From contig NZ_CP107899.1 of the NCBI RefSeq assembly GCF_036013915.1, positions 6,014,001-6,078,000 on the forward strand: a stretch of 64,000 nucleotides of DNA, written 5' to 3'. Positions 1 to 64,000 of the stretch are shown here, piece by piece; the first letter of the stretch is position 1, and the number at the start of each line of letters is the position of its first letter. The notes below the pieces were generated by a model. The model had not been told where the DNA came from. It worked only from the letters and a program-made list of their open reading frames with translations, and did not search any database. The position numbers and the translations under genes were made by a program. The stretch is from Streptomyces sp. NBC_00464 (GTDB lineage: Bacteria > Actinomycetota > Actinomycetes > Streptomycetales > Streptomycetaceae).

Positions 1-1321
1 CGACCCAGGCGCGGCCGATGCGGGAGTCTCCGGAGCGGCGGAAGACGAGGACGACGACGGCGGTGACGACGAGCATCAGCAGGTAGTAGTTGGCGGGCCT
101 GCTGAGGGTGAAGGGGCCGATGTCGTGGCTGAGTCCGAAGTCGATCCCGAAGAGGTTGAGGTCGGGGATGCTCGGGATGCCTTGGGAGCCGTTGGTGAGG
201 TCGGGTCCGCTGTTGCCGTTGAGGTTGTTGACGGTGACGCGGAAGATCTCTCCGAAGCCGAGGGTGACGATGGCGAGGTAGTCGCCTCGTAGCCGCAGGG
301 TGGGGGCGCCGATGAGGACGCCGAAGATCAGTGAGACGGCGGCTCCGGTGAGGACGGCGGCCCAGAAGGGGAATTGGACGCCGATGGCGGAGAGGGGTGC
401 GCCGGAGACGAGGGCGGCTGTGTAGGCGCCGACGCCGAGGAAGGCGACGTAGCCGAGGTCGAGGAGGCCGGCGAGGCCGACGACGACGTTGAGGCCGAGT
501 GCGACGGTGGCGAAGATGAGGATGTTCGCGCCGATGAGGGCGTATTCCGCGGTGTCCTGGGTGAAGGGGAAGCAGAAGGCTGCGGCCAGGGCTGCGGTGA
601 GGGTGACGTTGCGGTGCTTCGTGGTCAGCGCGGTGATGCGGGCGATGAGGCCGGCCCGGGTGAGTGCGGTGAAGGCGAAGGCCGCGGTGATGAGGAAGCC
701 GATGAACTGTTCGGAGTCCTCGGTGGGGATGTCGACGCAGAAGGTGAAGATGTAGAGCGCGGCGCCGAAGGCTGCGGTGATGATGAGGATTTCGGCCCAG
801 GCGGGGAGTGTTCTGGCGCGGCCGGGGGTGGGTGCGGCGAGGCTGTTGCGGAAGCGTTGCCAGGTGTTGGGCCGGGGCGCGTCGGTGGGGAGTGGTTCGT
901 CGCTGGGGAGTCCGAGTGCGGCGAGGAGGGCGATGAGTGCGCCGATGCCGCTGACCCAGGCTCCGGGTTCGAGGTTGACCACGCCGCCGAGTTCGTACGT
1001 GATGGCGCCGATGGTGTAGCCGGTGACGCCGAGGGTGCCGAGGGCGAGGAGGCGTACGGGGCTGTTGGTGCCGCCGGGGGTGAGCCAGCGGAGGCCGGGG
1101 ATGCCGTATCCGCAGAGGGTGAAGAGGAGGGTGAGGACGGCGCTGGTGAGGGTGAGGATCTGGAGGCCGCCGGGGTAGCCGGTGACGGTGAGGTCGCCGG
1201 GGAATTCGGAGGTCCAGGTCCAGGGGAGGAAGGTGCCGACGAGTGCGATGGCTGCGCCGGCGGCCGTGGTGATGCGGGCGGCCGGTGCGGGCAGCGGGAT
1301 GAGTGCTTTCTGGGTGGTCAT
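1..1321 (-). CDS. livM: Branched-chain amino acid ABC transporter permease LivM (C-terminus outside window)
   Basis: Inner-membrane permease that with LivH forms the channel of a high-affinity leucine/isoleucine/valine importer. I translated the minus strand from the ATG at 1321; about 440 codons stay open to the window edge. The protein has many hydrophobic segments, a long N-terminal extension with extra predicted helices (typical of the ~600-residue actinobacterial form), and then the family core (GLNVVVGLAGLLDLGYVAFL, later APTLRLRGDYLAIVTLGFGEI). The start lies 5 nt after the livH stop, so translation is probably coupled. The missing part would hold the last helices and the EAA-type loop that contacts the ATPases; livG and livF would be expected further on. 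Family call is secure; the gene is partial only because of the window edge. Confidence 0.93.
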   Translation of the reverse strand, partial: MTTQKALIPLPAPAARITTAAGAAIALVGTFLPWTWTSEFPGDLTVTGYPGGLQILTLTSAVLTLLFTLCGYGIPGLRWLTPGGTNSPVRLLALGTLGVTGYTIGAITYELGGVVNLEPGAWVSGIGALIALLAALGLPSDEPLPTDAPRPNTWQRFRNSLAAPTPGRARTLPAWAEILIITAAFGAALYIFTFCVDIPTEDSEQFIGFLITAAFAFTALTRAGLIARITALTTKHRNVTLTAALAAAFCFPFTQDTAEYALIGANILIFATVALGLNVVVGLAGLLDLGYVAFLGVGAYTAALVSGAPLSAIGVQFPFWAAVLTGAAVSLIFGVLIGAPTLRLRGDYLAIVTLGFGEIFRVTVNNLNGNSGPDLTNGSQGIPSIPDLNLFGIDFGLSHDIGPFTLSRPANYYLLMLVVTAVVVLVFRRSGDSRIGRAWV

Positions 1322-1326
1322 CCGTA

Positions 1327-2256
1327 TCACGCCCGATCCGCGACGCGTTCGCCGAGCAGGCCTTGGGGCCGGAGCAGGAGGACGACGATGAGGAGGACGA
1401 AGGCCCATACGTCCTTCCAGGCGCCGCCGCCGAAGAGGTCCATGCCGGGGACGTCGCTCATGTAGCCGGTGGCGAGGGATTCGGCGACGCCGAGTACGAC
1501 TCCGCCGAGCATGGCGCCGTAGATGTTGCCGATGCCGCCGAGTACGGCTGCGGTGAAGGCTTTGAGGCCCATGATGAAGCCCATTTTGAAGCCGATCTGG
1601 CCGTTCTTGAGCCCGTAGGCGACGGCGGCGACGGCTGCGAACGCGGCACCGATGGCGAAGGCCATGACGATGATGCGGTCGGTGTTGATGCCCATGAGCT
1701 TGGCGGTGTCGGGGTCCTGCGAGGTTGCCTGCATGCCGCGGCCGGAGCGGGTCTTGGAGACGAAGAGGCCGAGGGCGATCATGCAGATGGGTGCGGCGAT
1801 GAGGACGAAGAGGTCACCGCGTTGGATGTGGGCGCCGAAGACGTCGAATGCTTCGCCCTTGAACTGGGGGAAGGGGCGGTCCTTCGTGGCGTCGGGGTAC
1901 CACTTCCAGATGGCCTGCTGGAGTGCGAGGGAGAGTCCGATCGCGGTGATCAGCGGGGCGAGTCTGGGGGCGTTGCGCAGGGGGCGGTAGGCGAAGCGTT
2001 CGGCTGCGACGCTGATGGCGACGGAGCATATGACGCCGCCGATGATCATGATGGGGACGATTGCGAGGAGGTTGGAGCCGGCCGGCATCCAGAGGTACAC
2101 GGTGAGAGCTCCGAAGCCTCCGATCATGAAGATCTCGCCGTGGGCGAAGTTGATGAGCTGGATGATTCCGTAGACCATCGTGTATCCGATCGCGATGAGT
2201 CCGTACATCGCGCCGAGGATGAGTCCATTGGCCAGCTGTTGCGGCAGTTCGTGCAC
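1327..2256 (-). CDS. livH: Branched-chain amino acid ABC transporter permease LivH
   Basis: Integral-membrane permease, 309 residues, the usual LivH length, pairing with LivM. The N-terminus LPQQLANGLILGAMYGLIAI and the following VYGIIQLINFAHGEIFMIGG are hallmark LivH sequences; later segments include GLKAFTAAVLGGIGNIYGAM. About eight hydrophobic helices can be seen. The start is a GTG at 2256 preceded by GGAGG about 9 nt upstream. It is the second gene of a livK-livH-livM transcription unit, with a strong hairpin between livK and livH that may lower permease expression relative to the binding protein. Confidence 0.95.
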   Translation of the reverse strand: MHELPQQLANGLILGAMYGLIAIGYTMVYGIIQLINFAHGEIFMIGGFGALTVYLWMPAGSNLLAIVPIMIIGGVICSVAISVAAERFAYRPLRNAPRLAPLITAIGLSLALQQAIWKWYPDATKDRPFPQFKGEAFDVFGAHIQRGDLFVLIAAPICMIALGLFVSKTRSGRGMQATSQDPDTAKLMGINTDRIIVMAFAIGAAFAAVAAVAYGLKNGQIGFKMGFIMGLKAFTAAVLGGIGNIYGAMLGGVVLGVAESLATGYMSDVPGMDLFGGGAWKDVWAFVLLIVVLLLRPQGLLGERVADRA

Positions 2257-2289
2257 CGCAGGGCCTCCGTGGAGTGGTTCGGATATGGC

Positions 2290-2324
2290 ACCGCGCGGGA
2301 GTGCTCGTAGCGCTCCCGCGCGGT
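2290..2324 (-). terminator. Intra-operon hairpin between livK and livH
   Basis: A perfect 12-bp inverted repeat (2290-2301 with 2313-2324, arm ACCGCGCGGGAG) and an 11-nt loop lies in the 100-nt gap between livK and livH. No U-tract follows. By analogy with other binding-protein operons it probably causes partial termination or protects the livK 3' end, giving more binding protein than permease. Confidence 0.6.
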
Positions 2325-2356
2325 CTGGTGTCAGTCAGTGGATGACCGGGAGCGTG

Positions 2357-3583
2357 TTACGGCTTGTAGGCCTCGCTGAGCTTGGAGGCCCACTTGCCGC
2401 CTTCGACCTGGTAGGCGGTCATCGTGGTGTTGGTGGTGTCGCCGAATTCGTCGAAGGCGACGGGGCCGGTGACGCCCTGGAAGCTGACCTTGCTCATGGC
2501 CGTGAGGACCTTGGCGCGGGCGTCGTCGGGGAGCTTGCCGTCGTTGGCTGCGACGACGGCCTTGACGGCCTCGACGATCGACCAGGTGGCGTCGTAGGTG
2601 CTGCCGCCGTAGGCCTCGTAGGCGTCCTTGTATCCGGCCGTCTTGTAGTCCGCGATGAACTTCTTGGCGGAGTCGAGCTCTTCGACGGGCTTGCCGACGG
2701 AGGTGGCGATGTCGCCCTGGGCCTTCTTGTTGAGCTTGATGAAGTCGGCGCTGTAGAGGGCGTCGCCGCCCATGAGGGGGATCTTGACGCTGTCCTTGAG
2801 CTGCTGGCTCAGGGGTGCGCCGGCGGGGTATTCGCCGCCGTAGTAGACGGCTTTGGCGCCGGACTTCTTGACCTTGGTGACGACGGCGTTGAAGTCGCGG
2901 TCGTCGGGGTTGACGTGGTCGGAGCCGACGATCTTGCCGCCGAGGGTGGTGAAGGTGGCCTTGAAGGAGGCCGCGAGACCGGCGCCGTAGGGCTTCTGGT
3001 CGTCGATGAGGTAGATCTGCTTGATCTTCGCGTTGTTGTAGAGGTACTTCGCCGCGAAGGCGCCCTGGATCTGGTCCGTGGTGGCGGTGCGGAAGTAGGT
3101 CTTGAAGGGGCGCTTCTTGTCGCCGGTCTTCCAGTTCTCGCCCTGGGTCAGCTCGGTGCCGGTGTTGGCGGGGGAGATCTGGGTGAGGCCGGCGTCGCTG
3201 AGCGGCTTCTGCATCGACTGGGAGACGCCGGAGTTCAGGGGTCCGACAACGCCGAGGACGCTCTTGTTGTCGATGAACTTGGTGGCGTTCTGCTGGCCGA
3301 CGGAGGGCTGGGCCTGGTCGTCGAGGGACTGGATCTCGAACGTGACGCCCGGGACCGTCTTCTCCTTGTTCGCCGTTTTGACGGCGAGGTCGGCGGCGTT
3401 CTTGATGCCGAGGCCGAGGGCGGAGAGGTCACCGGTGAGCGGGGCGTCGATGCCGATGACGACGGTCTGGGTGTCGCCGTTGCCACTGTCCTTCTTGTCG
3501 TCGTCGCGCGACCCGCAGGCGGTGAGTGTCAGTGCTCCTGTGGTGAGCACTGCGGTGAGGATGAGCAAAGAACGGTGTCGCAC
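2357..3583 (-). CDS. livK: Branched-chain amino acid ABC transporter substrate-binding lipoprotein
   Basis: Extracytoplasmic solute receptor of the Leu/Ile/Val ABC importer, 408 residues. It begins with a lipoprotein signal ending in the lipobox LTAC (Cys at about residue 23), followed by a charged GSRDDDKK linker. The mature protein has the type I periplasmic-binding fold: VVIGIDAPLTGDLSALGLGI at the start, then VVGPLNSGVSQSMQKPLSDA and YLIDDQKPYGAGLAASFKAT. The start is a GTG at 3583 with AAAGGA 6 nt upstream. It is the first gene of the liv operon; the promoter must lie in the long upstream gap. Confidence 0.94.
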   Translation of the reverse strand: MRHRSLLILTAVLTTGALTLTACGSRDDDKKDSGNGDTQTVVIGIDAPLTGDLSALGLGIKNAADLAVKTANKEKTVPGVTFEIQSLDDQAQPSVGQQNATKFIDNKSVLGVVGPLNSGVSQSMQKPLSDAGLTQISPANTGTELTQGENWKTGDKKRPFKTYFRTATTDQIQGAFAAKYLYNNAKIKQIYLIDDQKPYGAGLAASFKATFTTLGGKIVGSDHVNPDDRDFNAVVTKVKKSGAKAVYYGGEYPAGAPLSQQLKDSVKIPLMGGDALYSADFIKLNKKAQGDIATSVGKPVEELDSAKKFIADYKTAGYKDAYEAYGGSTYDATWSIVEAVKAVVAANDGKLPDDARAKVLTAMSKVSFQGVTGPVAFDEFGDTTNTTMTAYQVEGGKWASKLSEAYKP

Positions 3584-4213
3584 GAAAAGTCCTTTCCCTG
3601 GCGCGGCCTCCTCTGCTTGAGGTGCCGTGTTGTTCGCCGGGCCGTACTGGTTGGTACAGGGCCGTGCTGCAGACGCGCCCGGCGGCGCGGTGACTGGCGG
3701 TGACTCTATGGGCAGGGGCGGGGGTCGGGGATGGGGGTGGAGCAGGATGTGACTGTCTTGTTATGCCCTTGAGCAAGGCTTGAGGTGGCTGTGTGGACAT
3801 GTACGGTTTTTTACCGGACGGTGAAGTGACCGCATGGTGAGAACGCGCAGCTCTGTTAAGGGGCTTGGGGTGATCTTGGTGCTGTCGCGTGGTGGGGGTG
3901 TGTGGAGGCGGGGGAGGGCGCGCCTGGGTGCCCGGTGCCTGCGGGGCCGGGTTCTTTGTGTGGGGTGGGGTGGGTGCACATTGCGCGTTTGTTACGCAGT
4001 GTTACATCCGGGGTGGTGTGGTCGACGCGGCGTGGTGGGCGTGCAGGCTGGGTGTGGCTGATGAGTGGGCCATGGAACGGGGTTGGTGGTCAAGGGGGTT
4101 GGCCGCCGGTGTTGTGCAAGTTCGGTGTGTGGGGCGGTGGTTGTGTCCGAATATGGGAATGCCCGGCCGGGTTGGGGTGCCGGCCGGGCGGGGTGGTGCG
4201 GGGTGGTGCGTGG
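3584..4213. other. 630-bp gap upstream of livK; no gene, G-rich on the plus strand
   Basis: I see no credible coding sequence here. The livK promoter should lie in the left part; a 5-2-5 inverted repeat (CCTTGAGCAAGG, 3767-3778) is about 185 nt upstream of livK and could be an operator. The stretch 3885-4070 is very G- and T-rich on the plus strand with many runs of three to five G, so G-quadruplexes are possible. The thioesterase terminator sits at the right end. Confidence 0.5.
4161..4189 (-). terminator. Terminator of the thioesterase gene
   Basis: Perfect 10-bp GC inverted repeat GCCCGGCCGG/CCGGCCGGGC with a 9-nt loop, 25 nt beyond the thioesterase stop. There is no U-tract, as is usual for Streptomyces terminators. 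Confidence 0.75.
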
Positions 4214-4684
4214 TCAGGCGGTTTCGTTCTTGGGGAGGTCGCGGAGCAGGCAGGTGAGGCGGGCGGTGCAGACGCGCTTGTCCTGTTCGTCGGTGATGAC
4301 GATCTCGTACGTGGCGGTGGTGCGGCCGCGGTGTACGGGGGTGGCGACGCCGGTGACGTGGCCGCTTCGTACCCCTCGGTGATGGGTGCAGTTCAGGTCG
4401 ACTCCGACGGCGATCTTGCTTGCGCCGCCGTGGAGCATGGTGCCGACGGAGCCGAGGGTTTCGGCGAGGACGGCGGAGGCGCCGCCGTGCAGGAGTCCGT
4501 AGGGCTGGGTGTTGCCTTCGACGGGCATGGTGCCGACGACGCGGTCCGCGGAGGCTTCGGTGATCGTGACGCCCATGCGTTCGCCGAGGTGGCCTGCGGA
4601 GAAGAGGGCGGGCAGGTCGACGCCGAGGGCGGCGTACTCGTCGATGATCTCCTGGGGGAACGTGGGTGTGGTGTGCTCGCCCAT
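4214..4684 (-). CDS. Hotdog-fold PaaI-type acyl-CoA thioesterase
   Basis: Cytoplasmic hydrolase of acyl- or aryl-CoA thioesters, 156 residues. The hotdog signature GNTQPYGLLHGGASAVLAETLGS is present with the usual HGG and the downstream catalytic acidic residue (AETLGS), followed by GVDLNCTHHRGVRSGHVTG, typical of the PaaI/YbdB group. The ATG at 4684 has GGAG 9 nt upstream. It lies downstream of the molybdopterin oxidoreductase on the same strand, but a 113-nt gap with its own palindrome suggests a separate promoter. Substrate (phenylacetyl-CoA, fatty acyl-CoA or another) cannot be read from sequence. Confidence 0.88.
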   Translation of the reverse strand: MGEHTTPTFPQEIIDEYAALGVDLPALFSAGHLGERMGVTITEASADRVVGTMPVEGNTQPYGLLHGGASAVLAETLGSVGTMLHGGASKIAVGVDLNCTHHRGVRSGHVTGVATPVHRGRTTATYEIVITDEQDKRVCTARLTCLLRDLPKNETA

Positions 4685-4762
4685 GGGTCCGGCTCCGATC
4701 GTCTGCGGTGGTTCGCTGCTGTGTGCACGTTCTTGTGTGCGTGCACTGTTCTTATCAGACGG

Positions 4763-4778
4763 CTGAGCGGGCGCTTAG
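4763..4778. promoter_or_regulatory. Palindromic operator-like site upstream of the thioesterase
   Basis: CTGAGCG-GG-CGCTTAG is a near-perfect 7-2-7 inverted repeat 79 nt upstream of the thioesterase start. On the minus strand it is followed by TGATAAG, a possible -10 region. This half-site style (CTAAGCG...) resembles operators of TetR-family regulators of acyl-CoA metabolism. The link is inferred; no regulator gene is nearby. Confidence 0.4.
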
Positions 4779-4797
4779 TGCCGCCTGCCCGGGGGTG

Positions 4798-7071
4798 TCA
4801 GCGCAGGTTCTCGAAGCGCACCACGACGGATTTGCTGGCGGGGGTGTTGCTGGTGTCGGCGGTGGAGCCGAGGGGGACCAGGACGTTGGTCTCGGGGTAG
4901 TAGGCGGCGGCGCAGCCGCGGGCGGTGGGGTAGTGGACGACGCGGAAGCCGGGGGCGCGTCGTTCGACTCCGTCCTTCCATTCGCTGACGAGGTCGGTGT
5001 AGGTGCCGTCGGCGAGGCCGAGGGCGGTGGCGTCGTCGGGGTTGACGAGGACGATGCGGCGGCCGCCCTTGATGCCGCGGTAGCGGTCGTCGAGGCCGTA
5101 GATGGTGGTGTTGTACTGGTCGTGGGAGCGCAGGGTCTGCAACAGGAGGCGGCCTTCGGGGAGTTCGGGGTATTCGATGGGGGCGGCGGTGAAGTTGGCC
5201 TTGCCGGTGGTGGTGGGGAAGCGGCGGGAGTCGCGGGGGCCGTGGGGGAGGGTGAATCCGGCGGGGTGGGCGATGCGTTGGTTGAAGTTCTCGAAGCCGG
5301 GGACGACGCGGGAGATGCGGTCGCGGATGGTGGCGTAGTCCTTCTCGAACTCTTCCCAGGGGGTGGTGGATTCGGGTCCGAGTACGGCGCGGGCGAGGCG
5401 GGCGACGATGGCGGGTTCGGAGAGCAGGTGGGGGCTTGCGGGGGTGAGGTTGCCGCGGGAGGCGTGGACCATGCTCATGGAGTCCTCGACGGTGACGAAC
5501 TGTTTGCCGCCGGCCTGGGTGTCCTTGTCGGTGCGGCCGAGGGTGGGCAGGATCAGGGCGCGGGTGCCGGTGACGGTGTGGGAGCGGTTGAGTTTGGTGG
5601 AGACGTGGACGGTGAGGCGTGCGGTGCGCATCGCGGCCTCGGTGACGTCGGTGTCGGGGGAGGCGGCGACGAAGTTGCCGCCCATGGCGAAGAAGACTTT
5701 GGCGTCGCCGTCGCGCAGGGCCTGGATGGAGCGGACGACGTCGTAGCCGTGGTGGCGCGGTGAGGTGATGGAGAATTCCTTGTCGAGGGCGTCGAGGAAT
5801 GCTGTCGACGGCCTTTCGAAGATGCCCATGGTGCGGTCGCCCTGGACGTTGGAGTGGCCGCGGACGGGGCAGACTCCGGCGCCGGTGCGGCCGATGTTTC
5901 CGCGCAGCAGGAGGAAGTTGACGACTTCGCGGATGGTCGGCACGGAGTGTTTGTGCTGGGTGAGGCCCATGGCCCAGCAGACGATGGTGCGCTTGGACGC
6001 GAGGACCAGGGTGAGGGCTTCCTCGATGGCGGAGCGCTCCAGGCCGGTGGCGGTGAGGGTCTGTTCCCAGTCGGCTTCGGCGGCTGCGGCGGCGAACTCT
6101 TCGTAGCCGTGGGTGTGTTCGGTGACGAAGGTTTCGTCGACGGCGCCTTCGGTCTCCAGGATCATCTTGTTGAGGAGCCGGAAGAGCGCCTGGTCGCCGC
6201 CGATGCGGATCTGGAGGAACAGGTCGTTGAGAGCGGCGCCCTTGACCATGCCGAGGGGGGTCTGCGGGTTCTTGAAGCGTTCGAGTCCGGCCTCGGGCAG
6301 CGGGTTCACCGAGATGATCTTCGCGCCGGCGGACTTGGCCTTCTCCAGGGCGGAGAGCATCCGGGGGTGGTTGGTGCCGGGGTTCTGTCCGGCGACGATG
6401 ATCAGGTCGGCGTGGTGGAGGTCCTCCAGGGAGACGGAGCCCTTGCCGACGCCGATGGTCTCGGTGAGTGCCGAGCCGGAGGACTCGTGGCACATGTTGG
6501 AGCAGTCGGGCAGGTTGTTGGTGCCGAATTCGCGGGCGAACAGCTGGAGGAGGAACGCGGCCTCGTTGCTGGTGCGGCCGGAGGTGTAGAAGAGCGCTTC
6601 GTCGGGGGAGGCGAGGGCGCCGAGCTCCTCGGCCATGACGGCGAAGGCGCGTTCCCAGGTCACGGCCTCGTACCGGTCCGCGCCCGCGGGCAGATACATA
6701 GGTTGCGTGATGCGTCCTTGCTGGCCGAGCCAGTAGCCGCTGCGGGTGGCGAGGTCGGCGAGGGGGTGGGCGGCGAAGAAGTCCGGGGTGACGCGGCGCA
6801 GGGTGGCTTCCTCGGCTACGGCTTTGGCGCCGTTCTCGCAGAATTCGGCGGTGTGCCGCTTGTCGCCTTCGGGCCAGGCGCAGCCGGGGCAGTCGAAGCC
6901 GTCCTTCTGGTTGACCTTGAGGAGGGTCTGTGCGGTGCGGCGGATGCCCATCTGCTGCTGGGCGATGCGCAGGCTGTGGGCGACGGCGGGCAGCCCGGCG
7001 GCGGCGTGCTGGGCGGGTTCGACCTGGGGTGCGTCCTGGACCGGGTCTCCTGCGGGCGGCTTGCTGGCCAT
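4798..7071 (-). CDS. YdeP/FdhF-type molybdopterin oxidoreductase alpha subunit
   Basis: Predicted cytoplasmic Mo-bis-MGD enzyme of the Fdh-alpha-like (YdeP) family, 757 residues, close to the usual ~760. Near the N-terminus is the family motif DCPGCAWPEGDKRH (C61, C64) with another Cys at 78, candidate Fe-S ligands. DCSNMCHESSG and later GQNPGTNHPRML are typical of the MGD-binding domain, and a C-terminal molydopterin-dinucleotide-binding domain contains LVNPDDATALGLADG. The start at 7071 (MASKPP) has AAGGGGAG just upstream; the longer open frame to 7530 has no family similarity. The family lacks a proven physiological substrate; acid resistance is reported for E. coli YdeP. It is divergent from polA; no fdhD or other subunits are nearby. 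Confidence 0.87.
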   Translation of the reverse strand: MASKPPAGDPVQDAPQVEPAQHAAAGLPAVAHSLRIAQQQMGIRRTAQTLLKVNQKDGFDCPGCAWPEGDKRHTAEFCENGAKAVAEEATLRRVTPDFFAAHPLADLATRSGYWLGQQGRITQPMYLPAGADRYEAVTWERAFAVMAEELGALASPDEALFYTSGRTSNEAAFLLQLFAREFGTNNLPDCSNMCHESSGSALTETIGVGKGSVSLEDLHHADLIIVAGQNPGTNHPRMLSALEKAKSAGAKIISVNPLPEAGLERFKNPQTPLGMVKGAALNDLFLQIRIGGDQALFRLLNKMILETEGAVDETFVTEHTHGYEEFAAAAAEADWEQTLTATGLERSAIEEALTLVLASKRTIVCWAMGLTQHKHSVPTIREVVNFLLLRGNIGRTGAGVCPVRGHSNVQGDRTMGIFERPSTAFLDALDKEFSITSPRHHGYDVVRSIQALRDGDAKVFFAMGGNFVAASPDTDVTEAAMRTARLTVHVSTKLNRSHTVTGTRALILPTLGRTDKDTQAGGKQFVTVEDSMSMVHASRGNLTPASPHLLSEPAIVARLARAVLGPESTTPWEEFEKDYATIRDRISRVVPGFENFNQRIAHPAGFTLPHGPRDSRRFPTTTGKANFTAAPIEYPELPEGRLLLQTLRSHDQYNTTIYGLDDRYRGIKGGRRIVLVNPDDATALGLADGTYTDLVSEWKDGVERRAPGFRVVHYPTARGCAAAYYPETNVLVPLGSTADTSNTPASKSVVVRFENLR

Positions 7072-7208
7072 CGTGCTCCCCTTCGAGCCTGCTGCGGGCC
7101 TGGTGCGGTCCGCTGTGCGTGTTTCCTTCTTCTCGATCCTGGCACGCGGTGCGGGCGGGCTGCCCGGTGAGCGGTCGCGGGGCGGCAGGGGGCGGTCGAC
7201 GGTCCGGA

Positions 7209-7231
7209 TTGTCAGTGGTACGTGGCAGGAT
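7209..7231 (+). promoter_or_regulatory. PafBC (RecA-NDp)-type promoter of polA
   Basis: TTGTCAGTGGT (7209-7219), 6 nt, then CAGGAT as the -10 (7226-7231). The upstream element matches the DNA-damage promoter consensus of actinobacteria (TTGTCAGTGGC-N6-TAGGGT) in 10 of 11 positions. The polA GTG begins 6 nt after the -10, so transcription should start at or next to the start codon (leaderless). Confidence 0.72.
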
Positions 7232-7237
7232 CGGGGT

Positions 7238-9949
7238 GTGGCTGAGACGGCATCGAAGAAGACGGCAGACAACCGACCGCGCCTGCTCCTGATGGACGGG
7301 CACTCCCTGGCGTACCGGGCGTTCTTTGCGCTGCCGGCGGAGAATTTCACGACGGGGGCGGGGCAGCCGACGAACGCGGTGTACGGCTTCGCGTCGATGC
7401 TCGCGAACACGTTGCGTGACGAGGCGCCGACGCATTTCGCGGTGGCGTTCGATGTGTCGCGCAAGACGTGGCGCTCGGAGGAGTTTCCCGAGTACAAGGC
7501 GAACCGTTCGAAGACGCCGGACGAGTTCAAGGGTCAGGTCGAGCTGATCGGTGAGCTGCTGGACGCGATGCACGCGGACCGTTTCGCGGTCGACGGGTTC
7601 GAGGCGGACGATGTCATCGCGACGTTGGCCACGCAGGCGGAGGCGGCCGGGTTCGAGGTGCTGATCGTCACCGGTGACCGTGACTCCTTCCAGCTGATCA
7701 CGGACAACGTGACGGTGCTGTACCCGACCAAGGGTGTGTCGGAGCTGACGCGGTTCACGCCGGAGAAGGTCGAGGAGAAGTACGGGCTCACCCCGCAGCA
7801 GTATCCGGACTTCGCGGCGCTGCGCGGTGACCCGTCGGACAATCTTCCGGGTATTCCCGGGGTGGGTGAGAAGACGGCGGCGAAGTGGATCAATCAGTTC
7901 GGTTCGTTCGACGAGCTGGTTGCGCGGGCCGATGAGGTCAAGGGGAAGGCGGGGCAGAATTTCCGCGATCACCTGGACGCGGTGCGGCTGAACCGGCGGC
8001 TGACCGAGATGGTCCGCGATGTGGAGCTGCCGAAGGTCCCGTCCGATCTGGAGCGTGCTCCGTACGACCGTACGGCGGTCACCGGGGTGCTCGATGTGCT
8101 GGAGATCCGTAACCCGAGCCTGCGTGAGCGGCTGCTCGCGGTGGATCCGGGCAAGGCCGAGGACGAGGCGCCTGCGCCCGCTGCCGGCGTCGAGCTGGAC
8201 GGTTCGGTGCTGGGTGCGGGTGAGCTCGCTCCGTGGCTGGCCGAGCACGGCGCGCAGCCGCTCGGTGTCGCCACGGTGGACACGTGGGCGCTGGGCAGTG
8301 GGACGGTCACCGAGATCGCGCTGGCCGCGGCCGGCGGGGCGGCGGCCTGGTTCGATCCGGCGTTGCTCGATGCGGCGGACGAGCAGGCGTTCGCGGCGTG
8401 GATCGCGGACGCGGACCGGCCGAAGGTCATGCACAACGCGAAGAGCGTGATGCGGGTCTTCCCGGAGCACGGCTGGCGGACCGAGGGCGTCTCGATGGAC
8501 ACCGCGCTCGCCGCTTACCTGGTCAAGCCGGGCCGTCGCTCGTTCGCGCTGGACGCGCTGGCCGTGGAGTACCTGGGCCGTGAGCTCGCTCCGGTGGCGT
8601 CGTCGGACGGGCAGCTGGCGTTCGGTGCGGACGACCAGGCCGAGGCCGATGCCCTGATGACGCAGGCCCGTGCGGTCCTCGACCTCGGTGATGCGTTCAC
8701 GGCGCGGCTGAAGGAGGTCGGTGCGGCCGAGCTGCTGCATGACATGGAGCTGCCGACGTCGATTCTGCTGGCCCGTCTGGAGCGGCACGGTATCGCGGCG
8801 GACCGGGCCCATCTGGAGGGTATGGAGCAGCAGTTCGCGGGTGCTGTGCAGCAGGCGGTGAAGGAGGCGCACGCGGCGGTGGGCCGTGAGTTCAATCTCG
8901 GTTCGCCCAAGCAGCTCCAGGAGGTCCTCTTCGGTGAGCTGGGCCTGCCGAAGACGAAGAAGACGAAGACCGGATTCACGACGGACGCGGATGCGCTGGC
9001 GTGGCTGGCCGGGCAGACCGAGCACGAGCTGCCGGTCATCATGCTGCGCCACCGGGAGCAGGCGAAGCTGCGGGTGACGGTCGAGGGCCTGGTCAAGACG
9101 ATCGCGGCGGACGGCCGTATCCACACCACGTTCAATCAGACGGTGGCGGCGACGGGCCGGTTGTCCTCCACCGATCCGAATCTGCAGAACATTCCCGTCC
9201 GCACCGACGAGGGCCGGGCGATCCGGCGGGGCTTCGTCGTCGGCGAGGGTTTCGAGACGCTGATGACGGCGGACTACAGCCAGATCGAGCTGCGGGTGAT
9301 GGCTCATCTCTCCGAGGACGCGGGTCTGATCGAGGCGTTCACGTCCGGGGAGGACCTGCACACCACGGTTGCCTCTCAGGTGTTCGGCGTCGAGAAGTCG
9401 GCGGTCGACCCGGAGATGCGGCGCAAGATCAAGGCCATGAGTTACGGGCTGGCGTACGGGCTGTCCGCGTTCGGTCTGTCCCAGCAGCTGAACATCGAGG
9501 CGGGCGAGGCCCGGGGCCTGATGGATACGTACTTCGAGCGGTTCGGCGGAGTCCGTGACTATCTGCACCGGGTGGTGGAGGAGGCCAGGGCCACCGGTTA
9601 CACGGAGACGGTCTTCGGCCGCCGCCGCTATCTGCCGGACCTCAACAGCGACAACCGCCAGCGCCGTGAGACGGCCGAGCGGATGGCGCTCAACGCACCG
9701 ATCCAGGGCACGGCCGCGGACATCGTGAAGGTCGCCATGCTTCATGTCGACCGGGCGCTGACCGAGGCGAAGCTGAAGTCGCGGATGCTGCTTCAGGTGC
9801 ATGACGAAATCGTGCTGGAGATCGCGACGGGCGAGCGGGAGCAGGTGGAGAAGATCCTGCGGCACGAGATGGCGACGGCGGTGCAGTTGCGGGCGCCGCT
9901 GGATGTTTCGGTCGGGGTCGGCGGGGACTGGGAGTCCGCCGCGCACTGA
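7238..9949 (+). CDS. polA: DNA polymerase I
   Basis: Fills gaps in excision repair and removes Okazaki primers; 903 residues. Residues ~14-300 form the 5'-3' exonuclease (RLLLMDGHSLAYRAFF, then GFEADDVIATLA and TGDRDSFQLI). The middle domain (~320-480) is degenerate: where proofreading enzymes have DxE the sequence reads VATVDTWALGSG, so 3'-5' exonuclease activity is probably absent. The C-terminal polymerase domain has DYSQIELRVMAHLSED (~679), RRKIKAMSYGLAYG and VHDEIVLE (~854). I chose the GTG at 7238 because the 5' nuclease begins there; the frame open to 6746 overlaps the divergent gene. There is no good Shine-Dalgarno site; the DNA-damage promoter suggests a leaderless message. Confidence 0.97.
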   Translation: MAETASKKTADNRPRLLLMDGHSLAYRAFFALPAENFTTGAGQPTNAVYGFASMLANTLRDEAPTHFAVAFDVSRKTWRSEEFPEYKANRSKTPDEFKGQVELIGELLDAMHADRFAVDGFEADDVIATLATQAEAAGFEVLIVTGDRDSFQLITDNVTVLYPTKGVSELTRFTPEKVEEKYGLTPQQYPDFAALRGDPSDNLPGIPGVGEKTAAKWINQFGSFDELVARADEVKGKAGQNFRDHLDAVRLNRRLTEMVRDVELPKVPSDLERAPYDRTAVTGVLDVLEIRNPSLRERLLAVDPGKAEDEAPAPAAGVELDGSVLGAGELAPWLAEHGAQPLGVATVDTWALGSGTVTEIALAAAGGAAAWFDPALLDAADEQAFAAWIADADRPKVMHNAKSVMRVFPEHGWRTEGVSMDTALAAYLVKPGRRSFALDALAVEYLGRELAPVASSDGQLAFGADDQAEADALMTQARAVLDLGDAFTARLKEVGAAELLHDMELPTSILLARLERHGIAADRAHLEGMEQQFAGAVQQAVKEAHAAVGREFNLGSPKQLQEVLFGELGLPKTKKTKTGFTTDADALAWLAGQTEHELPVIMLRHREQAKLRVTVEGLVKTIAADGRIHTTFNQTVAATGRLSSTDPNLQNIPVRTDEGRAIRRGFVVGEGFETLMTADYSQIELRVMAHLSEDAGLIEAFTSGEDLHTTVASQVFGVEKSAVDPEMRRKIKAMSYGLAYGLSAFGLSQQLNIEAGEARGLMDTYFERFGGVRDYLHRVVEEARATGYTETVFGRRRYLPDLNSDNRQRRETAERMALNAPIQGTAADIVKVAMLHVDRALTEAKLKSRMLLQVHDEIVLEIATGEREQVEKILRHEMATAVQLRAPLDVSVGVGGDWESAAH

Positions 9950-9978
9950 CGCAGGTTTCTGCCCGGGGTGTGGTGCCC

Positions 9979-10848
9979 TCAGTCGCCGGTCCGGCTCGTG
10001 TCCCGGGCCGGGCCGGTGACGGGGAGCGCCGGTGTGCCGGTGCCGCGGCTCCGGAGCCGTGTCCACGCCCCGTACAGCACGAGTCCGACCGCCAGCCCGG
10101 CGCCCGCGCCGAAGCAGGCGGTCGGAATGATGTCGAGCGGTGTGTCGATGTGTCCGAAGTACGCGTACCAGCGCGCGCAGCGGTGCACGATTCCGAGCAG
10201 GACGCACAGTGCGATGGCTGCGGCGGTCCACCACCGTGCGCGCCGGTCCAGGACGGGTACGGACGCCGGTACGGGCGGGGTCGGGGTGCGGCGCAGTCCT
10301 GACACGGTGAACCAGGCGAGCACGGTGAGCGCCAGGGCCGAACTGCCGTACTGCACCAGCTGGAACACCGGGTATCCGGCCATGTTCCGCCCGAGCACGG
10401 GCACCAGCCGCACCCCCCACCGGTCGTGGTGGGTGAAGGCGTCCCAGACGACATGCGTGCCGGCCCCGATGGCGGCCGACACCACGAACCACGTACCGTC
10501 CCGCAGGCCCCGGGGTCCTTGTTCCGGTGGGCGCCGGGCGCCGCGGACCCATGTGTGCACGCGGCCCTGCCAGGGGGTGGGCAGCAGTGCCACGAGGGGT
10601 TCGCGCAGCAGCAGCCACAGTGCCACGGTCGCCGCGGTGATCAGGACGTCCACCGTGAACACCCCCCACCATGCGTGGGTGACCTGCCCGAATTCCATGG
10701 CGCCGGGGATCGCGGTGTCCGCGTAGTACGTGATGTCGGGGGCGAACGAGCCGGCGACGAGAGCCGAGGCGAGGAGCGGTCCGCGCCCTGTCCCGTTGTG
10801 GCGGATGCCGGGGAGGACGGCTGCGGCGTGGCTGAGCGTGAACGGCAT
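9979..10848 (-). CDS. DUF4184 family membrane protein
   Basis: 289-residue predicted polytopic membrane protein of unknown function. It starts with MPFTLSHAAAVLPG and continues with SFAPDITYYADTAIP and FGQVTHAWWGVFTVD, the characteristic His/Asp-containing N-terminal motifs of DUF4184, followed by about six hydrophobic helices and VVWDAFTHHDRWG. Conserved His/Asp residues at the membrane face suggest a metal-dependent lipid hydrolase, as in related YdjM-like families, but that is inference. It converges with polA over a 29-nt gap. No Shine-Dalgarno sequence is visible upstream of the ATG at 10848. Confidence 0.83.
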   Translation of the reverse strand: MPFTLSHAAAVLPGIRHNGTGRGPLLASALVAGSFAPDITYYADTAIPGAMEFGQVTHAWWGVFTVDVLITAATVALWLLLREPLVALLPTPWQGRVHTWVRGARRPPEQGPRGLRDGTWFVVSAAIGAGTHVVWDAFTHHDRWGVRLVPVLGRNMAGYPVFQLVQYGSSALALTVLAWFTVSGLRRTPTPPVPASVPVLDRRARWWTAAAIALCVLLGIVHRCARWYAYFGHIDTPLDIIPTACFGAGAGLAVGLVLYGAWTRLRSRGTGTPALPVTGPARDTSRTGD

Positions 10849-11056
10849 GGGGGAAGTATGGGTGAGCCGCCGGCGCGGACTCCTCGCGTACTTCGCTCAG
10901 ACTCTTCGGGGAGTGGACAAGCTGCTGAACGGAAGGTGAGAAACCGGTAAGAAGCGGTCCTGCCGCTGTGTTCGGGCGGCACAAGTTGCCGTAGGGTCGC
11001 CTGAGTCCAGGCGCAGGGGAGCGCGGACAGCCGTCGAGGGGGAGGGCCCACACGTT

Positions 11057-12739
11057 ATGGCAGCGCAATTCGGTCGCCGACTGCGCAGAGGGGCGACCAC
11101 GACTGCCGTGGCCGCCGCCGCTGTGGCAGCACTCACCGCTTCGCAGGGCCCCGGTTCGCCCCTGGTGGCGTCCGAGGGCGACCAGTCGAACCAGCCGACC
11201 GCCGGGTCGACACCCTCGGGTGACGGTGCCGCGTCGGGCAACTCGCCCTACTTCACGGACCTGCCGCCGCTGAACACGCCCAACAAGCCGGGTACCTCCG
11301 TCAATCTGCCCGTGACAGGCAGTGCGGAATCGGGCATTCCGGCCTCGGTCCTGGCGGCGTACAAGAAGGCCCAGCAGACCATCGCGGGTTCGGACGCCGC
11401 CTGCCGGCTGCCGTGGCAGCTCCTCGCCGCGATCGGCAAGGTCGAGTCGGGCCAGGCCCGCGGCGGCCGCGTCGACGCGCAGGGCACCACGTTCTCGCCG
11501 ATCCTCGGCCCGGCCCTCAACGGCCAGGGCTTCGCCCTGATCAAGGACACCGACAACGGTGCCTACGACGGGGACTCGACGCACGACCGGGCCGTCGGCC
11601 CGATGCAGTTCATCCCGTCCACCTGGGCGACCTGGGGCACGGACGGCAACGCCGACGGCCGCAAGGACCCCAACAACATCTACGACGCGGCGCTCTCCGC
11701 AGGGCTCTATCTCTGCGCCGGCTCCCGGGATCTGGCGCTCGCCGCCGACCTGGACCGGGCGGTCCTGAGCTACAACCACTCGGACGAGTATCTGCGTACC
11801 GTCCGTACCTGGTTCGCGTACTACAACCGCGGCACCCATGAGGTGCCGGACGGCACGGGCATCCTGCCGGTCGACACCAGCACGGGAACGCACCGGGACA
11901 TCGGCCCCGGCACCCCGCACACCACCCCGTCGCCCTCGCCGACCCCCACACCCACCCCGACACCCGCGCCGAAGCCTCCGGCGAAGCCGAGCCCCACGCC
12001 GACTGATCCGAGCTCACCGGCGACGCCCACCCCGACGCCCACCCCGTCCCCGGTCCTGGCCGCCGTGCAGAACGCGGGTACCGGCGAACTGACTGCCACG
12101 GCGGGCGACGCCTTCGCCGAGCGGATCAAGGTGCGGGCGAAGAGCAACCTCGGCACTCCGCTCGCCAAGGTCTCCGTGACCTTCACCGTCGTCGGTGACA
12201 CGGACGCCGCTTTCGCCGGCGCGAAGAGCACCGTCACCCTTGTGACCGGGGCCGACGGCACGGTCACCGCTCCGGTGCTGACGGCGGGCGAGAAGACCGG
12301 CGAGTTCACCGTGCGCGCGACGGCCACCGGCAGCTCGCTGCCCGCCGTCAGCTACACGGCGACCGTCACCGCCCGGCAGGCCGACGCCATCGCCAGGACG
12401 GGCACCGAGGAGCTGACCGCCGTGGCGGGTCAGACGTTCGCGGACGTCACCGCCGAGGCCACGTACAAGGGCGCGGCCGCCGACCGGGTCTCCGTCACCG
12501 CCACCATGATCACCGATGGCGACGACCCGGTCGGGAACGACAAGGGCCCGTACTTCACGAACGACGACGGCGACCCGGTCCGCACCCTCGTGTTCACCAC
12601 GGACGCCGACGGCAAGCTCACTCTGCCGAAGATCTACGCCGACGGCGCCGCGGGCACGTACAAGCTGCGCCTGACCACCGAGGGCGGCGCCACCGTCGTC
12701 ATCGAGCTCACGGTCGAGGCCCCTCCCGCCGCCTCCTGA
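11057..12739 (+). CDS. Secreted lytic transglycosylase with C-terminal Ig-like repeats
   Basis: Predicted cell-wall lytic enzyme that cleaves the MurNAc-GlcNAc bond; 560 residues. An N-terminal signal-like segment (RRGATTTAVAAAAVAALTAS) is followed by a SLT domain at ~93-265: LPWQLLAAIGKVESG supplies the catalytic Glu, then HDRAVGPMQFIPSTWATWG and NNIYDAALSAGLYLC. A Pro/Thr-rich linker (~295-330) resembles a wall-spanning spacer. Residues ~335-560 hold two related ~110-residue Ig/invasin-like repeats (GTGELTATAGDAF and GTEELTAVAGQTF). The ATG at 11057 has GGGGGAGGG upstream. It is followed by a strong terminator. I looked for a c-di-AMP riboswitch upstream and found none. Confidence 0.9.
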   Translation: MAAQFGRRLRRGATTTAVAAAAVAALTASQGPGSPLVASEGDQSNQPTAGSTPSGDGAASGNSPYFTDLPPLNTPNKPGTSVNLPVTGSAESGIPASVLAAYKKAQQTIAGSDAACRLPWQLLAAIGKVESGQARGGRVDAQGTTFSPILGPALNGQGFALIKDTDNGAYDGDSTHDRAVGPMQFIPSTWATWGTDGNADGRKDPNNIYDAALSAGLYLCAGSRDLALAADLDRAVLSYNHSDEYLRTVRTWFAYYNRGTHEVPDGTGILPVDTSTGTHRDIGPGTPHTTPSPSPTPTPTPTPAPKPPAKPSPTPTDPSSPATPTPTPTPSPVLAAVQNAGTGELTATAGDAFAERIKVRAKSNLGTPLAKVSVTFTVVGDTDAAFAGAKSTVTLVTGADGTVTAPVLTAGEKTGEFTVRATATGSSLPAVSYTATVTARQADAIARTGTEELTAVAGQTFADVTAEATYKGAAADRVSVTATMITDGDDPVGNDKGPYFTNDDGDPVRTLVFTTDADGKLTLPKIYADGAAGTYKLRLTTEGGATVVIELTVEAPPAAS

Positions 12740-12768
12740 CCCGCACACACCCGGGCCCACCGGGCCCC

Positions 12769-12807
12769 GAACAGCCCCTTCGCCGGCTCCCGGCCAAGGG
12801 GCTGTTC
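12769..12807 (+). terminator. Terminator of the transglycosylase gene
   Basis: 12-bp perfect stem GAACAGCCCCTT/AAGGGGCTGTTC (12769-12780 with 12796-12807); its loop holds a second 5-bp stem GCCGG/CCGGC. It starts 30 nt after the stop. Confidence 0.85.
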
Positions 12808-12890
12808 TACGTGTTCTCATCTCGCGCCCCGGTTGCTACGGTGCCCCAGCCCTGACGACCCATCAGTTCCGAGCTCCCGGGAGGCCGCGC

Positions 12891-13028
12891 ATGCGTGCCC
12901 TAGTCGCCGCCGCCATCGGCCTGGCTGTCGCCCTCGCCCTCGTACTCACCATCAGTGCCATCGGCGCGCCACCCGGCGAGACCTCGCCCAAGCCCCTGCT
13001 GACCACCGTCCCGGGTCCGAAGAACTAG
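12891..13028 (+). CDS. SPW_0924-type micropeptide
   Basis: 45-residue open frame MRALVAAAIGLAVALALVLT...GPKN. One hydrophobic segment (residues ~3-24) is followed by a Pro/Ser/Thr-rich tail, so it is a single-pass membrane or secreted micropeptide. It matches my memory of the short SPW_0924 family found across Streptomyces. The ATG at 12891 follows GGGAGGCC (spacing ~5). It lies 36 nt upstream of the DUF3068 gene on the same strand and is probably co-transcribed with it. Function unknown. Confidence 0.72.
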   Translation: MRALVAAAIGLAVALALVLTISAIGAPPGETSPKPLLTTVPGPKN

Positions 13029-13064
13029 ACGTCCGCACCACCGACTGCAGAGGGAGGACACCCC

Positions 13065-14066
13065 ATGCGCCGCCGAGCCAGCCTCGTACTCCTGGCCTTC
13101 GCCGTCTTCTTTGCCGCGCTGTCACCGCTGCTGCGCTGGTACGCCTTCCCGCGGCTCGCGAAGATCCCGCCGAGCCAGTACCAGGAGACGGTGCTGGAGG
13201 CGAAGCCCGCGACCCTGCTCGACTACGGCACCCTGAAGGCCGAGACGGTCGACAAGGTCACCATCGTGCAGACCCTCAAGGGCAATGTGGAGGAGTCCGA
13301 GAAGATCGAGCGCAGCGCCGGCCGCGATGTCGTCGTCTGGGACGCGCTCTCCTACATCCAGGGTCCCGACGGCAAGATGGTCTCCAAGATCCCCGAGCGC
13401 TACATCTTCGACGCGCACAGCCAGGACCCGGTCCACGCCACGGGCGAATCGGTCGACGGCGACCCGGTGAGCCGCGAGGGCATCGAGTTCAAATGGCCCT
13501 TCCTCACCGAGAAGCGCGACTACCAGTACTTCGACGCCCAGTCCCGCACCAGCTCGCCCATCCACTTCGGGGGCACACGCAAGTTCCGCGGCATGGACGT
13601 CTACTACTTCGAGCAGACCGTCCCGTGGACCAAGGTCCCCATGCCGAAGACGATGCCCATCAAGGGGATCACGGCCGAGCAGATCGCCAAGACCGGTGTG
13701 ACCCGCTGGTACACCACCAAGCGGATGTTCTGGATCGATCCCGTCACCGGGGCACCGGTCAACGGCGAGGAGGTCCACAAGGAGGAGCTGCGGAACGCGA
13801 AGGCGATGGGCATGTCCCAGGACACCGTCACGGTGTTCGCCGGGCATGTGAAGATGCGCGAGGACTACATCGTCTCGATCGTCGACCAGGTCAAGTCCCA
13901 GCGGGTCCTGATCCTGCTGCTGACCTCGTACCTGCCCTGGGGCTTCCTCGTCCTGGGCGCCGGCCTGCTGGCCCTGTCGCTGTGGCTGGAGGCGCGCTCG
14001 CGGCGGCCGGGCGAGGCGGAGCCGGTCAGGCAGCAGGAACCGGAACCCGCGCCTACTCCCGCCTGA
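13065..14066 (+). CDS. DUF3068 domain-containing membrane protein
   Basis: 333-residue protein with an N-terminal hydrophobic segment (~6-22), a large extracytoplasmic domain (RLAKIPPSQYQETVLEAKPA, GKMVSKIPERYIFDAH, REGIEFKWPFLTEKRDYQYF) and a C-terminal hydrophobic segment (~287-309) followed by a short basic tail. This is the two-anchor topology of the actinobacterial DUF3068 family; members have been called PorA-like, but function is unproven. AGGGAGG precedes the ATG. Its 3' end overlaps the convergent hrpB gene by 14 bp. Confidence 0.87.
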   Translation: MRRRASLVLLAFAVFFAALSPLLRWYAFPRLAKIPPSQYQETVLEAKPATLLDYGTLKAETVDKVTIVQTLKGNVEESEKIERSAGRDVVVWDALSYIQGPDGKMVSKIPERYIFDAHSQDPVHATGESVDGDPVSREGIEFKWPFLTEKRDYQYFDAQSRTSSPIHFGGTRKFRGMDVYYFEQTVPWTKVPMPKTMPIKGITAEQIAKTGVTRWYTTKRMFWIDPVTGAPVNGEEVHKEELRNAKAMGMSQDTVTVFAGHVKMREDYIVSIVDQVKSQRVLILLLTSYLPWGFLVLGAGLLALSLWLEARSRRPGEAEPVRQQEPEPAPTPA

Positions 14067-16554
14067 GCCGCGCCTTGGTGAAGCGGGTCGCCTCCACCGT
14101 CGTCGGGTCCTCGGGCCACGGGTGCCTCGGATAGCGGCCGCGCAGCTCCGCCCGCACCGCCCTGTAGCCCTCCCGCCAGAACGACGCCAGATCCGCCGTC
14201 ACCGCTGCCGGGCGCCCCGCGGGGGAGAGCAGGTGCACCAGGACCGGGACGCCGGCCACCCGCGGGGTCTCCTGGAGGCCGAACAGTTCCTGGAGCTTCA
14301 CCGCGAGCACGGGCTGGGGCCCGCCGTACTCCACCCTGATCCGCGAACCGCTCGGCACCTCGATCCGCTCCGGAGCCAGCTCGTCCAGCCGGGCAGCCTC
14401 CCCGGTCGCCCAGGGCAGCAGCCTGCGCAGCGCCTGCCCCGCGTCGATCCCGCCCAGGTCCGAACGGCGCCTGGCCCGCGACAGCTCGGGCTCCAGCCAC
14501 TGCTCGGTACGGTCCAGGAGCGCCTCGTCCGATACGTCGGGCCACGGCGCGCCCAGCTCGCGGTGCAGAAAGGCCAGCCGCTCCCGCAGCTGCCCCGTGT
14601 CGCGGTTCCAGCGCAGCAGCCCGAGGCCCTCCCGCCGCAGCCCCTCCACCAGGGCCTCACGCACCAGCGCGGGATCCGGCTGCTTCAGCGGGCGCGCCGC
14701 CAGCTCGACGGCGCCGAGGCGCTCCACCCGGCGGGCCACCACATCGCGGCCGTCCCAGCGGACCTCCTCGCCCGCGAACCGCAGATGGCCGGCCGCCAGT
14801 CGCGCCGTGTCCTCGTCGATGACGGCGGCGAGCCGGACCTGCGCCGATGCCGCGTGGGCCGGACGGTCCGCGACCGCGACCGCCAGCCATGGCGCGCTGC
14901 GCAGCCGTGAGCCGTCCCGCAGCTCCGCGCCCGTGCCGGAAGCCATCAGGAACGTGCCCTCGCCCCGGGCCCGCGCCACCCGCTCGGGAAACGCCAGGGC
15001 GGCGACCAGGCCGACGGCTCCATCGTCCGGACCCGACCCGCCGTGACCGGCGTTCTTCAGGGAGGAGGACAGCCGCCGCACCTCCTGGCGCCAGCGGGCC
15101 GCGTAGCCGTCCTTGCCCAGCCGTGCGGTACGCAACGCGGCGGCCAGGTCGTCGCCGTAGTCCCGCGGCGGTTCCTCGCTCAGCAGCGCGACCACCTCCG
15201 CGGCCCGGCGCCCGCCGACCTCGGCCGCGCCGTCCAGCAGCGCCCTGGCCAGCCGGGGATGCAGCCCCAGCCGTGACATCCTCACGCCCCGGTCGGTCAC
15301 CCGCCCGTCGGCCTCCACCGCGCCGACCGCCGTCAGCACCTCGCGGGCCGCGGCCATCGCACCGGCCGGCGGCGGATCCAGCAGCGCGAGTCCCGCCGCG
15401 TCCGGATCGCCCCAGCAGGCCGCCTGGAGGGCGAACGCCGCCAGGTCGGCCACCTTGATCTCGGGGGAGGGGAACCGGGCGAGCCGCCCGTCCTCGGCCT
15501 GTTCCCAGCATCGGTAGACCGTTCCCGGAGCCTCGCGCCCGGCCCGGCCCGCCCGCTGGCGGCCCGCCGCCTGCGAGGCCCGTACCGTCGTCAGCGCGCT
15601 CAGCCCCCGTGCATGGTCGGTGCGCGGCTCCCGGGCCAGCCCCGAGTCGACGACGGTCCGCACCCCCGGAACGGTCAGCGAGGACTCCGCCACCGAGGTC
15701 GCCAGTACCACCCGCCGGCCCTCGGACGAACCGGCCAGCACCGCGTCCTGCACCGCCGCCGGGGCCCGCCCGTGCACCTGGAGCACCTCCGCGGCCACCC
15801 CGGACAGCTGCCCGGCCACCCGGCCGATCTCGCCGACGCCGGGAAGGAAGCACAGCACGTCGCCGTCCCGCTCGGCCAGCGCCCGCCGCACCACGGAGGC
15901 GACATGGCTCAGCAGCGCCGGATCGACCCGCATGCCGTGCGGCGGCCGCACCGGGCGGACGGGCGGGGCCCACACCACCTCCACCGGGTGCGAGACGCCC
16001 TGCGCCTCGATGACCGGGGCGTCGCCGAGCAGCCGGGCCCAGCCCTGCGCGTCCGTGGTCGCCGACGCGGCGACCAGGCGCAGGTCGGGGCGGATCGCCT
16101 CGCGTACGTCGAGGAGGAAGGCGGCCACGGTGTCCGCGTCCAGATGGCGCTCGTGGCACTCGTCGATGATCACCGCATCGATGCCGGCGAGCTCCTGGTC
16201 GCGCTGGAGCCGCTGGAGCAGCACCCCGGTGGTGACGACCTCCACCACGGTGTCCGGCCCCATCACCCGCTCCCCGCGCACGGTGAACCCGACCCGTTCG
16301 CCGGTCCGCTCGCCGAGCAGCCACGCCATGCGCCGGGCGGCCGCCCGCGCGGCGATCCGCCGCGGTTCGGCGACCACGACCCGGCGCACCGGGCCGTCCC
16401 CGGTCAGGCCGGCCAGGACGAGCGGGACGAGGGTCGTCTTGCCGGTGCCGGGCGGCGCGCACAGCACCGCGACCCCGCGGTCGTCGAGCGCCTGCCGCAG
16501 CGCGGGCACGGCGGTGCGGACGGGCAACTGGTCCAGTGCGTCGGTGCGGATCAC
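14053..16554 (-). CDS. hrpB: ATP-dependent RNA helicase HrpB
   Basis: DEAH-box helicase of 833 residues, the usual HrpB length. Walker A is PPGTGKTT (~35-42), Walker B DECHER (131-136), followed by ASATTD (motif III) and QAAGRQRAGRAGREAPG (motif VI). A HrpB-specific C-terminal domain follows (PWPDVSDEALLDRTEQWLEP and RGRYPRHPWPEDPT). The cellular substrate of HrpB is not firmly established. The gene lies 87 nt downstream of the methyltransferase on the same strand with a small hairpin between, and its stop overlaps the convergent DUF3068 gene. Confidence 0.94.
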   Translation of the reverse strand: MIRTDALDQLPVRTAVPALRQALDDRGVAVLCAPPGTGKTTLVPLVLAGLTGDGPVRRVVVAEPRRIAARAAARRMAWLLGERTGERVGFTVRGERVMGPDTVVEVVTTGVLLQRLQRDQELAGIDAVIIDECHERHLDADTVAAFLLDVREAIRPDLRLVAASATTDAQGWARLLGDAPVIEAQGVSHPVEVVWAPPVRPVRPPHGMRVDPALLSHVASVVRRALAERDGDVLCFLPGVGEIGRVAGQLSGVAAEVLQVHGRAPAAVQDAVLAGSSEGRRVVLATSVAESSLTVPGVRTVVDSGLAREPRTDHARGLSALTTVRASQAAGRQRAGRAGREAPGTVYRCWEQAEDGRLARFPSPEIKVADLAAFALQAACWGDPDAAGLALLDPPPAGAMAAAREVLTAVGAVEADGRVTDRGVRMSRLGLHPRLARALLDGAAEVGGRRAAEVVALLSEEPPRDYGDDLAAALRTARLGKDGYAARWRQEVRRLSSSLKNAGHGGSGPDDGAVGLVAALAFPERVARARGEGTFLMASGTGAELRDGSRLRSAPWLAVAVADRPAHAASAQVRLAAVIDEDTARLAAGHLRFAGEEVRWDGRDVVARRVERLGAVELAARPLKQPDPALVREALVEGLRREGLGLLRWNRDTGQLRERLAFLHRELGAPWPDVSDEALLDRTEQWLEPELSRARRRSDLGGIDAGQALRRLLPWATGEAARLDELAPERIEVPSGSRIRVEYGGPQPVLAVKLQELFGLQETPRVAGVPVLVHLLSPAGRPAAVTADLASFWREGYRAVRAELRGRYPRHPWPEDPTTVEATRFTKARLRRE

Positions 16555-16602
16555 GCCCCCAGTCTCGTACGGCGGGGCGCCGCCTCCCGCACCGGCGGGT
16601 GT

Positions 16603-16655
16603 CTCAGTCCCGTACGCGGGCCAGGACCGCTGCCCCGGTCCTCAGTCCCGTACGC
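16603..16655 (-). repeat. 15-bp direct repeat carrying the methyltransferase stop, plus hairpin
   Basis: CTCAGTCCCGTACGC occurs at 16603-16617 and 16641-16655. The second copy encodes the last codons and stop of the methyltransferase; the first is a displaced duplicate 38 nt away. Between them AGGACCG/CGGTCCT (16623-16642) forms a 7-bp hairpin that may end the methyltransferase transcript. Confidence 0.6.
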
Positions 16656-17454
16656 AGACGAAGATCGCGGTCCCCGGGATCAGATTGCCCCGCAGCGGCG
16701 ACCAGCCGCCCCACTCCTGGTTGTTCCACGCCGGCCACTCCGGCTCGACCAGGTCGGCCAGGCGGAAGCCGCCCGCCACCACGTCACGCACGCGGTCGCC
16801 GAGTGTGCGGTGGTGCTCCACATACACCGCCTCGCCCTGCTCGTCCTGCTCGACGTAAGGGGTGCGGTCGAAGTACGAGGCGGCGACGGACAGGCCCTCG
16901 GGCCCCGGTTCGTCCGGGAACGCCCAGCGGACCGGGTGCGTGACGGAGAAGACCCAGCGGCCGCCGGGGCGCAGCACCCGGTGGACCTCGCGGAACACCT
17001 GGACCGGGTCGGCGACGAACGGCACCGCGCCGTAGGCGGAGCAGGCCAGGTCGAAGGAGCCGTCCCGGAAGGGCAGCACCCCGGCGTCCGCCTCGACCAG
17101 GGGGATGCCCTCGCCGATCCGCAGCGCGTGCTGGAGCTGGCGGTGGGAGAGGTCCAGGGCGACCGGCCGGGCGCCCTGGGCGGCCAGCCAGCGCGAACAC
17201 TGTGCGGCACCGGCGCCGATCTCCAGGACGTCCAGGCCCTTCAGCGACTCCGTGGGGCCGAGAAGGCCGGCGTCGGCCTCGTCGAGCCCCTCCGGGCCCC
17301 AGACGAACCGGTCGTCGCCGAGGAAGCCGCCGTGGTCGCTCTGGTACTCGTCCGCGTTCCGGTCCCACCAGCCGCGGCTGGCCCGGCTGCTCTCGGCCTC
17401 GCCGGCGGTGCGGCGTGTCGCTTCGGGTTCGGCCGCGTAGATCTCTTGGCTCAT
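16642..17454 (-). CDS. Class I SAM-dependent methyltransferase
   Basis: 270-residue soluble methyltransferase. Motif I is LDVLEIGAGAAQCSRWLAAQG (~88-108), with PVALDLSHRQL as motif II and VFREVHRVLRPGGRWVFSV as motifs V-VI. The UbiE/Methyltransf_11 type fold is clear; the substrate is not. The ATG at 17454 is divergent from rpsA with 398 bp between. The last codons and stop are partly duplicated just downstream. Confidence 0.87.
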   Translation of the reverse strand: MSQEIYAAEPEATRRTAGEAESSRASRGWWDRNADEYQSDHGGFLGDDRFVWGPEGLDEADAGLLGPTESLKGLDVLEIGAGAAQCSRWLAAQGARPVALDLSHRQLQHALRIGEGIPLVEADAGVLPFRDGSFDLACSAYGAVPFVADPVQVFREVHRVLRPGGRWVFSVTHPVRWAFPDEPGPEGLSVAASYFDRTPYVEQDEQGEAVYVEHHRTLGDRVRDVVAGGFRLADLVEPEWPAWNNQEWGGWSPLRGNLIPGTAIFVCVRD

Positions 17455-17626
17455 CGTGTCCGTCGTTGTAGTTTGCCTTCACCCCGTCGTACGCGGTACG
17501 TACCAGGGGGGATCTGTGAGTACGGAACCCCGTGTGTCCGGAACATCTCCGGGGCCGATGTGGCCTCGGTGAACCTGAGTTGTGCCGGGTATGGGTCGTT
17601 CCGCCCTTGGTGTGCGCCTTCGCGCA

Positions 17627-17655
17627 TTGACCGTGCCCTGCTGCCCCCGTATGCT
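17627..17655 (+). promoter_or_regulatory. HrdB-type promoter of rpsA
   Basis: TTGACC (17627-17632), a 17-nt spacer and TATGCT (17650-17655): a strong match to the principal sigma-factor consensus, as expected for a ribosomal protein gene. It predicts a transcription start near 17662. Confidence 0.72.
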
Positions 17656-17852
17656 ACAAGTTGCGCTGCGAGCCTGCGCGCCTCAGACCTAGCAGGCCGC
17701 GCTCGCATCTGTATGTATGTCCCCTCGGTTCACGAGGCGCCTCCCGGTTCGGGATCGGCGCTTCCCAGGCTGTCCGGCTTCTGCAGAGGCGATACGGGCT
17801 CACGGCGTAGCAGTAACTTCGACTCACTGTCCGTACCGGAGCCCTTTCCCAC
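17656..17852 (+). other. Long rpsA 5' leader
   Basis: About 190 nt of untranslated leader is predicted between the promoter and the rpsA ATG. It has several short complementary segments but no riboswitch class I recognise. S1 is autoregulated in enterobacteria through its leader, so this segment is a candidate for a similar role; that is inference. The rest of the gap towards the methyltransferase (17455-17626) holds nothing I can identify. Confidence 0.35.
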
Positions 17853-19370
17853 ATGACGAGCAGCACCGAGACCACCGCCACCACTCCGCAGGTTGCGGTC
17901 AACGACATCGGCGACGCGGACGCGTTCCTCGCGGCGATCGACGAGACGATCAAGTACTTCAACGACGGCGACATCGTTGACGGTGTCATCGTCAAGGTTG
18001 ACCGCGACGAGGTTCTCCTCGACATCGGTTACAAGACCGAAGGTGTCATCCCGAGCCGCGAGCTCTCGATCAAGCACGACGTCGACCCGAACGAGGTCGT
18101 CAAGGTCGGCGACGAGATCGAGGCCCTGGTTCTCCAGAAGGAGGACAAGGAAGGCCGCCTGATCCTCTCGAAGAAGCGCGCTCAGTACGAGCGTGCCTGG
18201 GGCACCATCGAGAAGATCAAGGAAGAAGACGGCATCGTCACCGGTACCGTCATCGAGGTCGTCAAGGGTGGTCTCATCCTCGACATCGGCCTCCGTGGCT
18301 TCCTCCCGGCGTCGCTCGTCGAGATGCGTCGCGTCCGCGACCTTCAGCCCTACGTGGGCAAGGAGCTCGAGGCCAAGATCATCGAGCTGGACAAGAACCG
18401 CAACAACGTGGTCCTGTCCCGCCGTGCCTGGCTCGAGCAGACCCAGTCCGAGGTCCGCCAGACGTTCCTCACGACCCTCCAGAAGGGTCAGGTCCGCTCC
18501 GGCGTCGTCTCCTCGATCGTCAACTTCGGTGCCTTCGTGGACCTGGGTGGCGTCGACGGTCTCGTGCACGTCTCCGAGCTGTCCTGGAAGCACATCGACC
18601 ACCCCTCCGAGGTTGTCGAGGTCGGCCAGGAAGTCACCGTCGAGGTTCTCGACGTGGACATGGACCGCGAGCGCGTGTCCCTGTCGCTCAAGGCGACGCA
18701 GGAAGACCCGTGGCAGCAGTTCGCCCGTACGCACCAGATCGGGCAGGTTGTTCCCGGTAAGGTCACCAAGCTCGTTCCGTTCGGTGCGTTCGTGCGCGTC
18801 GACGAGGGCATCGAGGGCCTGGTCCACATCTCCGAGCTGGCCGAGCGCCACGTGGAGATCCCGGAGCAGGTCGTCCAGGTCAACGACGAGATCTTCGTCA
18901 AGGTCATCGACATCGACCTCGAGCGTCGTCGCATCAGCCTCTCGCTGAAGCAGGCCAACGAGTCCTTCGGTGGCGACCCGGCCTCGGTCGAGTTCGACCC
19001 GACGCTGTACGGCATGGCCGCGTCGTACGACGACCAGGGCAACTACATCTACCCCGAGGGCTTCGACCCCGAGACCAACGACTGGCTCGAGGGCTTCGAG
19101 GCTCAGCGCGAGGTCTGGGAGACCCAGTACGCCGAGGCGCAGACGCGCTTCGAGCAGCACCAGGCCCAGGTCATCAAGTCCCGCGAGGCCGACGAGGCCG
19201 CTGCTGCCGAGGGCGCTGCTGCCCCGGCCGGCAGCGCTCCGGCTGCCTCGGGCGGCAGCGGTGGCGGCGGCGGTTCGTACTCCTCGGAGTCCGCGGACAA
19301 CTCCGGCGCCCTGGCGTCGGACGAGGCCCTGGCTGCCCTGCGCGAGAAGCTGGCGGGCGGCCAGAGCTGA
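17853..19370 (+). CDS. rpsA: 30S ribosomal protein S1
   Basis: mRNA-binding ribosomal protein of 505 residues, the actinobacterial length. It has four S1 (OB-fold) domains: starting at ~39 (GDIVDGVIVKVDRDEVLLDI), ~126 (GIVTGTVIEVVKGGLILDIG), ~211 (GQVRSGVVSSIVNFGAFVDL) and ~296 (GQVVPGKVTKLVPFGAFVRV). The C-terminal ~130 residues are acidic then Ala/Gly/Ser-rich and probably disordered. The ATG follows GGAG at a rather long spacing (~10 nt). A 15-bp terminator follows the gene. Codon use is strongly C-ending, as expected for high expression. Confidence 0.98.
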   Translation: MTSSTETTATTPQVAVNDIGDADAFLAAIDETIKYFNDGDIVDGVIVKVDRDEVLLDIGYKTEGVIPSRELSIKHDVDPNEVVKVGDEIEALVLQKEDKEGRLILSKKRAQYERAWGTIEKIKEEDGIVTGTVIEVVKGGLILDIGLRGFLPASLVEMRRVRDLQPYVGKELEAKIIELDKNRNNVVLSRRAWLEQTQSEVRQTFLTTLQKGQVRSGVVSSIVNFGAFVDLGGVDGLVHVSELSWKHIDHPSEVVEVGQEVTVEVLDVDMDRERVSLSLKATQEDPWQQFARTHQIGQVVPGKVTKLVPFGAFVRVDEGIEGLVHISELAERHVEIPEQVVQVNDEIFVKVIDIDLERRRISLSLKQANESFGGDPASVEFDPTLYGMAASYDDQGNYIYPEGFDPETNDWLEGFEAQREVWETQYAEAQTRFEQHQAQVIKSREADEAAAAEGAAAPAGSAPAASGGSGGGGGSYSSESADNSGALASDEALAALREKLAGGQS

Positions 19371-19415
19371 CGCTCTGACCCTCCGGCCGGTCATCGGCTG
19401 CAGTAGTGGATGAAA

Positions 19416-19449
19416 GTGAGGCCCGCTCCCTTCGGGGAGCGGGCCTCAC
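19416..19449. terminator. Bidirectional terminator between rpsA and the beta-helix gene
   Basis: Perfect 15-bp stem GTGAGGCCCGCTCCC/GGGAGCGGGCCTCAC closed by a TTCG tetraloop, placed between two convergent genes (46 nt after rpsA, 20 nt after the beta-helix gene stop). Confidence 0.93.
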
Positions 19450-19468
19450 TCGTTTCCGCGGCGGGCCG

Positions 19469-20431
19469 TTACGGGGTGACGGTGATGTTGGTCAGGCCGT
19501 TGCCGCCGGTCACCGTGTTGCTTGCATGGACGGTGGTGGGGCAGCTCGCACCGAAGTTGGTGACGTTCACCGCGATCCGCTTGTCGCCCGTCGAGCCGGA
19601 CAGGTCCGAGGCGTTGTCCTTGAAGACGGTCCCGCAGCCCCAGCCGCTCTGCTGGGTGTGGGTCTCGTAGCCGTTGTTGGTCGTACGGGAGCCGTGGTTG
19701 CCCTCGACCAGGACGTCGTTGCCCTTCACGTCGACCCAGGAGTCGTCGTAGTTGGCGCCGGTCAGCCCGCTGCCGTCGAAGGTGTTCCCGACGATGCGCG
19801 CACCGGTGGTGCCCTCCTTGATGTCGACGTTCTCGCCGCCGACGTCCGGCCCGATCGTGTTGTCCAGGATCTGTACCCGGTCGCTCCGGTCGGAGAGATC
19901 GCCCGCCGTGCCGACGTAGACGCCCTCGCCCATGCCGCGGCCGTCGTGCCCGGTGTCGTAGATCCGGGAGTTCCGGATGACGCCGTCGCTGCTGGACTTA
20001 CGGAAGTGGACGCCCTCCATGTCGAGGTCGTGCACGGTCACCGAGTCGATCACGACTCCGTCGGCGCCGTCGGCCATGATGCCCTTCTGGCCGCCCGTGA
20101 CGGTGATGCCCTTCACCGTCCAGTACGAGGCGCCGTTGAGATGCAGCCCGTAGCCGCCGCCGGCCGTGAGGACCGCCCCCGCCGAGCCCGTCAGGGTGAT
20201 GCGCGCGGAAGCCGTGCCGGGGACGAGGGCCTTGAAGTTGCCGGTGTACGTGCCGTCCGCGAGGTGGATCGTGTCGCCGGGGGCGGCCGCCGTGAGCGCG
20301 GACTTGAGCTGGGCGGCAGTGCTCACCTCGATGACCGTCGCGGCGCCGGCCGTGGTGGCGGAGGCGAAGGTGAGGGCGCCGGTGGTGACGGCGGTGGCCA
20401 GCAGGGCGGGGAACAGCGTGCGGGTGCGCAT
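19469..20431 (-). CDS. Secreted right-handed beta-helix protein (pectate-lyase-like)
   Basis: 320-residue secreted protein. The signal peptide runs to about residue 30 (TAGAAT). The mature part begins VIEVSTAAQLKSALTAAAPG and AAPGDTIHLADGTYTG, the polysaccharide-lyase-type entry, then stacked beta-helix repeats (YWTVKGITVTGGQKGI, DGVVIDSVTVHDLDMEGVHF, VIRNSRIYDTGHDG, VQILDNTIG, ARIVGNTFDG). It probably binds or cleaves a plant or microbial polysaccharide; catalytic residues cannot be assigned. The ATG at 20431 has GGAAGG 7 nt upstream. The open frame extends to 22465 but that part is the shadow of the oxidase gene. Confidence 0.85.
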   Translation of the reverse strand: MRTRTLFPALLATAVTTGALTFASATTAGAATVIEVSTAAQLKSALTAAAPGDTIHLADGTYTGNFKALVPGTASARITLTGSAGAVLTAGGGYGLHLNGASYWTVKGITVTGGQKGIMADGADGVVIDSVTVHDLDMEGVHFRKSSSDGVIRNSRIYDTGHDGRGMGEGVYVGTAGDLSDRSDRVQILDNTIGPDVGGENVDIKEGTTGARIVGNTFDGSGLTGANYDDSWVDVKGNDVLVEGNHGSRTTNNGYETHTQQSGWGCGTVFKDNASDLSGSTGDKRIAVNVTNFGASCPTTVHASNTVTGGNGLTNITVTP

Positions 20432-20674
20432 GGGGGTGCCTTCCCGTGAAGGGTTCAGGACGTTCTCGTACATGAATGTGGGGCGAGTGTCTGAACTTGC
20501 TGCCCAGTGACGGTAGGGACGCGATGCGGCCATGTCAAGGTCTGGACCATTGTTCGCCGGTGCCGTGAACGGCGTGAACACAGGGAAACGTGCGGGATAC
20601 ACGAGTAACTGACGGCCCGTAACACACCCTTGCCAGGATCCCGGCAACATCAAGATCCGAAGGGGAGCCGGGAC

Positions 20675-22291
20675 ATGACTCACGCTTCGCACCACTCGCC
20701 CGCGACACCGGGCGCGAGCCGCCGCACCTTTCTCCGCAACGTCGGGCTCTCCGGCGGGGCGGGCGCGATGTTCGCCACCATGGGAGCACTCGGCCTCGCC
20801 CCCACCGCCCAGGCCGCAAACCGCGAACCGGCCTTCCGTGCGCCCAGCAGCGGAGACTTCAACCTGAAGGGCAGGGCGGCAGCCAAGGTCGTCGTCGTGG
20901 GCGGCGGCATCGCCGGCCTCGCCACCGCCTACGAACTCGGCAAGGCGGGCTACGACTGTACGGTCCTGGAGGCCCGCAGCCGTACGGGCGGCCGCAACTT
21001 CACCGTACGCGGCGGGGATTCCACCACGGACATCCACGGCGTCAAGCAGACGGCACGGTTCTCCGACGGGCAGTACATGAACGCCGGACCTGGCCGGATT
21101 CCGCAGTGGATGGTCACCCTCGACTACTGCCGCGAACTCGGCGTTCCCATCGAGATGTTCACCAACGTGAACGCCAACGCCTATATCTACAACGAGAAAT
21201 CGGGCATGAAGGCCCCGGTGCGCTACCGCACCGCCAAGGCCGATGTGTACGGCTACGTGGCCGAGCTCCTCTCCAAGGCCACCGACAAGGGCGCACTCGA
21301 CCGGCAGATCACCGCCGACGACCAGGAGCGGCTGCTCGACTTCCTCAAGGACTTCGGCGACATCGGCGACACCCTCGACTACACCGGCAGCCCCCGGCGC
21401 GGATACCGCGTCGACCCGGCGGCCGCCGGGACCCCCGGCGAGGAGCTCGGGGCCGTCCCCTCCGCATCTGAGGTCTTCGCCAGCGGCGTCGGGCGCTACT
21501 TCGCCTTCGAGTTCGAGTACGACCAGGCGATGCTGATGTTCCAGCCGGTCGGCGGCATGGACCGGATACCCGCCGCGCTCACCCGGGCGATAGGCGAACG
21601 CAGGATCCGCACCGGCGCGGCCGTCACCGAGATCACCGACACCGCCCACGGCGTCACCGTCACCTACACCCGGGCCGGGCGCACCCACAGCATCGAGGCG
21701 GACTACTGCGTCGCAGCCCTGCCGCCCAATATCCTCGCCAAGACCGCCCACAACCTCGGCCCGGCCGTCCAGACCGCCCTGGAGGCCTGCAAGCCGTCCT
21801 CGGCCGGAAAGATCGGGCTGGAGTACCGCAGCCGCTGGTGGGAGAGCGACCACCAGATCTACGGCGGCATCACGGAGACGGACATGGACCTGTCCCACAT
21901 CTGGTACCCGTCCTACGGCCACCAGGGCCGGCGCGGCACCATCATCGGGTACTACAACACCGGCTCCAACGCCGACGCGTACGCCGCACTCACCCCACGC
22001 GATCGGGAAGCGCGGGCCCTCGCGCAGGGCGTGAAGATCCATGGAGAGAAGTACCGTTCGGAACTCGCCACTTCGTTCTCCCACCACTGGCGTCAGACCC
22101 CGTACCTGGAAGCCTCCTGGCACTCCCTGTCCGGCGGCCCCGACGCCCCGGTCTTCGCGCCCCTCAACCGGGCCGCGGGGCGGGTCTACTTCGCCGGCGA
22201 CTACCTGAGCTACGCCGACGCCTGGCAGCACGGAGCGTTCACCTCCGCCCGGAAGGCGGTCACGGCACTGCATACCCGGGTACTTGGGTAA
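20675..22291 (+). CDS. Tat-exported flavin monoamine / L-amino-acid oxidase
   Basis: FAD-dependent amine oxidase of 538 residues, predicted to oxidise an amine or L-amino acid outside the membrane and release H2O2. The N-terminus has the twin-arginine signal [10 protein letters not shown] with a hydrophobic stretch to about residue 48 (TAQA). The Rossmann FAD motif [20 protein letters not shown] follows at ~70, then [10 protein letters not shown]; the C-terminal FAD motif is [20 protein letters not shown]. The ATG at 20675 has AAGGGGAG just upstream. Terminator downstream; transcribed alone. Substrate specificity cannot be read. Confidence 0.9.
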
Positions 22292-22303
22292 ACAGCATGT
22301 GAA

Positions 22304-22331
22304 GGGGCGCGGGCGGGAATGCCCGTGCCCC
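22304..22331 (+). terminator. Terminator of the amine oxidase gene
   Basis: 11-bp stem GGGGCGCGGGC/GCCCGTGCCCC with one G-U pair and loop GGGAAT, starting 13 nt after the stop. Confidence 0.8.
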
Positions 22332-22373
22332 CCGGGACGTTCTTCTTCAGGAACACAAGGAGGAGCGGTAACC

Positions 22374-23312
22374 GTGCTTGATCCGCAGAGTTTGTACGAA
22401 TGGGAGCCGAAGGGCCTGGCTGTCGTCGACATGGCGCTCGCCCAGGAGTCGGCCGGCCTGGTCATGCTCTACCACTTCGAGGGTTACATCGACGCGGGAG
22501 AGACCGGTGAGCAGATCGTCGACGGGCTGCTCGAATCGCTGCCGCACCAGGTCGTGGCCCGTTTCGACCACGACCGCCTCGTCGACTACCGCGCACGGCG
22601 CCCGCTGCTGACGTTCAAGCGTGACCGCTGGTCGGCGTACGAGACCCCGACACTGGACGTCCGGGTGGTCCAGGACGCCACCGGTGCGCCCTTCCTGCTG
22701 CTGTCCGGGCCCGAGCCCGACGTGGAGTGGGAGCGGTTCGCCGCCGCCGTCGAGCAGATCGTCGAGCGGCTCGGTGTCCGCCTCGCCGTCACCTTCCACG
22801 GCATCCCGATGGGTGTTCCGCACACCCGCCCGGTCGGCGTCACCCCGCACGGCAACCGCACCGACCTCATGCCGGGGCACCGCAGCCCGTTCGACGAGGC
22901 GCAGGTGCCCGGCTCCGCCGCAGCCCTCGTCGAGTACCGGCTGATGGAGGCCGGACACGACGTCCTCGGTGTCGCCGCCCATGTGCCGCACTACGTCGCC
23001 CGCTCCGCCTACCCCGACGCCGCACTCACCGCGCTGGAGTCGATCACTGCGGCGACCGGGCTGGTCCTGCCGACCGTCGCCCACTCGCTGCGCACCGAGG
23101 CGCATCGCACCCAGACGGAGATCGACCGCCAGATCGACCAGGGCGACGAGGAACTCGTCTCGCTGGTCGAGGGCCTTGAGCACCAGTACGACGCGATCGC
23201 CGGCTCCGAGACCCGCGGCAATCTGGTCGCCGAACCCGTTGACCTGCCGTCCGCGGACGAGATCGGCCTGGAATTCGAGAAGTTCCTGGCCGAGCGCGAG
23301 GGCGACGGCTGA
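22374..23312 (+). CDS. PAC2 family protein (proteasome-assembly chaperone-like)
   Basis: 312-residue soluble protein of the PAC2 fold: [20 protein letters not shown], then [28 protein letters not shown] and [16 protein letters not shown] are characteristic. Actinobacterial PAC2 proteins resemble eukaryotic proteasome-assembly chaperones, but their role is not settled. The C-terminus has an acidic, coil-prone extension ([20 protein letters not shown]). The GTG at 22374 has a strong AAGGAGGAG site. It lies 63 nt upstream of coaE on the same strand. Confidence 0.88.
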
Positions 23313-23375
23313 CCGGGCCGCTTTCGGCAGGGCCGGGCGGTGCCCCGCGGCAGGCGTGCCACTAGGCTGCCGCCC

Positions 23376-23978
23376 ATGCTGAAAGTGGGCCTGACCGGTG
23401 GTATCGGCGCCGGCAAGAGCGAAGTGTCCCGGATGCTCGCCGGCTACGGAGCCGTCCTCATCGATGCCGACCGGATCGCCCGCGAGGTCGTCGAGCCCGG
23501 CACCGCCGGGCTCGCCGCCGTCGTCGAGGCGTTCGGCACCGGCATCCTCACCTCGGAGGGGACGCTGGACCGGCCGAAGCTCGGCTCCATCGTCTTCGCC
23601 GACAGCGAGCGCCTCGCCGCCCTCAACGCGATCGTCCACCCGCTGGTCGGCGCCCGTTCCGCCGAGCTGGAGCGCGCCGCAGGCCCCGATTCCGTCGTCG
23701 TCCACGATGTCCCCCTCCTCACGGAGAACGGCCTCGCCCCCCTCTACGACCTGGTCGTCGTGGTCGACGCGGCGCCGGAGACCCAGCTCGACCGGCTCGT
23801 CAAGCTGCGCGGGATGACGGAGCAGGAGGCGCGCGCCAGGATGGCCGCGCAGGCCACCCGGGAACAGCGGCGTGCGGTGGCCGACCTGATCATCGACAAC
23901 GACGGACCGATCGAAGCCCTGGAACCGCAGGTCCGAGCGGTCTGGGCGGAGCTGACCCGGCGGGCCGCGGCCGGCTGA
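23376..23978 (+). CDS. coaE: Dephospho-CoA kinase
   Basis: Last step of coenzyme A synthesis: phosphorylates the ribose 3'-OH of dephospho-CoA. 200 residues, full length. P-loop GGIGAGKS at 8-15; the CoA-site motif [16 protein letters not shown] at ~28 and [18 protein letters not shown] at ~108 are family signatures; the LID region [17 protein letters not shown] is intact. The ATG at 23376 gives exactly the canonical N-terminus MLKVGLTGG. No strong ribosome-binding site is seen. Confidence 0.96.
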
Positions 23979-24045
23979 TCCCGGGCCGGAACACCGGCTG
24001 CCGGGCAGGCGTTCACCTGACGGTGGACGAAGGAAGGATGCGACT

Positions 24046-24414
24046 GTGCCCGAGAGGAACCCCGAAACACACGTCATCGACTTCCGCGCGGCCGAGCAGC
24101 TGCTGGCCGCACGAGACCCCCGGGGTGCGGTGCAGCTCCTCGACTCGGTGATCGCCTCCCACCCGGAGAACACCGCCGCCCGGCTGCTGCGCGCCAGGGC
24201 CTTCTTCGCGGCGGCCCAACTGCGCCCTGCCGAGCTGGAGTTCGAGCTCGTGCTGGAGCGGGAGCCGGACAACGCGTTCGCGCACTTCGCGCTCGCCCGC
24301 ACCTTCGAGCGCTCCGGCTCTCCGGAGCGGGCCACGCGCCACTTCCGGCTGGCGGCTGCGCTCGACCCGAACCCGGAGTACCTGAAGGCGGCCCGCTTCG
24401 ACCCGGAGAGCTGA
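24046..24414 (+). CDS. Tetratricopeptide-repeat protein
   Basis: 122-residue soluble protein made of about three TPR helical hairpins: AEQLLAARDPRGAVQLLDSV, NTAARLLRARAFFAAAQLRP and NAFAHFALARTFERSGSPER. It has no signal or membrane segment, and is probably a small protein-interaction adaptor. The GTG at 24046 has GAAGGAAGG about 8 nt upstream. It is downstream of coaE and convergent with the DUF6343 gene, with the 31-bp triplication between them. Confidence 0.85.
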   Translation: MPERNPETHVIDFRAAEQLLAARDPRGAVQLLDSVIASHPENTAARLLRARAFFAAAQLRPAELEFELVLEREPDNAFAHFALARTFERSGSPERATRHFRLAAALDPNPEYLKAARFDPES

Positions 24415-24422
24415 GCGGCTCC

Positions 24423-24515
24423 CGCGCTCAGTACCCGTACCGGCCTTGTCCCACGCGCTCAGTGCCCGTACCGTCCTCGTCCCCCGCGCTCAGTGCCCGT
24501 ACCGTCCTCGTCCCC
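24423..24515. repeat. Three tandem 31-bp repeats at the 3' end of the DUF6343 gene
   Basis: Units start at 24423, 24454 and 24485. Units 2 and 3 are nearly identical; unit 1 differs at a few positions. Unit 3 encodes the C-terminal residues and stop codon of the DUF6343 gene (stop 24490-24492); units 1 and 2 are extra copies outside the reading frame. 31 is not a multiple of 3, and each copy carries the TGA in a different frame. Confidence 0.85.
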
Positions 24516-24768
24516 CGCGATCCGGTGCGTACGGCGGGACGGCGCGGCCCGGCTGGTAGTGCGGTCCCTGGTGCAGATGGTGGACGATCACGGTCAGATC
24601 GACCAGGACCAGCACGAGGAGCACCCCGCAGGCCGCCGCCCACCCCGGCCGGCCGGTCAGCGTGAAGGCCGTCAGGCCGAAGACGGCCCAGGCCAGGCCC
24701 CATAGACTCAGCCAGAGCCGCATCCGCAGCGGACTGCGGGCAGTCGTGGGTTCATTCCCGGTACGCAT
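24490..24768 (-). CDS. DUF6343-type small membrane protein
   Basis: 92-residue protein with two hydrophobic helices (LWLSLWGLAWAVFGLTAFTL and GWAAACGVLLVLVLVDLTVI) and a soluble C-terminus HHLHQGPHYQPGRAVPPYAP. It resembles the DUF6343 family of Streptomyces; function unknown. The ATG at 24768 has AGGAGAGG upstream. The open frame extends to 25104 but that extension overlaps the divergent hydrolase gene. The 3' terminal 31 bp are triplicated. Confidence 0.75.
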   Translation of the reverse strand: MRTGNEPTTARSPLRMRLWLSLWGLAWAVFGLTAFTLTGRPGWAAACGVLLVLVLVDLTVIVHHLHQGPHYQPGRAVPPYAPDRGGRGRYGH

Positions 24769-24847
24769 GGCGATCGCCTCTCCTACCAGCATGGACCCGC
24801 GACGGTGCGCGTGCGGCGATCCGACGGGAAAGAGTGGGGGCGGGGCC

Positions 24848-25966
24848 GTGAACGGCACAGCATGGAGGGACGTCGCAGTCCGCAGGGCCAGGGTCCGCGG
24901 GTGTCTGCTGGGCGGGGCGATCGGGGACGCCCTGGGCAACCCGGTGGAGTTCCTGTCCCTCGCCGGCATCCGCCGGGCGCACGGGGAGCAGGGCGTCCAG
25001 GGGCTCACCGCCGACGAGGACGGGGTCGTCGGACGCGTCACCGACGACACCCAGATGACGCTCTTCACGGCCGAGGGCCTGATCAGGGCGCACTCCCGGG
25101 CCATGTCCAGGGGGATCGGCGGCGCCGGGACGGCGGTCGTCAGGCACGCCTACCTGCGCTGGCTGGACACCCAGAACCATCCCGCGCCGCCGGCCCGAGG
25201 AGGGGACGACCTCGTCCGGACCGGATGGCTCAGGCAGCAGCCCTGGCTGTACGCACGCCGGGCCCCCGGAAACGCCTGCCTGACCGGTCTCGCGGCTCGG
25301 CACACCCCCGACCCGCGGGGCCCGGTCGGTGAGCCGGGCCCCGTCAACACCGATTCCAAGGGCTGCGGCACGGTCATGCGCTCCGCACCCTTCGGGCTGA
25401 CCGGCGAGGACGCGGCCGAGAGCTTCGCGCTCGCCGCCCGGTGCGCGAAGATCACCCACGGCCATCCCACCGGCGCCTTTGCCGCAGGGGCGTTCGCGGC
25501 GATCGTCGCCCATCTGCTGGAGGGCGACTCCCTGCCGGGGTCCGTCCTGCGGGCCATGGACCTTCTCGCCCGCCACCCCGGGCACGAGGAGACGACCGCC
25601 GCCCTGCGCGGCGCCGTCGAGCTGGCCGCGCAGGGCGCGCCGAGCGCCGAGAAGGTGGAGTCGCTCGGCGCGGGCTGGGTGGCAGAGGAGGCCCTGGCCA
25701 TCGCCGTGTACTGCGCCCTGGTCCTGCCGGAGGCCGGCCAGGTCGGCGAGTCGCTGCTCCTCTCGGTCAACCACTCGGGAGACAGCGACTCCACCGGCGC
25801 GGTCTGCGGCAATCTGCTCGGCGCCCGCCACGGCGACGCACACCTCCCGCCCGAGTGGCTGGTACTGACCGAGGGGCGGGCCGTGATCGCCGAGGTGGCC
25901 GACGATCTGTCCCTGGAGTTCGAGCACGCGGTCGAGTGGCCTGAGGGCCGCTACCCGGGGTGCTGA
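24848..25966 (+). CDS. ADP-ribosylglycohydrolase family protein
   Basis: 372-residue member of the DraG/ARH superfamily, which removes ADP-ribose from modified proteins or nucleic acids. Key motifs: GCLLGGAIGDALG at the start, the metal-binding VTDDTQMTLFTAEGL at ~61, and the C-terminal SVNHSGDSDSTGAVCGNLLGA with a second set of metal-binding Asp residues. All are intact, so it should be active. I chose the GTG at 24848, just before the conserved domain; an in-frame ATG at 24791 is possible but lacks a better ribosome-binding site. It is convergent with the phosphatase gene over 13 bp. Confidence 0.88.
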   Translation: MNGTAWRDVAVRRARVRGCLLGGAIGDALGNPVEFLSLAGIRRAHGEQGVQGLTADEDGVVGRVTDDTQMTLFTAEGLIRAHSRAMSRGIGGAGTAVVRHAYLRWLDTQNHPAPPARGGDDLVRTGWLRQQPWLYARRAPGNACLTGLAARHTPDPRGPVGEPGPVNTDSKGCGTVMRSAPFGLTGEDAAESFALAARCAKITHGHPTGAFAAGAFAAIVAHLLEGDSLPGSVLRAMDLLARHPGHEETTAALRGAVELAAQGAPSAEKVESLGAGWVAEEALAIAVYCALVLPEAGQVGESLLLSVNHSGDSDSTGAVCGNLLGARHGDAHLPPEWLVLTEGRAVIAEVADDLSLEFEHAVEWPEGRYPGC

Positions 25967-25979
25967 CCGGGCGGGCGGG

Positions 25980-27056
25980 TCAGCCGGTCAGCAGCTTGGC
26001 CCGCAGCGTCTCCACGGTTGCCGCGTCGAGCTTCAGCCCCTCTCGTACGTACGTGTCGAAGTCGCCGTAGATGTGGTCCACCTCGGCGAACGCCGCGCGC
26101 AGCCAGCTCAGTTCGACGGCCTTCGGATCGCCGGTGTACTGGTTGCTGGCGAGGAAGTCCGCCTCGACGGTGGCCCGCGGGACGCCGAGCAGGGTGAGCA
26201 GGACGGCGGTACCCCAGCCGGTGCGGTCCTTGCCGGCGCTGCAGTGGAAGACCGTGGCGCCCGAGGTGTTCGTGGCGACCGCGGTGACCAGGTCACGGAA
26301 CGCGTAGTCGGCGCCGACGAAGTTGACCATGAACGGGTAGCCGATGGACTGGCCGAGGTCGGACGAGCCGGAGAAGAGTCCGGCCGCGATGGCCTCGGCC
26401 AGCGTCATCAGGGCCGAGTCGTGGAAACGGATGCCGTGGCTGAGCGAGACGACGTCGGCGACCTTGTACGCGACGCCCGCGGGCAGCCGGTCCGGGTCGT
26501 CGTTGCGCTCCTGGACGTTGCGCAGGTCCACGTCCAGGGTGAGGCGCTGGGAGACCAGGCGTTGCTGCTCGGCGTCGGTGAGACTGCTCAGCTTGTTGGA
26601 GCGGTAGACCAGGCCGGAGCGGACCCAGCGCCCGTCCGTGGTGCGGTAGCCGCCGATGTCGCGGAAATTGCGGGCGGAGGCCAGTCCGAGGGAGCGGTCG
26701 GCGACGACGAGGGGGGTGCCGCCGTCCGGGACCAGCCGGAAGTACCAGCGGCCGGCCTCCGGGAGCGTCCCGGCGGGGACGGTCAGTGAGCCGGTGCCCG
26801 GGGCCGTGCCGAGCGCGATCCCGGTGGTGGCGTCGGGCGAGGTGACGGCGGTGACGGTCACCGATGCGGCAGGTGAGGCCCAGGAGAGGGTGTGGCTGCC
26901 GTCGGCCGCGCGCACGGCCCCGGCGGAGGTGAACGGGACCGCGGCCTGCGCGGTGGCCGTGGCGGCGGGGGGTGCGGCGAGTGCGGACGGGGCCAGTGCC
27001 GTACCGGCGAGGAGGGCGGCCGCGACGGCGGCTCCGGCTATGCGGTGCGTACGCAT
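25980..27056 (-). CDS. Secreted tyrosine/serine (dual-specificity) protein phosphatase
   Basis: 358-residue secreted phosphatase. The signal peptide is MRTHRIAGAAVAAALLAGTA up to APSALA (~27). An N-terminal beta-rich domain precedes the catalytic domain, which begins ARNFRDIGGYRTTDGRWVRS, typical of Y_phosphatase3 (PTPB/lipid phosphatase) proteins. The active-site loop is HCSAGKDRTG with Cys at ~272. The ATG at 27056 with AAGGAG nearby is preferred over the longer frame because it gives a clean signal peptide. It is last in a three-gene operon of exported hydrolases, 46 nt after the preceding gene. Substrate (phosphoprotein or phosphoinositide) unknown. Confidence 0.88.
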   Translation of the reverse strand: MRTHRIAGAAVAAALLAGTALAPSALAAPPAATATAQAAVPFTSAGAVRAADGSHTLSWASPAASVTVTAVTSPDATTGIALGTAPGTGSLTVPAGTLPEAGRWYFRLVPDGGTPLVVADRSLGLASARNFRDIGGYRTTDGRWVRSGLVYRSNKLSSLTDAEQQRLVSQRLTLDVDLRNVQERNDDPDRLPAGVAYKVADVVSLSHGIRFHDSALMTLAEAIAAGLFSGSSDLGQSIGYPFMVNFVGADYAFRDLVTAVATNTSGATVFHCSAGKDRTGWGTAVLLTLLGVPRATVEADFLASNQYTGDPKAVELSWLRAAFAEVDHIYGDFDTYVREGLKLDAATVETLRAKLLTG

Positions 27057-27102
27057 GATGCTCCTTGTCTGTTCCCCGTCTGTTCCCAGCGGGGAGGGGG
27101 CG

Positions 27103-29094
27103 TCAGGAGGTGGGGGTTGTCGTGCACGGAGTGGTGCCGCAGACATTGATGACACGGCCGGTGGTCAGGAAGGTGGCCTTCTGCTGACGTGCGGCGGGCG
27201 AGTTGCGGGGATCCTCGTGCGGGTCGTGGCCGTACTCGGGCCCGGCGGGCGGGGTGTTGGTGAGCGGAGGTGTGGGGGTGCCGCTGTCCCAGACGGTCAT
27301 GGCGGAGCCCCGGTAGGGCAGTTGACCGGAGCCGATGCGGCCGATGCCCCAGTACGGGACGGTGTCCGGGCTCCGTCCGGTGGCGAGGGCGGGAGACAGC
27401 AGGCGGGCACCGATCGTGCGCGCCTCCACATCGGCCGCCGCGTTCGCGACCTGGTGGTCCCCGTAGGCGATGTGGAGCAGCACCTGGTGGTGGTCGGTGA
27501 GGTGGTTCGCGTACGCGTTCGTCTCGCCCCGGTCCCACACCATCTGGAGCAGCTGGAGGACGAGCTGCTGGCGCAGTTTGTCCGGGTAGGCCACGTCCAG
27601 GACCTGCTGGAACGGTGCGAAGTCGGCGCTGCGGTTGAGGAGCAGCCCGTAGTTCATGGCGGTGACGCCCAGGACCCCGCGCCGGATGTCGGGCGAGGCG
27701 GCGACCAGGGCGCCGCCGAGGATGCCGCCCTGGCTGTTTCCGTCGTACGCCAGGCCGTGCCGGGTGTCGACGAGGGGGCGGCCGTCGGCGGTGCGGAACG
27801 CGGCGTCGCTGCCCAGGCCCTGGGAGTGGATCAGGGCGCGGCCGAGGAACAGGGCGTTCAGCATGCCCTGCTCGCTGCGTTCGGGGACGGCCGGGAAGAG
27901 GTTCGGGTCGGCGAGTGCAGCCAGGACGACGGGGATGTCCTCCTTGGCCATGCCGGCCCAGTCCGTCGCGCAGAACGTGAAGTTGTGCTCGGCGGCCATG
28001 TCCTTGACGTTGCCCGCGCCGACCTCGGAGCGGGAGCCCAGCAGCCCGTGTCCGTAGAGGGAGGGGTGGGAGGGGGTGCGGAACGCGGAGCGGGGGATCT
28101 CGCAGCGGAACGTGGCGAGCTGGGTGTTGAGGGGGAGCCGGCGCGGTACGCCGTCGCGGTCGCGGTTCAGGACGGAGCCGGGCGGGCCGCCCGGCAGGCT
28201 GAGATAGCTGGGTACGGTGATCCGGCCGGTGACCTCGCGAGCGATCCGGTCGTCCTGGCCGGCGGTGAAGTCGGTGACGCCGGTGACGGCGAAGTGGGGC
28301 GAGCGGTTGCCGAGGCGGCGCAGCGCGTCGTCGCGGATGGTGAAGAGGTCGCCGGTCAGGCTGCGGGTCGAGGCGACGGTGAAGTCCCATGCCAGATTGA
28401 GCCCTTGAGTGCTGACCCCGGCCCTGCGCAGGGCCTTGAGGGCGGGGCGGAGCCGGTCCTGGCGGGCGCGCAGCGGGTCGTGGGCGGGGAGCCGCTTGCC
28501 GGCGACGGCGGCGAACGCGGCGCCCGCCGGGATGGTACGGCCCGCGGTGTTCCTGAGGTGGCGCAGGGCCACGGCGTAGTGGTGGCCGTCGTGGAAGTTG
28601 CGGGCGGGGTGGATGAGCAGCGCTTGGCGTGCGGGATCGGAGGCGTTGGCGTCGAGTTCGGCCCAGTACGGCCACCGTTCACCGGTGGTGGTGTCCAGGA
28701 GTACGACCGGGGCGTCCCGGTCGAGGGAGCGGCCGATGTCGGTGAGCGGGGCCGCCCCGGTCGCCGCCAGGTCCAGGCCCGGCACCTGGGCGATCAGGGC
28801 GGAGCCGGGGGAGAAGCCGTCGGCCCGGTTCCAGGCGGCCGGGTCGATGGGCAGACCGGTCACGGGGCGGGGCAGCACGGCGGAGCCGAGGTCCACCCGG
28901 CGGCCCGTGTCGGTGTCCGGGTCCGGCCGGGTGTACCAGTCGTTGGGGAACGGCAGCAGGCACTCGGCGGATGCCAGCGGATCGCAGCCCCGCTCCGTCG
29001 GGTGGTCCGCCGGAGCGGCGTGGGCGGGCGGGGCGAGGAGAGCGGCCGCTCCGAGCGCCGCCGCGAGCAGTCCGTTGAGGAGCCGCTGCCGCAC
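27103..29094 (-). CDS. Secreted alpha/beta-hydrolase-type esterase
   Basis: 663-residue exported protein. Signal peptide to about residue 27 (PPAHA). The N-terminal part contains ECLLPFPNDWYTRPDPDT, a motif I associate with a family of bacterial secreted hydrolases; the nucleophile elbow is YDGNSQGGILGG with Ser at ~454. HIAYGDHQVANAAADVEART further on could supply acid and His. Two Cys in the C-terminus (CGTTPC) may form a disulfide. The GTG at 29094 is only 2 nt from the stop of the SGNH hydrolase gene, with GGGGAGC in that gene's end, so translation is coupled. Substrate unknown. Confidence 0.78.
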   Translation of the reverse strand: MRQRLLNGLLAAALGAAALLAPPAHAAPADHPTERGCDPLASAECLLPFPNDWYTRPDPDTDTGRRVDLGSAVLPRPVTGLPIDPAAWNRADGFSPGSALIAQVPGLDLAATGAAPLTDIGRSLDRDAPVVLLDTTTGERWPYWAELDANASDPARQALLIHPARNFHDGHHYAVALRHLRNTAGRTIPAGAAFAAVAGKRLPAHDPLRARQDRLRPALKALRRAGVSTQGLNLAWDFTVASTRSLTGDLFTIRDDALRRLGNRSPHFAVTGVTDFTAGQDDRIAREVTGRITVPSYLSLPGGPPGSVLNRDRDGVPRRLPLNTQLATFRCEIPRSAFRTPSHPSLYGHGLLGSRSEVGAGNVKDMAAEHNFTFCATDWAGMAKEDIPVVLAALADPNLFPAVPERSEQGMLNALFLGRALIHSQGLGSDAAFRTADGRPLVDTRHGLAYDGNSQGGILGGALVAASPDIRRGVLGVTAMNYGLLLNRSADFAPFQQVLDVAYPDKLRQQLVLQLLQMVWDRGETNAYANHLTDHHQVLLHIAYGDHQVANAAADVEARTIGARLLSPALATGRSPDTVPYWGIGRIGSGQLPYRGSAMTVWDSGTPTPPLTNTPPAGPEYGHDPHEDPRNSPAARQQKATFLTTGRVINVCGTTPCTTTPTS

Positions 29095-29096
29095 GG

Positions 29097-29996
29097 TCAG
29101 CTCCCCTGGAGGTGGGCGCCGATGATGCGGGCGTAGGCCGCCTCACCCTGCTGGTTGGGGTGCAGCGGGGCGGCCGCCGCCGTCGGTACGTACCCTTCGA
29201 GCCACCTGTTCGACGGCGCCTGGCAGGAGTCGTGGCCCTTGCTGGGGGCGGCGACGTCGACGTACTCGGCGCCGTGGGCGGCGCTCTGTTCGGCGATCAC
29301 CGTGTTCATCCGGTCGACGCTGCCCTGGAGGAAGTCGGCGTCCACCGGGAGTACGGGCTGGATCGGCCAGCAGCCGCCCGGCTTGATGTAGAGGCCGTAA
29401 CCCGTGACGATCACGCGGGCCTGCGGCGAACGCTGGTGGATTCCGTCCAGGACGGCTGCCAGCCGGGGTGCGAACTCCGCGATGCGCTGTGCCACCTGGT
29501 CCACCCCGCCCTCGGTCAGCTTGTCCTTGCACGGGGTGGCGGTCGGGTCGAGCGTCATGCAGTCCTGCGCGATGCCGACCAGACCGGCGTCGTTCCCGCC
29601 GATCGTCAGGGTCACCAGGTCGGTGTCCGCGCGCAGGGCGTCGAACTGGGGCGGCGCCGAGCCCATCGGGATGTCGAGCAGGGAGAGCGACTGCTTCTCC
29701 GTCATGTGCTTGGACTTGGCCCCGCTGCAGGTGACGTCGCGCAGTGAGGCGCCGATGCTCGCGGCCAGCTCGTGTGCGTAGTTGTGCGTGGAACGGCCGC
29801 AGGCCACCGGGCCCGTGATGTCCGGGATGAGGGGGCCGGACGCCATCGAGTCACCGAGTGCGACGTACGACGTGGTGTCGTCGCCCGCTGCCGAGGCGCC
29901 GGAGGCGCCCGTTCCGACGGCCATCGCGGCCAGGGCGAGCGTGGCCACGGCCGTTCTGACGGTACGACAGAGTGTGCTGCTGGTCGATGAGTTCAC
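29097..29996 (-). CDS. Secreted SGNH/GDSL-family lipase/esterase
   Basis: 299-residue exported hydrolase. Signal peptide to about residue 37 (GASA). Block I is VALGDSMASG with the nucleophile Ser50; block III is TIGGNDAGL; block V is HPNQQGEAAYA with the catalytic His. Several Cys pairs resemble the disulfides of Streptomyces SGNH lipases. The GTG at 29996 is preceded by GGAGG at 5 nt, which fixes the start. It is the first gene of the exported-hydrolase operon, divergent from the PucR-type regulator. Confidence 0.9.
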   Translation of the reverse strand: MNSSTSSTLCRTVRTAVATLALAAMAVGTGASGASAAGDDTTSYVALGDSMASGPLIPDITGPVACGRSTHNYAHELAASIGASLRDVTCSGAKSKHMTEKQSLSLLDIPMGSAPPQFDALRADTDLVTLTIGGNDAGLVGIAQDCMTLDPTATPCKDKLTEGGVDQVAQRIAEFAPRLAAVLDGIHQRSPQARVIVTGYGLYIKPGGCWPIQPVLPVDADFLQGSVDRMNTVIAEQSAAHGAEYVDVAAPSKGHDSCQAPSNRWLEGYVPTAAAAPLHPNQQGEAAYARIIGAHLQGS

Positions 29997-30151
29997 GGCA
30001 ACCTCCGGTGTGGGGAGAGGTGGGGGCATGGCGGGTGTCGCCGGTCATCATGCAGACTCGAACGCCGTCGTTTAACTGGTGGGTAACGCAGACTTCCGCG
30101 GGGGCTTTTGTGACGCATGACAAAGAGCGTGTCCCGGTGACGGGCGGACGC

Positions 30152-31393
30152 ATGGACCGGAGTGCCGATGCGCAGCGGCCGCTGCGCATCGGCGGCCGCC
30201 CGGTGGCGGCCCAGTTGCGGGCCCGTGCCCCCGCTCTGACCTCCCGCGTCGTCGCCCGGCTGCTCAGAGATCTGCCGGTCTACGCGGAACTGCCGCACGA
30301 GGAGATCGCGGGCGACATCGCGGACATCGTGCAGCACAATCTGCGGCTCTTCGCCGATGTCGTCGAACACCGCAGACCCGCCACCGACACCGAACTGGCC
30401 CAGCAGCGTGACTCGGCGGCCCAGCGGGCCGAGGAGGGCGTGCCGCTGGACGCCATCCTCACCGCGTACCAGGTGGGCATCGGGATGTGCTGGGAGGAGA
30501 CCGCGCAGGACGCCGGACCCGGAGACCTGCCGACCGTACTGGAGATCATGAACCGCATCATGGTGCTCCAGCAGCAGCTGACCTCCGCGGTGAGCGGGGC
30601 CTATCTGGAGGCCCGGCAGATCCTGGACAGCCAGGAACACGGCGGCCGGCACGCCCTGATGGCGGCCCTGCTGACGGGTGAGGACCTGGAGCGTTTCGCC
30701 CGGCGCACCGGACTGCGCCCGGCCGCCCGGTATCTGACGATGACGCTCGCACTCGGCCCGCACGACGACGAGGTGGCTCAGGTGCCGGGCCCCGGTACGG
30801 GAGTGGCGGCCCGCCGCAAGATCCGCCGGATCCGCACGGCCCTGGACCGGTTCGCCGGTACGCCCGCGCTGACCGCTCTCGACGAGACCGGCGGCACGGT
30901 CCTGTTGCCCGTCGCCGAGACGCCGCCGTGGAGCGGGCCGGGCGGTCTGTGCGACCTGGTCGCCGAAGCCACCCGGGCCGCGGGGGTCCCGGTCGTCGCG
31001 GCGGCGGAGACGACGGAACCGGGGGCGGTGCCGGCCGCCGTGGCCCGTAACGCCGAGATCGTCGCCCTTGTCGCCCGCACCGGACGGCCCGCCGGTCTGT
31101 ACCGGCTGGCCGACGTCCTGCTGGAGTACCAGCTGAGCAGACCGAGCGAGGCCCTGAACGGGCTGGCGCGGCTGCTCCTTCCCCTGGAGGCGAAACCGGA
31201 GCTGCTGCACACGCTGGAGACGTACCTCGCGCACGGTCTGGACCGCAGGGCAGCGGCGGCCGCGCTGCACGTACACCCGAACACCGTCGACTACCGCATC
31301 CGCCGCATCGGCCGGCTGACCGGCCTTTCCCCGGCCCGTCCCACCGACCTCCAGCACCTCAGCGCGGCGCTGGTCGCGCGCCGTTCGGTGTGA
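30152..31393 (+). CDS. PucR/CdaR-type transcriptional regulator
   Basis: 413-residue regulator. The N-terminal helical domain (~10-165, ALTSRVVARLLRDLPVYAEL onwards) is of the RsbRD-like type seen in actinobacterial PucR proteins; a middle GGDEF-like domain follows (ARYLTMTLALGPHDDE); the C-terminal HTH is LETYLAHGLDRRAAAAALHV followed by HPNTVDYRIRRIGRLTGL (HTH_30). Start chosen at the ATG 30152; a GTG at 30137 is equally possible. It is divergent from the secreted hydrolase operon across about 155 bp and is the obvious candidate to control it. Confidence 0.85.
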   Translation: MDRSADAQRPLRIGGRPVAAQLRARAPALTSRVVARLLRDLPVYAELPHEEIAGDIADIVQHNLRLFADVVEHRRPATDTELAQQRDSAAQRAEEGVPLDAILTAYQVGIGMCWEETAQDAGPGDLPTVLEIMNRIMVLQQQLTSAVSGAYLEARQILDSQEHGGRHALMAALLTGEDLERFARRTGLRPAARYLTMTLALGPHDDEVAQVPGPGTGVAARRKIRRIRTALDRFAGTPALTALDETGGTVLLPVAETPPWSGPGGLCDLVAEATRAAGVPVVAAAETTEPGAVPAAVARNAEIVALVARTGRPAGLYRLADVLLEYQLSRPSEALNGLARLLLPLEAKPELLHTLETYLAHGLDRRAAAAALHVHPNTVDYRIRRIGRLTGLSPARPTDLQHLSAALVARRSV

Positions 31394-31433
31394 GGGCGGG
31401 AACGGCGGACGCCGACCGTTCGTTCGGCGGGAC

Positions 31434-32129
31434 ATGAGCGAACGAGTAGTACGGGAAGGCTATTCGGGGACGGGGCCCGGTGCGATCACACCGGACGGCT
31501 GCGCGGTCGAGCTGTACACGCGACTGGCCGTCAGCGATGAACCGGACGTGATCGCCGCTGCCGTTCCTGCCGGGTCGAGCATTCTGGAACTGGGCAGCGG
31601 GGCAGGCCGGGTGACGCACCCCCTGGTCGGCCGCGGCTTCGACGTCACGGCGGTGGACGAGTCGGCGCAGATGCTGGAGCAGGTGCGTGGCGCGCGCACC
31701 GTGTGCAGCCCCATCGAGTCGCTGGACCTCGGTGACGAGACCTTCGACGTGGTCATGCTGGCCTCGTTCCTGGTGCACTCGGGGGACCACCGGGTGCGCG
31801 AGGGGCTGCTGCGGACCTGCCGCAGATACGTGCGCGACGGCGGAGTGGTCCTCATCCAGCGCGAGGGCGAGGACTACCACGTCGATCTGCCGCGCGAGCG
31901 CGTCCATCCGGCCGGGTACACGGTCCGGATCGTCTCCTCGGATCCGGTCGGCGACGGGGTGGACTCGGTGCTCTGCGAGTACGAGTTCCCGGATGCGCGC
32001 TGGACCCAGACCTTCCTCTCGCGGCCGCTGTCGAAGGAGCGGTTCGAGGGTTTTCTGGACGAGGCCGGGCTGCGGGTGGACCGATACCTCACCGAGGACG
32101 GGATCTGGGTGCGCGCCGTGCCCAAGTAG
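31434..32129 (+). CDS. Class I SAM-dependent methyltransferase
   Basis: 231-residue soluble methyltransferase. Motif I is SILELGSGAGRVTHPLVGRG (~49-68), then VTAVDESAQML and LLRTCRRYVRDGGVVLIQRE. The substrate cannot be inferred. It begins 40 nt after the PucR-type regulator on the same strand and may be co-transcribed with it. No strong Shine-Dalgarno sequence precedes the ATG at 31434. Confidence 0.86.
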   Translation: MSERVVREGYSGTGPGAITPDGCAVELYTRLAVSDEPDVIAAAVPAGSSILELGSGAGRVTHPLVGRGFDVTAVDESAQMLEQVRGARTVCSPIESLDLGDETFDVVMLASFLVHSGDHRVREGLLRTCRRYVRDGGVVLIQREGEDYHVDLPRERVHPAGYTVRIVSSDPVGDGVDSVLCEYEFPDARWTQTFLSRPLSKERFEGFLDEAGLRVDRYLTEDGIWVRAVPK

Positions 32130-32239
32130 TTCCGCAGCGAGGGGAATCGGTGGCCGGCGGAGCGATGAGTTACGGGCCGAGGCGCGGTCTGACCTGGTGT
32201 GAGCGCGACACTGCGCACCGCTTCCCCGAGGAGACCACC

Positions 32240-32689
32240 ATGTCCGAGATCACGACGGCCGCAGCCACATCCGCCGCTCCCGCATCCCCCTCTGCCGCCG
32301 CAGGCCGCCGTGGCCGGGGTGCCGTCGCGCTGAGCGTGGCGCGGTATGTCCTCGCCCTGTTCCTGGGCTTCAGCGGAATCGCCAAGCTGATCGCCCATGA
32401 GTCCGCCATCGAGTCGTTCGACCGGATGGGCTGGAGCCACGGCGCGATGTACGCCATCGGAGGGCTGGAGACGGCCGGGGCGATCGCGTTGCTGATCCCG
32501 GTCCTTGCCGGGGTGGCGGCCATCGCCTTCTGCGGGCTGCTGGCAGGGGCGTCGGTCGTCCAGCTGACGCTCCTCGACCCGCCGAACGCGGTGATGCCCG
32601 CGGCGCTCATCGCGGTGATGGTCCTGATCGCCCGGGACCGCCGGGGCGGAACGGCGGCACTGATCGCGAAGGTCCGCCGCAGTGCGTGA
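32240..32689 (+). CDS. DoxX family membrane protein
   Basis: 149-residue protein with four hydrophobic helices (YVLALFLGFSGIAKLIAHES, GAMYAIGGLETAGAIALLIP, VAAIAFCGLLAGASVVQLTL, AVMPAALIAVMVLIARD) and a disordered Ala/Ser-rich N-terminus: the DoxX/DoxD-like fold. In actinobacteria some DoxX proteins act in redox homeostasis complexes; no partner is visible here. The ATG at 32240 follows GAGGAG at ~8 nt. It is followed by a very strong terminator. Confidence 0.87.
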   Translation: MSEITTAAATSAAPASPSAAAGRRGRGAVALSVARYVLALFLGFSGIAKLIAHESAIESFDRMGWSHGAMYAIGGLETAGAIALLIPVLAGVAAIAFCGLLAGASVVQLTLLDPPNAVMPAALIAVMVLIARDRRGGTAALIAKVRRSA

Positions 32690-32709
32690 GGCCGACGCGT
32701 GAGACCGAA

Positions 32710-32776
32710 GCCGGTGCGGACATGCACCGGGTGCGCGACCCGTCGGGGCCGCGACCCGGTGCATGTCCGCACCGGC
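32710..32776. terminator. Long bidirectional hairpin between convergent genes
   Basis: Perfect 23-bp inverted repeat (32710-32732 with 32754-32776; arm begins GCCGGTGCGGACATGC) around a 21-nt loop. It lies 20 nt after the DoxX stop and 12 nt after the lipoprotein stop on the other strand, so it can terminate both. Confidence 0.92.
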
Positions 32777-32788
32777 GTCCCGGGTGGA

Positions 32789-33136
32789 TCAGTGAACGGT
32801 GGTGAAGCTGCGCCAGGGCCGTGAACTGGGCGCCCGCACGTCCGAGAGCGTGGTCGCGAGATACGTCGTTCCCGGGCCGGTGCAGTCCCGCGTGCGGTAC
32901 AGGATGATGTCGATCAGGGTCTCGTTGACCACTTCCTTGGCTCCCGCGGGGGCGAGCCGGTGGCATCCCTTCACCGAGGGACTGTTCACCATGATCACGG
33001 CGTCCCGTTCGGTCGTGTAGATGACCGGACCGACGGCGGTCCGGCCGAGGCCCGAACAGCCTGCGACGGTGAGGGTCAGGAGCGCGGTCCCGGCGGCGAT
33101 GCCGAGACGGCGGCGTCGGTGGTCGATCACGGGCAT
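32789..33136 (-). CDS. Small lipoprotein of unknown function
   Basis: 115-residue predicted lipoprotein. A basic start (MPVIDHRRRRLGIAAG) is followed by a hydrophobic stretch and the lipobox LTVAGC with Cys at ~27. The mature domain (GPVIYTTERDAVIMVNSPSV, LYRTRDCTGPGTTYLATTLS) has two further Cys that could pair. I do not recognise the family. The ATG at 33136 was chosen because it gives the signal; GAGGAC lies upstream. The 254-bp gap to the slipin gene holds nothing I can define. Confidence 0.72.
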   Translation of the reverse strand: MPVIDHRRRRLGIAAGTALLTLTVAGCSGLGRTAVGPVIYTTERDAVIMVNSPSVKGCHRLAPAGAKEVVNETLIDIILYRTRDCTGPGTTYLATTLSDVRAPSSRPWRSFTTVH

Positions 33137-33390
33137 GGGCGGGTCCTCGTCTGTCTCGTCCGGCTCATCCGTACGCACTCCGTCACGCCACCCCGTACGC
33201 CACGGAGGGACGTGCTGACGCTGGTCACCCTGCCCGCTCACAGCGGGCACGGCATCCGGGAAGCGGCCGGGCGGGGGACGGGAGGGCGGGCCGAGGTTCG
33301 CTCGCTGTCCAAAGGGGGCATAACGTGGTAATAGCGCTGATTGCGGCGTGAGGTAGATGTTCCGGTTCTTCCGGATGGCAGGGGGCCGTC

Positions 33391-34470
33391 ATGGTCCAGG
33401 AGCTCTTGATCGCAGCGGTTGCGGCGGTATCGGCAGGTGCCGTGTACACAGCAGCGGCCGCCCGGGTCGTCAAGCAGTACGAACGGGGCGTGGTGCTCAG
33501 GCTCGGCCGGCTCCGCAACGACGTGCGCAGGCCCGGATTCACCATGGTGCTGCCCGGAGTCGAGCGGTTGCGCAAGGTCAACATGCAGATCGTGACCATG
33601 CCTGTGCCGGCACAGGACGGGATCACCCGGGACAACGTCACGGTGCGCGTGGACGCGGTCATCTACTTCAAGGTGGTCGACGCGGCGAGCGCGGTCGTCG
33701 AGGTGGAGGACTACCGGTTCGCCGTCTCGCAGATGGCACAGACGTCGTTGCGTTCGATCATCGGCAAGAGCGATCTGGACGATCTGCTCTCCAACAGGGA
33801 GAAGCTCAACCAGGGTCTGGAGCTGATGATCGACAGCCCCGCGGTCGGGTGGGGTGTGCAGATCGACCGGGTCGAGATCAAGGACGTCTCGCTGCCGGAG
33901 ACGATGAAACGCTCCATGGCCCGCCAGGCAGAGGCAGACCGTGAGCGCCGGGCCCGGGTCATCAACGCGGACGCGGAACTCCAGGCGTCCAAGAAACTGG
34001 CCGAGGCGGCATCGGAGATGTCCGCCCAGCCTGCCGCGTTGCAGCTGAGGCTGTTGCAGACCGTGGTGGCGGTGGCGGCGGAGAAGAACTCCACCCTGGT
34101 GCTGCCGTTCCCGGTGGAGCTGCTCCGCTTCCTGGAACGGGCCCAGCAGCCGACGCCGCAGCAGGCCGTCCAGCAACCGCAACCGCCGCAGACCGTCCCG
34201 CTGGCGCCACAGCAGGCCGGGCAGCCGCAGACCGTCCAGCCGGCGCCACAGCCCGTGGACGGTGCAGCACCGGACGAGCACCCCGGCGACCGTGCTGCGA
34301 ACCCGCCGAGTGGTTCGGCGGAGCCCGCACCCCCGTCGGCCGGGCCGTCCGCGTCGCCCTCTGCCGCCCCGCCGGCGTCGCACCCCGGACGCCTGCGCCC
34401 CGCCACGCCGACGGCCTCGGCTTCCGGGAGGCCGCGCCCCACGGGATCGAAGCCGCTCGCCAGTCACTGA
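33391..34470 (+). CDS. Slipin (SPFH/Band 7 stomatin-like membrane protein)
   Basis: 359-residue membrane scaffold protein. One N-terminal hydrophobic segment (~5-24), then the SPFH domain: VVKQYERGVVLRLGRLRNDV, RPGFTMVLPGVERL, DNVTVRVDAVIYFKVVD and QTSLRSIIGKSDLDDLLSNR, followed by helical VEIKDVSLPETMKRSMARQA and RERRARVINADAE. Slipins oligomerise in membrane microdomains and often work with an NfeD protease, which is absent here. The last ~110 residues are an unusual Pro/Gln/Ala-rich low-complexity tail. Confidence 0.92.
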   Translation: MVQELLIAAVAAVSAGAVYTAAAARVVKQYERGVVLRLGRLRNDVRRPGFTMVLPGVERLRKVNMQIVTMPVPAQDGITRDNVTVRVDAVIYFKVVDAASAVVEVEDYRFAVSQMAQTSLRSIIGKSDLDDLLSNREKLNQGLELMIDSPAVGWGVQIDRVEIKDVSLPETMKRSMARQAEADRERRARVINADAELQASKKLAEAASEMSAQPAALQLRLLQTVVAVAAEKNSTLVLPFPVELLRFLERAQQPTPQQAVQQPQPPQTVPLAPQQAGQPQTVQPAPQPVDGAAPDEHPGDRAANPPSGSAEPAPPSAGPSASPSAAPPASHPGRLRPATPTASASGRPRPTGSKPLASH

Positions 34471-34604
34471 CCCACCCACCCGTCAGGCACCGATCCGACC
34501 ACTCGCCACCGCACCGACCCGGCCGCCTGCAAGGCGCTGTGCCGGTCACGCTCCGGCCGCTGCCCGCCCCGTACGAGTTGCGGGAACGGCGGCGGTCGGC
34601 CCGA

Positions 34605-34627
34605 CTGTCAGACCCCCCGCCTAGACT
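34605..34627 (+). promoter_or_regulatory. Weak PafBC-type promoter upstream of the SNF2-SWIM operon
   Basis: CTGTCAGACCC (34605-34615), exactly 6 nt, then TAGACT as the -10 (34622-34627). The core TGTCAG and the spacing match the DNA-damage promoter, but the GTGGC part is replaced. The gene begins about 100 nt downstream, so this transcript would have a leader. Confidence 0.45.
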
Positions 34628-34729
34628 CGCGAGTCAGAGGGTTCCCGTGCCGGCCACGTTTGACCAGGCACGGAGAGCCGAGGACACAAAGGCTCATGAG
34701 CGGGCCGTCGACGGGAAGGGGAGGGGCCG

Positions 34730-37693
34730 GTGGGTATCGCACCGCCACCGCAGGACGCTGCCGTCGGCCGCCTGCTGCGCTGTGCCGCGGTCTTCCTGCC
34801 CGCTGCGCTCCCGCGCGAGGGGCGTATCGCGTTCTGGGACCCGGAAGGGCACCCGCTGCCCGACCCGGGCGATCTCCGGGGACCCGGTGCCGCGGTCCCG
34901 GCGGGCACTGCCGGACCTGCCGGACCTGCCGAGGCGGACGGATCGGGCATCCGGACCTCCGAGATCACGGTCGTCCGGCGCCATGGCGAGCAGGGGGACG
35001 TCCGCCCGAGCACCGTGCCCGCTCTACTGCTTCCCGTGACCGACGCCGTGCCCCTGCTGGCCCGTGCCCGCAACCAGCGGTCCGCCCACCCCGCCACCCG
35101 CTGCTGGGGTGCCGCCACGCTGCACGCGCTGCACCTGGTGTCCCGCGGCCGGATGCTTCCCGGACTGACCGCCGACGACCACGACGCCTGGCGGGCCGGA
35201 CCGCGTGACGCCGAGGACATCGCCCACCTGCGAGCCGTCGCCGCGGCCATGCCCGCCGAGGGATACGCGATCCCCTTCCCGGACCGTACACCCCTCCAGG
35301 TCCCCGACCCCGAGCCGCTCATCGGCTCCTTCCTCGACGCGGTGGCCGACACCCTGCCCCGGACCCCCGCGGCCGCCTTCGCCATGGGGGCACCGTTCGC
35401 GGCCCGGGAAGCCAGGCACCTGCCCGGCGCCCGGGAGTGGGCGGTGGAGGTCGCGGCCGGACTGGACGCGGGCGTACGGGTGTCGCTGCGCCTGGACCTG
35501 TCCGCGTACGAGCTCTTCGACACGACCGGCGCCGACGACAGTGCCGACGGCGGCGCGACCGACGGCAGGACACCGCCCGCCGCACGGCATGCCGGCGCCG
35601 CCGTCACCCAGGTCCACAGCCTCGCCGACCCCACCTACGTCGTGGACGCGGCCGCCCTGTGGAACGGCACGGCGGGCGAGCCCTTCGGCCCACGCGCCCG
35701 GATCGACGCCGTGCTCGCCCTGCGCCGCGCCGCCCGCGTCTGGGCCCCGCTGGAACGACTGCTGGACCAGCCCGTCCCCGACGTACTGGCCCTCACCGAG
35801 GACGAGTTGCAGGAACTGCTGGGCGCCGGCGGGGCACGGCTCTCGGCCGCCGGGGTGAGCGTGCACTGGCCGAGGGAGCTGGCCCGCTCCCTCACCGCCG
35901 CGGCGGTCGTGCGGCCCGCACCCGGCTCGGCCACCGACGGCACCTCCTTCTTCGACGCCGAACAGCTCTTCAGCTTCAACTGGCAGCTCTCGCTGGGGGA
36001 CCAGAAGCTGACCGAGGCCGAGATGGACGTGCTCGCGGAGGCACACCGGCCCGTGGTGCGGCTGCGCGACCAGTGGGTCGTCGTCGACCCCGCCCTCGTA
36101 CGCAAGGCACGCAAGCGGGAGCTGGGTCTGCTCGACCCCGTGGACGCACTCGCCGTCGCCCTGACCGGCAGCGCCGAGGTGGACGGCGAGCAGGTCGAGG
36201 CCGTTCCGGTCGGAGCACTGGCCGCGCTGCGCGCCCGCATCGTCGAGGACGACACCCTCATCGCACCGCCGCCCGGTCTCGACGCGACCCTGCGCGACTA
36301 CCAGCTGCGCGGCCTGGCCTGGCTGGACCGGATGACGTCGCTGGGCCTCGGCGGCTGCCTCGCCGACGACATGGGCCTCGGCAAGACCATCACCCTCATC
36401 GCCCTCCATCTGCACCGCGCCCACCCCGCGCCCACCCTGGTCATCTGCCCCGCCTCCCTGCTGGGCAACTGGCACCGGGAGATCAACCGCTTCGCCCCAG
36501 GCGTCCCCGTCCGGCGGTTCCACGGCACCGACCGCACCCTTACCGACCCCGACAGCGGCTTCGTCCTCACCACATACGGCACGATGCGCTCCAGCGCAGC
36601 CGAACTGGCCGCCCACAGCTGGGGACTCGTCGTCGCCGACGAGGCACAACACGTGAAGAACCCGCACTCCTCCACCGCGAAGGCCCTGCGCACCATCCCG
36701 TCCCCGGCCCGGGTCGCCCTGACCGGCACCCCCGTCGAGAACAACCTCTCCGAGCTCTGGGCGCTGCTCGACTGGACCACTCCCGGACTCCTCGGCCCCC
36801 TCAAGGCGTTCCGGGCCCGCCACGCCCGCATCGTGGAGAACACCGGAACCGCTGCCGGTATCGCCAACGACGAAGCGGTGGAGCGGCTCTCCCGGCTGGT
36901 CCGGCCCTTCCTGCTGCGCCGCAAGAAGTCGGACCCCGGCATCGCCCCCGAGCTGCCGCCCAAGACGGAGACCGACCACCCCGTCTTCCTCACCCGCGAA
37001 CAGGCCACGCTCTACGAGGCCACCGTGCGCGAGACCATGGCGTACATCGAGGCCTCGGAGGGCATCGCCCGGCGCGGCCTGATCATGAAACTGCTGGCCT
37101 CGCTCAAGCAGATCTGCAACCACCCCGCGCAGTATCTGAAGGAAGAACCGACCCGCCTCGCCGGCCGGTCCGGGAAGCTCGCCCTGCTCGACGAACTCCT
37201 CGACACGATCCTCGCCGAGGACGGTTCCGTACTCATCTTCACCCAGTACGTGACGATGGCCCGGCTGCTCTCCGCCCATCTCACCTCGCGCGCGATCCCC
37301 TCCCAGCTCCTGCACGGCGGCACGCCGGTGCCCGAGCGGGAACGGATGGTGGACCGCTTCCAGTCCGGCGAGGTGCCGGTCTTCCTGCTCTCCCTCAAGG
37401 CCGCCGGCACCGGGCTGAACCTCACCAGGGCCGCCCACGTCATCCACTACGACCGGTGGTGGAACCCGGCCGTCGAGGAGCAGGCCACCGACCGCGCCTA
37501 CCGCATCGGGCAGACCCAGCCGGTCCAGGTGCACCGGCTGATCGCCGAGGGCACCGTCGAGGACCGGATCGGCGAGATGCTCCTGGCCAAGCGGGCGCTG
37601 GCCGACGCCGTGCTCGGCACCGGGGAGAGTGCGCTGACCGAGCTCAGCGACCGCGACCTGGCCGACCTCGTTTCCCTGCGGAGGCCGTCATGA
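34730..37693 (+). CDS. SNF2-family ATP-dependent helicase (HelZ-like)
   Basis: 987-residue Swi2/Snf2 ATPase, a DNA translocase acting on protein-DNA complexes. The N-terminal ~500 residues are the actinobacterial SNF2-N extension (VHSLADPTYVVDAAALWNGT and AEQLFSFNWQLSLGDQKLT). The motor has Walker A DDMGLGKTITLI (~545), DEAQ (~637), TGTPVENNLSELWALL, and C-terminal helicase motifs LLHGGTPVPERE, LKAAGTGLNLTRA and WWNPAVEEQATDRAYRIGQ. The GTG at 34730 has AAGGGGAGG upstream. Its stop overlaps the start of the SWIM gene (ATGA). The M. tuberculosis HelZ/Rv2102 pair has the same arrangement as I recall it. Confidence 0.93.
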   Translation: MGIAPPPQDAAVGRLLRCAAVFLPAALPREGRIAFWDPEGHPLPDPGDLRGPGAAVPAGTAGPAGPAEADGSGIRTSEITVVRRHGEQGDVRPSTVPALLLPVTDAVPLLARARNQRSAHPATRCWGAATLHALHLVSRGRMLPGLTADDHDAWRAGPRDAEDIAHLRAVAAAMPAEGYAIPFPDRTPLQVPDPEPLIGSFLDAVADTLPRTPAAAFAMGAPFAAREARHLPGAREWAVEVAAGLDAGVRVSLRLDLSAYELFDTTGADDSADGGATDGRTPPAARHAGAAVTQVHSLADPTYVVDAAALWNGTAGEPFGPRARIDAVLALRRAARVWAPLERLLDQPVPDVLALTEDELQELLGAGGARLSAAGVSVHWPRELARSLTAAAVVRPAPGSATDGTSFFDAEQLFSFNWQLSLGDQKLTEAEMDVLAEAHRPVVRLRDQWVVVDPALVRKARKRELGLLDPVDALAVALTGSAEVDGEQVEAVPVGALAALRARIVEDDTLIAPPPGLDATLRDYQLRGLAWLDRMTSLGLGGCLADDMGLGKTITLIALHLHRAHPAPTLVICPASLLGNWHREINRFAPGVPVRRFHGTDRTLTDPDSGFVLTTYGTMRSSAAELAAHSWGLVVADEAQHVKNPHSSTAKALRTIPSPARVALTGTPVENNLSELWALLDWTTPGLLGPLKAFRARHARIVENTGTAAGIANDEAVERLSRLVRPFLLRRKKSDPGIAPELPPKTETDHPVFLTREQATLYEATVRETMAYIEASEGIARRGLIMKLLASLKQICNHPAQYLKEEPTRLAGRSGKLALLDELLDTILAEDGSVLIFTQYVTMARLLSAHLTSRAIPSQLLHGGTPVPERERMVDRFQSGEVPVFLLSLKAAGTGLNLTRAAHVIHYDRWWNPAVEEQATDRAYRIGQTQPVQVHRLIAEGTVEDRIGEMLLAKRALADAVLGTGESALTELSDRDLADLVSLRRPS

Positions 37694-38991
37694 GCCCCCG
37701 GCCCTCCTCCTCCGGCGCGCGGCCCGTCGCCCGGTCCCGGCCCGGCCCCGACGACTTGCGGCGGACCTTCGAGGCCGTGCCCGCACGCACCTCCGGCGAC
37801 GGCGAACCGTTCGCGGACAGCTGGTGGGGCCGGGCCTGGGTGGCGGCCCTGGAGTCCCTGTCGATGGACGCGCCGAGGCTCGACCGCGGACGCGCGTACG
37901 CGGACAGCGGGAACGTCGCCGCGATCACCGTCACCCCCGGGCAGGTCGTCGCCTATGTGCACGGCAGCCGCCCCCGGCCCTACCGCGCCGAGCTCCGGCT
38001 GCGCACGCTCACCGACCCCGACTGGGACACCTTCCTCGACGCGGTCGCCGCCCGCCCCGGCCACCTCGCCGCGCTGCTCGCCAAGGAGGTGCCGCACTCC
38101 CTCGCCGACACGGCAGCCGCCGCCGGCATCACCCTGCTCCCCGCGGCGGACGATCTCGACCCCGGCTGTTCCTGCCCCGACCGCGGCTGGCCGTGCAAGC
38201 ACGTGGCGGCGCTCTGCTATCAGATGGGCCGCCTCCTGGACGCCGACCCGTTCGTCCTCCTGCTGCTGCGCGGCCGGGGCGAGCGCGAGCTCCTGGAGGA
38301 CCTGGGCCGCCGCAACGCCGCACACTCCGCACGGGAGCGGCCCGCGGCGCCCGCCGCCCCGTCCGTACCCGCGCGGGAGGCGCTCGCCGACCGCTTCCTG
38401 CCGCCGCTGCCCGCCCCGTTCCCGGTGGAGCCGCATCCGGGCCAGCCGCCCTCGTACCCGGAATTTTCCGGCGCCAGGGACCCGCTCGCCCTCGACCAGC
38501 TCGCCACCGACGCGGCGGCCCGCGCCCACGCACTGCTCACCACCGGCCTCGACCCGATCGCCGGCCTCACCGCCTGGCAGGACGCGGTCCGACTGGCAGC
38601 CGCCCGCCCCACGGCCGGACTCACCGCCACCACCCGCGCTCTCTACCGCGAACTGGCATCCGCCACCGGCCGCAACACCACCGACCTGGCCCGGGCCGTG
38701 GCCGCGTGGCGTCAGGGCGGAGCCGAGGGACTGGCCGTCCTGGAGACACCGTGGGACCCCCCGGCAGGCCCCTTCGACCGAGCCCGCCCGGCACTCGCGG
38801 CGGCGGGCTTCCCGCGCTTCCAGCCGTGGCGCAACCACCTCACCCACCCCGGCGGCACGCTCCAGCTCCGCTTCGGCCACGACGGCCGCTGGTACGGCTA
38901 CGAGTCCGACCCCGGCGAGGACGAGTGGTGGCCCAGGGCCGCACCGGACTCCGACCCGGTAGGGGCGCTCCTGGAGCTCAGCGGCAGCTGA
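37690..38991 (+). CDS. SWIM zinc-finger protein, partner of the SNF2 helicase
   Basis: 433-residue protein. The SWIM motif is CSCPDRGWPCKH (C160, C162, C169, H171), a zinc-binding element for DNA or protein contacts, followed by VAALCYQMGRLLDADPFVLL. The N-terminal ADSWWGRAWVAALESLSMD and RGRAYADSGNVAAITVTPG are typical of the actinobacterial family. The start codon overlaps the SNF2 stop by 4 nt, so the two proteins are made together and probably form one complex. The open frame continues upstream to 35437 but that is the shadow of the helicase gene. Confidence 0.9.
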   Translation: MSPRPSSSGARPVARSRPGPDDLRRTFEAVPARTSGDGEPFADSWWGRAWVAALESLSMDAPRLDRGRAYADSGNVAAITVTPGQVVAYVHGSRPRPYRAELRLRTLTDPDWDTFLDAVAARPGHLAALLAKEVPHSLADTAAAAGITLLPAADDLDPGCSCPDRGWPCKHVAALCYQMGRLLDADPFVLLLLRGRGERELLEDLGRRNAAHSARERPAAPAAPSVPAREALADRFLPPLPAPFPVEPHPGQPPSYPEFSGARDPLALDQLATDAAARAHALLTTGLDPIAGLTAWQDAVRLAAARPTAGLTATTRALYRELASATGRNTTDLARAVAAWRQGGAEGLAVLETPWDPPAGPFDRARPALAAAGFPRFQPWRNHLTHPGGTLQLRFGHDGRWYGYESDPGEDEWWPRAAPDSDPVGALLELSGS

Positions 38992-39004
38992 CCCCGCCGG
39001 TGGA

Positions 39005-39313
39005 TCAGCTGTTCAGGAAGACGAGCAGGCCTATCAGCAGCACGGCAACGACGGGCAGCATGATGAGCCGCGCCTTGCGGAACGACTCGTTGTCCTGCTG
39101 CGCCAGCCCCCGGCCGGCCCCGTGGGCCGACGACAGGTGCTCCCCGGCCATGTCGACGAGCCGTTGGGTCGTCAGGAGCGACGGAGACCAGTCGCAGTGC
39201 GTACAGACGAGGAAGTCGCGGTACGGGTCGTACCGGAAGTCCCGCTCGATGTTGACCGTGAAGACCTGTCCCTGCTCGGTCGTCGCGGTGAAGTGACGTA
39301 CGGGCGTGCCCAT
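39005..39313 (-). CDS. Small tail-anchored protein with a C2H2-like motif
   Basis: 102-residue protein. The N-terminal part is hydrophilic and contains CTHCDWSPSLLTTQRLVDMA followed by GEHLSSAHG, spaced like a C2H2 zinc finger. A basic patch (FRKARL) precedes a C-terminal hydrophobic segment (IMLPVVAVLLIGLLVFLN) that ends the protein, so it should be tail-anchored with the finger in the cytoplasm. The ATG at 39313 has AGGGAGC ~8 nt upstream. It is divergent from the unknown gene at 39450, sharing a 136-bp gap. I do not recognise the family. Confidence 0.72.
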   Translation of the reverse strand: MGTPVRHFTATTEQGQVFTVNIERDFRYDPYRDFLVCTHCDWSPSLLTTQRLVDMAGEHLSSAHGAGRGLAQQDNESFRKARLIMLPVVAVLLIGLLVFLNS

Positions 39314-39449
39314 CTGGCTTGCTCCCTGCTGGTCGGCATCCGGTGCCCCGGCACCCGGCCGCGGAACAGTACCCGAGGATGTGCCGGGCCCTTCCCGTGC
39401 GGCAAAAACCGCTGGTGCGGCCGGTGTTGCTGTTGCTAGTTTCCTGGAC

Positions 39450-40181
39450 GTGGCGAAACTCAATCAGATCATCGCAGTGGAGAAGGGCGTCAAGTCCAAG
39501 GCTCACCAGGACCTGACGGCGGCGCATCACGGCCTCCAGAAGGCCGGTCTGCTGGCCGGGATCTCCCGGACGTACCAGCCGAAGGACGAGGAGGGCGAGC
39601 AACTGCCGCCCGAGTCGACCCTGGTGCAGGTCAAGGCCGAGGACGTGCTGCGGGAGACCGCGGCGACCCTCACCCGCCTCTTCGACGTGACCGCCACGAA
39701 GGACTGGGCGAACTGCGCGGCCCGAGCCGATGTCTCGGTCGACGGACGCGTCCTGGTGAGCGGCGTGCCGGTGTCGTATCTGCTCTTCCTGGAGAAGCAG
39801 CTCACGGACATCAACACCTTCGTCCGCAAGCTCCCGGTGCTCGACGCCTCCGAGGCGTGGGCCCAGGACCCGTCGACGGACTCCTGGAAGACCGAGCCGG
39901 TGCGGACCCTGCGGACGAAGAAGGTGCCCCGCAACCACGTGAAGGCGGAGGCCACCGAGAAGCACCCGGCGCAGGTCGAGGTGTACTACGAGGACATCCC
40001 GATCGGCTACTGGACGACCGTGAAGTTCTCCGGGGCGCTGCCCGCGCGGCGGATCAACGAGCTGCTCGACCGGGTGGAGAAGCTCCAGCAGGCCGTCAAG
40101 TTCGCCCGCGAGGAGGCCAACGGCGTGGACGTCACGGACCAGCGGGTGGGTGATGCGGTCTTCGGTTACCTCTTCGGATGA
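39450..40181 (+). CDS. Conserved-looking protein of unknown function upstream of the permuted tRNA-like RNAs
   Basis: 243-residue soluble protein, mixed alpha/beta, with no signal peptide or membrane segment. It begins MAKLNQIIAVEKGVKSKAHQ, contains two helical regions (DVLRETAATLTRLFDVTAT; RINELLDRVEKLQQAVKFAR) and a basic patch RTLRTKKVPRNHVKAEATEK. I do not recognise a catalytic motif; it may be the DUF7873 type, but I am not sure. The GTG at 39450 has no Shine-Dalgarno site; TGC-TAGTTT (extended -10) ends 7 nt before it, suggesting a leaderless message. The RNA array begins about 90 nt after the stop on the same strand with no terminator between, so the protein and RNAs are probably co-transcribed. 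Confidence 0.75.
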   Translation: MAKLNQIIAVEKGVKSKAHQDLTAAHHGLQKAGLLAGISRTYQPKDEEGEQLPPESTLVQVKAEDVLRETAATLTRLFDVTATKDWANCAARADVSVDGRVLVSGVPVSYLLFLEKQLTDINTFVRKLPVLDASEAWAQDPSTDSWKTEPVRTLRTKKVPRNHVKAEATEKHPAQVEVYYEDIPIGYWTTVKFSGALPARRINELLDRVEKLQQAVKFAREEANGVDVTDQRVGDAVFGYLFG

Positions 40182-40199
40182 GGTGACCGACCATGGAAT

Positions 40200-40241
40200 C
40201 CCCGGCGGCGGTCGACGCGGCCGGGGTGCGCGAGGAGCGCA
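40200..40241 (+). other. Tandem hairpins: possible degenerate third permuted unit
   Basis: CCCCGGC (40200-40206) pairs with GCCGGGG (40220-40226), the same acceptor arms as tRNA-like 1, and is followed by TGCGC-GAGGA-GCGCA (40227-40241), placed where a D-arm would be. The nine bases GCCGGGGTG recur at 40333-40341. There is no T-arm before it. It may be a decayed unit, or an alternative partner for the acceptor strand at 40299. Confidence 0.4.
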
Positions 40242-40270
40242 AAGCTGAAACTGAAGTTTGTCGTGAAGAC

Positions 40271-40364
40271 GCGGTTCAAGTGGAGGTTCGAGTCCTCCCC
40301 CCGGCACTTCCGTACCTCCCGTACGGTTGCGGGCCGGGGTGGCCCAAATGGCAGAGGCGGCCGC
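40271..40364 (+). ncRNA. Circularly permuted tRNA-like RNA 1
   Basis: The 3' half comes first: anticodon-stem 3' strand GCGGT (40271-40275), variable loop TCAAGT, T-stem GGAGG/CCTCC with loop TTCGAGT (40282-40298), acceptor 3' strand CCCCGGC (40299-40305), discriminator A, then CTTC. After a linker holding a small hairpin (CCGTAC/GTACGG) comes the 5' half: acceptor GCCGGGG (40333-40339), TG, D-stem GCC/GGC with 11-nt loop CAAATGGCAGA, G26, and anticodon-stem 5' strand GCCGC (40360-40364). Acceptor 7/7 pairs; anticodon stem 4 Watson-Crick plus one G-U, extendable by G40365-C40270. The break lies in the anticodon loop; the bases right after the stem are GA, so there is no U33 and no anticodon can be assigned. 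CCA is not encoded. Confidence 0.8.
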
Positions 40365-40439
40365 GATCAATCTCAGACTCTTGCTCCAGACTCAGCATGC
40401 GCCGCCTATCGCCGGATCAACCGGGCCCGTGCCCGTGCG

Positions 40440-40509
40440 CGTCGAGATGCCGGTTCGACTCCGGCCCGCGGAGCTTCGGTCTGCGGTCGTCTAAAGGCAG
40501 GACGCGGCG
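40440..40509 (+). ncRNA. Circularly permuted tRNA-like RNA 2
   Basis: Same permuted order as unit 1. 3' half: anticodon-stem strand CGTCG (40440-40444), variable loop AGAT, T-stem GCCGG/CCGGC with loop TTCGACT (40449-40465), acceptor strand CCGCGGA (40466-40472), discriminator G, then CTTC. The linker is only 7 nt and contains C-TTCG-G. 5' half: acceptor TCTGCGG (40480-40486), TC, D-stem GTC/GAC with loop TAAAGGCAG, G26, anticodon-stem strand CGGCG (40505-40509). Acceptor pairs 7/7 with one U-G; anticodon stem 5/5 with one U-G. In the non-permuted order none of these stems closes. No U33 follows the stem (AC), so identity is unknown. Confidence 0.8.
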
Positions 40510-40568
40510 ACATAAAACTGACACGGGACCTTTAAAAGTGCCGGCGTGCCGTACAGGCGGCAATCACA

Positions 40569-40599
40569 GGGCTCGGGGGCCGGCTACGCCCCCGGGCCC
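40569..40599. terminator. Terminator after the tRNA-like array
   Basis: 12-bp stem GGGCTCGGGGGC/GCCCCCGGGCCC with one U-G pair and a 7-nt loop, 60 nt after tRNA-like 2 and 24 nt from the stop of the convergent peptidase gene. A smaller hairpin TGCCG/CGGCA (40547-40562) precedes it. Confidence 0.85.
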
Positions 40600-40622
40600 G
40601 CTCCCGTTCCGGGCCCCGCACG

Positions 40623-41240
40623 TCATCCCGTCGCGCGCAGTGACACCCCGCGCCCGGCGAAGAAGCGCTCGAAGTCGGCCAGCGGCAGCTCCGCGGCCCG
40701 GGTCGCGGCCGTCGTGCCGGACGGGTTGTGGAAGTGGACGCCCGTCCCGTCGGCCGTGCGGGACGTCAGGAGCACCAGATGGCCACCGCGTCCCGGTGCG
40801 GGCCGCTGCGGGTGGCGGATCGCGTAGTGCACCGACGCCATGACGGACCGGCCCTCGTCCAGGAGGTCCAGGATCTCCACCGGTGCGAGATGACGGTGGA
40901 CCGCGGCTTCCAGGCCGTGCTTCTCGCGTACGTACGCGGCGAAGGGGGCGTAGACCAGTCCCCGGATCTCGCCGTCGCCGTCCTCGGTGTACGCGCCGTA
41001 CTCCAGCGCACCGTCCCGCAGCGCGAACAGCGACGGGGCGTCGGCGCCGAGCGCCATGCGCAGGCAGGTCATACCGCACAGATGGCCTGCCCAGCGCGCG
41101 TACTCCGCGGGCGACTTCGCGCCCGAGTCCGGCCAGGCGGGGTCGGAGGCCGGGTCCAGTCCGCCCTCGACGATCGGCCCGACGAGCTCGGACGAGGCGA
41201 ACTGGGTGTGCACGGGGACCTGGCAGGTGGGGCAGCTCAC
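40623..41240 (-). CDS. C39-like cysteine peptidase family protein
   Basis: 205-residue protein with a papain-like layout: the candidate nucleophile in WAGHLCGMTCLRMALGADAP (Cys ~54 or ~58), His in GGHLVLLTS (~159), and Asn in VHFHNPSGT (~175). The N-terminal CPTCQ adds a Cys pair that may bind a metal. Similar proteins are annotated as C39-family or BtrH-like; the substrate is unknown. No signal peptide, so cytoplasmic. It lies 30 nt downstream of the aminotransferase on the same strand and is convergent with the tRNA-like array. Confidence 0.75.
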   Translation of the reverse strand: MSCPTCQVPVHTQFASSELVGPIVEGGLDPASDPAWPDSGAKSPAEYARWAGHLCGMTCLRMALGADAPSLFALRDGALEYGAYTEDGDGEIRGLVYAPFAAYVREKHGLEAAVHRHLAPVEILDLLDEGRSVMASVHYAIRHPQRPAPGRGGHLVLLTSRTADGTGVHFHNPSGTTAATRAAELPLADFERFFAGRGVSLRATG

Positions 41241-41270
41241 GATCGGTCTCCGTTCATCTCCGGCGGCCGG

Positions 41271-42482
41271 TCACTGCCGGTATCCGGCCAGGAAGCGGCC
41301 GATGCGGCTGATCGCCGCGTCAAGATCGTCAGCGTACGGGAGGGTCAGGATCCGGAAGTGGTCGGGCCGCGGCCAGTTGAAACCGGTGCCCTGCACGACC
41401 TGGATCTTCTCCCGCAGCAGCAGGTCCAGGACGAACCTCTCGTCATCGACGATCGGATGCACCTTCGGGTCGATGCGCGGGAAGGCGTACAGCGCTCCCT
41501 TCGGCTTCACGCAGGACACCCCGGGGATCTCGTTCAGCTTCTCCCAGGCGCGGTTGCGCTGCTCGTGCAGCCTGCCCCCGGGCACCACCAGCTCCCGGAT
41601 CGACTGACGGCCGCCGAGCGCGGCCTGGATCGCGTACTGCGCCGGGGCGTTGGGGCACAGCCGCATGGAGGCGAGCATGGTCAGCCCCTCCAGATAGCTG
41701 CGCGCGTGCTGCTTCGGGCCCGAGACCACCATCCATCCGGAACGGAATCCGGCCACGCGGTACGTCTTCGAGAGCCCGCTGAAGGTGAGACAGACCAGGT
41801 CGGGGGCGAGGACCGCCACACTGTGGTGCTCGGCGTCGTCGTACAGGATCTGGTCGTAGATCTCGTCGGCGAACACCATCAGGCCGTGCCGGCGCGCCAG
41901 GTCGAGGATGCCTTCGAGGATCTCGCGCGGGTAGACGGCGCCGGTCGGATTGTTCGGGTTGATGATCACGACGGCGCGGGTGCGGTCGGTGATCTTCGAG
42001 GCCATGTCGGCGAGGTCGGGGTTCCAGTCCGAGGACTCGTCGCACGTGTAGTGCACGGCCTTTCCGCCGGCCAGCGTCGTCACCGCGGTCCACAGCGGGT
42101 AGTCGGGGGACGGGATGAGCACCTCGTCGCCGTCCTCCAACAGCCCCTGTACGGACATGGAGATCAGCTCGGAGACACCGTTGCCGAGGAAGATGTCGTC
42201 GACGCCGACCTCCGTCAGCCCCATCGCCTGGTAGCGCTGCGCGACGGCCCGGCGGGCGGACAGGATGCCGCGCGAGTCCGTGTAGCCGTGGGCCTGCGGG
42301 AGCATCCGGATCATGTCCTGGACGATCTCCTCCGGCGCCTCGAATCCGAACAGTGCCGGGTTGCCCGTGTTGAGGCGGAGCACGCTGTGGCCCGCCTCCT
42401 CCAGGGCGTTGGCCTGCTCGATGACCGGGCCCCGGATCTCGTAACAGACCTCGTTGAGCTTGCTGGACTGGCGGAATTCCAT
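41271..42482 (-). CDS. PLP-dependent aminotransferase, alanine transaminase (AlaA) type
   Basis: 403-residue class I aminotransferase. FRQSSKLNEVCYEIRGPVIE and LRLNTGNPALFGFEAPEEI are typical of the AlaA/YfbQ group, which interconverts alanine and pyruvate with glutamate. The PLP lysine is K239 in FSGLSKTYRVAGFRSGWM; NPNNPTGAVY and the C-terminal Arg region RILTLPYADDLDAAISRIGR are intact. The ATG at 42482 has GGGGAGG upstream; the frame open to 42572 is not conserved. It is divergent from an HxlR regulator across 88 bp full of palindromes. Confidence 0.92.
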   Translation of the reverse strand: MEFRQSSKLNEVCYEIRGPVIEQANALEEAGHSVLRLNTGNPALFGFEAPEEIVQDMIRMLPQAHGYTDSRGILSARRAVAQRYQAMGLTEVGVDDIFLGNGVSELISMSVQGLLEDGDEVLIPSPDYPLWTAVTTLAGGKAVHYTCDESSDWNPDLADMASKITDRTRAVVIINPNNPTGAVYPREILEGILDLARRHGLMVFADEIYDQILYDDAEHHSVAVLAPDLVCLTFSGLSKTYRVAGFRSGWMVVSGPKQHARSYLEGLTMLASMRLCPNAPAQYAIQAALGGRQSIRELVVPGGRLHEQRNRAWEKLNEIPGVSCVKPKGALYAFPRIDPKVHPIVDDERFVLDLLLREKIQVVQGTGFNWPRPDHFRILTLPYADDLDAAISRIGRFLAGYRQ

Positions 42483-42513
42483 GCGGTGCTGCCTCCCCGA
42501 CCCGATTGCGATA

Positions 42514-42548
42514 CTTGGTTTTACCAAGCTTGGGCTTGGAAAGTCCAA
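42514..42548. promoter_or_regulatory. Cluster of palindromes between the aminotransferase and hxlR-type gene
   Basis: Three overlapping or adjacent inverted repeats: CTTGG-TTTTA-CCAAG (42514-42528), CCAAGCTTGG (42524-42533) and TTGGA-AAG-TCCAA (42536-42548). The CCAAG/TTGG half-sites recur. The A/T-rich block stands out from its GC-rich surroundings and is a likely binding site for the HxlR-type regulator. Confidence 0.65.
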
Positions 42549-42563
42549 CAACATGTCTAGACT
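42536..42563 (+). promoter_or_regulatory. Predicted promoter of the hxlR-type gene
   Basis: TTGGAA (42536-42541), 16-nt spacer, TAGACT (42558-42563), then 7 nt to the ATG at 42571. The -35 lies inside the last palindrome, so autorepression is plausible, and the message would be leaderless. Confidence 0.45.
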
Positions 42564-42570
42564 GCGTCGC

Positions 42571-43248
42571 ATGCCACGTCAGCAACAGTCCGCAACCCGC
42601 CCGGTCCGCCGCCGGAGTTACGACCAGTTCTGTGCCAGTGCCCGGGCTCTGGACGCCGTCGGTGACCGGTGGAGCCTGCTGATCGTCCGTGAACTGCTGG
42701 CCGGTCCCCGCCGCTACACCGATCTCCATGCCGACCTGCCCGGTGTCAGCACGGATGTCCTGGCCTCCCGGCTCAAGGACATGGAGCAGGGCGGGCTGGT
42801 CACCCGCCGCAGACTGCCGCCGCCCGCCGCTGCCGCGGTGTACGAACTCACCGGGCGTGGACACGGGCTGCTGCCCGTCCTTGCCGCGCTCGCCGAGTGG
42901 GGGGCGCCCGCGCTCGTGGAGCGGCGTCCCATGGACGCGGTCCGGGCGCACTGGTTCGCGCTTCCGCTGCTGCGGGCGCTGGAGGGCTTCGGGGGGCCGG
43001 CCGCCGGCGGGGTGGTCGATGTGCACCTGGACGAGGGCGAGTTCCATGTGCGTACGGGAAAGCCGGCGCCGGGTGAACCGGTCTACGGGGACGGGCCCGC
43101 CGCTCGCGCCGACGCGCGCATCGCCCTCGACGCCGAGCTCTGTCTGGCACTGGGGCGGGGGGAGCTGACCTTCGCCGAGGCCGTCGGGGCCGGCCGGATC
43201 GAGGTGTCGGGCGAGGGTCCGCTTGCCCTGGAGCTGCGTGGCGCATGA
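42571..43248 (+). CDS. HxlR-family winged-helix transcriptional regulator
   Basis: 225-residue regulator. The HxlR winged helix is SYDQFCASARALDAVGDRWS followed by LLIVRELLAGPRRYTDLHAD, LPGVSTDVLASRLKDMEQGG and LVTRRRLPPPAAAAVYELTG. A C-terminal SCP2-like domain of ~110 residues follows (LDEGEFHVRTGKPAPGEPVY), a common actinobacterial fusion that may bind a hydrophobic ligand. Start uncertain: ATG 42571 fits a leaderless promoter; ATG 42553 would add six residues. Neither has a Shine-Dalgarno site. It is divergent from the aminotransferase and may regulate it. Confidence 0.87.
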   Translation: MPRQQQSATRPVRRRSYDQFCASARALDAVGDRWSLLIVRELLAGPRRYTDLHADLPGVSTDVLASRLKDMEQGGLVTRRRLPPPAAAAVYELTGRGHGLLPVLAALAEWGAPALVERRPMDAVRAHWFALPLLRALEGFGGPAAGGVVDVHLDEGEFHVRTGKPAPGEPVYGDGPAARADARIALDAELCLALGRGELTFAEAVGAGRIEVSGEGPLALELRGA

Positions 43249-43337
43249 CGGTTGCGATGGCGTGATTCGATCGGTCAACTTCTGGGTAGTGTCGGGGCAT
43301 TTGGGATGTCCGGGACACCTACAGAAGGGAGTTGCCC

Positions 43338-43835
43338 GTGAGAACAGCGAGACAACAGGAGCGACGGGGACAGCAGAGGCGTCCGGGCAAGGCGATCGTC
43401 ATCGCGGGTTGCGTGGCCGCACTCGGCTTCGTACCGGCGGCGGCCGTCGCCACCCCCGGCAGCGGGGTGAGCGGCACCGTGGTCGCGGAAGGCACCTCGG
43501 TGGGCAAACTGAAGGTGAAGGCGCCGAAGGGGCGCACCGACGTCACCTTCCGGACGATCACCGTCGAGCCGGGCGGTTCCACCGGCTGGCACACCCACCG
43601 CGGACAGCTGATCGCCGTCGTCAAGTCCGGGACGCTGACCCGCACCCTGGACGACTGCACGGTGGAGGTGACCCCCGCGGGCACGTCCTTCATCGAGCCG
43701 TCCGGCACGAAGCACCGCCACGTCGGGCGCAACCTGGGGACTGAGCCCGTCGTCCTCTGGGTGACCTATCTGCTGCCCGAGGGCAGTCCCCTCTCCGACG
43801 ACGCCGACGCTGCGGACTGCGGCAACAAGAAGTAG
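43338..43835 (+). CDS. Secreted cupin-domain protein
   Basis: 165-residue exported protein. After a basic start (RTARQQERRGQQRRPGKA) a hydrophobic signal ends near PAAAVA (~37). The cupin barrel follows: TVEPGGSTGWHTHRGQLIAV supplies the metal-binding His residues (GWHTH), with PAGTSFIEPSGTKHRHVG as the second motif including another His. Substrate unknown. The GTG at 43338 has AAGGGAG at 6 nt. It is transcribed alone and followed by a structured terminator. Confidence 0.86.
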   Translation: MRTARQQERRGQQRRPGKAIVIAGCVAALGFVPAAAVATPGSGVSGTVVAEGTSVGKLKVKAPKGRTDVTFRTITVEPGGSTGWHTHRGQLIAVVKSGTLTRTLDDCTVEVTPAGTSFIEPSGTKHRHVGRNLGTEPVVLWVTYLLPEGSPLSDDADAADCGNKK

Positions 43836-43854
43836 TGCGTGACACCCGCCCTCT

Positions 43855-43887
43855 GGCGCCCCGCCGGCAACCGTGCCGCCGGGCGCC
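43855..43887. terminator. Bidirectional terminator
   Basis: GGCGCCC (43855-43861) pairs with GGGCGCC (43881-43887), enclosing a second stem CGGC/GCCG. It lies between the convergent cupin and SnoaL-like genes. Confidence 0.65.
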
Positions 43888-43892
43888 GACCG

Positions 43893-44258
43893 TCAGCGGG
43901 CGAGTGTCTCCCCGTACGCGCCCAGACCTGCGCTCACCAGACCGTCGCGGAAGGTCAGCACCTCGTACACCCGGCCGCCGATCTGGTTGCGGTAGTCGAT
44001 CACCAGTGTGTCGACGCTCGCCCGCACGTCCATGACCTCGAACGAGAGGTCGGGGATGAGTTCCAGCCCGCGCGCCCAGTAGGAGCGCAGTTCGGCCTTG
44101 CCGCGGACCGTGCCGGAGGCGTCGCCGGTGAACCGCGCGATCATGGGGGAGCTGAACGTCACGTCCTCGTGATAGTGCGCCAGGATGCGTTCCAGGTCGT
44201 GGGAGTTCCAGTCGTCCTGCCACTGCGCGGCGAAACTGCGGGCGAATTCAAGATCCAT
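43893..44258 (-). CDS. NTF2/SnoaL-like fold protein
   Basis: 121-residue single-domain protein of the NTF2-like cone fold: FARSFAAQWQDDWNSHDLER, HYHEDVTFSSPMIARFTG, GKAELRSYWARGLELIPDLS and VYEVLTFRDGLVS are typical. Members are polyketide cyclases, isomerases or ligand-binding proteins; the function here is unknown. The ATG at 44258 gives the normal N-terminus; no good ribosome-binding site is seen. It is divergent from the uridine-kinase-like gene. Confidence 0.8.
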   Translation of the reverse strand: MDLEFARSFAAQWQDDWNSHDLERILAHYHEDVTFSSPMIARFTGDASGTVRGKAELRSYWARGLELIPDLSFEVMDVRASVDTLVIDYRNQIGGRVYEVLTFRDGLVSAGLGAYGETLAR

Positions 44259-44325
44259 GGACAGGACGGTAACGGGCGGGACCGGGTTGCGCCGCAGAGT
44301 TTCGGCAAGGGGGCACGATGGGCAC

Positions 44326-44973
44326 GTGCGATTCGAAGCGATCACCTGGGAACGGCTGGCGGACGAGCTGGCCGCGCACGCCGACGCGCTGAAACCCGCC
44401 GACGGCGGGCCCTGGCTCAGGATCGCCGTCGACGGCGCTCCGGCCGCCCGCACCGGGGAGCTGGCCGGGGCGGTCGCCGAAGGGCTGCGACTGCGCGGCC
44501 GGGCGGTACTGCCGGTGTCCACCGCGGGGTTCCTGCGGCCGGCCAGTCTGCGGTACGAGTACGGCAGGCGGGACCCCGACTCCTACTACGGCAGCTGGTT
44601 CGACACCGGCGCGCTGTGGCGTGAGGTGTTCGGTCCGCTGGAGCCGGGTGGCAGTGGGCGGGTGCTGCCCGATCTGTGGGATCCGGTCACGGACCGGGCG
44701 ACGCGGAGCCCGTACCGGCAGCTCCCGGAGGGCGGGGTGCTGGTCCTGCACGGGCCGTTGCTGCTGGGGCACTGGTTCCCGTTCGATCTGAGCGTTCATC
44801 TGAGGCTGTCGGCGGGTGCGCTGCGGCGGCGTACACAGGAGGACGAGCAATGGACCCTGCCCGCCTTCGAGCGGTACGAGGACGAGGTGGCGCCCACCGG
44901 GAGCGCGGACGCGGTCGTCAGGGCCGACGATCCGCACCATCCCGCCTGGACCGGGCTGCGGCCGGAAGGGTGA
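44326..44973 (+). CDS. Uridine-kinase-like protein with degenerate P-loop
   Basis: 215-residue protein resembling actinobacterial nucleoside/uridine kinases: WLRIAVDGAPAARTGELAGA, then YYGSWFDTGALWREVFGPLE, DRATRSPYRQLPEGGVLVLH and GPLLLGHWFPFDLSVHLRLS. The Walker A position reads DGAPAARTG, without the Gly-Lys-Ser/Thr of an active P-loop, so catalysis is doubtful unless the family uses a variant loop. The start at GTG 44326 is chosen from similarity. It is 15 nt from the convergent pseudouridine kinase gene, a suggestive but not operonic link to nucleoside metabolism. Confidence 0.72.
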   Translation: MRFEAITWERLADELAAHADALKPADGGPWLRIAVDGAPAARTGELAGAVAEGLRLRGRAVLPVSTAGFLRPASLRYEYGRRDPDSYYGSWFDTGALWREVFGPLEPGGSGRVLPDLWDPVTDRATRSPYRQLPEGGVLVLHGPLLLGHWFPFDLSVHLRLSAGALRRRTQEDEQWTLPAFERYEDEVAPTGSADAVVRADDPHHPAWTGLRPEG

Positions 44974-44988
44974 GCCCCCGGAGTTCGG

Positions 44989-45897
44989 TTACTGCCCGTC
45001 CCCGGGCAGGGGCGGCCGCCCGCCCACGGTCATGACGGCCTCCGCCCCCGCGCGGCACCCCGCTGCCGCGGCAGCCCTGTCGTCGGCGCCCGCCAGCCGG
45101 GCCGCGAGGAAGCCCCCGGTGAACGCGTCTCCGGCCCCGGTGGAATCCACGGCCGCGGGCACGGGTTCGGCCGCGACGTGGGCGGTCACCGTTCCCGCGG
45201 TGGCCAGCAGAACACCGCCCTCGCCCAGCGTGACCGCGACCTGACGGACCAGAAGGCTCAACTTGGCGGCCGCGTCCGCCGGTTCGGGGAGCCCGGTGAG
45301 CAGCCCTGCCTCGTCCGCGTTGGGCAGCAGGAGATCCGCCCCCTCGGTCAGGGCCAGGAACCGGTCGACGCCCAGTTCGGCGAGGAACCCGGCCGAAGCG
45401 GGATCGATGCTCACCGGGATGCTCCGCCGCCCGGCCTCCCGCAGTGCGAGCAGGGCGGTCGCGCGGCTCGTCTCGGCGAAGAGCAGGTACCCGGACAGAT
45501 GGAGGTGGGCGATGCCGTCGAGCATCGACGGCGACCAGTCGTCGGGGGAGAGCCGCAGCACCGCGCCACTGTCGGTGAGGAAGGTGCGCTCGGCGGACGG
45601 GTCGACCAAAGCGACGACGGTGGCCGTCGGTGCCCCGTCGTCCACGGCCAGCAGCTCCCGCACCCCCGCGCGCCGCAGCAGATCCCGGTGCCAGTCCGCG
45701 GAGTCGGCGCCCACGCGGGCCACCAGCCGCACGTCCCGGCAGCCCGAACGCGCAGCCCAGCAGGCCACGTTGGCCCCCGCGCCGCCGGCCCGTGTCCGGA
45801 TCCTGGCCGTCGTGTCCGTGCCGTGGACCAGTGCCGAACCGTGCCGTGCCACCACGTCCGTGACCACGTCCCCGACGACGAGAAGGCCGCCGGTCAC
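44989..45897 (-). CDS. PfkB-family kinase, probably pseudouridine kinase
   Basis: 302-residue ribokinase-fold sugar/nucleoside kinase. The first PfkB signature region is RAGGAGANVACWAARSGCRD (~36); the second is DSTGAGDAFTGGFLAARLAG with catalytic Asp (~253). It overlaps psuG by 4 nt (start inside the psuG stop), so the two are translationally coupled. That pairing points to pseudouridine kinase, which phosphorylates pseudouridine to the 5'-phosphate consumed by PsuG. The kinase specificity rests on context. Confidence 0.86.
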   Translation of the reverse strand: MTGGLLVVGDVVTDVVARHGSALVHGTDTTARIRTRAGGAGANVACWAARSGCRDVRLVARVGADSADWHRDLLRRAGVRELLAVDDGAPTATVVALVDPSAERTFLTDSGAVLRLSPDDWSPSMLDGIAHLHLSGYLLFAETSRATALLALREAGRRSIPVSIDPASAGFLAELGVDRFLALTEGADLLLPNADEAGLLTGLPEPADAAAKLSLLVRQVAVTLGEGGVLLATAGTVTAHVAAEPVPAAVDSTGAGDAFTGGFLAARLAGADDRAAAAAGCRAGAEAVMTVGGRPPLPGDGQ

Positions 45898-46835
45898 CGG
45901 GCGGCCCAGGCGGTGGCGATCCGGGTGGCGAGTGCCACGTTGCCGCGGACGGCCGCCAGGTTGGCCTCCAGCGAGGCGCCTTCGGTGCCCCGCATCAGAT
46001 GGCCGAGCAGATACGGCGTGACGGCCTGTCCCACGATGCCGCGTTCCCGGCAGGCATCCAGCGCCTCGGCCAGCACCCGGTCGTGCAGCGCGGGATCCAG
46101 CTGTTCTTCCTGCGGTACGGGGTTGGCCACGATCAGCGCAGCCGCCGGGCCGCCGAGCGCGTCCTGCGCCCCCATCACCTCGGCCACCTCCTCGGGCGAC
46201 CGCACGGTCCAGTCGACCGGCTCACCCGAACTGCTCAGATAGAAGCCGGGGAACCGGTCGGTGCCGTATCCCAGCACCCCGACCCCGAGCGTCTCCAGAC
46301 GCTGCAGCGTGGCGGGGACGTCCAGGATCGACTTCACTCCCGCGCAGACCACGGTGATGCCCGTCCCCGCCAGCAGCCGCAGGTCCGCGGACTCGTCCTG
46401 CGTCTCGGTCCAGCCCCGGTGCACACCCCCGAGCCCGCCGGTCGCGAAGACGCGCAGGCCCGCCCGTGCGGCGAGGAACGCCGTCGCCGAGACCGTCGTC
46501 GCCCCGCTCGCACCCGTCGCCAGTGCGGGTGCGAGGTCCCGGTGCCCCAGCTTGCGCATCGCCGGGTCCTCGGCGACCCGTTCCAACTGGGCCTTGTCCA
46601 GGCCGACCCGGGCGCTGCCGTCCAGCACGGCGACCGTGGCGGGCACGGCACCGGTCGACCGGACGATCCCCTCCAGCTCCTCGGCGACCCGCAGATTGCG
46701 GGGGCGGGGCAGTCCGTGGGCGATGATCGTCGACTCCAGGGCGACGACGGGCCGGTGCGCGGCGAGGGCGTCCCGCACCTCCGCGGAGAGAACGGGTGCG
46801 TACGGGGTGGCGTCGTGCGGCGCAGTCAGTGACAT
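45894..46835 (-). CDS. psuG: Pseudouridine-5'-phosphate glycosidase
   Basis: Cleaves the C-glycosidic bond of pseudouridine-5'-phosphate to uracil and ribose-5-phosphate. 313 residues. Signatures: VVALESTIIAHGLPRPRNLR near the start, GASGATTVSATAFLAARAGL, VFATGGLGGVHRG, VVCAGVKSILDVPATLQRLE, LGVGVLGYGTDRFPGFYLSS and LIVANPVPQEEQLD. All active-site regions look intact. The ATG at 46835 is preferred because AGAG lies ~8 nt upstream; a GTG at 46841 is also in frame. First of a two-gene unit with the kinase; no nucleoside transporter is adjacent. Confidence 0.94.
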   Translation of the reverse strand: MSLTAPHDATPYAPVLSAEVRDALAAHRPVVALESTIIAHGLPRPRNLRVAEELEGIVRSTGAVPATVAVLDGSARVGLDKAQLERVAEDPAMRKLGHRDLAPALATGASGATTVSATAFLAARAGLRVFATGGLGGVHRGWTETQDESADLRLLAGTGITVVCAGVKSILDVPATLQRLETLGVGVLGYGTDRFPGFYLSSSGEPVDWTVRSPEEVAEVMGAQDALGGPAAALIVANPVPQEEQLDPALHDRVLAEALDACRERGIVGQAVTPYLLGHLMRGTEGASLEANLAAVRGNVALATRIATAWAAR

Positions 46836-47012
46836 GTCCACATCTCTGTCGCGGACGGGTCGCGGTCAAACGTGTGCCGTTCGCAGCGGCTGGAAGCTGC
46901 TCGCACCCGCATCGCGGGCCGGGCCGCGCTGCGACCGTGCGGCAGGCCCCGGACTCCGTTCGGTCAGTCCTGGTGGCGAGACGTCCTGAGGCGATGGCTA
47001 AGGTGACCGGCC

Positions 47013-47375
47013 ATGACCACATTTGATCAAGCTCCTGCCTCGTTCGCCGTGCACATTCCCGACGCCGTGCTCGAACCGGAACCGCTCGAACCCCAGCAGA
47101 TCGTCTCGGGCGACCCCGAGGTCACCGGCAAGGTGCTGTGGGAGTCGGCCGACGGCAAGCAGGTGCGCGGGATCTGGCAGATCACGCCGGGTGTGGTCAC
47201 GGACACCGAGGCCAACGAACTGTTCGTGGTCGTCAGTGGGCGCGCGACCGTGGAGGTCGAGGGCGGCGCCACGCTGGAGATCGGCCCCGGCGACGCCTGT
47301 GTGCTGCGCGAGGGGGACCGTACGACGTGGACCGTGCACGAGACGCTGCGCAAGGCGTACCACATCAGCCTCTGA
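47013..47375 (+). CDS. Cupin-domain protein (cupin_3/DUF861 type)
   Basis: 120-residue cytoplasmic single-domain cupin. GKVLWESADGKQVRGIWQIT and PGVVTDTEANELFVVVSGRA are the RmlC-like motif 1 region (Glu-rich rather than HxH), and GPGDACVLREGDRTTWTVHE is motif 2 with a terminal His. This is the pattern of the DUF861/cupin_3 group, whose members include ureidoglycolate-type enzymes; function here unknown. AAGGTGA precedes the ATG at 47013. Confidence 0.85.
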   Translation: MTTFDQAPASFAVHIPDAVLEPEPLEPQQIVSGDPEVTGKVLWESADGKQVRGIWQITPGVVTDTEANELFVVVSGRATVEVEGGATLEIGPGDACVLREGDRTTWTVHETLRKAYHISL

Positions 47376-47385
47376 GCAGCCCGTG

Positions 47386-47403
47386 AGCCCGGGCCCTCGG
47401 GCT
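47386..47403. terminator. Hairpin between convergent cupin and MFS genes
   Basis: AGCCCG-GGCCCT-CGGGCT, a 6-bp stem; an alternative longer pairing GAGCCCG (47385-47391) with CGGGCTC (47405-47411) overlaps the MFS stop codon. Probable bidirectional terminator. Confidence 0.55.
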
Positions 47404-47409
47404 TCGGGC

Positions 47410-48708
47410 TCAGGCCGTGGCGCGGCGGGTGAGGGTCCGGCGCAGGGTCAGTGCCGCCATCGGCAGCAGCAGGCATGCGCCGGTCAGATTGAGCCAGCCG
47501 TAGCCGGCCTGGGAGACGATCACTCCGGCGACCGCCCCGCCGAGGCCCGCCGACGCGTTCATGGTGAGGTCCGACAGCCCTTGTACGGCGGCGCGTGCGG
47601 CCTGCGGCACGGAGTCGGTGAGCAGCGCCGAACCCGAGACCAGGCCCGCGGACCAGCCGAGCCCGAGCACGAACAGGCCGGCCGCGGTCCTGCCGTGCGC
47701 GTCGCCCGCGGTGCCTGCGAGCAGTGCGGCGAGGGCGATCAGCCCGGCGGCGAGCCCGATGACGGTGAGACGGCCGAAGCGGTCCGCCAGCCAGCCCATC
47801 ACGGGCGAGAACGCGTACATCCCGGCGATGTGGCCGCTGATCACCAGTCCGATCAGCTGGAGGTCCGCGCCGTGATGACCGAGGTCGACGGGCGTCATCA
47901 CCATGATCGAGACCATCGCGGTGTGCGAGACGGTCACGGTCACCAGGGCGAGGCGGGCCATGGGCGATGCCCGTACGGCCGCGACACCCGCCCGCAGCGA
48001 ACGGCCCCCGGCCGACCGGCTCTCCTGCGGGGCCAGGGCGCGCGCGGTGAGGAGGGGGTCGGGCCGCAGCAGCGCCGCCACCACGAGAGCGGCGAGTGCG
48101 AAGATGCCGCCCGCCCAGACGAACGGGCCGGCCGTCTCCGAGACGGCGGTGCCGCGGAAGACCCGTCCCGCGGGGGCCGCGATGTTGGGCCCGAGCACCG
48201 AACCGATCGTGGTGGCCCAGATGACGTTCGAGATGGCCCGGCCGCGACGGTCGGGTTCGGCCAGGTCGGCGGCGGCGAATCTGGCCTGGAGGTTGGCCGA
48301 GGAACCCGCACCGAAACCGGCCATGCCGAGCAGGAGCAACGGGAAGTTCTCCACCACGGTCGCCAGCACCACGAGCCCCGCCCCGAGCGCGCCGACCAGA
48401 TACGCGAGCACGAGCCCGGGGCGGCGGCCCCGTGAGGTCATGAGCGCGGCCAGCGGCAGCGACAGCAGCGCCGTGCCGGCCACCGACGCGGTGGGGGCGA
48501 GGCCCGACAGCGCCTCGGAGCCGCTGACGCGTGTCGCCAGCACGGGGGCCAGGGCGATGCCGATGGCGACGCCGAGGCCGCCGAGTATCTGGCTGGACAT
48601 GAGCACGGCGGTCGTCCTGCGCCGGAGTCCGGGCAGATCGGCTGCGGTGACCTTCCCGGCGGGGCTCGGTCCGCCGGAGCTGTCAGGTGCATCGAGGGCG
48701 TTGGTCAC
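47410..48708 (-). CDS. MFS transporter
   Basis: 432-residue major-facilitator protein with about 12 hydrophobic helices. The loop after helix 2 is LAALMTSRGRRPGLVLAYLV (motif A type), repeated in the second half as VMGWLADRFGRLTVIGLAAG. SQILGGLGVAIGIALAPVLA opens the first helix. Drug or metabolite efflux is likely; the substrate is unknown. The GTG at 48708 is preceded on the minus strand by a block of 27-nt repeats that may hold its operators. Confidence 0.89.
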   Translation of the reverse strand: MTNALDAPDSSGGPSPAGKVTAADLPGLRRRTTAVLMSSQILGGLGVAIGIALAPVLATRVSGSEALSGLAPTASVAGTALLSLPLAALMTSRGRRPGLVLAYLVGALGAGLVVLATVVENFPLLLLGMAGFGAGSSANLQARFAAADLAEPDRRGRAISNVIWATTIGSVLGPNIAAPAGRVFRGTAVSETAGPFVWAGGIFALAALVVAALLRPDPLLTARALAPQESRSAGGRSLRAGVAAVRASPMARLALVTVTVSHTAMVSIMVMTPVDLGHHGADLQLIGLVISGHIAGMYAFSPVMGWLADRFGRLTVIGLAAGLIALAALLAGTAGDAHGRTAAGLFVLGLGWSAGLVSGSALLTDSVPQAARAAVQGLSDLTMNASAGLGGAVAGVIVSQAGYGWLNLTGACLLLPMAALTLRRTLTRRATA

Positions 48709-48737
48709 CGACGCAGTGTGCCAGCCGGTACGTACGC

Positions 48738-48818
48738 CCGAACAGCACGCCCGGAACGGTGCGGCCGAAACGGCACGTCCGAACCGGGCGGCCGAAACAG
48801 CACGCCCGGTGCAGGCGG
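48738..48818. repeat. Three imperfect 27-nt tandem repeats upstream of the MFS gene
   Basis: Units begin at 48738, 48765 and 48792, each starting CCGAA and sharing the core CCGAAAC-GCACG-CCG and an ending G-GCGG. They fill most of the gap between the MFS start and the ogt stop. They could be regulator binding sites, or a small slippage expansion. Confidence 0.7.
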
Positions 48819-48824
48819 GGCGGG

Positions 48825-49367
48825 TCAGAACAACGGCTGGGGCAGCACGCCCTCCAGGGCCAGCAGCTGCCGCTTGGTCTCCAGCCCGCCGCCGAAGCCG
48901 CCGAGCCCGCCGTCGCTCTCCACCACACGGTGGCAGGGCACCACCACGGGCAGCGGGTTGGACCCCATGGCGGCACCGACTGCCTGGGCCGCCCCGGGCT
49001 GCCCCACCCGGTCGGCGAGGTCCCCGTACCCGGCGACCGAGCCGTACGGCACACCCGTCGCCAGCTCGCGGAGAACCTGGCGGTTGAAGCCGCTCGTCAG
49101 TGACCAGTCCAGGTCGAGCGAGAACTCCCGAAGCGTGCCCGCGAAGTACGCCGCGAGCTGGCGTATCGGCTCGGCGAGCCGCGCGGAGCCGGGCGCCCGG
49201 ACGGGCTCCGTGCCGAGCCGGGCGGCCAGCCGGTCCAGCGTCCGGTCCCGTACCGCAGGCCCGGCGTGGAAGACCACCGTCACCAGGCCCGTGTCGGTCG
49301 CGGCCAGCATGAGCGGACCGATGTCACTGTCGACGACGGCCCACTCGACAACCCCGTTGCTGTTCAT
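48825..49367 (-). CDS. ogt: Methylated-DNA--protein-cysteine methyltransferase
   Basis: Suicide enzyme that removes O6-methylguanine lesions from DNA by transferring the alkyl group to its own Cys. 180 residues. The acceptor motif is VVVPCHRVVESDGGLGGFGG with Cys145; the helix-turn-helix region is FNRQVLRELATGVPYGSVAG and the arginine/asparagine finger region GAAMGSNPLP is intact. There is no Ada-type N-terminal regulatory domain. The ATG at 49367 lies 7 nt after the -10 of a strong DNA-damage promoter and has no Shine-Dalgarno site, so it is probably translated leaderless. Confidence 0.94.
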   Translation of the reverse strand: MNSNGVVEWAVVDSDIGPLMLAATDTGLVTVVFHAGPAVRDRTLDRLAARLGTEPVRAPGSARLAEPIRQLAAYFAGTLREFSLDLDWSLTSGFNRQVLRELATGVPYGSVAGYGDLADRVGQPGAAQAVGAAMGSNPLPVVVPCHRVVESDGGLGGFGGGLETKRQLLALEGVLPQPLF

Positions 49368-49374
49368 GCACACC

Positions 49375-49397
49375 ACCGTACGGCCGGCCACTGACAA
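49375..49397 (-). promoter_or_regulatory. PafBC (RecA-NDp)-type promoter of ogt
   Basis: On the minus strand: TTGTCAGTGGC (49397 down to 49387), a 6-nt spacer, TACGGT (49380 to 49375), then 7 nt to the ogt ATG. The 11-nt upstream element matches the published actinobacterial DNA-damage consensus exactly. Confidence 0.82.
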
Positions 49398-49441
49398 CGG
49401 ACGGCGGCGTCCGGGCAGCACCGAGCGGGCCCGGGCAGTCG

Positions 49442-50395
49442 TCAGCCGGCGGCCTCCCGCACCACATCGGGGGTGTCGGTGATGATGCCGTCCACGCCGT
49501 AGCCCGTCACCCGGAGCGCGTGCTCCGCGTCGTTGACCGTCCAGGTGTTGAGCTGAAGCCGCTTGTTGTGGGGGCCCTTCAGGGCGTGCACCGCTGTCAC
49601 GTACTCGTTCGAGAGGGAGGTGTACGCCGGGTTGATCCGGTCGGTGAACTCCGCGTACGAGGGAAGGTCGGCGACGGCCGGGGTGCCGAGGAAGGCCGTG
49701 ACGACGTCCGGGCGCTGCTCGTGCACCTTGCGCACGCTGTCGGCGCCGAAGCTCTGGATCACCAGACGGGTGCGGACGTGTGTGCGGTCGAGCCACCCCT
49801 CCTGACCCAGGACGCGCAGGGTCGCCTGCTCGATCCCGGGGTAGGTCTCGGGACTCTTGATCTCCAGGAGCAGGTTCTGCTGATTGCGTTCGATCCGGTG
49901 CAGATACTGCTGGAGCGTGGGCACCCGGGCGTCGGCGTACACCGGACCGAACCAGCTGCCCGCGTCCAGCCGGGCGATCTCGGCGGCCGTGAAGTCCTTG
50001 ACCGCCCACGGCGCACGGTCGGGGAAGACCTGCTCGGCGTCCGTGGTGCGCTTCAGCCCGGTGTCGTGGATGACCACGAGTACGCCGTCCCGGGTGAGCT
50101 GGACGTCGTTCTCCACCCAGTCGAAGCCCAGGACGTCCGCCTTGTCCACGGCCGCCAGGGTGTTCTCGGGCGCGTACGCCGACGCGCCCCGGTGCGCGAT
50201 GACGAGCGGGTCGCGCGACCGGTCCGGGGACACGGCACCCACGGTCCGGACGCCGGTGCCGGCGGCGGTGGTGTGGGCCACCGCCGCGGTGGCGTCCGTC
50301 CCCGGCGCGTCGGTGGTCGTACTCGACATCAGCAACGTGCCGGCGCCCAGCAGGGCGGCGGCAGCGACGGAGGCGGTTGCGGTGCCTGCGTACAC
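49442..50395 (-). CDS. Secreted glycerophosphodiester phosphodiesterase
   Basis: Hydrolyses glycerophosphodiesters to glycerol-3-phosphate and an alcohol, outside the cell; 317 residues. A hydrophobic signal covers residues ~4-24. The catalytic motif is LVIAHRGASAYAPENTLAAV (~64) followed by VENDVQLTRDGVLVVIHD (the second catalytic His); further conserved parts are NLLLEIKSPETYPGIEQ and GVDGIITDTPDVV. All expected GDPD residues are visible. The GTG at 50395 has AAGGAG upstream. It is divergent from the MHYT sensor gene. Its expression might respond to phosphate, but I did not find a clear PHO box. Confidence 0.91.
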   Translation of the reverse strand: MYAGTATASVAAAALLGAGTLLMSSTTTDAPGTDATAAVAHTTAAGTGVRTVGAVSPDRSRDPLVIAHRGASAYAPENTLAAVDKADVLGFDWVENDVQLTRDGVLVVIHDTGLKRTTDAEQVFPDRAPWAVKDFTAAEIARLDAGSWFGPVYADARVPTLQQYLHRIERNQQNLLLEIKSPETYPGIEQATLRVLGQEGWLDRTHVRTRLVIQSFGADSVRKVHEQRPDVVTAFLGTPAVADLPSYAEFTDRINPAYTSLSNEYVTAVHALKGPHNKRLQLNTWTVNDAEHALRVTGYGVDGIITDTPDVVREAAG

Positions 50396-50570
50396 AGGGG
50401 GCTCCTTGCGTCAGAGTTACGGACGGCCCAGGGCAGGGATCGGGGACCGGTCGCAGGGACCGGCTCACGGGCCGCTGCCCCTGTCGATAAAATGCTGTTC
50501 TTCTGTTTGTTTGCCGGGCCTTGCGCCTTAAAGTCAGCCGAACCCGGGCTTCTGCGAAGGGCGTACGAGC

Positions 50571-51443
50571 ATGCAGGGCACAATCGACGGTTTCGGCTAT
50601 GGGGCGGTCACCCCCGTGGCCGCCTTCCTCATGGCGTGTCTCGGCGCTGCCCTGGGTCTGCGATGCACCACCCGGTCGCTGCGCACCGAGCGTTCCTTCA
50701 AGGCCGGCTGGCTGGCTCTGGGCGCGACCTCCATAGGCTCCGGCATCTGGACGATGCACTTCATCGCGATGGTGGGTTTCACCGTCGAGGAGGTGCCGAT
50801 CGGCTACGACAAGCCGATCACCTTCGCCAGCCTCGCCGTCGCGATCGTCATGGTCGGTATCGGGATCTTCCTGGTCGGGTACCGCGGCGCCACCCGCATG
50901 GCACTGGTGACGGGAGGAACGATCACCGGACTCGGCGTGGCCTCCATGCACTACCTCGGCATGGCCGGTATGCGACTTGATGGGCAGTTCGAGTACGACA
51001 CGATCACCGTGTCACTCTCCGTCGTCATCGCCGTGGTGGCCTCGACCGCCGCGCTCTGGGCCGCCGTCTCCATCCACGGCTTCCTGCCCAGCCTCGGTGC
51101 CAGCGTGGTGATGGGTGTCGCGGTGAGCGGCATGCACTACACCGGCATGGCGGCCCTCAGGGTCCATCTCCACCCGGCCGCCCTCACCGGAACCTCCCCG
51201 GGCACGGGCGACAGCGCGACCGCGCTGCTCGTTCCCATGCTGATCGGCCCCGCCTGCTTCCTGGTGCTCGCCGCGGTCGTCGTCATGTTCGACCCCCTGG
51301 TGGTCATGGGTACCCCGGACTGGAACGACCCCGCAGTCATCCGTGGGGCCAGGACCCCCGGGATTCCGGCCCAGCGCCAGGTGCCCCGGTTCGGTACGCA
51401 CGCCGACCCGGCATCGTTCCACTCGCAGCCCCAGGACTGGTGA
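50571..51443 (+). CDS. MHYT-domain integral membrane sensor protein
   Basis: 290-residue protein with seven hydrophobic helices and three MHYT-type motifs: WTMHFIAMVG (~60), SMHYLGMAGM (~125) and GMHYTGMAAL (~187). MHYT domains are proposed to bind copper and sense oxygen, CO or NO. Here there is no attached GGDEF/EAL or kinase domain, only a short cytoplasmic tail of ~50 residues, so signalling would need a partner. The ATG at 50571 is preceded by GAAGGG. It ends 62 nt before uvrB. Confidence 0.9.
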   Translation: MQGTIDGFGYGAVTPVAAFLMACLGAALGLRCTTRSLRTERSFKAGWLALGATSIGSGIWTMHFIAMVGFTVEEVPIGYDKPITFASLAVAIVMVGIGIFLVGYRGATRMALVTGGTITGLGVASMHYLGMAGMRLDGQFEYDTITVSLSVVIAVVASTAALWAAVSIHGFLPSLGASVVMGVAVSGMHYTGMAALRVHLHPAALTGTSPGTGDSATALLVPMLIGPACFLVLAAVVVMFDPLVVMGTPDWNDPAVIRGARTPGIPAQRQVPRFGTHADPASFHSQPQDW

Positions 51444-51476
51444 CCCGAGGCCGCCGCGGGCGCTGACCCGGCCCCG

Positions 51477-51499
51477 TTGTCAGTGGGGGGTCGTACGGT
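51477..51499 (+). promoter_or_regulatory. PafBC (RecA-NDp)-type promoter of uvrB
   Basis: TTGTCAGTGGG (51477-51487), 6-nt spacer, TACGGT (51494-51499), then 6 nt to the uvrB ATG. 10 of 11 upstream positions match the consensus; the -10 hexamer is identical to that of ogt. A leaderless start is predicted. Confidence 0.8.
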
Positions 51500-51505
51500 G
51501 GTTGC

Positions 51506-53629
51506 ATGCGGCCCGTTTCGAAGATCGAACGTTCGGTGGCGCCTTTCGAGGTCGTCAGTCCCTACCAGCCCAGTGGCGACCAGCCGGCGGCCATCGCCGA
51601 GCTGGAGCGGCGCGTCCGGGCAGGTGAGAAGGACGTCGTGCTCCTCGGCGCGACCGGCACCGGTAAGTCGGCGACCACCGCCTGGATGATCGAGAAGCTG
51701 CAGCGCCCCACCCTGGTGATGGCGCCGAACAAGACCCTCGCCGCCCAGCTGGCCAACGAGTTCCGCGAGCTCCTGCCGAACAACGCCGTCGAGTACTTCG
51801 TCTCGTACTACGACTACTACCAGCCCGAGGCGTACGTCCCGCAGTCGGACACCTACATCGAGAAGGACTCCTCGATCAACGAGGAGGTCGAGCGGCTGCG
51901 CCACTCCGCCACGAATTCGCTGCTCACCCGGAGAGACGTCGTCGTGGTCGCCTCCGTGTCCTGCATCTACGGCCTCGGTACCCCGCAGGAGTACGTGGAC
52001 CGGATGGTCCAGCTCAAGGTGGGCGACGAGATCGACCGCGACCAGCTGCTGCGCCGCTTCGTCGAGATCCAGTACAACCGCAACGACCTGGCGTTCACCC
52101 GTGGCAGCTTCCGGGTGCGCGGCGACACCATCGAGATCTTCCCGGTCTACGAGGAGCTCGCCGTCCGCATCGAGATGTTCGGTGACGAGATCGAGGCGCT
52201 CTCCACCCTCCACCCGCTCACCGGCGAGGTCATCAGCGAGGACCAGTCTCTGCACGTCTTCCCCGCGAGCCACTACGTGGCAGGCCCGGAGCGCATGGAG
52301 AAAGCCGTCAGCGGCATCGAGCAGGAGCTGGAGCAGCGTCTGGCCGAGCTGGACAAGCAGGGCAAGATGCTGGAGGCCCAGCGGCTGCGGATGCGCACCA
52401 CGTACGACATCGAGATGCTGCGCCAGATCGGTACGTGCTCCGGTGTCGAGAACTACTCGATGCACTTCGACGGCCGTTCCCCCGGTACCGCGCCCAACAC
52501 CCTTCTCGACTACTTCCCCGAGGACTTCCTCCTCGTCCTCGACGAGTCGCACGTCACCGTGCCGCAGATCGGCGCGATGTACGAGGGCGACGCCTCCCGG
52601 AAGCGGACCCTCGTCGACCACGGTTTCCGGCTGCCCTCCGCGCTGGACAACCGCCCGCTGAAGTGGGAGGAGTTCCTCGGCCGGATCAACCAGACGGTCT
52701 ACCTCTCCGCCACCCCGGGCAAGTACGAACTCTCCCGGGGCGACGGCTTCGTGGAGCAGATCATCCGGCCCACCGGCCTCGTCGACCCGGAGATCGTCGT
52801 CAAGCCCACCGAGGGCCAGATCGACGACCTGGTGCACGAGATCCGCAAGCGCACCGAGAAGGACGAGCGGGTCCTGGTCACCACCCTCACCAAGAAGATG
52901 TCGGAGGACCTCACCGACTACTTCCTGGAGCTGGGCATCCAGGTCCGCTATCTGCACAGCGACGTCGACACCCTGCGCCGTATCGAGCTGCTGCGGGAGC
53001 TGCGCTCGGGCGAGTACGACGTCCTGGTCGGGATCAACCTGCTGCGCGAGGGCCTCGACCTGCCCGAGGTTTCGCTCGTGGCGATCCTCGACGCCGACAA
53101 ACAGGGCTTCCTGCGCTCGGCCACCTCGCTGATCCAGACCGTCGGACGCGCGGCTCGTAACGTGTCGGGTCAGGTCCACATGTACGCGGACAAGATCACC
53201 CCGGCCATGGCGCAGGCCATCGACGAGACCAACCGCCGCCGCGAGAAGCAGATCGCGTACAACACCGAGCGCGGACTCGACCCGCAGCCGCTGCGCAAGA
53301 AGATCAACGACATCGTCGCGACGATCGCCCGCGAGGAGGTCGACACCGAGCAGCTGCTCGGCACCGGTTACCGCCAGGCGAAGGGTGCGAAGGCACCCGT
53401 GCCGACGCTGGGCATCAAGGCCGGTGCCGCCAAGGGGAAGGCCGGCGAGGGCAAGGCGGCGGTCACGGACCGCCCGGCCACCGAGCTTGCCGGGATCATC
53501 GAGGAGATGACCGACCGGATGCGCGCGGCCGCCGCGGACCTGCAGTTCGAGGTGGCCGCCCGACTGCGTGACGAGGTGGGGGAGCTGAAGAAGGAGTTGC
53601 GCCAGATGCGGGAGGCGGGTCTGGCCTGA
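51506..53629 (+). CDS. uvrB: Excinuclease ABC subunit B
   Basis: Damage-verifying helicase-like subunit of nucleotide excision repair; 707 residues, full length. Walker A is GATGTGKS (48-55); the damage-probing beta-hairpin region is [38 protein letters not shown] holds the DESH box; helicase motifs continue with [20 protein letters not shown] and [11 protein letters not shown]. The C-terminal UVR domain (~665-700, [20 protein letters not shown]) contacts UvrC/UvrA. The ATG at 51506 sits 6 nt after the DNA-damage promoter -10. uvrA lies 8 kb downstream on the same strand. Confidence 0.98.
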
Positions 53630-53793
53630 CGACCCCTGCCCGGTCGATGTGTGGCTGAGCCGGCACGGACGGACCGGCCTCGCCCCGGCCTCGTCCTCAG
53701 GGCTCCAGCGGCTCGGGCGGGTTCAGCAGCTCGGGTGGCGATGCCCTGCTGTGGGATGATCTGCCATGCGAGCGACGGCGCTTGGGGGCTTCG

Positions 53794-55371
53794 GTGGAGC
53801 GGATCGGAAAGTACCTCGTGGAGCGACGGCTCGGCGAGGGCGGGATGGGGACGGTCTACCTGGCGCGGTCGCGGGGTGGGCGAGCCGTGGCGGTGAAGGT
53901 GGTCAAACCCGAACTCGCACGGGACGCGGAGTTCCGTGAGCGGTTCCGGGCCGAGGTGGCCGCCGCACGTGTGGTGGGAGGTTTTCACACCGCGCCCGTG
54001 GTCGACGCCGATCCGGATGCGGAGGCGCCCTGGCTCGCCACCGCATACGTCGCAGGGCCGACGCTGTCCCAGCTGCTGGCGGCACGGGGGCCGAGGGGCG
54101 AGGAGTCGCTGCGCGCTCTGGGGGCTGCCCTCGCCGAGGCGTTGCAGGCCATCCACGCCTGCGGTCTCGTCCATCGCGACCTCAAGCCGGGCAACATCAT
54201 CATGGCTGAGGACGGGCCCAGGGTTCTGGACTTCGGCATCGTGCGGGCGGTCGAGGGATCCCGCCTCACCGCGACCGGTGCGGTCTTCGGCACGCCCGGC
54301 TTCCTCGCGCCCGAGCAGGCGGTGGGTCTTCCCGTCGACGGGGCGGCGGATGTCTTCGCACTCGGTGCCGTTCTGATTGCCGCCGCGGGCGGCAGCGCCT
54401 TCGGTGAGGGCACACCCGTGGTGCTGATGTATCGATGTGTGCATGAGGAAGCCGACCTGTCGGCTCTCCCCACGTCCTTGTGGCCGGTGGTGGCCGCGTG
54501 CATGGCCAAACAGGCTGATGACCGTCCCACCCCGGAACAGCTTCTGGACCACTTCACCGGCATGACCGAAGAGGGCCCGAGCCGGACCGGTCATGCGCCC
54601 GCCCCCCACCCACCCACCCAGTACTGGCCACCGGACGCACCGGCCCGACAGGCGTACCCGCCCACCGCCACGGCGCCTGCGAGGCAGGTGCACCCGCCCG
54701 TCGTCGCGGCACCTCCCGAACCTGCGTACGCACCACCGGTTCATGCCGGGCAACCGCAGGGTCCGGTGCCGAGCAAGGGGGAGGGCGGACCCTACGCGAC
54801 GGCCGAGTTGGCCAGGGGCCGGGCCATCGGCCTGCAGAGGGTGGGCGGTCAGGTACCGGCCGCGGTACGGATCGGGTTCGGCTGGCAGGCGGCTTCGCGC
54901 CGCGGTCTGTTCGGCTCGCGCACCAGGGAGATCGATCTGGACGCCTCTGCGGTCCTGTTCGCCGGTAGGCAGCCGGTCGACGTCGTCTTCTTCCGGCATC
55001 TCGCCAGCGATGACGGTTCGGTCAGGCACACCGGGGACCACCTCGGCGGTGCCGGCGCGGGCGGCGACGAGGAGTCGATCCTGGTCGACCTCCACCGGGT
55101 GCCGGTGCACATCGACCAGATCGTCTTCACGGTGAACTCCTTCACCGGCCGGACGTTCCAGGAGGTGCAGAGCGCCTTCTGCCGCATCGTGGACGAGACC
55201 GACGGCCAGGAGCTTGCCCGCTGCACGCTGAACGGCGGCGGGCAGTACACCGCCCAGATCATGGCGAAGGTGCACCGTTCGGGGAGCGGGTGGCAGATGA
55301 CCGCCATCGGAACCCCGGCCGACGGCCGCACCTTCCAGGACCTCATGCCGGCGATCCTGCCGCACCTGTAG
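53794..55371 (+). CDS. Serine/threonine protein kinase fused to a C-terminal TerD domain
   Basis: 525 residues. Residues ~5-250 form a complete Hanks-type kinase: Gly-loop GEGGMG (14-19), Lys35 in AVKV, catalytic loop HRDLKPGN (127-134) and DFG (146-148), then TPGFLAPEQ. A Pro/Ala-rich linker (~260-340) leads to a TerD domain (~343-525) with REIDLDASAVLF, the calcium-binding signature, and VFTVNSFTGRTFQEVQSAFC. No transmembrane segment or PASTA domain, so the kinase is cytoplasmic. GTG 53794 is chosen because the kinase starts there; an in-frame TTG at 53782 is possible. The TerD part is nearly identical in DNA to the next gene. Confidence 0.9.
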   Translation: MERIGKYLVERRLGEGGMGTVYLARSRGGRAVAVKVVKPELARDAEFRERFRAEVAAARVVGGFHTAPVVDADPDAEAPWLATAYVAGPTLSQLLAARGPRGEESLRALGAALAEALQAIHACGLVHRDLKPGNIIMAEDGPRVLDFGIVRAVEGSRLTATGAVFGTPGFLAPEQAVGLPVDGAADVFALGAVLIAAAGGSAFGEGTPVVLMYRCVHEEADLSALPTSLWPVVAACMAKQADDRPTPEQLLDHFTGMTEEGPSRTGHAPAPHPPTQYWPPDAPARQAYPPTATAPARQVHPPVVAAPPEPAYAPPVHAGQPQGPVPSKGEGGPYATAELARGRAIGLQRVGGQVPAAVRIGFGWQAASRRGLFGSRTREIDLDASAVLFAGRQPVDVVFFRHLASDDGSVRHTGDHLGGAGAGGDEESILVDLHRVPVHIDQIVFTVNSFTGRTFQEVQSAFCRIVDETDGQELARCTLNGGGQYTAQIMAKVHRSGSGWQMTAIGTPADGRTFQDLMPAILPHL

Positions 55372-56138
55372 GCAGCGCCGGGCGCCCCGTCGACTCCGCG
55401 CCCGCGGCCAGGTCCGGGGCCTTGGGCCTGCGTGTTGCAGGACCGACACAAAAAGGTTCCGACCGGTCGCGCCACAGGCGTGACTGCGTAGGGTGCTGGA
55501 AGACCGCGCAAGGACGGTTGCGGGGACAGCGGAGAGGGGACAGCGCGTGACGGTCAATATGACCAAGGGTCAGGCCATCAGCCTGCAGAAGAGCGACGGG
55601 GGGGTCCTGACCGCGGTACGGATGGGGCTCGGCTGGCAGGCGGCTCCGCGCCGCGGTCTGTTCGGCTCGCGCACTCGGGAGATCGATCTGGACGCCTCGG
55701 CGGTCCTGTTCGCCGACAAGCAGGCGGTCGACGTCGTCTACTTCAACCAACTCGTCAGCAAAGACGGTTCGCTCAGGCACACCGGGGACAACCTGGTCGG
55801 CGGCGTCGGCGCGGGCGGCGACGACGAGGCGATCCTGGTCGACCTCCAGCGGGTGCCGGTCCACATCGACCAGATCGTCTTCACGGTGAACTCCTTCACC
55901 GGCCAGACGTTCCAGGAGGTGCAGAACGCCTTCTGCCGCATCGTGGACGAGACCAACGGCCAGGAGCTTGCCCGCTACACGCTGAACGGCGGCGGGCAGT
56001 ACACCGCCCAGATCATGGCGAAGGTGCACCGTTCGGGGAGCGGGTGGCAGATGACCGCCATCGGCAACCCGGCCAACGGCCGCACCTTCCAGGACCTCCT
56101 CCCGGCGATCCTGCCGCACCTGTAGGCAGCGCCGGACC
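54833..56138 (+). repeat. Direct repeat pair of about 550 bp encoding TerD domains
   Basis: Copy 1 (about 54833-55384) is the 3' third of the kinase gene; copy 2 (about 55584-56138) is the terD gene, offset ~751 bp. Long stretches are identical, with one 3-nt length difference, and identity continues 13 nt past both stop codons. This indicates a recent duplication or ongoing gene conversion. Confidence 0.85.
55547..56125 (+). CDS. terD: TerD family stress-response protein
   Basis: 192-residue single-domain TerD protein, the usual length. It begins VTVNMTKGQAISLQKSDGGV and contains REIDLDASAVLF, the calcium-site motif, and VVYFNQLVSKDGSLRHTGDN. TerD proteins bind calcium and are part of tellurite, oxidative-stress and phage-inhibition systems; the exact action is unsettled. 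The GTG at 55547 has AGAGGGGA upstream. It follows the kinase-TerD fusion by 175 nt and precedes a larger TerD-type gene, separated by a strong hairpin. Confidence 0.93.
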   Translation: MTVNMTKGQAISLQKSDGGVLTAVRMGLGWQAAPRRGLFGSRTREIDLDASAVLFADKQAVDVVYFNQLVSKDGSLRHTGDNLVGGVGAGGDDEAILVDLQRVPVHIDQIVFTVNSFTGQTFQEVQNAFCRIVDETNGQELARYTLNGGGQYTAQIMAKVHRSGSGWQMTAIGNPANGRTFQDLLPAILPHL

Positions 56139-56158
56139 CACGGTCCGCAGCGGTACGC

Positions 56159-56192
56159 GCAGCTCCCGGCGGCATCGGCCGCCGGGAGCTGC
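56159..56192 (+). terminator. Terminator between terD and the large TerD-type gene
   Basis: Perfect 14-bp stem GCAGCTCCCGGCGG/CCGCCGGGAGCTGC with loop CATCGG, 33 nt after the terD stop. Confidence 0.87.
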
Positions 56193-56254
56193 ACCGCATC
56201 GCACCACGCATAACACCGCATCGCGCAACAGCAACTCGTCGAGGGGACAGGGCA

Positions 56255-58207
56255 ATGACGGCCGAGCTGGTCCGGGGGCAGAACCACGCCTTGCCCCAGA
56301 CCCGTCTGGAGATCCGGGTTTCGGCCGGCGCACCCGTGGTGGCCGGTGCCACGCTCGGGGACGAGCGCGGCACGGTGCACGGCGTCGAGTGGATAGCCCA
56401 CCCCGGATCGCCGCAGCTGCCGGGCCTCGAGGTGTCCAGGCAGGCAGCGGCCGAGCACCGGCTCGCCGTCGACCTCGGCGCCCTGCCCGAGGCGGTGCAC
56501 CGCGTCACGGTGCTGCTGGCGCTGCCGCTGGAGGCGGGCGGCCCGACCCGGTTCGGCGCCGTGGCCTCGCCCTTCGTCGCGGTCACCGGACTCGACGGCA
56601 CGGAGATCGCCACCTTCACCCTGACGGGCCTGGACACCGAGTCCGCGGTCGCAGCCCTGGAGCTCTACCGCAGACAGGGGGTCTGGAAGGTGCGCGCGGT
56701 CGGCCAGGGCTACGCGGGCGGTCTCGCCGCGCTGCTCGCCGACCAAGGCGTGGGCGGGGCGGCCGAACTGGCGCGCTCGATCCAGGAAGCGGTCGCCCGC
56801 GGTCTGGCCCGCTCGGTGGCCCCGCCCCCGCCCCGCACCCCCGAGGGCGACCGGGTCAGGCACGCCGGGGGTCCGGTGTCGTCCGGGGGCGGCGGCCGGC
56901 CCCACGCCGTCCCGCAGCCCGGCCTCCCGGACGAGCCCTCCCAGCCGGCCACCCCGGTTGTACCCGCCACCCCCTCCGCAGGGGGCCCCATCGACTACGC
57001 CCACCCGCGTCGCCAGGCCACGGCCCCTCCACCGCCCCCGCCCGAGGCACCACCGGCAGAGCCCGGCAGGCCCGCGACGCCCGTGGCCGGGGACGCGACC
57101 GGCTGGTCCATGGACGAGCGCCTCTACAACCAGATCTGGGGCATGTTCGAGGACCTGGCCCGGGCCACGGCCGCGTACCGCAGCGCCGTCGACTTCGCCG
57201 AGTCCCGGATGGACCAGGAGCTGGAGCGGGCCCTGTCCGATCCGCGCAGCCGGATCGGCGGTGCGGGCGACCGGGCCCGCGAGCAGGCCCGCGCCAAGCG
57301 CGACGAGCTGACCGGCCGGGCCCGCGAGGTACTGGACCGCGACCTCGCCCAGCTCGCCGCCGAGGCCGCCGTGGTGGAGCCCGCGCTCCCCGCCGCGTAC
57401 GCGGGCTGGGACAACCCTGTCTGGCACGCCTACCGCGTTCCGATGGAGATCCCCATGGCTCTGCGGATCGGTGACCTCCACCTGCCGGAGAGCGCCGGGG
57501 TGAAGATTCCGCTGCTTGTCCGGCTGCCGCTGGAGCGCGGCATGTGGATCGACAGCGGGCGCACGGCGTCCGAGGCCGCCGCGATGACCGATTCGGCCCA
57601 GCTGCGCCGGCTGGCCATGGAGAGCGCCGTACTGCACGCGGCACGGATGCTCGCCGTCTATCCGCCGAACGAGTTCTCGGTCCACGTCATCGACCCGGCA
57701 GGTTCCGCCGCCGCGTCCCTGGCCCCGCTGGTCGGTGCCGGGGTGCTCGCGAGCCCGCCCGCGTCCGGGCCCGGGGGAGTGTCCTCGGTCCTCGCCCGGC
57801 TCACCCGACGCGTCGACCTGGTGCAGATGGCGCTCAGGGCGGGGGCCGCGGACTCGCTGCCGCCCGACCTGGACCCGGCCGAGCAGCTGCTGATCGTCAA
57901 CGACTTCCCGCACGGCTTCGACGACCGTGCCGTCACCCAGCTGCGCTATCTCGCCGACGAGGGGCCCTCCGTCGGGGTGCACCTCCTGATGGTCGCGGAC
58001 CGGGAGGACGCCTCGGCGTACGGTCCGGTGCTCGACCCGCTGTGGCGTTCCCTGCTCCGCGTCACCCCGGTCGCCGACGACCATCTGGCCGACCCCTGGG
58101 TCGGTCACGCATGGACGTACGAGCCGCTCAGGACCCCGCCCGGCAGCCGCGTCCTGGAACAGGTGCTGGACCGGGTGGCCGCCGCGCGCCGCACCGGGCA
58201 CCGCTGA
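56255..58207 (+). CDS. Large TerD-domain protein with a degenerate FtsK/HerA-like C-terminal domain
   Basis: 650 residues. Residues ~1-185 form a divergent TerD domain (VRGQNHALPQTRLEIRVSAG, GLDGTEIATFTLTGLDTESA). A Pro/Ala-rich linker (~190-285) follows, then a helical, charged segment (~290-390, SAVDFAESRMDQELERALSD). The C-terminal ~250 residues resemble an FtsK/HerA-type ATPase core: LHLPESAGVKIPLLVRLPLE, FSVHVIDPAGSAAASLAPLV, and LLIVNDFPHGFDDRAVTQLR as a Walker-B-like strand, then GPSVGVHLLMVADRED. Where Walker A should be I read LERGMWIDSG, without GK[ST], so ATP hydrolysis is doubtful. The ATG at 56255 has GAGGGGA upstream. Confidence 0.8.
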   Translation: MTAELVRGQNHALPQTRLEIRVSAGAPVVAGATLGDERGTVHGVEWIAHPGSPQLPGLEVSRQAAAEHRLAVDLGALPEAVHRVTVLLALPLEAGGPTRFGAVASPFVAVTGLDGTEIATFTLTGLDTESAVAALELYRRQGVWKVRAVGQGYAGGLAALLADQGVGGAAELARSIQEAVARGLARSVAPPPPRTPEGDRVRHAGGPVSSGGGGRPHAVPQPGLPDEPSQPATPVVPATPSAGGPIDYAHPRRQATAPPPPPPEAPPAEPGRPATPVAGDATGWSMDERLYNQIWGMFEDLARATAAYRSAVDFAESRMDQELERALSDPRSRIGGAGDRAREQARAKRDELTGRAREVLDRDLAQLAAEAAVVEPALPAAYAGWDNPVWHAYRVPMEIPMALRIGDLHLPESAGVKIPLLVRLPLERGMWIDSGRTASEAAAMTDSAQLRRLAMESAVLHAARMLAVYPPNEFSVHVIDPAGSAAASLAPLVGAGVLASPPASGPGGVSSVLARLTRRVDLVQMALRAGAADSLPPDLDPAEQLLIVNDFPHGFDDRAVTQLRYLADEGPSVGVHLLMVADREDASAYGPVLDPLWRSLLRVTPVADDHLADPWVGHAWTYEPLRTPPGSRVLEQVLDRVAAARRTGHR

Positions 58208-58327
58208 CCCGGCCACTCTTCAGCACTCGGTTCGACTTCACTCAACGCCCGCTCCGACCTGGCACTTTGGGGATTCTTTACCCTTCTCTTTACCTTTCCT
58301 TGGTATTCCCTGTACTGTTCTTTGGGC

Positions 58328-58433
58328 GGAGGGGAGTACTCCCGTCGCGGCGTTCCCGTCAGTACGGACCGTGACCGGTCCCGGGGCGCCGGCCCAGGCA
58401 CGCATCCCGTGCGCCCGGGTGGAAGAGACCTCC
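58328..58433 (+). promoter_or_regulatory. yybP-ykoY (manganese) riboswitch upstream of terC
   Basis: The closing stem GGAGG/CCTCC (58328-58332 with 58429-58433) encloses the two conserved internal-loop strands of this class: GGGGAGTA at the 5' side with GTCAGTACG further on, and GGGCGCC...GGGTGGAAGAGACC at the 3' side. The class binds Mn(II) and commonly controls TerC/MntP exporters. It sits 48 nt before the terC start, as expected for translational or transcriptional control. Confidence 0.85.
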
Positions 58434-58481
58434 GGCAGCGACGACGCTGATCAGTAGCCGTAGCGAACTGCCGGAGGCGCA

Positions 58482-59495
58482 GTGGACGTTTCATGGACCC
58501 TCTGGGCGCTGACCATTCTTGGTCTGAGCGCCCTCATCGCCGTCGACTTCTTCATCGGGCGCAAGCCCCATGACGTGTCGACCAAGGAAGCCGGAATCTG
58601 GACGATCGTCTGGATCGCTCTGGCCGCACTCTTCGGACTCGGCCTGCTCGTGTTCGGTGAGAGCCAGGCCTCGGGTGAGTTCTTCGCCGGCTTCATCACC
58701 GAGAAATCACTGAGCGTCGACAATCTCTTCGTCTTCGTGCTGATCATGGCGAAGTTCTCGGTTCCCTCCCACCTCCAGCAGCGGGTGCTGCTCGTCGGCG
58801 TGCTGATCGCGCTGGTGCTGAGGGCGATCTTCATCGCCGCCGGTGCCGCGGTCATCGCCAACTTCTCGTGGGTCTTCTACATCTTCGGCGCGTTCCTGAT
58901 CTACACCGCCTGGAAGCTGATCCAGGAGGCACGGGCCGACGAGGAGGAAGAGGAGTTCGAGGAGAACCGCCTCCTCAAGAACATCGAGCGTCGCTTCGGA
59001 GTCGCCGACCGCTACCACGGCACCAAGCTCTTCATCCGCAACAACGGCAAGCGCGTCCTGACGCCCCTGATGGTCGTCATGCTCGCCATCGGCACCACCG
59101 ATGTGCTGTTCGCGCTGGACTCCATCCCCGCGATCTTCGGCCTGACCCAGGACCCGTACATCGTGTTCACCGCCAACGCCTTCGCGCTGATGGGGCTGCG
59201 ACAGCTGTACTTCCTGATCGGCGGCCTGCTCAAGAAGCTGGTCCACCTCAGCTACGGGCTCTCGGTGATCCTCGGCTTCATCGGCATCAAGCTGGTGCTG
59301 CACGCCCTGCACGAGTCCGGGGTGAACGTCCCCGAGATCTCCATCCCGGTCTCGCTCGGCGTCATCTGCGGCGTGCTGGTGATCACCACGATCACCAGTC
59401 TGATCGCCAACAAGAAGACGGCCGATGCCGAGGCCGCGGCGCAGGCCGGGAAGACCGAGGACTCCGCGGAGAAGGGCGCCGACATCGACGCCTGA
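58482..59495 (+). CDS. TerC family membrane protein, probable manganese exporter
   Basis: 337-residue polytopic protein with about nine hydrophobic helices. Family motifs: WALTILGLSALIAVDFFIGR, the acidic FAGFITEKSLSVDNLFVFVL in helix 3 (metal-coordinating Glu/Asp), and LAIGTTDVLFALDSIPAIFG in the second half, which repeats the acidic motif. A charged loop (ADEEEEEFEENR) separates the halves. Related TerC proteins export Mn(II); the riboswitch supports that role here. The GTG at 58482 has GGAGG 5 nt upstream. Proximity to the TerD genes fits the wider Ter system. Confidence 0.94.
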   Translation: MDVSWTLWALTILGLSALIAVDFFIGRKPHDVSTKEAGIWTIVWIALAALFGLGLLVFGESQASGEFFAGFITEKSLSVDNLFVFVLIMAKFSVPSHLQQRVLLVGVLIALVLRAIFIAAGAAVIANFSWVFYIFGAFLIYTAWKLIQEARADEEEEEFEENRLLKNIERRFGVADRYHGTKLFIRNNGKRVLTPLMVVMLAIGTTDVLFALDSIPAIFGLTQDPYIVFTANAFALMGLRQLYFLIGGLLKKLVHLSYGLSVILGFIGIKLVLHALHESGVNVPEISIPVSLGVICGVLVITTITSLIANKKTADAEAAAQAGKTEDSAEKGADIDA

Positions 59496-59517
59496 CACGC
59501 CTGACAGCTGAGCGGAG

Positions 59518-59558
59518 GGCGGGGGGACGGGCGCGGATCGCGTGCCCGTCCCCCCGCC
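59518..59558. terminator. Bidirectional terminator after terC
   Basis: Perfect 15-bp stem GGCGGGGGGACGGGC/GCCCGTCCCCCCGCC with an 11-nt loop that can add GCG/CGC pairs. It lies between the convergent terC and MBL-fold genes. Confidence 0.92.
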
Positions 59559-59564
59559 GCCTCG

Positions 59565-60221
59565 TCACCAGCCCCGGGCGCGCCACTCCGGCAGGTGCGG
59601 ACGCTCGTCGCCCAGAGTGGTGTCGTGTCCATGGCCCGGGTAGACCCAGGTCTCGTCGGGCAGCGGATCGAAGAGCCTGGTCTCCACGTCGTGCAGCAGG
59701 CTCGCGAACGCCTCGGGGTCCTTGAACGTGTTGCCGAGCCCGCCCGGGAAGAGGCAGTCCCCGGTGAACAGGTGCGGAGCGCCGTGCGGGTCGTCGTAGA
59801 CGAGCGCGATCGAGCCCGGGGTGTGGCCGGTCAGATGGCGGGCGGTCAGTGCGACCTGCCCGACCCGGATCGTGTCGCCGTCCTCGACGAGCACATCCGT
59901 CGGGACCGGGATCCCCTCGGCGTCGAACCGCCCGGCGTACGTACGCGCCCCGGTGGCCGCCACCACCTCGTCCAGCGCCTGCCAGTGGTCTCCGTGCCGG
60001 TGTGTGGTGACGACCGAGGCGATCGAGTCGTCACCGATCAGCTGCAGCAGGGTCCCGGCCTCGTTGGCCGCGTCGATCAGGAGCTGCTCGCCGGTGGCCC
60101 GGCAGCGCAGCAGATAGGCGTTGTTGTTCATCGGGCCGACGGCGACCTTGGAGATCATCAGATCCGTCAACTCGTGTACGTCCGCACGCCCGCCGACCTT
60201 GACCGTTCCGCTGTACGTCAT
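59565..60221 (-). CDS. MBL-fold metallo-hydrolase (glyoxalase II-like)
   Basis: 218-residue metallo-beta-lactamase-fold hydrolase. Metal motif HRHGDHW (~72), then HLTGHTPGSIALVYDD, FTGDCLFPGGLGNT and YPGHGHDTTLGDERPHL, the complete His/Asp set. This pattern is typical of glyoxalase II-like thioesterases, possibly acting on mycothiol conjugates; the neighbouring maleylpyruvate-isomerase-type gene (also mycothiol-linked) supports that mildly. The ATG at 60221 gives the normal N-terminus; the genes are 10 nt apart and probably co-transcribed. Confidence 0.88.
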   Translation of the reverse strand: MTYSGTVKVGGRADVHELTDLMISKVAVGPMNNNAYLLRCRATGEQLLIDAANEAGTLLQLIGDDSIASVVTTHRHGDHWQALDEVVAATGARTYAGRFDAEGIPVPTDVLVEDGDTIRVGQVALTARHLTGHTPGSIALVYDDPHGAPHLFTGDCLFPGGLGNTFKDPEAFASLLHDVETRLFDPLPDETWVYPGHGHDTTLGDERPHLPEWRARGW

Positions 60222-60231
60222 GCCTCTCAGC

Positions 60232-60921
60232 CTATAGCGGGGGCAGCGCGGGAAGGGTTCCGCCCTCGACGGTCAGGGCGGACCCGTCGCGCCGCCCGCT
60301 GAGCCAGCCGAGCAGCTCGGACGCCGTACCGCGGACCGCGACGGACCCGCCCTCCGCGCCGCCGCCGGTCGTCCAGGTGCGACCCGTGTCGTCGGCCAAG
60401 CCCGTCGGGACGACCGCCGGGTGCCCGGCGAAGCGCTCGGCCAGGAAGTCGATCTCCCGGGCGGTGAACTCGTCCGGCAGGTCCTCCAGCTCGTAGCCGA
60501 TCCCCAGGTCGACGTGGTGCAGCTCGACCTCGCCGCGGCGGCGGAAGGGGATCCGGGACGCGGAGTCCGTCACGCCGTTGCGCATCGCGACGGTGCGTGA
60601 CCAGTCGGCCGGGGCCGCGGCGGCGTCCATGAAGCCGGCCGCGCTCGCGGCCAGGTCGGCGAGCTGCTCGGCCTGTGGCCGGGGCGCGTCGCGCTCGATG
60701 TCGCGGTCGCGGGTTTCGCTGTCTGCGTACATGGGCCGGCCCTGGAGAACATTTACGAGCGCGTCGGCGTTACGTGAGAGGTGCGCGACGACATGACCCC
60801 GGCTCCAGCCCGGGAGGCGCGACGGTTCGGCAAGTGCCGCGTCGTCCAGTTTCTCCGTGGCGCTGAGCAGTCGGTCGGTCGCTTCACGCAGTGCGGCCAG
60901 GTCGTGCACATGATCAGTCAT
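60232..60921 (-). CDS. Maleylpyruvate isomerase / mycothiol-dependent family protein
   Basis: 229-residue protein of the DinB-like helical-bundle family. [20 protein letters not shown] carries the first metal-binding His, and [20 protein letters not shown] the others, giving the usual three-His zinc site. The C-terminal ~80 residues ([20 protein letters not shown]) are the MDMPI C-terminal domain. Family members use mycothiol as cofactor in isomerase or S-transferase reactions; the substrate here is unknown. The ATG at 60921 is chosen by domain start; no strong ribosome-binding site. First of a two-gene unit with the MBL-fold gene. Confidence 0.87.
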
Positions 60922-60990
60922 GGGGTCGAGCCTAGCCCCGCCACTCATTCGGGTGAAGGAGTCATCAGCCGTCCGTAAATCGAATGTGCG

Positions 60991-60999
60991 TGCTATACG
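60991..60999 (+). promoter_or_regulatory. Possible extended -10 promoter of uvrA
   Basis: TGC-TATACG in the gap upstream of uvrA fits an extended -10 element; no convincing -35 is seen. Unlike uvrB, polA and ogt, no TTGTCAGTG element is present here. Confidence 0.35.
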
Positions 61000-61096
61000 C
61001 TCGGAGCCGAAAGCTTCGTACATCGCTGTGGCACCCCCCATACCCTGGGGCAGGGGCTCAGTTCCCCCGCTTCTCTCTAGAAAGGTGCGGACCGGC

Positions 61097-64000
61097 GTGG
61101 CCGACCGTCTCATCGTCCGTGGCGCTCGCGAGCACAACCTCAAGAACGTCTCGCTCGACCTTCCCCGCGACTCCCTCATCGTCTTCACCGGGCTCTCCGG
61201 GTCGGGCAAGTCGTCGCTCGCGTTCGACACGATCTTCGCCGAGGGGCAGCGGCGCTACGTGGAGTCGCTCTCCTCGTACGCCCGGCAGTTCCTCGGCCAG
61301 ATGGACAAGCCGGACGTCGACTTCATCGAGGGCCTGTCGCCCGCCGTCTCCATCGACCAGAAGTCGACCTCGCGCAACCCGCGCTCGACGGTCGGCACGA
61401 TCACGGAGGTCTACGACTACCTCCGGCTGCTCTTCGCCAGGATCGGCAAGCCGCACTGCCCCGAGTGCCGGCGTCCCATTTCGCGCCAGTCGCCGCAGGC
61501 CATCGTGGACAAGGTCCTCGGCCTGCCCGAGGGCAGCCGCTTCCAGGTGCTCTCGCCGCTGGTGCGTGAGCGCAAGGGGGAGTTCGTCGACCTCTTCGCC
61601 GATCTGCAGACCAAGGGGTACAGCAGGGCCAGGGTCGACGGTGAGACCATCCAGCTCTCCGAGCCGCCCACGCTCAAGAAGCAGGAGAAGCACACCATCG
61701 AGGTGGTCATCGACCGCCTCACGGTGAAGGACAGCGCCAAGCGCCGGCTGACCGACTCGGTCGAGACCGCGCTCGGCCTCTCCGGCGGCATGGTCGTGCT
61801 CGACTTCGTCGACCTCCCCGAGGACGACCCCGAGCGCGAGCGGATGTACTCCGAGCACCTCTACTGCCCGTACGACGACCTTTCCTTCGAGGAGCTGGAG
61901 CCGCGCTCCTTCTCCTTCAACTCGCCCTTCGGTGCCTGCCCCGACTGCACGGGTATCGGTACGCGGATGGAGGTCGACCCGGAGCTGATCATCCCGGACG
62001 AGGAGAAGTCCCTCGACGAGGGCGCGATCCACCCCTGGTCGCACGGCCACACCAAGGAGTACTTCGGCCGCCAGATCAACGCACTGGCCGAAGCCCTCGG
62101 ATTCCGTACGGACATCCCCTGGGCCGGTCTGCCGCAGCGCGCCAAGAAGGCCCTTCTCTTCGGCCACAAGATCCAGACCGAGGTCCGCTACCGCAACCGG
62201 TACGGCCGCGAGCGCGCCTACACCACGCCCTCCTTCGAAGGAGCGGTGCAGTTCGTCAAGCGGCGTCACTCCGAGGCCGAGAGCGACTCCAGCAGGGAGC
62301 GCTTCGAGGGCTACATGCGCGAGGTGCCCTGCCCGACCTGTGAGGGCACCCGGCTCAAGCCGATCGTCCTGGCGGTCACGGTGATGGAGAAGTCCATCGC
62401 CCAGGTCGCCGCGATGTCCATCAGCGAGTGCGCCGAGTTCCTCGGCCGGATGAAGCTGAACGCCCGCGACAAGAAGATCGCCGAGCGGGTGCTCAAGGAG
62501 GTCAACGAGCGGCTGAAGTTCCTGGTCGACGTCGGCCTCGACTACCTCTCGCTGAACCGCGCGGCGGGCACCCTGTCCGGCGGCGAGGCGCAGCGCATCC
62601 GGCTCGCCACCCAGATCGGCTCCGGTCTGGTCGGCGTGCTCTACGTGCTGGACGAGCCGTCCATCGGACTGCACCAGCGCGACAACCACCGGCTGATCGA
62701 GACCCTGGTCCGGCTCCGCGACATGGGCAACACGCTCATCGTCGTCGAGCACGACGAGGACACCATCAAGGTCGCCGACTGGGTCGTCGACATCGGCCCC
62801 GGTGCCGGTGAGCACGGCGGCAAGGTGGTCCACTCCGGATCGCTCAAGGAACTGCTGGCCAACGACAAGTCGATCACCGGCCAGTACCTGACCGGCAAGA
62901 AGTCGATCGCGATGCCCGAGATCCGGCGCCCCGTCGACCCCTCGCGGCTGCTCACGGTCCACGGAGCCCGGGAGAACAACCTCCAGGACATCGACGTCTC
63001 CTTCCCGCTCGGCGTGCTCACCGCCGTGACCGGCGTCTCCGGCTCCGGAAAGTCGACGCTGGTCAACGACATCCTCTACACCCACCTGGCCCGTGAGCTG
63101 AACGGCGCCAAGTCGGTGCCCGGCCGGCACACCCGGGTCGACGGCGACGACCTCGTCGACAAGGTGGTGCACGTCGACCAGTCGCCCATCGGCCGTACGC
63201 CCCGGTCCAACCCGGCGACGTACACCGGCGTCTTCGACCACGTCCGCCGGCTGTTCGCGGAGACGATGGAGGCCAAGGTCCGCGGCTATCTGCCGGGCCG
63301 GTTCTCCTTCAACGTGAAGGGCGGCCGCTGCGAGAACTGCTCCGGCGACGGCACCATCAAGATCGAGATGAACTTCCTTCCCGACGTGTACGTCCCGTGC
63401 GAGGTCTGCCACGGAGCGCGCTACAACCGGGAGACCCTGGAGGTCCACTACAAGGGCAAGTCCATCGCCGAGGTGCTGGACATGCCGATCGAGGAGGGCC
63501 TGGAGTTCTTCGAGGCCGTCCCGACCATCGCGCGCCACCTGCGCACGCTCAACGAGGTCGGTCTGGGATACGTCAGGCTCGGCCAGTCCGCACCGACGCT
63601 CTCCGGCGGTGAGGCCCAGCGGGTGAAGCTGGCCAGCGAGCTCCAGAAGCGTTCCACCGGACGCACGGTCTACGTCCTGGACGAGCCGACCACCGGTCTG
63701 CACTTCGAGGACATCTCCAAGCTGATCAAGGTGCTCTCCGGCCTGGTCGACAAGGGCAACTCGGTGATCGTCATCGAGCACAACCTCGATGTCATCAAGA
63801 CCGCCGACTGGGTCATCGACATGGGACCCGAGGGTGGCAACGGCGGCGGCCTGGTCATCGCCGAGGGCACCCCGGAGTATGTGGCCGGCGTCCCCGCCAG
63901 CCACACCGGGAAGTTCCTCCAGGGCATCCTGGACGCGGACCGGGTGAGCGAGGCTGCCGTGCCCGCGGCGCGCAAGCCGGCGCGGAAGACGGCCGCGAAG
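61097..64000 (+). CDS. uvrA: Excinuclease ABC subunit A (C-terminus outside window)
   Basis: Damage-recognition ATPase of nucleotide excision repair; 968 codons are present and the frame is open at the edge. First ABC module: Walker [10 protein letters not shown] (32-40), zinc sites CPECRR and CPTCEG, signature [20 protein letters not shown]. Second module: [15 protein letters not shown], the zinc finger CENCSGDG...CEVCHG, and [20 protein letters not shown]. The end ([13 protein letters not shown]) has already entered the basic Ala/Lys tail, so only a short C-terminus is missing. The GTG at 61097 gives the canonical start ([20 protein letters not shown]). Confidence 0.97.

What the first reader, a model, noticed from the sequence alone, without database searches (positions are those of the whole stretch)
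40271..40509. Two circularly permuted tRNA-like RNAs in tandem
Each unit contains every stem of a tRNA, but in the order 3' half then 5' half. Unit 1: acceptor CCCCGGC/GCCGGGG (7/7), T-arm GGAGG-TTCGAGT-CCTCC, D-stem GCC/GGC with GG in the loop, anticodon stem GCCGC/GCGGT. Unit 2: acceptor CCGCGGA/TCTGCGG (7/7, one U-G), T-arm GCCGG-TTCGACT-CCGGC, D-stem GTC/GAC, anticodon stem CGGCG/CGTCG. Spacers 8-9, 26 and the variable loops (6 and 4 nt) have near-normal lengths. Permuted tRNA genes are known from red algae and some archaea; I know of none in bacteria. Neither unit has U33 after the stem, so they may be tRNA mimics rather than decoding tRNAs.
Basis: partly seen in the sequence, partly recalled or inferred. 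Interest (0 to 1): 0.96.

Follow-up and report, generated by a model that had tools for sequence, protein, structure and literature searches.

The report
Two-headed permuted tRNA mimic RNA
Directly after an uncharacterised gene called DUF7873, Streptomyces bacteria and some phages carry a conserved stretch of DNA whose RNA is predicted to fold into two tRNA look-alikes with their halves swapped, each on its own stalk, and which likely works together with the DUF7873 protein to grip enzymes that normally handle tRNA.

Summary
Window 40242-40600, directly 3' of DUF7873 (PF25283), predicts a structured RNA (transcript untested): two stalks, each capped by a cloverleaf in permuted order (T arm, closed acceptor, D arm), plus a terminal hairpin. 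Covariation is decisive: in module II 96.2% of cells pair (slid controls at most 46.5%) and 29 of 37 pairs change on both sides; in module I 18 of 34 do. All 32 DUF7873 genomes among 61 match the module II model beside the gene, none full-length elsewhere. So do 80 of 80 named Streptomyces loci and 27 of 27 viral loci.

These are not permuted tRNA genes: there is no anticodon loop. Nor is the swap new to bacteria: Ro60-bound Y RNAs (YrlA) are circularly permuted tRNA mimics. What differs: two heads in one RNA, constant linkage to DUF7873, no Ro60 gene in this genome, no Rfam family at gathering threshold. I read it as a Y-RNA-like two-headed tRNA mimic that likely forms an RNP with DUF7873. 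The RNP and its client enzymes are inferred.

The parts
39450..40181 (+). DUF7873 (PF25283) gene, 243 aa, likely GTG start; the constant neighbour of the RNA
   Evidence: Pfam 2.4e-118; start chosen by alignment of 32 homologues; stop codon 40179-40181
40200..40226 (+). 5' hairpin CCCCGGC...GCCGGGG between the stop codon and module I; presence and sequence vary among homologues
   Evidence: sequence; in the MFE fold of the longer stretch
40244..40396 (+). Module I: stalk P1 (GCTGA 40244-40248 with TCAGC 40392-40396, and inner pairs) carrying tRNA-like head 1
   Evidence: covariation; model R2
40271..40364 (+). Unit 1, permuted tRNA-like head 1 (anticodon-type stem, T arm, acceptor closed by a 27-nt loop, D arm)
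   Evidence: all 7 acceptor pairs change on both sides in homologues
40306..40332 (+). Loop closing acceptor 1 (discriminator A, then C), with hairpin CCGTAC/GTACGG; length 4-50 nt in homologues, ACCA at its start in 7 of 12 viral units
40401..40561 (+). Module II: stalk P4a (40401-40406 with 40556-40561), P4b (40410-40415 with 40541-40546), P3 (40423-40431 with 40522-40530) carrying tRNA-like head 2
   Evidence: RNAalifold, pair counts, model R1
40440..40509 (+). Unit 2, permuted tRNA-like head 2; acceptor closed by GCTTCGG
40569..40599 (+). Terminal G+C hairpin with GGCTA/GGATA-type loop
   Evidence: found in 116 of 132 loci by a search for a GGNTA loop with at least 10 of 12 stem pairs; no T-run terminator here by scan

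Best explanation
Window 40242-40600 carries two covarying stem systems, each capped by a tRNA-like cloverleaf in circularly permuted order, and it is likely transcribed as an RNA of about 360 nt that would form a complex with the DUF7873 protein encoded just upstream and act as a two-headed Y-RNA-like tRNA mimic. Shown by covariation: stalks P1, P4a, P4b and P3, both acceptors, both T stems, D stem 2 and the anticodon-type stem of head 1. Shown by linkage: the sequence and DUF7873 travel together in bacteria and phages. Inferred: the RNA is made as, or cut from, the DUF7873 transcript; DUF7873 binds the stalks; the heads, held as closed hairpins with a normal T-loop/D-loop elbow, dock onto enzymes that read the tRNA elbow and acceptor (for YrlA these are PNPase, TruB and DusA), so that the particle brings such an enzyme to other RNAs or shields tRNA from it. 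In phages, where it often lies near tRNA genes and sometimes beside Ro60 and further Y-like RNAs, this would serve tRNA upkeep during infection.
For: Covariation on sequence-only alignments of 26 loci each: module II 37 pairs, 96.2% paired, 29 with double changes, 0/500 shuffles; module I 34 pairs, 95.3% paired, 18 with double changes, 0/500. D-loop GG in 228 of 229 units. Linkage: DUF7873 in 32 of 61 genomes and module II beside it in 32 of 32, one cut by a contig end (16 of the 32 are in the model's own alignment); 80 of 80 named Streptomyces loci (8 in the alignment) and 27 of 27 viral loci (2 in the alignment), while the other window neighbours recur in at most 30 of 80. Y-RNA kinship: the best relaxed Rfam hit is YrlA over the full model (22.1 bits, E 0.028 for 491 bases; 32-39 bits in 6 of 12 phage loci). 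My model of module II in turn finds Y-like RNAs beside Ro60: 15 of 33 TROVE genomes have a partial match within 1.5 kb of the TROVE match (read). One viral record holds DUF7873, this RNA, Y-like modules and a Ro60 ORF in a row. Head 1 is missing in 21 of 80 Streptomyces loci while its stalk stays.
Against: No transcript, binding or phenotype data. DUF7873 is near neutral (window copy pI 6.2; 32 homologues 5.5-7.8), not an obviously basic RNA binder, and its AlphaFold model matches no known fold confidently. The single-sequence fold is only modestly better than shuffles (z -1.89), its centroid drops the stalks, and a longer stretch folds with a different module II stalk. Linkage also fits a cis-acting 3' UTR. 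Client enzymes are carried over from YrlA. Ro60 is absent from this genome and found in only 4 of 22 viral records; 12 of 27 viral loci have no tRNA gene in the fetched flank.
Confidence: 0.5

Rival explanations
1. It is a double Y RNA for Ro60: DUF7873 is an accessory, and the RNA gates or tethers Ro60 where Ro60 exists.
For: YrlA-like heads; 4 of 22 viral records carry Ro60, two with it right beside the DUF7873 locus; Ro60 loci of relatives carry similar heads. Among 61 genomes 22 have both DUF7873 and TROVE, 10 DUF7873 only, 11 TROVE only, 18 neither: a loose positive association.
Against: No TROVE in the own genome while the RNA is intact, and 9 more genomes have DUF7873 without TROVE; Ro60 loci have Y-like RNAs of their own.
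Confidence: 0.2
2. It is a cis-acting 3' UTR of the DUF7873 mRNA: tRNA-like folds recruit RNase P or RNase Z and set mRNA ends or stability.
For: Lies directly 3' of the same gene; discriminator-CCA often encoded in viral loci (7 of 12 unit 1, 13 of 22 unit 2); no promoter found by a simple sigma-70 scan.
Against: A processing signal would hardly need two elaborate covarying stalks; head 1 is dispensable while its stalk is kept; tight UUCG-type loops are, by inference, poor pre-tRNA ends.
Confidence: 0.15
3. It is a decoy that soaks up tRNA-attacking nucleases of host or phage defence.
For: Lies in or at the edge of tRNA arrays of GodonK, Phendrix and Racecar; 15 of 27 viral loci have a tRNA gene in the fetched flank.
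Against: No anticodon loop, so anticodon nucleases have no target; no PADLOC match for the window's or GodonK's DUF7873, and only a partial 0.0073 hit for L135 that I take as chance; also kept in many bacterial genomes.
Confidence: 0.1
4. They are true permuted tRNA genes, ligated and cut into tRNAs as in red algae and archaea.
For: Exact permuted cloverleaf; encoded CCA in many viral loci.
Against: The anticodon-type stem opens into conserved stalks with no 7-nt anticodon loop; Rfam calls no tRNA at gathering threshold and ARAGORN's only call, tRNA-??? 40220-40307, covers just part of unit 1; 21 of 80 lack one head.
Confidence: 0.03

Closest known systems
Bacterial Y RNA, YrlA (Rfam RF02553), partner of Ro60/Rsr
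   Same: A stalk capped by a circularly permuted tRNA mimic with T arm, acceptor and D arm (PMC11472068 and PMC8394870, passages); weak full-length CM similarity.
   Different: Two heads and two stalks in about 360 nt against 90-150 nt; tied to DUF7873, not TROVE; below the YrlA gathering score of 69.
Permuted pre-tmRNA (two-piece tmRNA)
   Same: tRNA-like domain whose 3' half precedes its 5' half (recalled; only listings seen).
   Different: No tmRNA match at this locus, although the same tool finds the tmRNA of phage GodonK; two heads.
Circularly permuted tRNA genes (Cyanidioschyzon, Thermofilum; organism names recalled)
   Same: Order 3' half then 5' half (listing and start of abstract of PMC3978253 and PMC3218864).
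   Different: Those yield decoding tRNAs; here no anticodon loop exists.
Tandem identical tRNA genes
   Same: 3' half of one plus 5' half of the next looks permuted; found for tRNA-Asn in this genome.
   Different: No complete tRNA flanks units 1 and 2; colinear acceptor pairing averages 4.6-4.7 of 7 (6 or 7 in 8 of 42) against 7 of 7 permuted in 42 distinct loci (units had been picked by pairing of at least 6).

Membership tests
Bacterial Y RNA (YrlA) | Permuted tRNA-like head on a stalk | tested here: met
   Covariation in both modules; YrlA CM aligns end to end at low score
Bacterial Y RNA (YrlA) | Reaches the Rfam RF02553 gathering score (69 bits) | tested here: not met
   22.1 bits in the window, 32-39 in 6 of 12 phage loci; Y-like RNAs beside Ro60 in the three loci examined also miss it (39.8 at best), so the threshold is weak evidence
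Bacterial Y RNA (YrlA) | Ro60/TROVE partner in the same genome | tested here: not met
   0 hits in the own genome, control rang; 4 of 22 viral records have one
Bacterial Y RNA (YrlA) | Single head, 90-150 nt | tested here: not met
   Two heads, about 360 nt; size range from PMC8394870 passage
Bacterial Y RNA (YrlA) | Binds Ro60 through the stalk | not testable with these tools
   needs binding assay
Permuted tRNA gene | 3' half precedes 5' half with full acceptor, T and D stems | tested here: met
Permuted tRNA gene | Anticodon loop with U33 and a readable anticodon after ligation | tested here: not met
   stems run into stalks P1 and P3, no anticodon loop
Permuted tRNA gene | BHB motif and circular intermediate | not tested
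   no RNA data here; motif not searched
tmRNA | tmRNA covariance model match with tag frame | tested here: not met
   no RF00023 match at the locus; found elsewhere in L031 by the same tool
DUF7873 (PF25283) | Match above the Pfam cut-off | tested here: met
   394.6 bits against 27

The most novel reading that the evidence does not exclude
DUF7873 and its twin-headed permuted-tRNA RNA are the founding members of a new class of ribonucleoprotein, independent of Ro60, that phages carry near their tRNA genes and that streptomycetes keep as a chromosomal system; each head imitates a tRNA elbow and acceptor (often with CCA built into the closing loop in phages) to seize tRNA-handling enzymes.
Probability: 0.4. 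Interest if true: 0.9.

Novelty: new variant of a known kind. Interest (0 to 1): 0.8.

Why it matters
It extends permuted tRNA mimicry from single-headed Ro60 Y RNAs to a second RNA architecture with its own protein family of unknown function: 6339 homologues at E <= 1e-3 from one search. It gives DUF7873 a likely RNA partner, links phage tRNA genes to Y-RNA biology, and makes the question of what permuted tRNA mimics are for testable in Streptomyces strains that lack Ro60.

Tried and rejected

Rows dropped: A2 used 26 of 45 deduplicated module II loci (L022 too short; viral loci other than L114 and L115, and L100 and L101, left out as divergent); A3 used 25 of 30 plus L003. Several viral loci are near-duplicates (L116/L117, L118/L137, L122/L123, L124/L126, L125/L127). 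L138 and L139 had no full gene and were not searched with R1 or R2; Mimi and Talia1610 were not fetched. In the 137-locus scan the detector saw 2 units in 101, 1 in 33, 0 in 2 and 3 in 1. One search scored 38 candidates a genome with strict filters, so absence there is not proof. The four primary Y RNA papers are not held, so Y RNA facts come from passages of other papers. DUF7873 in print: none found in one search of the library; other literature searches.

Full report
What was claimed. Reading the sequence confirms every stem. A scoring script finds only these two sites at 27 or more in both strands of the 64-kb window and none in 40 dinucleotide shuffles, one strand each. ARAGORN makes one call here, a tRNA-??? 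over 40220-40307 that takes in only part of unit 1, and Rfam finds nothing at gathering threshold.

Homologues. A DNA search of 61 genomes (own and 60 relatives) gives 33 with a match; all 30 loci held from it (L001-L030) have a DUF7873 gene just upstream. DUF7873 itself is in 32 of the 61, the same set minus one weak 35-nt hit (G031); in G010 the DNA match lay elsewhere, but model R1 finds the RNA beside the gene. Named genomes gave at least 533 stretches encoding relatives; the best 80 were kept, all Streptomyces. The closest, S. poriferorum, encodes the 241-aa query stretch with 100% identity, so the window is taken as Streptomyces. IMG/VR gave 26 viral loci, and annotated phages include Gordonia phages GodonK and Phendrix and Arthrobacter phages Racecar, Mimi and Talia1610. 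In GodonK, Phendrix and Racecar the gene sits in or at the edge of the tRNA array; 15 of the 27 viral loci scanned have a tRNA gene in the fetched flank and 12 do not. In a wider draw 6 of 296 genomes of the phylum have DUF7873, all of the same genus. The protein search also lists names such as Nonomuraea, Streptosporangium and Planobispora.

Structure. Sequence-only alignments were made of 26 loci for each module (A2, A3). RNAalifold on A2 recovers, without being told, stalks P4a, P4b and P3, the T stem, the 7-bp acceptor and the D stem; on A3 it recovers the acceptor, T stem and outer P1, but a different D pairing. Pair counts: module II 37 pairs, 96.2% of cells paired against at most 46.5% when slid, 29 pairs with changes on both sides (shuffle mean 14.9), 0/500 shuffles as good. 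Module I with the revised stalk: 34 pairs, 95.3% against at most 46.3%, 18 pairs with double changes (shuffle mean 7.9), 0/500. All 7 acceptor pairs of both heads are compensated, as are 2 of 5 (head 1) and 4 of 5 (head 2) T-stem pairs and 4 of 5 pairs of the anticodon-type stem of head 1. The anticodon-type stem of head 2 was not in the counted structure. The MFE of 40242-40600 by itself has the same architecture, but its energy is only modestly better than shuffles (z -1.89, 4 of 100), its centroid differs, and a longer stretch folds with another module II stalk; the case rests on covariation. Across 229 units the D loop holds GG in 228.

The closing loop. Acceptor loops run from 4 to 50 nt in unit 1 (median 11) and 6 to 49 in unit 2 (median 7). 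In viral loci the loop begins with discriminator plus CCA in 7 of 12 unit 1 and 13 of 22 unit 2; bacterial unit 1 has ACCA in 17 of 85 and unit 2 NCCA in 1 of 110. In GodonK both heads encode it, while 2 of the 17 tRNA genes in the fetched stretch end in CCA (read; the script's own count of 3 includes one CCA that is not at the end). Short UUCG-type caps suggest that the acceptor stays closed.

Core and heads. Covariance models R1 (module II) and R2 (module I) were built. R1 is found next to DUF7873 in 80 of 80 named Streptomyces loci, 27 of 27 viral loci and 32 of 32 DUF7873 genomes among the 61, one of them cut by a contig end; 8, 2 and 16 of these are in the model's own alignment. It has no full-length match elsewhere; 49 of 61 genomes have some match, the others being partial. 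R2 is found in 80 of 80 Streptomyces loci, but 21 of them score 96-127 instead of at least 187 bits because head 1 is missing. In the seven such bacterial loci read, the stalk is kept and a short stem, or in L015 almost nothing, takes the head's place. R2 is found in 26 of the 27 viral loci, L120 and L128 weakly and L130 in part; L131 shows only the head region that module II shares. The window's other neighbour genes recur in at most 30 of the 80 loci.

Link to Y RNAs. With relaxed thresholds the best Rfam family at the locus is YrlA, the bacterial Y RNA (22.1 bits, E 0.028 for 491 bases, whole model), and it scores 32-39 bits in 6 of 12 phage loci. Conversely R1's head region matches within 1.5 kb of the TROVE match in 15 of the 33 TROVE genomes (read); two such loci were read and carry two permuted heads each. 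One viral record has, on one strand, DUF7873, the twin RNA, a Y-like module, a tRNA-Pro called by ARAGORN (it overlaps another permuted match, which is therefore ambiguous), a further Y-like module and a 554-aa Ro60 ORF. In another, Ro60, tRNAs, DUF7873 and the RNA follow each other. In all, 4 of 22 viral records have TROVE, many being fragments. Among the 61 genomes 22 have DUF7873 and TROVE, 10 DUF7873 only, 11 TROVE only and 18 neither; the window's own genome has no TROVE. From print: YrlA gives circularly permuted superpositions with tRNA (PMC11472068); its stem holds Rsr and its tRNA-like domain holds PNPase, and TruB and DusA modify it (PMC8394870); some jumbo phages carry TROVE, which in cells works with a tRNA-like partner (PMC7824862). 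Only passages of these papers were seen.

Mechanism. Shown: covarying fold, linkage, absence of head 1 in some loci. Inferred: transcription as a discrete RNA, DUF7873 binding the stalks, heads docking on tRNA-handling enzymes. Against: no RNA data, a near-neutral protein, no confident fold match. Rivals are a Ro60 Y RNA, a 3' UTR processing element, a nuclease decoy and true permuted tRNA genes.

Verdict. Topology known in kind (Y RNA); this family, with two heads and DUF7873, was found neither in Rfam at gathering threshold nor in the papers searched (for DUF7873; for the rest). New variant of a known kind, of high interest.

Noticed in passing
window 40569-40599; e.g. L031, L130, L132: The RNA ends in a G+C hairpin with loop GG(A/C)TA in 114 and GG(G/T)TA in 2 of 132 loci (searched for as GGNTA); in some phages a T run follows. 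Could be a protein site rather than only a terminator.
   Followed up: partly
G000:C1:5438560-5438711 (L154): Two tandem identical tRNA-Asn genes imitate a permuted tRNA in scans; a trap for such searches.
   Followed up: yes
L155 (G007), L156 (G033): Ro60 loci of relatives carry two Y-RNA-like permuted heads each that miss Rfam's YrlA threshold.
   Followed up: partly
L158 1252-5399 (viral record G064): DUF7873, twin RNA, Y-like modules, tRNA-Pro and Ro60 in one block.
   Followed up: partly
L124, L126 after the DUF7873 stop: A stretch that to my eye reads like an HNH endonuclease gene (not searched) separates DUF7873 from the RNA, which model R1 finds behind it.
   Followed up: no
L031 1-334: GodonK also shows the end of a tmRNA gene just upstream of the array (RF00023, 50.1 bits); no feature is listed over it.
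   Followed up: no
L116 189-408: Possible group I intron in a viral contig (44.7 bits, below gathering 50).
   Followed up: no
Deinobacterium chartae (control genome of the genome search): Both TROVE and DUF7873 ring in this one named control.
   Followed up: no
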